21,180 nucleotides of DNA, taken from a virus. Each line of letters begins with the position of its first letter. Position 1 is the first letter of the stretch. This document shows, in pieces, positions 1-21,180 of the stretch. Below the pieces are notes generated by a model, which was not told where the DNA came from, made no database searches, and saw only the letters and a program-made list of their open reading frames with translations. The stretch spans positions 1 through 21,180 of the IMG/VR virus record IMGVR_UViG_3300044695_002543; one strand, written 5' to 3'. The translations under genes and the position numbers were made by a program.

Positions 1-146
1 TGTGGAGTTTCTCTATAAAAAATATCCACAGGACGATCACTTATACTAAAATCTGTGGTACAAACATAATTAATATGCACACCATCCTTATCGGAATAAT
101 GCTTGATAACCTTATCGGTATTTGTAACTGGAAAGTGCTTAATCAT
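1..146 (-). CDS. Partial hypothetical protein, N-terminal 48 residues
   Basis: An open frame runs from an ATG at 146 off the left edge of the window, beginning MIKHFPVTNTDKVIKHYSDK. Its start overlaps the last 8 bases of the gene at 139-345, the same tight coupling seen through this operon, and a GGAAGAAG purine run lies just upstream. I do not recognise a family: the visible part is a mixed, soluble-looking N-terminus with no motif, signal peptide or membrane segment. The C-terminus is outside the window. Confidence 0.6.
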   Translation of the reverse strand, partial: MIKHFPVTNTDKVIKHYSDKDGVHINYVCTTDFSISDRPVDIFYRETP

Positions 147-345
147 CATCTTCTTCCATGTATCTGACTTCTGCTGCCAGATTTTTCATAATATGGGCCG
201 CTTCGTGTAGCCAAGCTTCCATATCTTTTTTGGATTGAGATTCGTAAAAACCACGCTTACTTTTCATTTTATGATTATAGTGGTCTAGCCACTCATTAAT
301 GCCTTCTTGAATGTAATCTGGTACAAAAGTCCAATCTCTGCTCAT
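139..345 (-). CDS. Small hypothetical phage protein, 68 aa
   Basis: The start at 345 has AAGGA seven bases upstream and lies 2 bp after the stop of the gene at 348-614. The protein is charged, predicted helical and soluble, with an acidic tail (MEEDDD). Residues 43-60 (EAWLHEAAHIMKNLAAEV) resemble the LLHEAAIVMEQLL stretch of the protein at 6791-6991, so the two may share a small helical module. Function unknown. It is the sixth gene of an operon driven from the promoter at 1564-1591. Confidence 0.7.
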   Translation of the reverse strand: MSRDWTFVPDYIQEGINEWLDHYNHKMKSKRGFYESQSKKDMEAWLHEAAHIMKNLAAEVRYMEEDDD

Positions 346-347
346 AA

Positions 348-614
348 TTAATCCTTATAATACTTTGCACAACGAATAAGAAAGTCTGGAAGATTCTTAG
401 AAATAACATAAGGAAGCTGTTCGGAATCGTTTCCGGTTATTGCTCGTCCGATTGCTATTTCAAGGGCCATACGCTTTTCAAAACGGTCATGCTTACTGCA
501 TAGCGAGTACCCAATATTGTACCCGTCTGCACTCTTAACCGCAACTAGAACTCCGCGAGGAATCTTATTCTTGTCACGAACGTACTTAATAATAGTATAC
601 TGTGGAATGTTCAT
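348..614 (-). CDS. Small hypothetical phage protein, 88 aa
   Basis: The start at 614 overlaps the previous stop as ATGA, indicating translational coupling. The N-terminal half looks like a small beta-rich fold (IIKYVRDKNKIPRGVLVAVK), followed by a helical region with the pattern KRMALEIAIGRAITG. No cysteines are arranged as a metal site, and there is no signal peptide. The pattern 'guide the reader: K-x-PRGVLVA...IGYS..C' recalls widespread small phage proteins of unknown role, but I cannot name a family. Confidence 0.7.
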   Translation of the reverse strand: MNIPQYTIIKYVRDKNKIPRGVLVAVKSADGYNIGYSLCSKHDRFEKRMALEIAIGRAITGNDSEQLPYVISKNLPDFLIRCAKYYKD

Positions 615-796
615 TCTTTTTCTCCAATTGTTCTTTGTATAAAACCAGCCAATAACTCTAGATCACTTTCGTTAAAACGTATTGAATAAGGCTCGTTATC
701 AAACGTGTATATCTCAACCAAAAATGGTTTATTTTTTAGATTAGGATTGTGCTGAATACGCACCATACTATCATCAAGATATATTTCGCTAGTCAT
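611..796 (-). CDS. Small hypothetical phage protein, 61 aa
   Basis: This is a 61-residue acidic protein (MTSEIYLDDSMVRIQ...), predicted to be a short beta sheet followed by one helix (ESDLELLAGFIQRTIGEKE). It starts 1 bp after the stop of the gene at 798-1028. The last codons, IGEKE, are encoded by the GGAGAAAAAG that also serves as ribosome binding site for the next gene. Function unknown. Confidence 0.65.
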   Translation of the reverse strand: MTSEIYLDDSMVRIQHNPNLKNKPFLVEIYTFDNEPYSIRFNESDLELLAGFIQRTIGEKE

Positions 797-797
797 C

Positions 798-1028
798 TTA
801 GATAATATCTGCTTTCATAAAATCCATATCCAGATTTAGTTCATCCCAATCTTCTTGCGTAATATTTCCAATTACCACATAATTATCATCAGTAGAATAA
901 TCTTGGTGCTTATCATAGTGGATATAAAAATTTTCCGACAAATTTGATTTCATTTGGTTCAAATCGACAACTAATTCTTGAGCCTCTTTGTGACCAACAA
1001 CATTACTAAAACATTTGATAAGATTCAT
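798..1028 (-). CDS. Small hypothetical phage protein, 76 aa
   Basis: A soluble 76-residue protein with an acidic C-terminus (DWDELNLDMDFMKADII). Its ATG at 1028 overlaps the stop of the gene at 1025-1261 as ATGA, so it is probably translationally coupled. No recognised motif. It belongs to the operon of very small genes running from 1538 to the left edge. Confidence 0.65.
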   Translation of the reverse strand: MNLIKCFSNVVGHKEAQELVVDLNQMKSNLSENFYIHYDKHQDYSTDDNYVVIGNITQEDWDELNLDMDFMKADII

Positions 1029-1261
1029 TTATTGACCTTTTTCTGTGATAGTCTTGTTTCACTCTTTCTTGACTGAGGGGCTTTAGGAATCTTTTTCCAC
1101 ATTTTATCCACAATATTCATTTCTCTAATACGATATGGTCGGCCATCAAAGTCAGCATTTAAGTACCATGACTCTGCAATCTTTCTAGTTTTACAAACTA
1201 TCTCTATGGCCTCATAAATGCTTCCAGCACCATACTCACAAACTATAGCGTAGACTTTCAT
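1025..1261 (-). CDS. Small basic hypothetical protein, 78 aa
   Basis: The N-terminus (MKVYAIVCEYGAGSIYEAIE) looks like a beta-alpha start, followed by RKIAESWYLNADFDGRPYRIREM, a pattern seen in several small phage proteins of unknown function. The C-terminus is strongly basic (KMWKKIPKAPQSRKSETRLSQKK) and may contact nucleic acid; that is inference. The start overlaps the upstream stop as ATGA. Confidence 0.65.
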   Translation of the reverse strand: MKVYAIVCEYGAGSIYEAIEIVCKTRKIAESWYLNADFDGRPYRIREMNIVDKMWKKIPKAPQSRKSETRLSQKKVNK

Positions 1262-1461
1262 TTATGTTCTCCAAAATCTAAATGGTCAGGATTAATAAGG
1301 TCAATCATATAGTCTTTTGTAGCCGCAAGCATAACTTCATCACCACAATTAACGAGAATATCAGTAAGATCGTATACTATTTTATCAACCAACTCACACA
1401 CTTTAGTAAAGTCTGATCGGTCTAAATTTTCTAGTTCCTTTTTGATATTTACTTCAGTCAT
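1258..1461 (-). CDS. Small acidic hypothetical protein, 67 aa
   Basis: The ATG at 1461 follows GGGGAAAAGAA and overlaps the stop of the leader ORF 1458-1538 as ATGA. The protein is acidic and predicted all-helical (LENLDRSDFTKVCELVDKIV), with no signal or metal-binding motif. It is the first longer gene of the operon driven by the promoter at 1564-1591. Function unknown. Confidence 0.65.
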   Translation of the reverse strand: MTEVNIKKELENLDRSDFTKVCELVDKIVYDLTDILVNCGDEVMLAATKDYMIDLINPDHLDFGEHK

Positions 1462-1538
1462 TTCTTTTCCCCAATAGTCTTATAAAGTCCACTAGATAAA
1501 ATAACGTGTTGAACGAAATATAATATTTTAGTTTGCAC
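1458..1538 (-). CDS. Short leader ORF, 26 aa, GTG start
   Basis: A GTG at 1538 lies seven bases after GGAG and opens a 26-codon frame. Its stop TGA overlaps the ATG of the next gene (ATGA), the same coupling used throughout the operon. The peptide is hydrophobic in the middle (ILYFVQHVILSSGLYK). The promoter at 1564-1591 would start transcription about 20 bases upstream. It could be a real micro-gene or a leader peptide that couples translation. A repeated block (CCAATAGTCTTAT, at about 1470 and 1548) provides both ribosome binding sites. Confidence 0.45.
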   Translation of the reverse strand: MQTKILYFVQHVILSSGLYKTIGEKK

Positions 1539-1563
1539 TATTTTTCTCCAATAGTCTTATCGT

Positions 1564-1591
1564 AGTATACCACAAAATATCGTTATGTCAA
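1564..1591 (-). promoter_or_regulatory. Sigma70-type promoter for the 1538-1 operon
   Basis: TTGACA at 1586-1591, a 16-bp spacer containing ACGATA, then TATACT at 1564-1569. It begins two bases past the 3' end of tRNA-Ser and faces the operon of small genes to its left. Confidence 0.75.
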
Positions 1592-1592
1592 G

Positions 1593-1677
1593 CGGAGGAA
1601 ACAGGATTCGAACCTGTGGATCAATTAAGATCGTCGGTTTAGTAAACCGGTGCATTAAACCGCTCTGCCATTCCTCC
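1593..1677 (-). tRNA. tRNA-Ser, anticodon ACU
   Basis: An 85-nt class II tRNA. Acceptor arms pair (1671-1677 with 1594-1600), discriminator G, a three-pair D stem, a long variable arm with a GATC/GATC stem, and T arm ACAGG-TTCGAAT-CCTGT. The anticodon loop reads TTACTAA, giving anticodon ACU (bases 1641-1643), which would read the serine codon AGU. Bacterial tRNAs for this box normally have GCU, so A34 is unusual. The 26-base anticodon arm has one mismatch at its outer pair. CCA is not encoded. Confidence 0.9.
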
Positions 1678-1730
1678 ATTGGGCGGATTTTAGTTTTATA
1701 ACAGAACCCGCAAAACTGTTAGACGTAATA

Positions 1731-1940
1731 TCAACGGCAGCGGCGACAAACTCGACGCTGTTGAACATTGGTTGCGACATTCTTTACAACACGAACTGGT
1801 GCTGCAACAACACGTTCAACAACATTAGAGGTAGCAACTAAAGCATTGCGAACGGGCTTCCTGCACGAACCAACACACTCGCCACCAAAAGATGTTGAAC
1901 AAAGTGCCGCACAAACAATTGCAAAAATAAAACTCTTCAT
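1731..1940 (-). CDS. Small secreted Cys/Arg/Val-rich protein, 69 aa
   Basis: The start at 1940 is chosen because AGGAG lies five bases upstream; the in-frame GTG six bases earlier sits on the ribosome binding site. Residues 1-20 (MKSFIFAIVCAALCSTSFGG) are a typical Sec signal peptide with cleavage near SFGG. The mature part is only about 49 residues, with cysteines near both ends (ECVGSC and CRRCR) and a middle rich in Val, Ala, Asn and Arg (VVAAPVRVVKNV). Small exported proteins with this make-up are common in Planctomycetes. It lies between HNH and tRNA-Ser in the tRNA transcription unit. Function unknown; possibly host-derived or acting at the envelope (inference). Confidence 0.65.
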   Translation of the reverse strand: MKSFIFAIVCAALCSTSFGGECVGSCRKPVRNALVATSNVVERVVAAPVRVVKNVATNVQQRRVCRRCR

Positions 1941-1964
1941 ATACACTCCTTTTAAAAAAGTAAA

Positions 1965-2339
1965 TCAACCAAACAAATTTTTATGTAAACCACCGTGAAC
2001 TTCTCTATGGCAATTAGAACACAATAAGATACATTTATCTAATTCATTTATCAATAGATCTTTATTCTTTTCCCAAGATGTAGAATTGAATCTGCTAAAA
2101 GCTATATCTTTGGTTGATGGATCTAAATGATGAAAATCTAATGCTCCTAAGTATTTTGCATACCCACAAATTTTGCATTTACCTCCCCCATATTCAACAC
2201 ATTTTTCTTTTAGTTTTCGTTTTCTATCTATAACGTTTTGTTTATTGCATTCTTTACAATATGATTGTATTTTTCCTTTTCTTGATCCGCTTTTTACGCT
2301 ATACTCTCTATCATTAGTACCACATTTAGCACACTTCAT
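1965..2339 (-). CDS. HNH endonuclease, 124 aa
   Basis: The C-terminal half carries an HNH nuclease signature: CKIC at 55-58, DFHHLDP at 68-74 (the HH being the catalytic and metal region), and LLCSNCHREVH at 105-115, which supplies the second zinc pair and the last histidine. The N-terminus adds another Cys pair set (C3, C6, C28, C31), like a small zinc ribbon that may bind DNA. The start at 2339 has AGGAG seven bases upstream. At 124 aa it is a complete stand-alone HNH protein. Its position between tRNA genes is typical of phage homing endonucleases, which spread by cutting related phage genomes; no intron or interrupted gene is visible around it, so it would be free-standing. Confidence 0.85.
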   Translation of the reverse strand: MKCAKCGTNDREYSVKSGSRKGKIQSYCKECNKQNVIDRKRKLKEKCVEYGGGKCKICGYAKYLGALDFHHLDPSTKDIAFSRFNSTSWEKNKDLLINELDKCILLCSNCHREVHGGLHKNLFG

Positions 2340-2399
2340 TATATGTCTCCTTGGATATAATACGTTGTTCTATCCAAGTATACACATAAGTTTTAAAAG

Positions 2400-2473
2400 T
2401 ACCCCAGATAGGACTCTAACCTATAACCTATTCTTTAGAAGAGAATTGCTCTATACAATTGAGCTACTGGGGC
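2400..2473 (-). tRNA. tRNA-Arg, anticodon UCU
   Basis: A 74-nt tRNA with acceptor GCCCCAG pairing CTGGGGT, D stem GCTC/GAGC, anticodon stem ATTCT/AGAAT and loop CTTCTAA (anticodon UCU, reading AGA). The T arm is ATAGG-TTAGAGT-CCTAT, so position 56 is A instead of the near-universal C. The D loop has G18-T19 instead of G18-G19, which keeps a 19-56 pair as U-A. CCA is not encoded. Co-transcribed with tRNA-Leu from the promoter at 2599-2627. Confidence 0.9.
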
Positions 2474-2499
2474 AAAATTTTTATAAAACCAATTTTAAA

Positions 2500-2584
2500 T
2501 GCCGGGAACAGGATTCGAACCTGCAACGTTTCTAATGTGGGGGATTTTAAGTCCCCGGTGTCTCGCCAATTCCACCACCCCGGC
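2500..2584 (-). tRNA. tRNA-Leu, anticodon UAA
   Basis: An 85-nt class II tRNA. Acceptor GCCGGGG pairs with TCCCGGC, discriminator A; anticodon stem GGGGA/TCCCC with loop CTTAAAA gives UAA (reads UUA/UUG); a long variable arm follows, then T arm CAGG-TTCGAAT-CCTG. CCA is not encoded. It is the first gene after the promoter at 2599-2627, about 8 bp from the expected start site. Confidence 0.95.
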
Positions 2585-2598
2585 GTTTGGCTTCAATC

Positions 2599-2627
2599 AT
2601 TCTACACTATCATCGTCTAGCTGTCAA
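2599..2627 (-). promoter_or_regulatory. Sigma70-type promoter for the tRNA-Leu/Arg unit
   Basis: TTGACA at 2622-2627, a 17-bp spacer with ACGAT, and TAGAAT at 2599-2604. The stop codon TGA of the gene at 2624-3034 lies inside the -35 box. Likely reads tRNA-Leu, tRNA-Arg, HNH, the secreted protein and tRNA-Ser. Confidence 0.8.
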
Positions 2628-3034
2628 GCGTTCTTTAAATTTTCTGTGAGCCGTTTGAATTCTTCTTTGTTTGAATATAGTGGTAGCACAGTAGTTTCAT
2701 CCACATGTGGATTATGCTGCAATCTTAAATCATACAAATCACCGCGACTATTTATTCTAGCAAAGGCCACGGCGTTATTTAAACTCTCTCTCAATAGTTT
2801 GTTTTCTTCTGCTAGTTTAGCCCTATCTTGTTCTGCACTTAGCCATCTGGAACGATCTTCTCTTGCTATAATTCTTGTATTATAGTACGAGGATAACAAA
2901 CTATCTGTCTGTTCCCTCATTTTACGAAGTTCATCCTTGGCATTTAATACATCAAATTCTGTTGGTAACAATCCCTGTTGACAACACTTTAATACATGTT
3001 CTAATGGATTTGAAAATTTTAGCAGTTCACTCAT
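2624..3034 (-). CDS. Coiled-coil hypothetical protein, 136 aa
   Basis: Residues about 30-90 form a long charged helix with heptad-like spacing (LNAKDELRKMREQTDSLL, later LAEENKLLRESLNNA), predicted coiled coil, so the protein may oligomerise. The C-terminus holds a short mixed segment. The start at 3034 overlaps the stop of the membrane protein gene at 3027 by 8 bases. Its stop TGA falls inside the -35 box of the next promoter. It is the third gene of the ligase operon. Function unknown. Confidence 0.7.
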   Translation of the reverse strand: MSELLKFSNPLEHVLKCCQQGLLPTEFDVLNAKDELRKMREQTDSLLSSYYNTRIIAREDRSRWLSAEQDRAKLAEENKLLRESLNNAVAFARINSRGDLYDLRLQHNPHVDETTVLPLYSNKEEFKRLTENLKNA

Positions 3035-3296
3035 GATTTTTTGGTAGATATTTCCTAAATTTTACTGTGATATAAGTCCCAAGAAAAGCTCCAGAAGCTA
3101 ATGGTATAAGATACCATACGTTTTTGGAATAACTCAAAACACCGAATGCAAGTAGGCTATATATGATAGCCGTACAGGTGGATGCTAACACAGCCTGACC
3201 GCGACCTACTGATATTACATATGCTGCATATAAGCAATCTATTATCATATAGACAAAAAATATAGTGACTGCGGTTATGTAACTAAACTCGTTCAT
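3027..3296 (-). CDS. Small three-helix membrane protein, 89 aa
   Basis: There are three hydrophobic segments: about 5-28 (YITAVTIFFVYMIIDCLYAA), 34-54 (AVLASTCTAIIYSLLAFGVL) and 60-79 (VWYLIPLASGAFLGTYITV). The ends are polar and the C-terminus is basic, so it should be an inner-membrane protein. Proteins with the arrangement D-x-LYA..Y, then GQA, then LLAFGVL, then YLIPL..GA.LGTY recur in phages without known function. The start at 3296 overlaps the ligase stop (ATGA). Confidence 0.7.
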   Translation of the reverse strand: MNEFSYITAVTIFFVYMIIDCLYAAYVISVGRGQAVLASTCTAIIYSLLAFGVLSYSKNVWYLIPLASGAFLGTYITVKFRKYLPKNHE

Positions 3297-4600
3297 ATAG
3301 TTCTTTTAACTCCATGTATAATCTTGAGGGTTGGAAATCTTAGACTGATTCCACCATCTTGATTGTTAGTTTCTTCAAAATATTGTACAGTAATTGTTTT
3401 ACCAATAATGTCGTTGGGATTTTGGTAGAAGTGTTGACGCTCCGCTATGGTAAATCCACTTCCAACATCTACATTATATCCCTTGTGTTGTATTGTTACA
3501 TTAGACAACATTTCTTCTTCGCATTCTTGACCGTCTTTGACGTATCTAAATGGCCCAACGCCAATAGCGGTCACGGTATATTCATCATCAAAAAACTTCT
3601 TAACTTTGAGTAGATCTTTGCTACGTTTACCCTTATATGGTTCATCAGCACGAAGCATTACACCTTCCCAGCCATAATCATTGCCTCGCTTAGTCCACTC
3701 AGCAAAATGTGTGTCATCTTTTATTAGTTCTTGACCAAGCACACTAAGACAAGCACAAGTATTGTCTCTCATTACTTCTCGTAGATTATTGTATCGAATA
3801 GAATATGGGCGATTCTTCTCACCTTTTTTGCTATAGAATTCATCGTGTGTAATCATATCAAAAATCTTAAAAGATGGATTAGGAATAGTATGATCCTTCT
3901 TCTTGAGTTGTTTCATTACTCCTTGAAAATCCTCATTACCATCATCGTCAACCAGACAAAGTTCACCATCAAATACTACATTAGTAATGTTAAGAGCCTT
4001 AATACCATCCCTAACGACGCCAAGAGTATCAAACTCTTTTCCCGTGCGGGAATAGAAGGTAGTATCACCATTACTATCAACAATCCCAACGCATCTAGCA
4101 CCATCAATTTTTCTGCTAACATACCAACCGTCCTTCCAATCTACAATTTTAGGCTCATATTTATCTGCCAGAGCAACGCTAAACTCTGGAATATGATCTG
4201 GAATAGCCTTATTGATGATCTTATCGCCAGCACGGGTTTTCAAATCCTTGTCGATAATGCAATGGATAAGTTCCTCATATTCTGGATGATTATCAATAAA
4301 ACTATTTACAGCACCAATAGCGTCATGACCGGTAATTGAACGACTCTTTAGATCGTCCAGCAAATTAAATATATCGTGATATTTTTGTCCACGCAACTGA
4401 TTCTTTTTCTTTAGGTTGTCGCTGGTAACATTGTATTGCCAAAGTGGGTGATATGTATAGAGCAAAATCTTTTTAGTGAACGAAGCTCCAATATTGTTGA
4501 TATTACAATAGTCTTCAATAATCCCTTGCTTATCAATAGTGCTGCTAGTAGCCCTAAGATCGCGGACCATACCCCAAACATAATCAAAATCGTGAGTCAT
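3293..4600 (-). CDS. ATP-dependent DNA ligase, 435 aa
   Basis: Seals nicks in duplex DNA using ATP, probably in phage replication and repair in the cytoplasm. The nucleotidyltransferase motifs are present in order: I, KIDGAR at 164-169 with K164 as the AMP-accepting lysine; Ia-like SRTG at 184-187; III, FDGELC at 210-215; IV, EGVMLR at 312-317; V, LLKVKKF at 330-336. The C-terminal ~90 residues, ending with a RFPTLK stretch, look like the OB domain. Length fits phage ATP ligases with an N-terminal helical domain. The start at 4600 has AGGAG eight bases upstream; an in-frame ATG at 4645 lies inside the promoter spacer and cannot be used from that promoter. First gene of the operon 4600-2624. 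Confidence 0.93.
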   Translation of the reverse strand: MTHDFDYVWGMVRDLRATSSTIDKQGIIEDYCNINNIGASFTKKILLYTYHPLWQYNVTSDNLKKKNQLRGQKYHDIFNLLDDLKSRSITGHDAIGAVNSFIDNHPEYEELIHCIIDKDLKTRAGDKIINKAIPDHIPEFSVALADKYEPKIVDWKDGWYVSRKIDGARCVGIVDSNGDTTFYSRTGKEFDTLGVVRDGIKALNITNVVFDGELCLVDDDGNEDFQGVMKQLKKKDHTIPNPSFKIFDMITHDEFYSKKGEKNRPYSIRYNNLREVMRDNTCACLSVLGQELIKDDTHFAEWTKRGNDYGWEGVMLRADEPYKGKRSKDLLKVKKFFDDEYTVTAIGVGPFRYVKDGQECEEEMLSNVTIQHKGYNVDVGSGFTIAERQHFYQNPNDIIGKTITVQYFEETNNQDGGISLRFPTLKIIHGVKRTI

Positions 4601-4626
4601 CAAATGTTCTCCTGTGTGTACGATCA

Positions 4627-4655
4627 AGTATAACCGACCGCTCAACCTTTGTCAA
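4627..4655 (-). promoter_or_regulatory. Sigma70-type promoter for the ligase operon
   Basis: TTGACA at 4650-4655, a 17-bp spacer, TATACT at 4627-4632. It overlaps the 3' end of the gene at 4642-5331, whose TGA stop lies in the spacer, and fixes the ligase start at 4600. Confidence 0.8.
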
Positions 4656-5331
4656 GGTCATTATACATTTTCGACCGTTCAACGTTAGATTCTTTAGTCA
4701 AGTCTGTGTGATCATAATCCATTATGTCTGTATCTGGAGTAACCCAACGCATATTTCTTTCTGCTGTCCATAATGTTTCATTATATTTACGATGTATAAC
4801 AATGTCTTTTTTCACAGTAAATGATGGATCGTGCATAACTAATCTATTATTTGGTTGAATTGCAAAGTTACCATTATCCATCTTAATAAAGTGTCCACAT
4901 TTATGTTGAGATGGAAATTCACTTAAAGTAAAATCTGTATCGCTGCTATCGCTTGAACTGGCCCAATCTAATGTAAATAGATATCTTCCAGTATACTCCG
5001 CTCTTCTTCGTGATATAAACTTACAAGTATGATTTCGTAGTATAGGATATGATGTAACTGAAATATGATAACTAAAAGAATCCCACAAAACTAATTCATC
5101 TAATTCTTGTTCTGGAGCATCATCTTTCCAACAAAATGCGTGTATTGGCATTCTCCACCAAAGACCGCCATCCTCCATAATAAAATGGAATAGTGGGGCT
5201 TGTGCTGGTATAGAAGTCATACCAAATATATGGCATGGAAATTTCTTATCAAAAGAGTCTTCTTGATTTCTAAGAAAGTTACCTCTTATGTACGCTGAAA
5301 CAACTGGTATTGGAGTATTAAGATATGACAT
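4642..5331 (-). CDS. Hypothetical protein coupled to the DUF1501 gene, 229 aa
   Basis: Not recognised. The protein is soluble-looking, without a signal peptide or membrane helix, rich in aromatic residues and with several Cys and His (HIFGMTSIPAQAPLFHFIME at 34-53, GGLWWRMPIHAFCWKDD at 55-71). The middle alternates beta-like strands, including DSFSYHISVTSYPI and GRYLFTLDWASS. The C-terminus is acidic. The ATG at 5331 overlaps the DUF1501 stop as TAATG with only a weak AAGAG upstream, so translation probably depends on that of DUF1501. This suggests, but does not show, a shared role. It is the last gene of the operon from the promoter at 7774. Confidence 0.75.
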   Translation of the reverse strand: MSYLNTPIPVVSAYIRGNFLRNQEDSFDKKFPCHIFGMTSIPAQAPLFHFIMEDGGLWWRMPIHAFCWKDDAPEQELDELVLWDSFSYHISVTSYPILRNHTCKFISRRRAEYTGRYLFTLDWASSSDSSDTDFTLSEFPSQHKCGHFIKMDNGNFAIQPNNRLVMHDPSFTVKKDIVIHRKYNETLWTAERNMRWVTPDTDIMDYDHTDLTKESNVERSKMYNDLDKG

Positions 5332-6575
5332 TAGAATAGCTCTTTTATTACTTTGCCACTATTAGCAATCTTCATCGGTCTTCCATTCTTAGAAGTAAAT
5401 GTTGTCTCTAACGATATTCCTAAACTTCTTAAAACACTAGCCATCAAATCTTGTGAGGTATATGATTCCCCAATTACTTGCTTACCATCTTCGCTGGTTT
5501 GACCAACAACAAGACCAGTTTTAAATCCAGCACCGCCAACAACAACGCTCCAACTTCTGGCCCAATGATCGCGACCAGCATTGCCATTAATATTTGGTGT
5601 GCGACCAAACTCTCCCATCCATATAATTGCTGTATCTTGCAATAGACCGCGACTATCCAAATCTTCTATTAAAGCACTCATCGCTTTATCCATTTCTGGT
5701 AGTTTTTGATTCTCTAATGTTGGAAAGATGTTATTATGATTATCCCAGCCGCCCAAGTCTACTTCTATAAACGGAACCCCTGCTTCTACCAATCTTCGTG
5801 CCATTAAGCATCCACGACCAAATCCAGTATTACCATATCTTTCTCTTACTTCTGTTGGTTCTTTGGCAACTTTAAATGCTTCCATTTGAGGACTGCTCAT
5901 TAGTTTTGTTGTTTTTGTTAAGACTTTTAGATGATCACTAGCAAAATCTCCCCTATTTTGAGATATAAACTGGTCTTCTATTGTCTTAAGCATAGTTAGC
6001 CTTTGGTTCAATCTATTCATATCTAAACCCATATTAAGATTGCGGATATTGCCATTGCTGTCAACAACAAATGGGGCGTAACTCATACCAAGAAATCCCG
6101 GTCCAACGCTACCGCCACCTACGCTAACAAACGGTGGAATTTCTAATTCTGGGATTTGATCAATTAACTCATGAGATATAACGCTACCATAACTAGGATA
6201 ATCTATAGTTTGACTTGGAACGTATCCAGTATGCATGTAATATCGTCCGCGACCATGATCGGCTTCTCGCGTACTCATATTTCTTACTATACTTAGCTTG
6301 TCCATGTTTTTAGCAAGCAAAGGTAAGTGTTCGCATATTTGAACACCATCAGCACTTGTATCTATTGGTCTAAATGGACCGCCAGTAACTCCACCAGATT
6401 TTAAATCCCAAATATCTATGGTACTTGGTCCACCACTCATCCATAAAAGGATTGCACTCTTATGTCTCTTCTTTAAGTCAGAAGAATTTGCGAGTATAGT
6501 ATTGGTAAAATTTGTTGCTGGAATTGATAGTGCTGAAGTGGCAGCTAAATGTGATAAGAAATGCCTTCTGTTCAT
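5331..6575 (-). CDS. DUF1501 protein with Tat signal, 414 aa
   Basis: Predicted exported protein of the DUF1501 family, which belongs to the alkaline phosphatase/sulfatase-like fold and is very abundant in Planctomycetes; its activity is unknown. Residues 1-30 are a twin-arginine signal (NRRHFLSHLA, then a hydrophobic stretch). Family motifs occur in the usual order: LWMSGGPSTIDIWD at 44-57, a central PSYGSVIS, RERYG near 244-248, ARRLVEAGVPFIEVD at 259-273, GGWDNHNN at 275-282, GEFGRTP at 321-327, AGRDHW at 333-338 and a C-terminal SLGI..NGRP. Length and motif content indicate an intact protein. The start has GGAG six bases upstream. It sits 9 bp after one phage gene and overlaps the next (TAATG), so it is built into the phage operon rather than inserted as a separate cassette. 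Probably host-derived; base composition matches its AT-rich neighbours. Confidence 0.93.
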   Translation of the reverse strand: MNRRHFLSHLAATSALSIPATNFTNTILANSSDLKKRHKSAILLWMSGGPSTIDIWDLKSGGVTGGPFRPIDTSADGVQICEHLPLLAKNMDKLSIVRNMSTREADHGRGRYYMHTGYVPSQTIDYPSYGSVISHELIDQIPELEIPPFVSVGGGSVGPGFLGMSYAPFVVDSNGNIRNLNMGLDMNRLNQRLTMLKTIEDQFISQNRGDFASDHLKVLTKTTKLMSSPQMEAFKVAKEPTEVRERYGNTGFGRGCLMARRLVEAGVPFIEVDLGGWDNHNNIFPTLENQKLPEMDKAMSALIEDLDSRGLLQDTAIIWMGEFGRTPNINGNAGRDHWARSWSVVVGGAGFKTGLVVGQTSEDGKQVIGESYTSQDLMASVLRSLGISLETTFTSKNGRPMKIANSGKVIKELF

Positions 6576-6584
6576 GGAGTTCTC

Positions 6585-6791
6585 CTAATTATTTAGTTTA
6601 TATTCTTCTTGGTATTCTACCCAAATATTGCCAGAGATTTTATTGTATATAGTTTTTGCTAATCTACTGACGCTTTTTTCAACTCCATTTATAGATGGAT
6701 CATCCGATTTATACCATGAATAACAACCCTCATCCTTTGAGGATTCATATCCATTAGACTTGGCCCATCTTTTTACTTCAGACCATAACAT
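6585..6791 (-). CDS. Small hypothetical protein, 68 aa
   Basis: Begins MLWSEVKRWAKSNGYESSKD at the ATG that overlaps the previous stop (TAATG); longer in-frame starts would run deep into the upstream gene. The WSEVKRWAKSNGY..SK...YSWYK pattern, a helix followed by tryptophan-rich strands, resembles small phage proteins of unknown function. It ends 9 bp before DUF1501. No signal peptide. Confidence 0.7.
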   Translation of the reverse strand: MLWSEVKRWAKSNGYESSKDEGCYSWYKSDDPSINGVEKSVSRLAKTIYNKISGNIWVEYQEEYKLNN

Positions 6792-6991
6792 TATTCTGAC
6801 TCGTCTGGATCTAAGAACATTGATAACATTTCGCATTTAGATTTCCAATAATTCATCTCTAATGCTCTATCTAGTAATTGCTCCATCACAATAGCGGCTT
6901 CATGTAAAAGCTCTGATCTATCTATAGCCCTTGCTTGCTTAATTGAGCCTTTCAAAGACTTAATAAGATCGCGTACTTCTTTTTCGTTCAT
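6791..6991 (-). CDS. Small helical hypothetical protein, 66 aa
   Basis: Acidic, all-helical prediction: MNEKEVRDLIKSLKGSIKQA, then LLHEAAIVMEQLLDRALEM, a stretch like that in the protein at 139-345, then a C-terminal MNYWKSKCEMLS. Starts 1 bp after the stop of the gene at 6993, with no clear ribosome binding site, so probably coupled. Function unknown. Confidence 0.65.
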   Translation of the reverse strand: MNEKEVRDLIKSLKGSIKQARAIDRSELLHEAAIVMEQLLDRALEMNYWKSKCEMLSMFLDPDESE

Positions 6992-6992
6992 A

Positions 6993-7214
6993 TTAATAGT
7001 CTAACTGGGCGTATTGGTCTAGCTTATGAACTTGTATAAATACATCAAACAACTTCTTTAACTTGATATCAGTCATTACTGCTAATCCATCTAAGGCGTT
7101 AGCTATTTCATCCTTACTCATATCTGCTTCTACAACACCAAACGATAGATCGTTAAGATCATCTACTATATTAGATAGTTTGTGTATTGCATTTTCCAAA
7201 TCAAACCTGTCCAT
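6993..7214 (-). CDS. Small helical hypothetical protein, 73 aa
   Basis: An acidic, leucine-rich helical protein (NIVDDLNDLSFGVVEADMSK, then EIANALDGLAVMTDIKL). GGAG lies six bases before the ATG at 7214. No motif recognised. In the operon 7748-4642. Confidence 0.7.
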   Translation of the reverse strand: MDRFDLENAIHKLSNIVDDLNDLSFGVVEADMSKDEIANALDGLAVMTDIKLKKLFDVFIQVHKLDQYAQLDY

Positions 7215-7225
7215 TGTAATCTCCT

Positions 7226-7552
7226 TTATGGATAAAATCTTGAAAATTCACCTTGTATATCGCTCACAAAATCATTTTTTCCAGTATCGTCTGGACCAGT
7301 TATAAACTCTTTAGGAACATGCTTGTAAACAGCTTTTTGCTTTGCTTCTTCCCAATCTAAGCACCCATATCGTGACCAATAAAGATATTTAAAACCGTTG
7401 TATGATTTTGTTTCTTGTAGAAGTTTTTCTATCATTATGCACAACTTTGCTTTGGTTGACTGTGGAATCTTGGTCTGAAGCATATCATTAATACTATTTT
7501 TGACATGCTCTAGAAAATCAATCGATACTTGTTTCCTCAGTTTTGTTTTCAT
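7226..7552 (-). CDS. Hypothetical phage protein, 108 aa
   Basis: Start chosen at 7552 because GAGGAA lies seven bases upstream; an ATG 15 bases earlier is itself on that site. It overlaps the end of the gene at 7518 by 35 bases. The N-terminus is basic (MKTKLRKQVSIDFLEHVKNS) and the middle helical. The C-terminal half has the pattern YNGFKYLYWSRYGCLDWEEA...EFITGPDDTGKNDFVSDIQG, a late-phage-type small protein I cannot name. No membrane segment. Confidence 0.65.
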   Translation of the reverse strand: MKTKLRKQVSIDFLEHVKNSINDMLQTKIPQSTKAKLCIMIEKLLQETKSYNGFKYLYWSRYGCLDWEEAKQKAVYKHVPKEFITGPDDTGKNDFVSDIQGEFSRFYP

Positions 7553-7748
7553 TTTCAACTTCCTCATGATTTATAGAGAGATAAGGAACCCACCCTTCGT
7601 CTTCGCCGTCAACACCTTCATTTATCAAAAGTTCTGTAATATCGATATTGTATTCAGAACCATCAGAATAATCATACAGTTTTACTTGAGAATCCAGATA
7701 AGATTTATCCATCTTAGATATATACTTTTTAAGCTCTTGCCAAGTCAT
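7518..7748 (-). CDS. Small hypothetical phage protein, 76 aa
   Basis: Start at 7748 (MTWQELKKYISKMDKSYLDS), with GGAG eight bases upstream; longer in-frame starts lie inside the promoter. The sequence WQEL..YI..M...YLDSQVKLYDYSDGSE has the make-up of small phage proteins in which a helix precedes a beta hairpin. The C-terminus is acidic. First gene of the operon that contains DUF1501. Confidence 0.7.
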   Translation of the reverse strand: MTWQELKKYISKMDKSYLDSQVKLYDYSDGSEYNIDITELLINEGVDGEDEGWVPYLSINHEEVENENKTEETSID

Positions 7749-7773
7749 TATTTGTTCTCCGGGTGAAGTGTTC

Positions 7774-7802
7774 ATTCTACTGTATCGACTCGCTGGAGTC
7801 AA
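7774..7802 (-). promoter_or_regulatory. Sigma70-type promoter for the DUF1501 operon
   Basis: TTGACT at 7797-7802, a 17-bp spacer containing TCGATA, TAGAAT at 7774-7779. The TAG of the -10 box is also the stop codon of the gene at 7777-8076. Seven genes follow without another promoter of this type. Confidence 0.78.
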
Positions 7803-8076
7803 TACTTGAATCTTGCTTTTCAACAAGGTTTAGTCGATTTTTTTCATTAGCATATCTATTGGGGTCTGCGATCTTTGTATTGATTCTATCTTTGGTTGTA
7901 ATATAGAACCCCTTATCATCCTTGCAAACTACTTGATTATCTTCTAAGACAATTACTGGATCTGAGGTATAATTCGTTATATCAATAATCATATCAGATG
8001 TGCTACCGTATGCTGTCTTAGTTGTAATAATAGTACCAGTTTCGTGTGAGCGTGGCTTGTATATCTTTTTTGCCAT
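7777..8076 (-). CDS. Hypothetical protein, 99 aa
   Basis: Soluble and predicted mostly beta in the first 70 residues (GTIITTKTAYGSTSDMIIDI, VIVLEDNQVVCKDDKGFYIT), with a polar, Ser/Asp-rich tail. GGAAAACAA precedes the ATG at 8076. Its stop codon is part of the next promoter's -10 box. Third gene of the UvsE operon; function unknown. Confidence 0.7.
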   Translation of the reverse strand: MAKKIYKPRSHETGTIITTKTAYGSTSDMIIDITNYTSDPVIVLEDNQVVCKDDKGFYITTKDRINTKIADPNRYANEKNRLNLVEKQDSSIDSSESIQ

Positions 8077-8085
8077 TTGTTTTCC

Positions 8086-8415
8086 TTATTTAGATTGAAA
8101 TATCATACAATTTTCTTCACTATCCCATGTAACTTCTAGTTTATCCTCAGAAGCCATTTTTGCAAGCTGAATTCCTAAAACCCAATTTTTGACTTCAGTA
8201 AATATCTTTTGCAATATCAATGTATTCATCAGATATTCATCTTCTGTACGAACACAGTATTGTTTTATAATTGAGGAGACTTCCCTTGGTTTTATATATT
8301 CACTCATTTCTTCTATTGGGATTAGCATTTCGTTAGCAACGTCTTTACCTATGTGCTTTGCTATCTTTTTTATGCTCTTTACCTTAACCATCTTTTCATC
8401 ATTCATATCTGACAT
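8086..8415 (-). CDS. Hypothetical protein, 109 aa
   Basis: Charged and mainly helical (MSDMNDEKMVKVKSIKKIAK...IEEMSEYIKPREVSSIIKQY). No recognised motif; the C-terminal KLEVTWDSEENCMIFQ may form a beta hairpin. The ATG at 8415 overlaps the end of uvsE by 13 bases and has a strong GGAGG seven bases upstream, so it is translated with uvsE. Confidence 0.7.
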   Translation of the reverse strand: MSDMNDEKMVKVKSIKKIAKHIGKDVANEMLIPIEEMSEYIKPREVSSIIKQYCVRTEDEYLMNTLILQKIFTEVKNWVLGIQLAKMASEDKLEVTWDSEENCMIFQSK

Positions 8416-9320
8416 AATTGTTCCTCCATATGCTTAAATATTGCTTTGTCTTTCATCTTTAGCTCAAAGTCAAGATCAAAGTCAAGATCGTGCGTGTCAA
8501 TAGAATTATAAGCAAAATCGGCGTGCGCTCTTGGATTGTTACCGGGGCGACTCTCGCTGTAGTGGAACAGTGGCTTAAAACCTTTCCAAGTGGCGTAACA
8601 GGCCCGTATAGCCTCTTTCTCAGTCAGACCGTCTGGATGGCACTTGTGGTGCAAATAATCAAACGTGATGGGTATATTGGTCGCTGGGTAGAATATTTTT
8701 GTTAGCTCTTTTACAGACCAGCAGTTTACTTTATCGTCATTTTCGATAACAAGTCTGCTACGACAATTGCTATCAAGGCGAGAATAATTGGAGAGAAATC
8801 TAGCAATAATACTATCATGGTCGCCAGTTTTGTTATGTACGTGCAAATTCATTGGTGATCGGTAGTCGGCTGGACATCCGATACGGTCCATGAATGCAGA
8901 ATAGAAATTAAGTTCTCTGATTGTCTTTTGTACCGCTTGTTCGTTTTCAGATGCCAATACATTGAACTCGCTAGGGTGACAAGAAATACGGACCCCAGTA
9001 TCGGAAATAGTCTTTTGAATAAAATCAAACCCAACTTGTATTTTGTCATATTGTGGAAGATCCTCTAGTGTTACATTTGCAAGGTCATATGTTATCAATG
9101 GAAATAGATCACTACTAAGTCTATAGCACAGGTCATTGTCCGCACAATGCTGTATGGTTACACAAGTAGCGATCATATTATGGAATATACGGTCGCCCAA
9201 TGTGTCTAAAGCCTCGTCACGGTCTAAGGACGAGAATCTCTTATAAGTCATGGTCTTGAACTTAACTGGCTCGTCAAGTTCTTGTAATTCTAATGAAATG
9301 CAACAAAGTCCGTACCGCAT
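8403..9320 (-). CDS. uvsE: UV damage endonuclease UvsE/UVDE, 305 aa
   Basis: A TIM-barrel metal-dependent endonuclease that nicks DNA 5' of UV photoproducts and starts an excision pathway independent of UvrABC. Family signatures run in order: RYGLCC at the N-terminus (2-7), HPSEFNVL at 115-122, NLHVH at 158-162, LVIENDD at 190-196, FDYLHH at 220-225, HYSESR at 253-258, AHADF at 265-269 and a C-terminal LDFELKMKDKA. These supply the His, Glu and Asp metal ligands known for this family. 305 aa is full length. The start has AGGAG seven bases upstream. Sunlit-water phages would benefit from it; first gene of the operon 9320-7777. Confidence 0.93.
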   Translation of the reverse strand: MRYGLCCISLELQELDEPVKFKTMTYKRFSSLDRDEALDTLGDRIFHNMIATCVTIQHCADNDLCYRLSSDLFPLITYDLANVTLEDLPQYDKIQVGFDFIQKTISDTGVRISCHPSEFNVLASENEQAVQKTIRELNFYSAFMDRIGCPADYRSPMNLHVHNKTGDHDSIIARFLSNYSRLDSNCRSRLVIENDDKVNCWSVKELTKIFYPATNIPITFDYLHHKCHPDGLTEKEAIRACYATWKGFKPLFHYSESRPGNNPRAHADFAYNSIDTHDLDFDLDFELKMKDKAIFKHMEEQLCQI

Positions 9321-9345
9321 ACATTGTCTCCTGTGTGTCTATGCT

Positions 9346-9374
9346 ATTCTACATCGACACAACAGGGTTGTCAA
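9346..9374 (-). promoter_or_regulatory. Sigma70-type promoter for uvsE
   Basis: TTGACA at 9369-9374, a 17-bp spacer ending in TCGATG, TAGAAT at 9346-9351. The TGA stop of the gene at 9371-9631 is inside the -35 box. Confidence 0.8.
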
Positions 9375-9631
9375 CTCTTGTTTTTCTTCCAAGAGAACAG
9401 ATTGTTTAGGTAGGCTTTTCTTTTACTGCAATTGCATTCTTTTAGATTAAACCAAGCTTTGAATCTTTCTTCTGTTATACCAACTGAATGTAAGACATTT
9501 TCCACAACATCCCCAAGCCCAACCATATCTTCTCTTTTATGAGCATTTGGGTCTATTCCAACAGCCTCTAATTGTTTTATTACTTGATCCATTTCTTGTC
9601 TTATAGCGGTATTTTCTTCTCTTGTTGTCAT
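9371..9631 (-). CDS. Small phage protein with C-x-C motif, 86 aa
   Basis: Start placed at 9631 because GGGGAG lies eight bases upstream; the frame could extend to 9700 but lacks a site there. Residues about 35-60 (GLGDVVENVLHSVGITEERF) followed by CNCSKRKAYLNNLFSW match a pattern common in small phage proteins: 'GLGD..E.....GI', then C-x-C-x2-R-x3-LN. Two cysteines, and nothing else for a full zinc site. Role unknown; possibly a structural or tail-associated small protein in other phages (recalled, unsure). Confidence 0.7.
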   Translation of the reverse strand: MTTREENTAIRQEMDQVIKQLEAVGIDPNAHKREDMVGLGDVVENVLHSVGITEERFKAWFNLKECNCSKRKAYLNNLFSWKKNKS

Positions 9632-10024
9632 TTTTTTTCTCCCCAGTTTGTGGGTTTTCTTCCCATTTATTATCTTTTTCTGTAGTTTTCTGTGGGTCAT
9701 TTACCACAATCTTACATCATATTATACACCCAAAACGACCATAAAACGGGTAGTTATACGAATAGCCTATACATGCACTTAACACTACAAAATACGATAT
9801 AGGATAGTAAGAGTATACATAGTAGACATATATACAATACAACAAAGGTTAGGGCTGAAAATATATTGAAATTCAACCTGGATATTTCACATAATAAATA
9901 ATTATCGCATATCTGTTTCATGTTTCATCGTATGGGTATAGGGTGTATGGAGAGTAGGTAGTAGGTATGTATGTATAGAGAATGACCCCTGCTATCCAGA
10001 GAATAGGACAACAGGGGCCAAAAG
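9632..10024. other. Gene-free AT-rich interval
   Basis: No frame with a ribosome binding site is visible. A TATAAT sits at 9721-9726 on the minus strand, without a good -35 box, and could serve the gene at 9371-9631. Bases 9740-9850 are full of TATAC/GTATA steps. Bases 9930-9985 on the plus strand are G/A/T-only over long stretches (GGGTATAGGGTGTATGGAGA). The right end is the hairpin at 9984-10019. Possible unwinding or origin-like region, or a long regulatory leader; nothing decisive is seen. Confidence 0.4.
9984..10019 (-). terminator. Hairpin terminator after the gene at 10025
   Basis: GGCCCCTG (10019-10012) pairs with CAGGGGTC (9991-9984) in the minus-strand RNA, with a G-U pair at the second position and partial pairing inside (GTCC with GGAT). 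It starts 5 bp after the stop of the gene at 10025. No U-run follows, so it may act as an RNA-stabilising hairpin or a Rho-assisted end. Confidence 0.55.
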
Positions 10025-10294
10025 TTAGTCTTGCATGTGGGTAAGAGCGTAATCTACCATACTAATATACTGGTCTACTTGTCTAGGTGTAAGTTCCTTA
10101 CCATTAGCAGCAAGAGCGTGTCTATATGCTAATCGTTCCCTTTTAGTCATAGTAGTAAGATCTTTAAGCTCATTGATGTAATTCTTGTCTTTTATCTTGA
10201 TAATACTCTTCATTGTCTTGTAAGTATCATCATCTTTATAGTCCTCGTCGTATAAAGTACTCATATATTCGAAAAATTCTCGTTTATTGACCAT
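10025..10294 (-). CDS. Hypothetical phage protein, 89 aa
   Basis: Start set at 10294 (MVNKREFFEYMSTLYDEDYK), nine bases after AAGGAG; a GTG at 10321 is also in frame but poorly placed. The protein is charged and helical, with the C-terminal pattern TMTKRERLAYRHALAANGKE and LTPRQVDQYISMVDY, resembling a small DNA-binding helical domain, though I cannot identify one. Followed by a strong hairpin. Confidence 0.7.
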   Translation of the reverse strand: MVNKREFFEYMSTLYDEDYKDDDTYKTMKSIIKIKDKNYINELKDLTTMTKRERLAYRHALAANGKELTPRQVDQYISMVDYALTHMQD

Positions 10295-10369
10295 TTGAAC
10301 GTACTCCTTATGATTTTTCACCTCAAAAGGGGCGAAATGTTATGTTTTATGGGCCTTTATTGTATAATT

Positions 10370-10804
10370 TCAGCGTAAAACGGGCCTAATTGGAGTATTG
10401 ACTTTTAGTAGTTTATGTGGACTTCTATACATATTTGGGATAGTGTCAGAAGCAACTTCTGGTCCCATGTATATATACCCGTATCCGCCATCATACACTC
10501 GTAATCCCAAGTCATCTATCTCTTGTACTGTATAGACCCCCATATCAGTTAAGTATTGACGTTCGCCATCATTGTTAACATAATAATTACCAGATCGCCC
10601 AACAACCTTAACTCTATCACCACGCTTTAAAGATCGCCAATCTTCTATCTCTTCATACTTCTTTGTCTTCTTAATCTTGGCGGGTTTATTTTTAGCGTTA
10701 GCCCCAATAGTAAATTCTGTATTACAGTGTTTACAAACATGAGATCGTGCGCCATTAATACCATTACATTTCTTACAAAGTTTTTGACCGCGTTTCAATT
10801 TCAT
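10370..10804 (-). CDS. Zinc-ribbon/KOW-like phage protein, 144 aa
   Basis: The N-terminus holds a zinc ribbon, CKKC at 10-13 and CKHC at 24-27, separated by a short loop (NGINGARSHV), followed by a basic linker (KNKPAKIKKTKKYEE). The second half begins RGDRVKVVGRSGNYYV, which looks like an SH3/KOW-type beta barrel, and ends basic. Such proteins could bind nucleic acid or ribosomal/transcription components (inference). Start at 10804 follows GGAG with a six-base spacing; an upstream in-frame ATG at 10828 has no site. Its leader holds one copy of the 33-bp repeat, so it is probably specifically regulated. Confidence 0.75.
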   Translation of the reverse strand: MKLKRGQKLCKKCNGINGARSHVCKHCNTEFTIGANAKNKPAKIKKTKKYEEIEDWRSLKRGDRVKVVGRSGNYYVNNDGERQYLTDMGVYTVQEIDDLGLRVYDGGYGYIYMGPEVASDTIPNMYRSPHKLLKVNTPIRPVLR

Positions 10805-10824
10805 ATTATCTCCAAATGCTAAAG

Positions 10825-10857
10825 TCACTGACTACCAGTACAGGCCAGATCTGATTA
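10825..10857. repeat. 33-bp direct repeat, copy A
   Basis: Starts TCACTGACTACCAGTA and contains the 8-bp palindrome CAGATCTG. It is identical to copy B at 10925-10957 except for one base (position 10841, C versus A). It lies between the promoter at 10879-10907 and the start codon at 10804, in the 5' leader. Confidence 0.85.
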
Positions 10858-10878
10858 ATTCAGGTAAGACAGCCCTTG

Positions 10879-10907
10879 ATTATACATCGGGTTTCTGTGG
10901 TTGTCAA
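10879..10907 (-). promoter_or_regulatory. Sigma70-type promoter between two repeats
   Basis: TTGACA at 10902-10907, a 17-bp spacer containing CCCGATG, TATAAT at 10879-10884. It is flanked by copies A and B of the 33-bp repeat and drives the zinc-ribbon gene at 10804. Confidence 0.82.
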
Positions 10908-10924
10908 CTTGAAAAAATCAAATC

Positions 10925-10957
10925 TCACTGACTACCAGTAAAGGCCAGATCTGATTA
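10925..10957. repeat. 33-bp direct repeat, copy B
   Basis: Begins exactly 100 bp from copy A, with 32 of 33 bases identical. In minus-strand RNA its outer flanks form TCTCAC/GTGAGA (10964-10969 with 10923-10928), followed by TTTGATTTTTT, so here it also looks like a terminator for the gene at 10973. The next minus-strand feature is the -35 box, 17 bp away. Confidence 0.85.
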
Positions 10958-10972
10958 TATAGGGTGAGACAA

Positions 10973-11224
10973 TCATGCGATTATCTTCAATTCCCCTGTA
11001 CTACCATTAAAAGAAGCAAAGAAGCTCTTGCTGATATACTTACCTTCGATACCATCAACGAGCCGCTTACTATATACGTTAATGCGCCAACGGTCATCGT
11101 ATACGTTCATGCTCTTGCACATAAGATAATCCTTTGGCTTTTCAACATGATTGAATATCACATCACACGGAGTAATATTCCAATCGTTCAGTTTCTTAAC
11201 TGGAAATCCATCAATATTCTTCAT
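10973..11224 (-). CDS. Hypothetical protein, 83 aa
   Basis: Start at 11224 (MKNIDGFPVKKLNDWNITPC), nine bases after GGAG; the ATG at 11239 is itself part of that site region. The sequence has several aromatic residues and two Cys, and ends in beta-type strands (RWRINVYSKRLV, SKSFFASFNGS). No family recognised. It has a long leader from the promoter at 11369 that contains a switch-like hairpin pair. Confidence 0.65.
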   Translation of the reverse strand: MKNIDGFPVKKLNDWNITPCDVIFNHVEKPKDYLMCKSMNVYDDRWRINVYSKRLVDGIEGKYISKSFFASFNGSTGELKIIA

Positions 11225-11362
11225 AATATAATTCTCCATAATGAAATCTCACTGACTGTATTGCAATATGTTGATCTCGACGCTTCGCGTGAGACACCCC
11301 ACGATTTCGTTAGATTATCCAAATCCCCCATCTTAACATATGAGAGAATACGATAATCCCAC
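11225..11362 (-). promoter_or_regulatory. Long structured 5' leader with competing stems
   Basis: From the predicted start near 11362 to the start codon at 11224 there are about 138 bases. Minus-strand TCTCAC (11294-11289) can pair either with the nearby GAGA across a tight GAA-loop stem (ACGC/GCGT, with one bulged C), or with GTGAGA at 11252-11247, just before the ribosome binding site. The outer blocks (GTCTCAC and GTCAGTGAGATTT) are shared with repeat copy B. The inner sequence differs. Looks like a cis-regulatory RNA. Confidence 0.45.
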
Positions 11363-11368
11363 CCTCCC

Positions 11369-11397
11369 ATTATACCTTATCGACATACACAACGCAA
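11369..11397 (-). promoter_or_regulatory. Sigma70-type promoter with weak -35
   Basis: TTGCGT at 11392-11397, a 17-bp spacer containing GTCGATAAGG, TATAAT at 11369-11374. Drives the gene at 11224 through a long leader. Confidence 0.65.
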
Positions 11398-11410
11398 GTG
11401 CTTGAGAAGA

Positions 11411-11523
11411 AAGGACTTACGTCAAATGGTTCTATAAAATGACGTAACCCCTTGAAAATAAAAGACTTATGAATCCGGCGGCGGGCCGCGTTCGCCCTAA
11501 ACCCTTGTGGGGCAAGGACTTAG
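11411..11523. repeat. Bipartite hairpin cassette R1
   Basis: Leftmost copy of the intergenic cassette. Right hairpin: CTAAACCCTTG (11497-11507) with CAAGGACTTAG (11513-11523), eleven pairs in minus-strand RNA including tandem G-U. GC core GGCGGCGGGCCGCGTTCG at about 11477-11494. Left part has a longer stem, AAGGACTTACGTCA (11411-11424) with TGACGTAACCCCTT (11440-11453), 12 of 14 paired. It lies between the gene ending at 11541 and the promoter at 11369. Unlike R2-R6 it lacks the AAATATTT block. Confidence 0.8.
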
Positions 11524-11540
11524 AGCAAATCGCGTTTTTC

Positions 11541-11801
11541 CTAGAGAGAGTCGAAGTAGGCTTTGGCTTCCTTCATCTTCTTTTGAATACCAGCATGTAC
11601 AGGCGTATCCCTGTTTACCTTTTCAAAGTCTTCAACGATTGGCGGCTCGTAGTCGCACGTTGTAAATCCTGCATTCTCCTCAAGATAGTCCATATCAACT
11701 TCGCCCAAAAGTTCATGAAGTTCGTCAGGGTCTTTTGCCTCTACTACAAACTTGGCCTTTTTGGCTTCAACATAGTTCATTGTTACTTGATACTTTGGCA
11801 T
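11541..11801 (-). CDS. Small hypothetical phage protein, 86 aa
   Basis: Start at 11801 (MPKYQVTMNYVEAKKAKFVV), with AAGGA seven bases upstream; the frame extends further up only through the hairpin behind the DUF932-like gene. Two strands plus helix of the form YQVTMNYVEAKKAKFVVEAKDPDELHELL, the shape of a ferredoxin-like or 'DpnD/PcfM'-type small domain, are followed by an acidic middle and helical C-terminus. The comparison is weak. Cassette R1 follows its stop. Confidence 0.65.
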   Translation of the reverse strand: MPKYQVTMNYVEAKKAKFVVEAKDPDELHELLGEVDMDYLEENAGFTTCDYEPPIVEDFEKVNRDTPVHAGIQKKMKEAKAYFDSL

Positions 11802-11829
11802 ATTATATTCCTTATAAAGTAGTGAGAGC

Positions 11830-11868
11830 GGGATGGCGGGCGAAAGAAAGATATATTCCCGCCACCCC
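11830..11868 (-). terminator. Strong hairpin after the DUF932-like gene
   Basis: An 11-bp stem: minus-strand GGGGTGGCGGG (11868-11858) with CCCGCCATCCC (11840-11830), one G-U pair, loop 17 bases. It starts 14 bp past the stop at 11883 and 29 bp before the next gene. No U-run follows, so partial termination or an mRNA-protecting hairpin is likely. Confidence 0.55.
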
Positions 11869-11882
11869 AACCCTCCCACTAA

Positions 11883-13079
11883 CTAAGCGTTAAGACTGTA
11901 AACCTTCTCGTAATCCTTGTCGGTGAACGTATCCGCACGACGAAGGATGGTTGCCCAGCGGTCAGCGGACGTTGCCATTAGACTGCCAGCAATCTCATCG
12001 AACTTGACCCATGTAGTATTATCAAACTTCTGACCAGCACGGGTCAAGCCGTTGATGATACCGAACAGGTTACGATTTCCAGCCTCATATTCTCCATACT
12101 GATTAAGGAACTCCGTAGCCTCACGCTTGCTCAGTTTATAATCCGAAGCAACCGACGCCACGATACCCTTAATACTAGCCTTACCAGTTTCCATAGATCG
12201 GGTAGCGAGGAAAGCCTTGATGCCCGGAGCAAGCAACGGAATCTGGTGTTGAATATTCCTAGCGATTTCCAACTTGAGACTATCAAGGTCAATATTACCG
12301 CGATGAACCTTGCGAATCTTCTCACCAGCAGTCTGACCCCAGATGCAACCGTTCATGCAAATCGCACGAAACAAACTAGGCGTCTGACTAATGCGGCGAG
12401 TACCGATCTCGCAGTTACCCACACTAATCATACCACCGTAATCACTATCGTCCGCACCATAGTCCATAATGGTATCGGGGATAAGAACATTACCATAGAT
12501 AGTATCCTCATCGCCACGCCAGTGACTAAAGCGACCGCCGGGAATAAACTCCGACAGCACTTCCAAATACCACCGATTATCAATCGGAGCATACTTGTCG
12601 GTCACGAACGCACGGCAAGTACCGTCCGTATAAGTACGCAGCCGGAACTGCTTGTCGGGATCAACGTGACGCAACGCATTGTTACCAACGATAGCCATAG
12701 TATTAGCATCGCCAGCGTCGAAATCCTCATTCTTTCGCATCTCACGCAGGAACGTGGACGAAGGAATATCGCTACGCACACTAAACTGCTCGACAGCGTG
12801 ATCGGTCGGGCGGAACTTGCGACCATCGCTCAACTGAAGATAAAAATCTCCCTTGTCGGCAACACAAGCAATATCCTTGGTGGCAACCATGATATCCTCA
12901 CGATTTTCCACAGCCATCTGACAGGCTTCCATGACCTGCTCATAGGTCTGGGTCTTTGCCCACCAATCCTTATGAACGTGCGTACCCTCTTGAAAACCCG
13001 TGCCGGTATTACCTTGCAGGGTGCGAACAAACGAACCAGCGTCGGCGGAACTATTAATCTGCAACTTCTCGTAACTCAT
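11883..13079 (-). CDS. DUF932-like phage/plasmid protein, 398 aa
   Basis: Assigned to the DUF932 family (phage/plasmid-like protein) mainly on the stretch LRTYTDGTCRAFVTDKYAPIDN around residues 147-168, matching the family pattern 'R-A-x-hS-x-x-Y-x-P-I-D-N', and on overall length. Upstream FSVRSDIPSSTFLREM (98-114) and downstream SVGNCEIGTRRISQTPSLFR also fit. Soluble, no signal. DUF932 proteins are common in phages and plasmids, and their biochemical role is unknown. Start at 13079 has AGGAG seven bases upstream; an in-frame start at 13109 lies between promoter and site. Higher GC than genes to its left. Single-gene unit ended by a hairpin at 11830. Confidence 0.7.
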   Translation of the reverse strand: MSYEKLQINSSADAGSFVRTLQGNTGTGFQEGTHVHKDWWAKTQTYEQVMEACQMAVENREDIMVATKDIACVADKGDFYLQLSDGRKFRPTDHAVEQFSVRSDIPSSTFLREMRKNEDFDAGDANTMAIVGNNALRHVDPDKQFRLRTYTDGTCRAFVTDKYAPIDNRWYLEVLSEFIPGGRFSHWRGDEDTIYGNVLIPDTIMDYGADDSDYGGMISVGNCEIGTRRISQTPSLFRAICMNGCIWGQTAGEKIRKVHRGNIDLDSLKLEIARNIQHQIPLLAPGIKAFLATRSMETGKASIKGIVASVASDYKLSKREATEFLNQYGEYEAGNRNLFGIINGLTRAGQKFDNTTWVKFDEIAGSLMATSADRWATILRRADTFTDKDYEKVYSLNA

Positions 13080-13116
13080 AATCAAACTCCTAGTAGTGGG
13101 AACTAACAACTCTCGT

Positions 13117-13144
13117 ATTATACAGGCTCAATCGTCAATGTCAA
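13117..13144 (-). promoter_or_regulatory. Sigma70-type promoter for the DUF932-like gene
   Basis: TTGACA at 13139-13144, a 16-bp spacer with GACGATT, TATAAT at 13117-13122. It overlaps the 3' end of the gene at 13128, whose stop is in the spacer. Confidence 0.8.
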
Positions 13145-13361
13145 GGTCGGAAAATAGATTATCGAAACACGATCCACAAGTATTAGAAATAAGCAACTCA
13201 CGCTCATTCGCGGAAAGATAATCTAATACTTTTTCAATCGGGCCGGAACCGCTCATCCAATCAATAACATCCTCTTTATTGACAATAATGGAAATAATGT
13301 TGCCACACTTCCAGCACTGGCAATCCATCACGAACGAACGATCTTGATATGCTGCAACCAT
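13128..13361 (-). CDS. Small zinc-binding phage protein, 77 aa
   Basis: Two Cys pairs, C16-x2-C19 and C62-x2-C65, frame a helical middle (VNKEDVIDWMSGSGPIEKVLDYLSANERELLIS). This is a family widespread in phages: a zinc-ribbon with a 'NKED...W...G..I...L.YLSA.ERELLIS..C..CFD.LF' pattern, usually left as hypothetical. Start at 13361 follows AAGGTG. Single gene behind its own promoter. Confidence 0.8.
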   Translation of the reverse strand: MVAAYQDRSFVMDCQCWKCGNIISIIVNKEDVIDWMSGSGPIEKVLDYLSANERELLISNTCGSCFDNLFSDLDIDD

Positions 13362-13379
13362 GTTTTCACCTTTTCCACG

Positions 13380-13407
13380 ATCATACCATAGATATCGGCA
13401 CAGTCAA
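13380..13407 (-). promoter_or_regulatory. Sigma70-type promoter
   Basis: TTGACT at 13402-13407, a 16-bp spacer with GCCGATATC, TATGAT at 13380-13385. An AAATATTTTTTT block starts 14 bp upstream of the -35 box, where an UP element would sit. Confidence 0.78.
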
Positions 13408-13436
13408 GCCCCTGCCATTAGAAATATTTTTTTGAC

Positions 13437-13516
13437 GTAAACCCTTGATACCAAAGGACTTACGGCGAGCGGGGCGGGCCGCGTTCGTCCTAAACCCTTG
13501 CGGCGTAAGGACTTAC
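13437..13516. repeat. Bipartite hairpin cassette R2
   Basis: Hairpin a: GTAAACCCTT (13437-13446) with AAGGACTTAC (13454-13463). Hairpin b: CTAAACCCTT (13490-13499) with AAGGACTTAC (13507-13516). Both contain a tandem mismatch on the plus strand that becomes tandem G-U in minus-strand RNA. GC core GGGGCGGGCCGCGTTCGT between them, same orientation as R1. Confidence 0.85.
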
Positions 13517-13521
13517 GGCAA

Positions 13522-13704
13522 CTACTCAGATTCTTCGTACACTTTCCCAGTAGATGGCTCACGAACTTCTACTACAGTCCATGATTCCATATGTTGGGTA
13601 GTCTCATCGGGATATTGTGGCATCAACTTAGAACATTGACGAATAGCATCGTCAATAGAATAGCAATCACGCATTACCACGCTAATAATCATATGATGAT
13701 ACAT
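13522..13704 (-). CDS. Small hypothetical protein, 60 aa
   Basis: Start at 13704 (MYHHMIISVVMRDCYSIDDA), with AAGG seven bases upstream and 2 bp after the previous stop; an upstream in-frame ATG would overlap that gene by 40 bases. The pattern SWTVVEVREPSTGKVYEESE at the C-terminus looks like a strand-turn-strand. Function unknown. Cassette R2 begins 5 bp after its stop. Confidence 0.65.
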   Translation of the reverse strand: MYHHMIISVVMRDCYSIDDAIRQCSKLMPQYPDETTQHMESWTVVEVREPSTGKVYEESE

Positions 13705-13706
13705 AT

Positions 13707-13916
13707 TCAAGCCTTCTGGTAATAGTTGTCGAAAACTTCTTGCCACGTTGGAAATCCGTAGAAAGGATCACCCTCATTCACACACTCGCCCGTCCTATCA
13801 TTGTAGATATCATAGAAAGACACCTTCCTCTTGTCCATGTCACGCAAGGACTCATAACAAGCGTATACGCTAAACGTAACATCGTCCATGATATAAGTGG
13901 CAACTCGTTCATTCAT
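13707..13916 (-). CDS. Small hypothetical phage protein, 69 aa
   Basis: Sequence of the type SFYDIYNDRTGECVNEGDPFYGFPTWQEVFDNYY: a small beta protein with a C-terminal helix, resembling short phage proteins that share 'FYDIY..TGECVNEG.PF...P....V..Y'. The start overlaps the gene at 13909 by 8 bases, and AAGGA lies upstream. No known role. Confidence 0.7.
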   Translation of the reverse strand: MNERVATYIMDDVTFSVYACYESLRDMDKRKVSFYDIYNDRTGECVNEGDPFYGFPTWQEVFDNYYQKA

Positions 13917-14115
13917 CGTTAGGATTCCTTGTGCTATGTATCTGGTAATCTCTTATATCAACAATATTATCTTCTGTCAACTCACCAAATAACTCTGGGT
14001 TTTCATATATTACACTGTTTATCGCATCTGCTATCTCTGCTTTAGTCTTTACCTCTGGCATATTTTCCAGATGAAAGTACATCATGATTTTGATTTCTTT
14101 TATATTGGTATCCAT
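13909..14115 (-). CDS. Small acidic hypothetical protein, 68 aa
   Basis: A short acidic protein (AEIADAINSVIYENPELFGE, LTEDNIVDIRDYQIH). The ribosome binding site is weak (GAGAAC, four bases before the ATG). More AT-rich than its neighbours. No motif recognised. It lies downstream of tRNA-Ile, possibly on the same transcript from the promoter at 14361. Confidence 0.6.
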   Translation of the reverse strand: MDTNIKEIKIMMYFHLENMPEVKTKAEIADAINSVIYENPELFGELTEDNIVDIRDYQIHSTRNPNDE

Positions 14116-14264
14116 ATCGTTCTCAAATGTTTGGGGGAATGTTGGTTACTTTAGACACAAAACTATTCCGATTTATTTATCACGATACAGTAAACTCCAA
14201 ACGAATATCATAATCATAAGTTCTAGCAACTAATCTCCCTAAGTGAAATGATAACATAACACAG

Positions 14265-14340
14265 TAGGGCGTGTACGAGTCGAACGTACCTATGAACACC
14301 TTATAAGAGTGTCGGATGCAACCGGCTTACCTTACGCCCC
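14265..14340 (-). tRNA. tRNA-Ile, anticodon UAU
   Basis: A 76-nt tRNA: acceptor GGGGCGT with ACGCCCT, discriminator A, anticodon stem ACACT/GGTGT with loop CTTATAA (UAU, reading AUA), T arm GTACG-TTCGACT-CGTAC. Most bacteria read AUA with lysidine-modified CAU instead, so UAU is unusual. Position 8 is A and the D stem forms only about two good pairs, so folding is non-canonical. No CCA encoded. Own promoter at 14361. Confidence 0.85.
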
Positions 14341-14360
14341 GTGAACGAGTGACCCGCACC

Positions 14361-14389
14361 ATTATAGCACGGGCCACTCGCTCTGTCAA
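14361..14389 (-). promoter_or_regulatory. Promoter for tRNA-Ile with inverted repeat
   Basis: TTGACA at 14384-14389, a 17-bp spacer, TATAAT at 14361-14366. An inverted repeat with 11-base arms (CGAGTGACCCG at 14346-14356, CGGGCCACTCG at 14370-14380, one mismatch) brackets the -10 box. Only one arm would be transcribed, so it looks like a DNA operator. Confidence 0.8.
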
Positions 14390-14395
14390 GGGAGA

Positions 14396-14605
14396 TCAGC
14401 GATAGCAGGACGTTTCGACCATCTTAGCAAACAGCAGGGTTCGCACGGTATTATCCATAGCACGAACCACGGCATACTTACCATTCGGGCCAGTACCAAC
14501 ACGCTCAACACGACCAGTGTGGAACTTCAGAATGTTCCGGTTGCCATGCAGCGGATACTTGCAACGAATGTGACGATCCTTCTTCAGACTAGCAAAGTTA
14601 TTCAT
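14396..14605 (-). CDS. Small basic hypothetical protein, 69 aa
   Basis: Start at 14605 (MNNFASLKKDRHIRCKYPLH), with GGAGG nine bases upstream; a TTG at 14614 is in frame but closer to the site. Basic protein with strands such as GRVERVGTGPNGKYAVV, like a small SH3-type barrel. It follows another tiny SH3-like gene by 5 bp. Function unknown. Confidence 0.7.
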   Translation of the reverse strand: MNNFASLKKDRHIRCKYPLHGNRNILKFHTGRVERVGTGPNGKYAVVRAMDNTVRTLLFAKMVETSCYR

Positions 14606-14610
14606 TATAA

Positions 14611-14751
14611 TCAACCTCCAAAGACTTCTTTTTCAACTTGCGAGAAAGTCACGTTGACCTTCTTCCCTTGACAATCAACCACAACACCCTCGCGGGTAAT
14701 CTTCACAACAGTACCAACCTTGAGTTTAGTACCAATACCAACAATCTTCAT
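14611..14751 (-). CDS. Tiny SH3/KOW-like protein, 46 aa
   Basis: A short gene: ATG at 14751, with AAGGAG seven bases upstream and stop TGA at 14611-14613, 5 bp before the next start. The protein starts MKIVGIGTKLKVGTVVKITR and ends VEKEVFGG; alternating strands (GTKLKVGTVVKIT, EGVVVDCQGKKVNVTF) suggest a single SH3/KOW-like barrel. Driven by the promoter at 14787. Function unknown. Confidence 0.75.
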   Translation of the reverse strand: MKIVGIGTKLKVGTVVKITREGVVVDCQGKKVNVTFSQVEKEVFGG

Positions 14752-14774
14752 TTCATTTCTCCTTGACGTTACTA

Positions 14775-15146
14775 TCACCACCAACTATCATACACTACCG
14801 TAATGCCGCTGTCAAGAGCCTCTCGGGCCTTGCGGATAAAATCTAGATCCTGTCGCTTGTAATAGTCATCGCTATCACTACCGAAGAAAAATCCTACGGT
14901 TTCTGGCAGACCAGATCCACTCACGGCATCTTCTAGATCGTCCAAATCTTCCCTAGTCAACTCTAGCGGGATACAGTTGAACTCACTCATACCGTTACCA
15001 TCTTCATCTTCGCGGCGACCCGGACGCCCCTTGAGTTCCCAAAGGTTTTCCATCCAGCCTTGAAGATTAGGATGCTTACGCCAGTAGGCAAGTTCTTCCT
15101 TCTCTCCGTTGTTGTCAATAGCAAATGCGTACTGATCCAGACCCAT
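14775..15146 (-). CDS. Conserved phage protein (GLDQYA family), 123 aa
   Basis: Starts MGLDQYAFAIDNNGEKEELA and continues with YWRKHPNLQGWMENLW (about 21-36), then LELTREDLDDLE, LPETVGFFFGSDSDDYY and a C-terminal VVYDSWW. This pattern is common in marine and other large phages, where it is often left hypothetical or labelled 'phosphoglycerate kinase' without evidence. Soluble, acidic. Start has AAGGAG seven bases upstream. Leader carries the 16S-like hairpin at 15178-15230. Confidence 0.85.
   Translation of the reverse strand: MGLDQYAFAIDNNGEKEELAYWRKHPNLQGWMENLWELKGRPGRREDEDGNGMSEFNCIPLELTREDLDDLEDAVSGSGLPETVGFFFGSDSDDYYKRQDLDFIRKAREALDSGITVVYDSWW
14787..14815 (-). promoter_or_regulatory. 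Sigma70-type promoter
   Basis: TTGACA at 14810-14815, a 17-bp spacer, TATGAT at 14787-14792. It lies inside the last codons of the gene at 14775 and drives the two small genes at 14751 and 14605. Confidence 0.72.
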
Positions 15147-15177
15147 TGTAAATCTCCTTGTTAGTGGTAGTTAGAGC

Positions 15178-15230
15178 CGATACTAGATTACTAGCGATTC
15201 CGATCTAAGCGTAGCGTTCATCTAGTATCG
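15178..15230 (-). promoter_or_regulatory. 5' leader hairpin with 16S rRNA-like loop
   Basis: A perfect 11-bp inverted repeat, CGATACTAGAT (15178-15188) and ATCTAGTATCG (15220-15230), at the expected 5' end of the mRNA for the gene at 15146. The minus strand at 15203-15186 reads TCGGAATCGCTAGTAATC, identical to a universally conserved 16S rRNA stretch (E. coli about 1335-1350, recalled). May act as an mRNA-stabilising hairpin or a translation-related decoy. Confidence 0.55.
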
Positions 15231-15232
15231 AC

Positions 15233-15261
15233 ATTCTAACCGAACGACTTTAGAAAATCAA
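15233..15261 (-). promoter_or_regulatory. Sigma70-type promoter for the GLDQYA gene
   Basis: TTGATT at 15256-15261, a 17-bp spacer, TAGAAT at 15233-15238. The TGA stop of the upstream gene is inside the -35 box. Start expected near 15226, right at the leader hairpin. Confidence 0.65.
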
Positions 15262-15521
15262 GCCTCGACCGTTTCGGCAACCTCGGCCTTGGGAGCCTTG
15301 GGAGCCTTGGGCGGCTTCGGAGTAGCAAGGCTCACGCCAGCCACACGCTTCGCCCACACCTTGTAGCCCTGCTCCTTCATCACCTCAGTCTTGACACCAT
15401 GAACCGCAGCCAGCGTACCGATACCGTCGATAGCAGCGAGCAGCGAACCACGAACACCCTCAACATCAACGCCAACCGGCGAATCAGTCACAATATCAAC
15501 CGTAAAAGAAAACTTCTGCAT
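15258..15521 (-). CDS. Hypothetical protein with Lys-Ala-Pro tail, 87 aa
   Basis: Start at 15521 (MQKFSFTVDIVTDSPVGVDV), six bases after AAGGAG; an in-frame ATG six codons earlier is less well placed. A compact N-terminal alpha/beta domain (SFTVDIVTD..., GSLLAAIDGIGTLAAVHGVK) is followed by a flexible PKPPKAPKAPKAE repeat tail. Low-complexity K/A/P tails often bind nucleic acid or act as linkers (inference). Single gene between its promoter and the next one. Confidence 0.75.
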   Translation of the reverse strand: MQKFSFTVDIVTDSPVGVDVEGVRGSLLAAIDGIGTLAAVHGVKTEVMKEQGYKVWAKRVAGVSLATPKPPKAPKAPKAEVAETVEA

Positions 15522-15566
15522 AATCAACTCCTTATTCAAGTTAGTGTTATCAACCTTACTCCAATC

Positions 15567-15594
15567 ATTCTACCATAGTATATCGGCCTGTCAA
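15567..15594 (-). promoter_or_regulatory. Sigma70-type promoter
   Basis: TTGACA at 15589-15594, a 16-bp spacer with GGCCGATATAC, TAGAAT at 15567-15572. AAAAAATATTTTTT lies 13 bp upstream of the -35 box. Confidence 0.82.
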
Positions 15595-15624
15595 CCCCAC
15601 GTTCTTGAAAAAATATTTTTTGTC

Positions 15625-15704
15625 CTAAGTCGTTGTGGCGTAAGGACTTACGACGAATCCGGCCCGCCGCCCTAGCTCTAAACCCTTTGGCAGCAAGGAC
15701 TTAC
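15625..15704. repeat. Bipartite hairpin cassette R3
   Basis: Hairpin a: CTAAGTCGTT (15625-15634) with AAGGACTTA (15642-15650), Watson-Crick with one mismatch. Hairpin b: CTAAACCCTT (15678-15687) with AAGGACTTAC (15695-15704). Core ATCCGGCCCGCCGCCC is in the opposite orientation to R1/R2. The TAA stop of the gene at 15701 lies in the last arm. Followed by AAAAAATATTTTTT and the promoter at 15567. Confidence 0.85.
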
Positions 15705-16069
15705 GACAAGTATCCTTCGCATCCCAAAGAGGTCAGGTCACGCAGCAACCCTTCAGCCGCTTCGGGAGTCTTAGCGGTCATAGTGATGGGATTACCACCA
15801 CCACGCCAATATCCGCTCTCGTCGTAGCGACCAACCATACCATCGGTCCAATCCTTCGCTTCCTTCAATCCCCATCCGGTATGCTGTCGAACAGCCTTGA
15901 TGCAAGGAATGCGATTGTTGGTATCCATACCTTTGGTGATCGTAACCCTACGCTTCTGGTTCACGCCCAACGCAACCTCAAAAGCGGTCACAATCCGCTC
16001 GTAAACACTCTGGTGACAGTTAGCAGCCAGATCCATAGCCTCACGAACACTCAGTTCCAACGTAATCAT
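15701..16069 (-). CDS. Ribosomal L7/L12 C-terminal-like protein, 122 aa
   Basis: Residues 56-77 (IKAVRQHTGWGLKEAKDWTD) match the signature of the bL12 C-terminal domain, whose consensus is 'KI.VIK.VRE.TGLGLKEAKDLV', and the end (TPEAAEGLLRDLTSLGCEGY) matches the second helix and strand 'EEAE.IK..LE..GA.VE'. The first 45 residues are different from the bL12 dimerisation domain. In ribosomes this domain recruits translation GTPases. Whether the phage protein does so is unknown. The start overlaps the upstream stop (ATGA), and its stop lies in cassette R3. Confidence 0.7.
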   Translation of the reverse strand: MITLELSVREAMDLAANCHQSVYERIVTAFEVALGVNQKRRVTITKGMDTNNRIPCIKAVRQHTGWGLKEAKDWTDGMVGRYDESGYWRGGGNPITMTAKTPEAAEGLLRDLTSLGCEGYLS

Positions 16070-16548
16070 ATAGCAAAACTTTCTGTATACTTAGGGGTGA
16101 TTTCGTAAATACCGTCAAAACTACCGTTACGCTCTTCTAGAATATAAACTTGCTTACCATCAGTAATCAAGGTGTCATATTCCGTTCCATCCCAAATGAA
16201 CTCGTTATTGTCGCTTTCTCGTCGCCAGTGCGGATCACGAAGTGGATTATAAAACAACTTCTCAAGATTGTCAATAGGCAGAGTGGGATAAAAATCCTTC
16301 CTCAACATAACTTCTTCACACCGTACCCACCCACTAACATCATGCACACCAGCCTCAAACACCTGTTTAGCCTTATTCGGCCTATTCCACAGGATACAAC
16401 CCCGCATCTCCAACTGATATTCTTTAGGGTCATAATAATACACATCAACAGTTTTTCCACCCTGCTTCACTTTCACTTGCCAGTGCATATAATGCTCACC
16501 GTTAGAAAGGTGAAAACGAACTTCGCCGTATAGTGGTTTCTGTTTCAT
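16066..16548 (-). CDS. Conserved phage protein (YDP/WVRC motif), 160 aa
   Basis: Start set at 16548 (MKQKPLYGEVRFHLSNGEHY): the promoter at 16555-16583 puts transcription start on the A of this ATG, so the mRNA would be leaderless; longer frames run through the promoter. A start at MHWQ (residue 21) with GGTGAG upstream is the alternative. The N-terminal 95 residues carry RFHLSNGEHYMHWQVK, YYYDPKEYQLEMRGC and a SGWVRCEEV pattern, known to me from uncharacterised proteins of large phages. The C-terminus has strands of the form YDTLITDGKQVYILEERNGS. Function unknown. Confidence 0.75.
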   Translation of the reverse strand: MKQKPLYGEVRFHLSNGEHYMHWQVKVKQGGKTVDVYYYDPKEYQLEMRGCILWNRPNKAKQVFEAGVHDVSGWVRCEEVMLRKDFYPTLPIDNLEKLFYNPLRDPHWRRESDNNEFIWDGTEYDTLITDGKQVYILEERNGSFDGIYEITPKYTESFAI

Positions 16549-16554
16549 GCTTTC

Positions 16555-16583
16555 ATTATACCTTGTCGTATACGACTTGTCAA
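16555..16583 (-). promoter_or_regulatory. Consensus sigma70 promoter, leaderless start
   Basis: Perfect TTGACA at 16578-16583, a 17-bp spacer and perfect TATAAT at 16555-16560. The spacer contains the 12-bp palindrome GTCGTATACGAC. The TGA stop of the gene at 16580 lies in the -35 box. The ATG at 16548 falls at the predicted +1. Confidence 0.88.
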
Positions 16584-17074
16584 GCCATCTCCTCAAAGAA
16601 ATCTTCCATACCATACTCATTCCACAATGCTACAGGAATAATATCTTCTTTATTGTCCATGTCACCGTATTCAACGTAGTTGTCAATACCATTATCCCAA
16701 ATGCCACAAAATGCCATTCCCGGCTCAAAATAAGTAGCACGAACATTATAGTCCAACTCTACCAGTTTTTCGTAGAACTGAATAGGGGGCGACCATGCAC
16801 TATTGAATGACACCGTTACCTTACCATCTTCCACTACCGCCGGATCTTCATACTCTTCCTTACCAAAGTCCCACTTGGTTCCCCAGTTATTGCATTGCCA
16901 CTTATACCAATAGTTTGGACTACTTTCGTCCACAATAGATTGACCATTCTCATCCTTTGGACATGGCAGATAATGCTCGCACGTATGGCCCGAGTTATAA
17001 GCATTAGCAAACTCACGCACCTTCGCCGGATCGTCGTGGGAAACTGTCAGATTATTCATGCACCAGTTAGGCAT
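16580..17074 (-). CDS. Api92-like (DUF1281) ferredoxin-fold protein, 164 aa
   Basis: Begins MPNWCMNNLTV, the hallmark of Api92/DUF1281 (YubB-like ferredoxin-fold) proteins found in phages and plasmids, followed by a W...NNWGTKWD block (about 57-68) and VSFNSAWSPP (about 88-97) and FEPGMAFCGIWD (116-127). The family's role is unknown. Full length, intact. AAGGAG lies six bases before the ATG. Its stop overlaps the next promoter's -35 box. Confidence 0.88.
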   Translation of the reverse strand: MPNWCMNNLTVSHDDPAKVREFANAYNSGHTCEHYLPCPKDENGQSIVDESSPNYWYKWQCNNWGTKWDFGKEEYEDPAVVEDGKVTVSFNSAWSPPIQFYEKLVELDYNVRATYFEPGMAFCGIWDNGIDNYVEYGDMDNKEDIIPVALWNEYGMEDFFEEMA

Positions 17075-17088
17075 ATTTTTCTCCTTGT

Positions 17089-17286
17089 TTAGATATCGTA
17101 CTCGTTACGCCACTGTTTGTCAATAGCCTTACGGGTACGCTGTCGCTTGGGGCGATTGTCCATAACCGTATACCTGTGTTCCTTGTGACCAGTAGATACC
17201 TCCCAAGGCTTCTTGGTCTTGAGTTTGATCTTATCGCCGTACTTGCGGCGTGGTCGCGTATCGTCGTTGTTCTGGAGCGTAATCAT
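17089..17286 (-). CDS. Small highly basic protein, 65 aa
   Basis: Rich in Arg and Lys throughout (RPRRKYGDKIKLKTKKPWEV, DNRPKRQRTRKAIDKQWRNE), so probably nucleic-acid binding. Start uncertain: the ATG at 17286 has GGAA six bases upstream, and 17298 is also possible. It overlaps the 3' end of the gene at 17231. Function unknown. Confidence 0.6.
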   Translation of the reverse strand: MITLQNNDDTRPRRKYGDKIKLKTKKPWEVSTGHKEHRYTVMDNRPKRQRTRKAIDKQWRNEYDI

Positions 17287-17344
17287 GCCATGTTCCATTT
17301 TCGTGTAAGTAAAAAACCTTATCCAAGTTAGGGTCGTAAGCCAT
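17231..17344 (-). CDS. Possible nested short product, 37 aa
   Basis: In frame with the 84-aa gene: ATG at 17344 lies two bases after the start site predicted for the promoter at 17353-17380. The peptide starts MAYDPNLDKVFYLHENGTWH and lacks the membrane helix. It may be a soluble short form, or the promoter may simply serve the gene at 17286. Confidence 0.35.
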   Translation of the reverse strand: MAYDPNLDKVFYLHENGTWHDYAPEQRRYATTPQVRR

Positions 17345-17485
17345 CAGACAGTATTGTATCGGATATTTTATGGTTGTCAAGGGTTTTTGTATTGTGGGGA
17401 TTTTGATATCGCCCTTTTGGTAGTCCTTGAATCCAGTATATGCCAAACCCAATACGGTAACGAAAACACCAATCCACTGAATCAT
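17231..17485 (-). CDS. Small membrane-anchored protein, 84 aa
   Basis: Start at 17485 (MIQWIGVFVTVLGLAYTGFK), with GGAG five bases upstream; ATG at 17488 is two bases from that site. Residues 1-18 form a single transmembrane helix or signal anchor, with the rest basic and soluble. A good promoter (17353-17380) lies inside the frame and would allow a 37-residue C-terminal product from the ATG at 17344. Function unknown. Confidence 0.6.
   Translation of the reverse strand: MIQWIGVFVTVLGLAYTGFKDYQKGDIKIPTIQKPLTTIKYPIQYCLMAYDPNLDKVFYLHENGTWHDYAPEQRRYATTPQVRR
17353..17380 (-). promoter_or_regulatory. Sigma70-type promoter inside a gene
   Basis: TTGACA at 17375-17380, a 16-bp spacer with ATCCGA, TACAAT at 17353-17358, all within the coding frame 17231-17485. 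Expected start about 17346, almost on the ATG at 17344. Confidence 0.65.
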
Positions 17486-17553
17486 CATCGCTCCTTTAGT
17501 TGTGTTCTTTCTCATACACTGACTATCGGCAAAGCGTTATTCGTAACTTTAGG

Positions 17554-17703
17554 CTAAGACGCCACTGCGGCAAAAATCCGTTCTACCCAAACGTTTTTAC
17601 CGTAAGATTCCTCCGCTTTTCGCAGAGCATCCCATTGTGACATAGCCACCACATAACCCGCAAAACGGTTATTCTTCACCACTCTCCAAGTATACTCACT
17701 CAT
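17554..17703 (-). CDS. Small hypothetical protein, 49 aa
   Basis: A clear short gene: GGAGG five bases before the ATG at 17703, stop TAG at 17554, and a promoter 20 bp upstream. The protein (MSEYTWRVVKNNRFAGYVVA, then MSQWDALRKAEESYGKNVWV) reads as strand, strand, helix, strand. The pattern 'WRV..N....GYV.A.S.WDALRKAEE.YG..VWVER' is the shape of a tiny phage domain with no known role. Starts a new transcription unit after cassette R4. Confidence 0.8.
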   Translation of the reverse strand: MSEYTWRVVKNNRFAGYVVAMSQWDALRKAEESYGKNVWVERIFAAVAS

Positions 17704-17722
17704 ACGTTCCTCCTATGCAAAC

Positions 17723-17750
17723 ACTATACCCTAGTATCGGCAAAAGTCAA
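17723..17750 (-). promoter_or_regulatory. Sigma70-type promoter
   Basis: TTGACT at 17745-17750, a 16-bp spacer with TGCCGATAC, TATAGT at 17723-17728. AAATATTT starts four bp upstream of the -35 box. Drives the small gene at 17703 and probably 17485. Confidence 0.75.
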
Positions 17751-17768
17751 GACAAATATTTAGGAGTC

Positions 17769-17848
17769 ATAAGTTGTTGGTACATAAGGACTTACGGCAA
17801 ATCTCCCCCGCCGCCCTGTTCCTAAATCCTTTGGTAGCAAGGACTTAG
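17769..17848. repeat. Bipartite hairpin cassette R4
   Basis: The most divergent copy. Hairpin a: ATAAGTTGTT (17769-17778) with AAGGACTTAC (17786-17795), imperfect. Hairpin b: TAAATCCTT (17823-17831) with AAGGACTTA (17839-17847). Core ATCTCCCCCGCCGCCC is in R3 orientation but degraded. The TAA stop of the 42-aa zinc protein is in the last arm. AAATATTT and a promoter follow. Confidence 0.75.
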
Positions 17849-17973
17849 CAATCGTTGTCGATATACCACCAATGGCATTGCTGGCAGAAGTTCCAGATTA
17901 TTCCATAATCATCATACTTCCACACCAGCACATCACACGCCCCACACGGACAAATATCACTAAGAGTTTTCAA
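17845..17973 (-). CDS. Small zinc-ribbon protein, 42 aa, TTG start
   Basis: A short frame starting at TTG (17973), seven bases after GGAG and overlapping the stop of the gene at 17960 by 14 bases. The protein holds C-P-C-G-A-C (residues 8-13) and C-Q-Q-C-H (30-34), a CxxC pair arrangement for one zinc, plus many Trp and Tyr (DVLVWKYDDYGIIWNF, HWWYID). The stop codon is supplied by cassette R4. Role unknown; tiny zinc ribbons like this are common in phages. Confidence 0.65.
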   Translation of the reverse strand: MKTLSDICPCGACDVLVWKYDDYGIIWNFCQQCHWWYIDNDC

Positions 17974-18172
17974 GAACTAACTCCACATATTTGTTAATCA
18001 GTTCGCTGGTAGCAATCTCATGTAATCCAATCAACTCTTTAACTTTACTTACATTGTGCTTATTAGCAGCACTCATACGAGAGTTAAAAAAGTTGATAAT
18101 ATAAATCATAGCCTGATCCCTAGTCATAGTTTTAGGATCGGCACTGTGTAAATCACTAAAGTTTTTAGCCAT
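17960..18172 (-). CDS. Small helical hypothetical protein, 70 aa
   Basis: Start at 18172 (MAKNFSDLHSADPKTMTRDQ), overlapping the previous stop by 8 bases, with GAGG upstream; longer in-frame starts go through the upstream gene. All-helical prediction (AMIYIINFFNSRMSAANKHN, VKELIGLHEIATSELINKYV). Function unknown. Confidence 0.65.
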   Translation of the reverse strand: MAKNFSDLHSADPKTMTRDQAMIYIINFFNSRMSAANKHNVSKVKELIGLHEIATSELINKYVELVLENS

Positions 18173-18422
18173 TAGGATAATCCTCTGGATAATCTGTTGC
18201 TGGTCGCTCTGGTTTAGGTTGGCCCTCGTATGGCATCCACCACGGAGCATCCATACGATCCACAAGGCCGGGACTTTCTTCACAAATAAGAATATGCGGA
18301 CTCACAGGATCATCACGATGAATCTCATACCTTCCCTGCCACACCCCAATATCTGGCCCAAAGTAATAAACCTTTTGCCCATTAATAGGGCGACGATAAC
18401 CAAAAAAACTAAGCCATTCCAT
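18165..18422 (-). CDS. DUF551-like small phage protein, 85 aa
   Basis: The pattern GQKVYYFGPDIGVWQGRYE (about 15-33) followed by DAPWWMPYEGQPKPERP (58-74) resembles DUF551-type proteins, in which a 'P..G..VLV' strand pair precedes 'W-MPLP-EPP'. Similar proteins are frequent in phages, and their function is unknown. The ATG overlaps the upstream stop (TAATG). Confidence 0.65.
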   Translation of the reverse strand: MEWLSFFGYRRPINGQKVYYFGPDIGVWQGRYEIHRDDPVSPHILICEESPGLVDRMDAPWWMPYEGQPKPERPATDYPEDYPNG

Positions 18423-18622
18423 TACTTCAATCCCTCTCTTATCATTTGTATTAGATTAGAAGCATCGCCCAAAGCCGCAGATTCAAAATCATCATCAAGG
18501 TTTTCGGCAACATTATCAAGTATACTCTCAATGTTCAATAATGCAATAGCCATATCTTTTGACGATAGATCGTCACTATCAATACTAAGAGCATCTGATA
18601 TTTGTTTTTTACTTATTCTCAT
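18422..18622 (-). CDS. Small acidic helical protein, 66 aa
   Basis: Short acidic protein (ISDALSIDSDDLSSKDMAIA, ILDNVAENLDDDFESAALGD), predicted all-helical. AAGGGAAAAG precedes the ATG at 18622. Its leader is the structured segment 18639-18787, which ends in an attenuator-like hairpin, so expression may be conditional. Function unknown. Confidence 0.65.
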   Translation of the reverse strand: MRISKKQISDALSIDSDDLSSKDMAIALLNIESILDNVAENLDDDFESAALGDASNLIQMIREGLK

Positions 18623-18638
18623 CTTTTCCCTTTGTATT

Positions 18639-18787
18639 AAAAACCAGCGAATCTTTTACGCCCCGATTCTATGAAAACCGCCCACGGAAATCCTTCCTAG
18701 GCATAGTTCATGACTCATGCCGTCTGGCTCTTGGGAACGGTTACTGGTTGTATTGGCCGTGGTGGGGACTGCTACTCCCCATAGATA
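18639..18787 (-). ncRNA. Structured leader RNA or small RNA 2
   Basis: From the start predicted near 18787: TGGGGA-7-TCCCCA (18781-18776 with 18768-18763), an outer CCACGG/CCGTGG stem (18762-18757 with 18687-18682) that encloses about 70 bases including GGCAT/ATGCC (18721-18717 with 18704-18700), then GAATC-11-GATTC (18669-18665 with 18653-18649), followed by a U5 run at 18643-18639. No reading frame is present. Reads as a riboswitch-like leader with terminator for the gene at 18622, or a free small RNA. Not matched to any class I know. Confidence 0.5.
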
Positions 18788-18793
18788 GGCACT

Positions 18794-18821
18794 ACTATAC
18801 AGCGTATAAGCCCGCTGTCAA
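18794..18821 (-). promoter_or_regulatory. Sigma70-type promoter for RNA 2
   Basis: TTGACA at 18816-18821, a 16-bp spacer, TATAGT at 18794-18799. The nearest coding start is 172 bases further on, so it makes a long leader or a separate RNA. Confidence 0.75.
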
Positions 18822-18829
18822 CCCCACGC

Positions 18830-19083
18830 TGCATAACAGCCGTAGGTTTATCGTAATGGCTTATCCCTATCTAGTCGCAGACATTGACCCACGGAAGTTT
18901 ATGACTAGACAGGCTCCTTACTGCAACTTTCCCAGTGTGACGATTCTTTAACATCTCTTGGCGAGTTCTCTCGTCTAGTCTTTGTATTGTTAGGACCGAT
19001 TGTAGAAGACGTTTCCTAGGACATCAACTACCGTTTTTACCGGCTACTCGGCCCGACATAGCCAACAAGCGTTTGCTTGTTCT
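18830..19083 (-). ncRNA. Candidate structured RNA 1, about 250 nt
   Basis: Starts near 19083 with a tight hairpin, AACAAGC-AAAC-GCTTGTT (19081-19064), then GGCTA/TAGCC (19063-19059 with 19046-19042) and a perfect 8-bp long-range stem GACTAGAC/GTCTAGTC (18980-18973 with 18910-18903) that encloses CGAG-AGAA-CTCG. No open frame with a ribosome binding site. It ends before the next promoter, near a GCTG/CAGC hairpin at about 18828-18840. Neither tmRNA nor RNase P signatures are visible. Confidence 0.5.
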
Positions 19084-19089
19084 TCAATC

Positions 19090-19118
19090 ATTCTACACTA
19101 CTAATATCGGCCTGTCAA
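19090..19118 (-). promoter_or_regulatory. Sigma70-type promoter for RNA 1
   Basis: TTGACA at 19113-19118, a 17-bp spacer with GGCCGATATTAG, TAGAAT at 19090-19095. AAAAAATATTTTTT lies 11 bp upstream. No gene follows for over 450 bp. Confidence 0.82.
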
Positions 19119-19147
19119 TAGGGTTTCTTGAAAAAATATTTTTTGCT

Positions 19148-19227
19148 CTAAGTCTTTAGCTGGTAAGGGTTTACGGCGAATCGGGCGGGCCGGGCCGAAC
19201 CTAAGTCCTTGCCCAGTAACGACTTAC
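19148..19227. repeat. Bipartite hairpin cassette R5
   Basis: Hairpin a: CTAAGTCTTT (19148-19157) with AAGGGTTTAC (19165-19174), which pairs well only in plus-strand sense, the reverse of other copies. Hairpin b: CTAAGTCCTT (19201-19210) with AACGACTTAC (19218-19227), Watson-Crick with one mismatch. Core ATCGGGCGGGCCGGGCC has R1/R2 orientation. The TAA stop of the gene at 19224 lies in the last arm. Confidence 0.82.
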
Positions 19228-19454
19228 GACGCTTCCCAACCAGCCTCATCAAAAATAGTTTGACTATCAATCACTACAGTATCCTTATCGGCTGTTTTAT
19301 AATCTTTCATTCCACGTTCATCAACATAGAAAAACTCATCTAATACGTCATTCTCGTTAGTTTCCCATAGTGCTGTAATAGCAGCATTAATAGGATCCTT
19401 ATTTGTGCTATAAATGAGTTGTAGACTTCCGCTCTGAATGTAATACTTAGCCAT
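19224..19454 (-). CDS. Small hypothetical phage protein, 76 aa
   Basis: The sequence MAKYYIQSGSLQLIYSTNKD, then AAITALWETNENDVLDEFFYVDERG, DTVVIDSQTIFDEAGW, is a compact beta-alpha protein of a type repeated in uncultured phages ('YY..SG...IYST...P..AA..A.....V.D..FYVDERG'). Function unknown. AGGAG lies six bases before the ATG. Its stop codon is provided by cassette R5. Confidence 0.75.
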   Translation of the reverse strand: MAKYYIQSGSLQLIYSTNKDPINAAITALWETNENDVLDEFFYVDERGMKDYKTADKDTVVIDSQTIFDEAGWEAS

Positions 19455-19463
19455 GTTAGTCTC

Positions 19464-19952
19464 CTAGTATGCGTAGTCGCCGTTGAAACTTTCTTCGCCC
19501 GTATCAATACAAACCAGAACGTCCTGTCCGTTACGTTTTACATATCCAACATTACCGAAGTGGCAATCGTAGAAACTAATACCAAGAAACATCTCCATCT
19601 CATCTCTTAGATTGTCAATCTCGTCGCGGATATTGTCATGGAGTTCATCGTCCATATTATACTCGTTATCATCAATAGTCTTAGCAACCTCAGTAACATA
19701 TCCCCAGTTACTTCTACGCTTAACGCCGTAGGAATCTAGATAATCAATCTTGCGAACCTTACCATAAACGCTCGGGGCCATATCATACGCCGCCAAAGTC
19801 TTTTGAAAATCATAAGCCTCTTGGGCCAACTTTTTACTTTCAAAATCCTTAAACCCGATAGTCTTACGATTCTTCAACCTATAGAAAGTAGTAAACGTAC
19901 CATTCTCCATAGGCATACCAACATACTTTGTTTTATTAGACGCTCTTGCCAT
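19464..19952 (-). CDS. Protein-kinase-like phage protein, 162 aa
   Basis: Several kinase-fold cues appear in order: an N-lobe GFKDF lysine (about 35), an AQEAYDFQKTLAAYDMAPSVYG stretch (about 43-64) like the alpha-C glutamate helix of protein kinases and APH enzymes, a catalytic-loop-like FYDCHFGNVGY (127-137) with D129 and N134, and VCIDTG (147-152) at the place of DFG. At 162 aa it is far shorter than a full kinase (usually 250 or more), so it is a minimal or degenerate version and its activity is doubtful. Start has GGGAG seven bases upstream. The two genes at 20195 and 19454 flank it in one operon. Confidence 0.55.
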   Translation of the reverse strand: MARASNKTKYVGMPMENGTFTTFYRLKNRKTIGFKDFESKKLAQEAYDFQKTLAAYDMAPSVYGKVRKIDYLDSYGVKRRSNWGYVTEVAKTIDDNEYNMDDELHDNIRDEIDNLRDEMEMFLGISFYDCHFGNVGYVKRNGQDVLVCIDTGEESFNGDYAY

Positions 19953-19955
19953 ATA

Positions 19956-20195
19956 TCAACTCCCTAGACTAATACGAACTTCGTGAACATTCAATCCACC
20001 ATCATCAAGTTTCTCAACGTCAACATCATTATCTTCTAGAATCATCCACAAGTCTGGCAGACTCATAAGAGTATCATAGTTAGTACCAAAACTAAAATCA
20101 CTCTCGCAAACCATCTGCACTACATCTGAATAGTCCAGATTGTTATGATCACAATAATCTCTGAGCCTAATACATTCGTGAGTAAAAGTTTTCAT
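19956..20195 (-). CDS. Small acidic hypothetical protein, 79 aa
   Basis: Acidic protein with helical N-terminal half (HECIRLRDYCDHNNLDYSDV) and Asp-rich C-terminal half (ILEDNDVDVEKLDDGGLN). Three Cys but no zinc spacing. AGGAA precedes the ATG at 20195. Function unknown. Confidence 0.65.
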   Translation of the reverse strand: MKTFTHECIRLRDYCDHNNLDYSDVVQMVCESDFSFGTNYDTLMSLPDLWMILEDNDVDVEKLDDGGLNVHEVRISLGS

Positions 20196-20203
20196 ACATA
20201 TTC

Positions 20204-20908
20204 CTAGTGGGCGGGAAACAACACGTTAGCCAAACCGCGAACGCACATGTCACATGATACACTACCTTTGGTCGGAGTGCAAGTGACAACTCCGCGACCG
20301 CGACGGATTTCTGGGCAAACAACATACTTAGTATCGTCAATCACAACCAGTTTGGGCAAGGATTTCCGCCAAGCATCGGCCAGATTCTTACGCTTGGGAC
20401 GCTTTTTCGCAACCTTTTCGTCGCTGTCGCACCACGCGAACAGTTTGAAACCAGCAGCAACCGCAGCGGCCTTATCGTTAGCGTTATGGATGCTAGCATA
20501 TACATTCATATACTTTTCCATATCCACAAGCCGACTATCGTAGATATGAGTATAAAACCACATGTCGGGCAGAGTTTTACCCTCACTTACGATACTCTCA
20601 CATGCCCAAATGACATTCTGAACATATTCGGTGTCAAGTTGGCCGTTGAGAAACCAATCGCCCCGCTCATGCCAGCGAATAGACTTCTCTTTAGAAATAG
20701 CGTCAAGGATCATCGCCCGAATACGATGCTTTTCGGTAATAATGTTTACCATGCCAGCAGGGCGAACGTTAGGATACATTTTCTCGGTCTGCTCGGCATA
20801 ACAGCCGTTACCAAGAAAATCACACGAACTAGGGCAAGTATCGCCAACGGGACGCGAAACAACCAAGCAACCCTTACCCAACTTATCGTTACCGTTTGCA
20901 ACTTTCAT
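20204..20908 (-). CDS. Cys-rich phage protein, GP88/DUF7227-like, 234 aa
   Basis: The N-terminus has KLGKGCLVVSRPVGDTCPSSC (about 9-29) followed by GNGCYAEQ, a Cys-rich pattern (C14, C25, C29, C36) similar to phage GP88/DUF7227-type proteins, and RWHERGDWF near 78-86. The C-terminus holds another Cys set (VVCPEIRRGRG, then TCTP, then SCDMC), so two metal or Fe-S clusters are possible. A central WFYTHIYD and DMWFY pattern suggests a TIM-like or radical-SAM-like barrel, but the classical CxxxCxxC is absent. Function unknown. AGGAG lies six bases upstream of the ATG; the promoter at 20930 fits. Confidence 0.55.
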   Translation of the reverse strand: MKVANGNDKLGKGCLVVSRPVGDTCPSSCDFLGNGCYAEQTEKMYPNVRPAGMVNIITEKHRIRAMILDAISKEKSIRWHERGDWFLNGQLDTEYVQNVIWACESIVSEGKTLPDMWFYTHIYDSRLVDMEKYMNVYASIHNANDKAAAVAAGFKLFAWCDSDEKVAKKRPKRKNLADAWRKSLPKLVVIDDTKYVVCPEIRRGRGVVTCTPTKGSVSCDMCVRGLANVLFPAH

Positions 20909-20929
20909 GATTTTCTCCTGTGTATGCCG

Positions 20930-20957
20930 ATTCTACACTATACATCGGCACAGTCAA
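20930..20957 (-). promoter_or_regulatory. Sigma70-type promoter
   Basis: TTGACT at 20952-20957, a 16-bp spacer with GTGCCGATG, TAGAAT at 20930-20935. AAAAAATATTT lies 15 bp upstream. Drives the operon 20908-19224. Confidence 0.8.
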
Positions 20958-20986
20958 GAGCAAAAATCAAGGAAAAAATATTTGGT

Positions 20987-21066
20987 GTAAACCCTTGTGG
21001 CTAAAGGACTTACGACGAACGCGGCCCGCCGCATTGTTCCTAAACCCTTGCGGGCAAAGGACTTAT
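20987..21066. repeat. Bipartite hairpin cassette R6
   Basis: Hairpin a: GTAAACCCTT (20987-20996) with AAGGACTTAC (21004-21013). Hairpin b: CTAAACCCTT (21040-21049) with AAGGACTTAT (21057-21066). Both become fully paired with G-U in minus-strand RNA. Core CGAACGCGGCCCGCCGC is the reverse complement of the R1/R2 core. The outer arm ends on the last base of tRNA-Glu, so the cassette could terminate the tRNA transcript. Confidence 0.85.
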
Positions 21067-21138
21067 GACCCCACAGGGATTCGAACCCTGGTAAACGGAA
21101 CGAAAATCCGTTGTCCTAGTCCACTAGACGATGGGGCC
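21066..21138 (-). tRNA. tRNA-Glu, anticodon UUC
   Basis: A 73-nt tRNA: acceptor GGCCCCA with TGGGGTC (one G-U), anticodon stem ACGGA/TCCGT with loop TTTTCGT (UUC), T arm CAGGG-TTCGAAT-CCCTG, discriminator A. CCA is not encoded. It lies 4 bp from the tRNA-Asn fragment, so probably transcribed with it, and touches cassette R6. Confidence 0.93.
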
Positions 21139-21142
21139 AAAA

Positions 21143-21180
21143 CTGGCAAGATAGGATTCGAACCTATAACCTAGCGGTTA
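21143..21180 (-). tRNA. tRNA 3' half, probably tRNA-Asn
   Basis: Only the 3' part is in the window: anticodon end T-AA-CCGC, variable loop, T arm ATAGG-TTCGAAT-CCTAT, acceptor CTTGCCA and discriminator G. An anticodon ending in U with G73 fits tRNA-Asn (GUU); Ile would usually have A73. The 5' half lies beyond the right edge. Confidence 0.7.

Follow-up and report, generated by a model that had tools for sequence, protein, structure and literature searches.

The window analysed here, a 21,180-nucleotide stretch of the IMG/VR virus record IMGVR_UViG_3300044695_002543, carries on its minus strand a locus in which one promoter is followed by a series of self-contained RNA modules, each with its own closing stem and joined to the next by A-rich linkers with the consensus AATACAA. 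Comparison with related phages shows that whole modules come and go and replace one another, with the exchanges taking place at the linkers. In the window, the promoter (19118-19090) is followed by four modules in the order M1, M3, M2 and Z (Table 1), and the occurrence of the same modules in other combinations among related phages suggests that they may form a recombining RNA toolkit. The array itself is well supported, and the best-supported reading of it is that the transcript would be a precursor of several autonomous RNAs.

Table 1. Features of the array and its surroundings, in order of transcription (coordinates are those of the window).
Feature	Position	Strand	Remarks
Promoter TTGACA-17-TAGAAT	19090..19118	-	11 of 12 consensus letters
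Module M1	18991..19085	-	22-sequence alignment (21 distinct)
M1 5' hairpin AACAAGC/GCTTGTT	19081-19064	-	
M1 hairpin	19063-19042	-	loop GGGCCGA can pair with 18999-18993 (candidate pseudoknot)
M1 hairpin	19031-19002	-	invariant CCTAGGAA loop
Linker AATACAA, M1 to M3	18982..18988	-	
Module M3	18903..18980	-	78 nt, closed by perfect 8-bp stem GACTAGAC/GTCTAGTC
A-rich linker ATAAA, M3 to M2	18898..18902	-	direct reading
Module M2	18757..18897	-	79-sequence alignment
M2 pseudoknot	18865-18858 with loop of hairpin overlapping 18821-18794	-	GATAAGCC with GGCTTAT loop
Promoter-like match	18794..18821	-	conserved M2 stem, no promoter (covariation in relatives)
Linker AATACAA, M2 to Z	18748..18754	-	
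Module Z, usual last module	18642..18748	-	77 distinct relatives
Z stems	within 18642..18748	-	closing ACCAG/CTGGT; AACCG/CGGTT stem; GAATC/GATTC hairpin
Linker AATACAA, after Z, ahead of next gene	18632..18638	-	
Small downstream gene, 66 aa	18422..18622	-	no Pfam match; not fixed among relatives

The structured non-coding RNA begins at the promoter, and TTGACA together with TANNNT is found upstream of all 21 M1 copies with enough upstream sequence. In a looser test, 60 of 77 arrays have a TTGAC/TANNNT pair no more than 90 nt upstream of their first recognised module, compared with 154 of 1540 control stretches. A sequence-only reading of this DNA had proposed a new phage non-coding RNA of about 250 nt, placed in a gene-free stretch behind a strong promoter. 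The promoter and the RNA are both real, and there is no minus-strand ORF of at least 40 aa between the gene at 18622 and position 19148, but the supposed single RNA is part of a longer array of linker-separated modules. The stretch originally delimited comprises M1, M3 and half of M2, and its 3' limit was set too early, as the RNA continues to about 18642, just short of the gene at 18622; the real object is thus larger. It was also described as less AT-rich than the spacers next to it, which is correct in part: the RNA has 48.6% GC and the window as a whole 40.2%, but the spacer just upstream (19119-19223) also has 48.6% GC. Folding energy was rejected as evidence for the shorter stretch, as it is not above chance (z = -0.96, with 33 of 200 shuffles folding equally well); for the full 461 nt, z = -2.61. 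The case for a structured RNA rests on covariation rather than on folding energy: conservation of the stems in relatives had been named beforehand as the test of the proposal, and the stems are kept by compensatory changes.

Other parts of the window have features of their own. A GC-rich repeat, GTAAGTCCTT...AAGGGTTTAGG...CGGGCC, is dispersed over positions 19230-19130, 15707-15600, 21070-21000, 17850-17760 and 11540-11430, and at several of these sites an A/T block and a promoter come next, ahead of genes. On the minus strand at 10860-11300 the motif ATCAGATCTGGCC..TACTGGTAGTCAGTGA is present twice around a promoter-like site with no clear gene, and this is possibly another non-coding RNA. 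The minus-strand gene at 5331-6575 encodes a DUF1501 protein (Pfam E 3e-101) and adjoins a gene matching PHROG 'ferredoxin', which is unusual in a phage.

M1 opens with the tight 5'-terminal hairpin that had been recognised from the sequence. In its alignment 98.5% of cells are paired, and both-side changes are present in 8 pairs compared with 2.2 in shuffles (0/500), with six of the eight resting on one sequence each. The candidate pseudoknot is nearly invariant and never covaries. The invariant hairpin loop contains the palindrome CCUAGG, through which two copies could plausibly kiss.

The perfect 8-bp pairing noted earlier as a long-range stem (18980-18973 with 18910-18903) is present, but it is not long-range, as it closes the 78-nt unit M3, which most relatives lack at this position. 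Sequence comparison shows that the stretch 18980-18901 is missing from most relatives, with the flanking sides joined directly, and M3 is absent from the other M1-M2 relatives that were read. Four distinct M3 sequences have a common core and three different closing stems, that of the window, GGAACTG/CAGTTCC (L054, L088) and CAGCAGA/TCTGCTG (L207), and M3 is the clearest case of a self-contained unit. The linker that follows it in the window departs from AATACAA, and ATAAAC likewise stands directly after M3 in L042 and L187.

M2 is modelled as a pseudoknotted inner domain with a cloverleaf-like exterior, which consists of a closing stem and hairpins resembling the D-arm and the T-arm. Across 79 distinct sequences and 43 pairs, including those of the pseudoknot, 93.9% of cells are paired, and both-side changes occur in 26 pairs compared with 16.6 in shuffles; the covariation score is 0.263, compared with 0.135 when shuffled (0/500) and at most 0.084 when slid. 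Within the pseudoknot, pair 41-128 is C-G in 52 sequences and G-C in 27. The sequence-only reading had ended the RNA before another promoter at 18821-18794, but this match is spurious. It lies within M2, only 29 of 79 M2 relatives retain at least five of six letters in both hexamers, and its letters covary as the opposite strands of a stem do; we therefore rejected it as a promoter. G-U cells greatly outnumber A-C cells in the stems of both M2 (224 versus 37) and M1 (62 versus 6), and although standard pairing guided the drawing of the structures, this favours a structure kept in the RNA of the minus strand.

For Z, both-side changes are seen in 20 of 33 alifold pairs among 77 sequences, and other module families behave similarly, with 26 of 44 pairs in M19 (16 sequences) and 12 of 22 in M11 (43 sequences); these are raw counts without a shuffle control, and relatedness among the sequences can inflate them. 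The linker motif AATACAA occurs 14 times in the window compared with 6.2 expected, three of these within the array. An ORF begins about 20 nt after Z in the window and in some relatives, and in L207, a contig of another phage type, M3 lies directly ahead of an ORF, as might be anticipated if the RNA were a riboswitch or other 5' leader acting in cis on the next gene. We regard this as very unlikely. By the rule used, 30 of 71 Z copies have no such ORF, and the ORFs after the other 41 copies are dissimilar, sorting into 18 clusters of which the largest has seven members, which argues against a cis role; moreover, some arrays run straight into a new promoter.

Relatives were retrieved through a nearby gene (20204-20908, Pfam GP88), with 80 IMG/VR loci kept of 113 stretches encoding a relative, and these contain structured segments in differing combinations with AATACAA-type linkers between them. 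Pattern scans of IMG/VR matched Z in 89 stretches, M2 in 87, M1 in 29, M5 in 11 and M3 in 5, although the Z pattern, judged by its length and degeneracy, must have some chance matches, and some of its matches carry no modules. Searching with 18 module seeds plus Z yielded 233 array pieces in 213 sequences, 130 of them distinct. Eighty-eight distinct arrays have at least two modules, drawn from about 20 families in 42 orders once the M2/M15/M18 superfamily is merged (51 as labelled, with M2, M15 and M18 counted apart and some matches split), and some of the arrays counted are truncated by contig ends. The modules are about 54-170 nt long, each with its own closing stem. M1 (23 arrays), M2 (19) and M11 (19) are the commonest first recognised modules, and M11 also occurs as a solitary element in many relatives, for example at L117:7708-7783, about 1.3 kb from the array.

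The boundaries of the modules coincide with the places where arrays differ. Among 65 arrays there are 749 distinct internal break-points of homology, and 356 of these (47.5%) are within 3 nt of a linker compared with 6.1% of random positions, although the break-points are not independent and many arrays have a shared history. In 12 representative linker-bounded segments, one of which begins in a promoter, the ends of a segment pair with each other better than with the ends of other segments (mean run 5.83 versus 4.15, a value reached in none of 2000 shuffles). When such segments are clustered by single linkage, families are merged. Integron attC sites are hairpins of one DNA strand that serve site-specific recombination, and break-points at a short common sequence could be taken to reflect a similar DNA-level cassette system, whose modules would have no function as RNA. 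Ordinary homologous recombination also predicts break-points at shared linkers, however, and the excess of G-U over A-C in stems, the conserved pseudoknot and loops, which exceed the needs of hairpin sites, and the conserved promoter facing the array all speak for RNA, such that we consider a DNA cassette the least credible of the alternatives, with hardly any chance of being correct.

The main rival to a precursor of autonomous RNAs is a single multi-domain RNA, in which the modules would be domains of one scaffold or homo-oligomer like GOLLD and ROOL, the 3' domain, Z, being fixed and the 5' domains interchangeable. Of the 88 arrays, 64 contain Z and 62 have it as their last module, and there is usually one array locus per contig: among whole contigs of 54-244 kb, M2 is found in 18 of 20, mostly as a single match, the exceptions being one contig with two adjacent copies, one with a weak second match elsewhere and one with copies at both contig ends. 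The putative kissing loop of M1 could also be accommodated in such an oligomer. Set against this, the orders vary freely, each module has a closing stem of its own and neither the window array nor 18 related loci have an Rfam match to GOLLD or ROOL. In addition, the 204-kb contig L207 has five stem-closed RNA elements in a row (L207:4060-4720), two of which are M5 and M3 with the same cores as in the array phages, the M5 being nearly identical, but with different spacers; the elements are separated by AT-rich sequence rather than AATACAA, and the module search recognised no Z in this array. We therefore think a single scaffold unlikely, with perhaps a one in five prospect, and continue with separate RNAs as the preferred reading.

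Two elements are related to tRNA. M7 scores above the 29-bit threshold of the Rfam tRNA model (RF00005) in L109 (35.0 bits) and L153 (32.6 bits), the L148 copy not being among the matches listed, and a tRNA-like element at L180:4173-4245 scores 37.8 bits. The latter is nested in a further module positioned after Z (L180:4080-4275), with the linker ACAAAC and with AATACAA at its end, and similar sequence also follows in L060 and L061. These scores show that M7 and the L180 element descend from tRNA. The predicted folds of M2, M4 and M16 combine a long arm and a T-arm-like hairpin with a closing stem, and those of M2 and M4 also include a D-arm-like hairpin, but for these three, and for M5, the predicted likeness to tRNA amounts to resemblance only: M2 of the window array has no match to the tRNA model up to E 10, nor have M3, M5, M4, M16, M6 and Z of L209 up to E 5. 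ARAGORN called no tRNA at M7, the L180 element or any other module in the window and 16 related loci. In L109 the two strands of the M7 anticodon stem are separated by 39 nt that replace the anticodon loop, and M7 thus cannot decode.

The tRNA homology of M7 and the L180 element, together with the presence of real tRNA genes in many of the array phages, would suit a cluster of degenerate tRNAs and stable RNAs that aids phage translation, in the manner of the T4 tRNA operon, rather than one acting against host defences. We judge this improbable, as M7 has lost the means to decode, tRNAs are a minority among the modules, and AATACAA linkers are lacking at the genuine tRNA genes of the window.

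Array content changes quickly relative to the neighbouring gene. Although a comparison of 38 distinct gene-plus-array combinations is biased against equal arrays by the prior removal of identical combinations, individual pairs are free of this bias: phages with GP88 genes 98.1% identical have M7-M15-Z (L025) and M2-Z (L022), a pair at 97.9% has M8-M2-Z (L080) and M1-M2-M6-Z (L084), and a pair at 96.7% has M2-Z (L038) and M4-Z (L019). Such fast exchange would be typical of loci under varying selection, for example by host defences.

We propose that transcription of the array yields one precursor in which each module folds separately, and that cuts in the single-stranded linkers would free several stable small RNAs. 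In M2, CCA is present at the linker in 29 of 79 copies, with the linker but no CCA in 28 and neither in 22, and because of the CCA-bearing copies the tRNA-like modules might perhaps be cut by host tRNA-processing enzymes. Several modules may be derived from tRNA or imitate it, with the anticodon arm replaced so that they would not decode; we therefore propose that they act as decoys or inhibitors, binding host proteins that recognise RNA shapes such as the elbow or acceptor stem of tRNA. The likeliest targets would be enzymes of host defence or stress, and this would account for the differing module sets of closely related phages; tRNA mimicry, the strong promoter and the fast turnover suggest that such decoys or inhibitors may work against host systems that recognise RNA or cut tRNA. 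Phage tRNAs are described as countering tRNA-targeting defence systems (PMC11555353, PMC10264068, PMC13096335). As a whole, one transcript giving autonomous tRNA-mimicking or aptamer-like RNAs with variable host targets, such as defence, is the best explanation, and we put its chances at slightly better than even. Against it, only M7 and the L180 element pass the tRNA covariance model, no defence gene or target was linked to any module in this analysis, and Z is usually present and last, so that the modules might act together in a single RNA molecule.

A broader proposal, put forward more tentatively and with somewhat less than an even chance, is that these arrays constitute a viral locus of a new type, namely a recombining collection of structured RNA effectors that act autonomously ('RNA cassettes'), many on tRNA-like scaffolds, expressed from one promoter and reassorted through a common linker, as an RNA counterpart of anti-defence islands. 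To our knowledge, proteins account for almost everything described in phage counter-defence, with a few tRNAs and RNA anti-CRISPRs besides. Structured RNAs of about 20 families, mixed among dozens of freshwater phages, would hold a wealth of new RNA folds, and would also yield RNA inhibitors and a natural example of modular RNA design; with the module boundaries, promoter and structures all predicted, these ideas are directly testable.

Comparison with known families gave few matches. At gathering scores Rfam has no match in the window array and no GOLLD or ROOL there or in 18 related loci, in agreement with the initial failure to place the RNA with either, and up to E 10 the window array gives two weak sub-threshold matches only, neither to GOLLD or ROOL. 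The only families reaching gathering scores across the related loci are tRNA and, outside the arrays, the Pistol ribozyme (RF02679, 55.7 bits; L093:5432-5494 on the plus strand and L209:2645-2707 on the minus strand), each about 200 nt from a tRNA-Arg gene. Neither the window nor the L207 and L209 arrays have a match among the INPHARED cultured phages; three weak 27-nt matches in cultured phages (E 0.7) were taken as chance. In cellular genomes the M1 pattern has no match and the M2 pattern six, with modules found by the module search in just one of these, the 4.6-kb contig L213 from a Lake Lanier bin whose Alphaproteobacteria label is no evidence of the host. The open-licence literature searched yielded no account of arrays of this kind.

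Several known RNAs nevertheless share features with the arrays. Phage T4 makes RNAs C and D, unexplained stable non-tRNA RNAs, together with its tRNAs, but these are two fixed RNAs rather than a reshuffled family of about 20, and the likeness is one of description only. Bacterial Y RNAs have tRNA-like modules with a tRNA-like exterior and a replaced anticodon arm, as do the tRNA-like array modules. A Y RNA/Ro60 reading was rejected for the phage side, as none of 15 phage contigs of 166-244 kb has a Ro60 (TROVE) gene, the control search being positive in Deinobacterium chartae; a host could supply Ro60. In tmRNA, a T-arm and acceptor are mounted on a pseudoknotted body, an outline similar to that of M2, but no tmRNA was called by ARAGORN, either in the window or in 16 related loci. 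GOLLD and ROOL are, like the arrays, phage-borne, structured, non-coding and located near tRNA genes, and GOLLD is described as constant in its 3' part and variable in its 5' part (PMC12286853); the arrays differ from both in consisting of separate, linker-joined and exchangeable modules. Phage tRNA clusters likewise have several stable RNAs behind a strong promoter and may have a role against tRNA-targeting defence (PMC11555353, PMC10264068), and M7 is itself a tRNA homologue. The arrays differ in that the majority of their modules fall outside the tRNA family, M7 lacks an anticodon loop, and the modules are separated by AATACAA and shuffled between phages.
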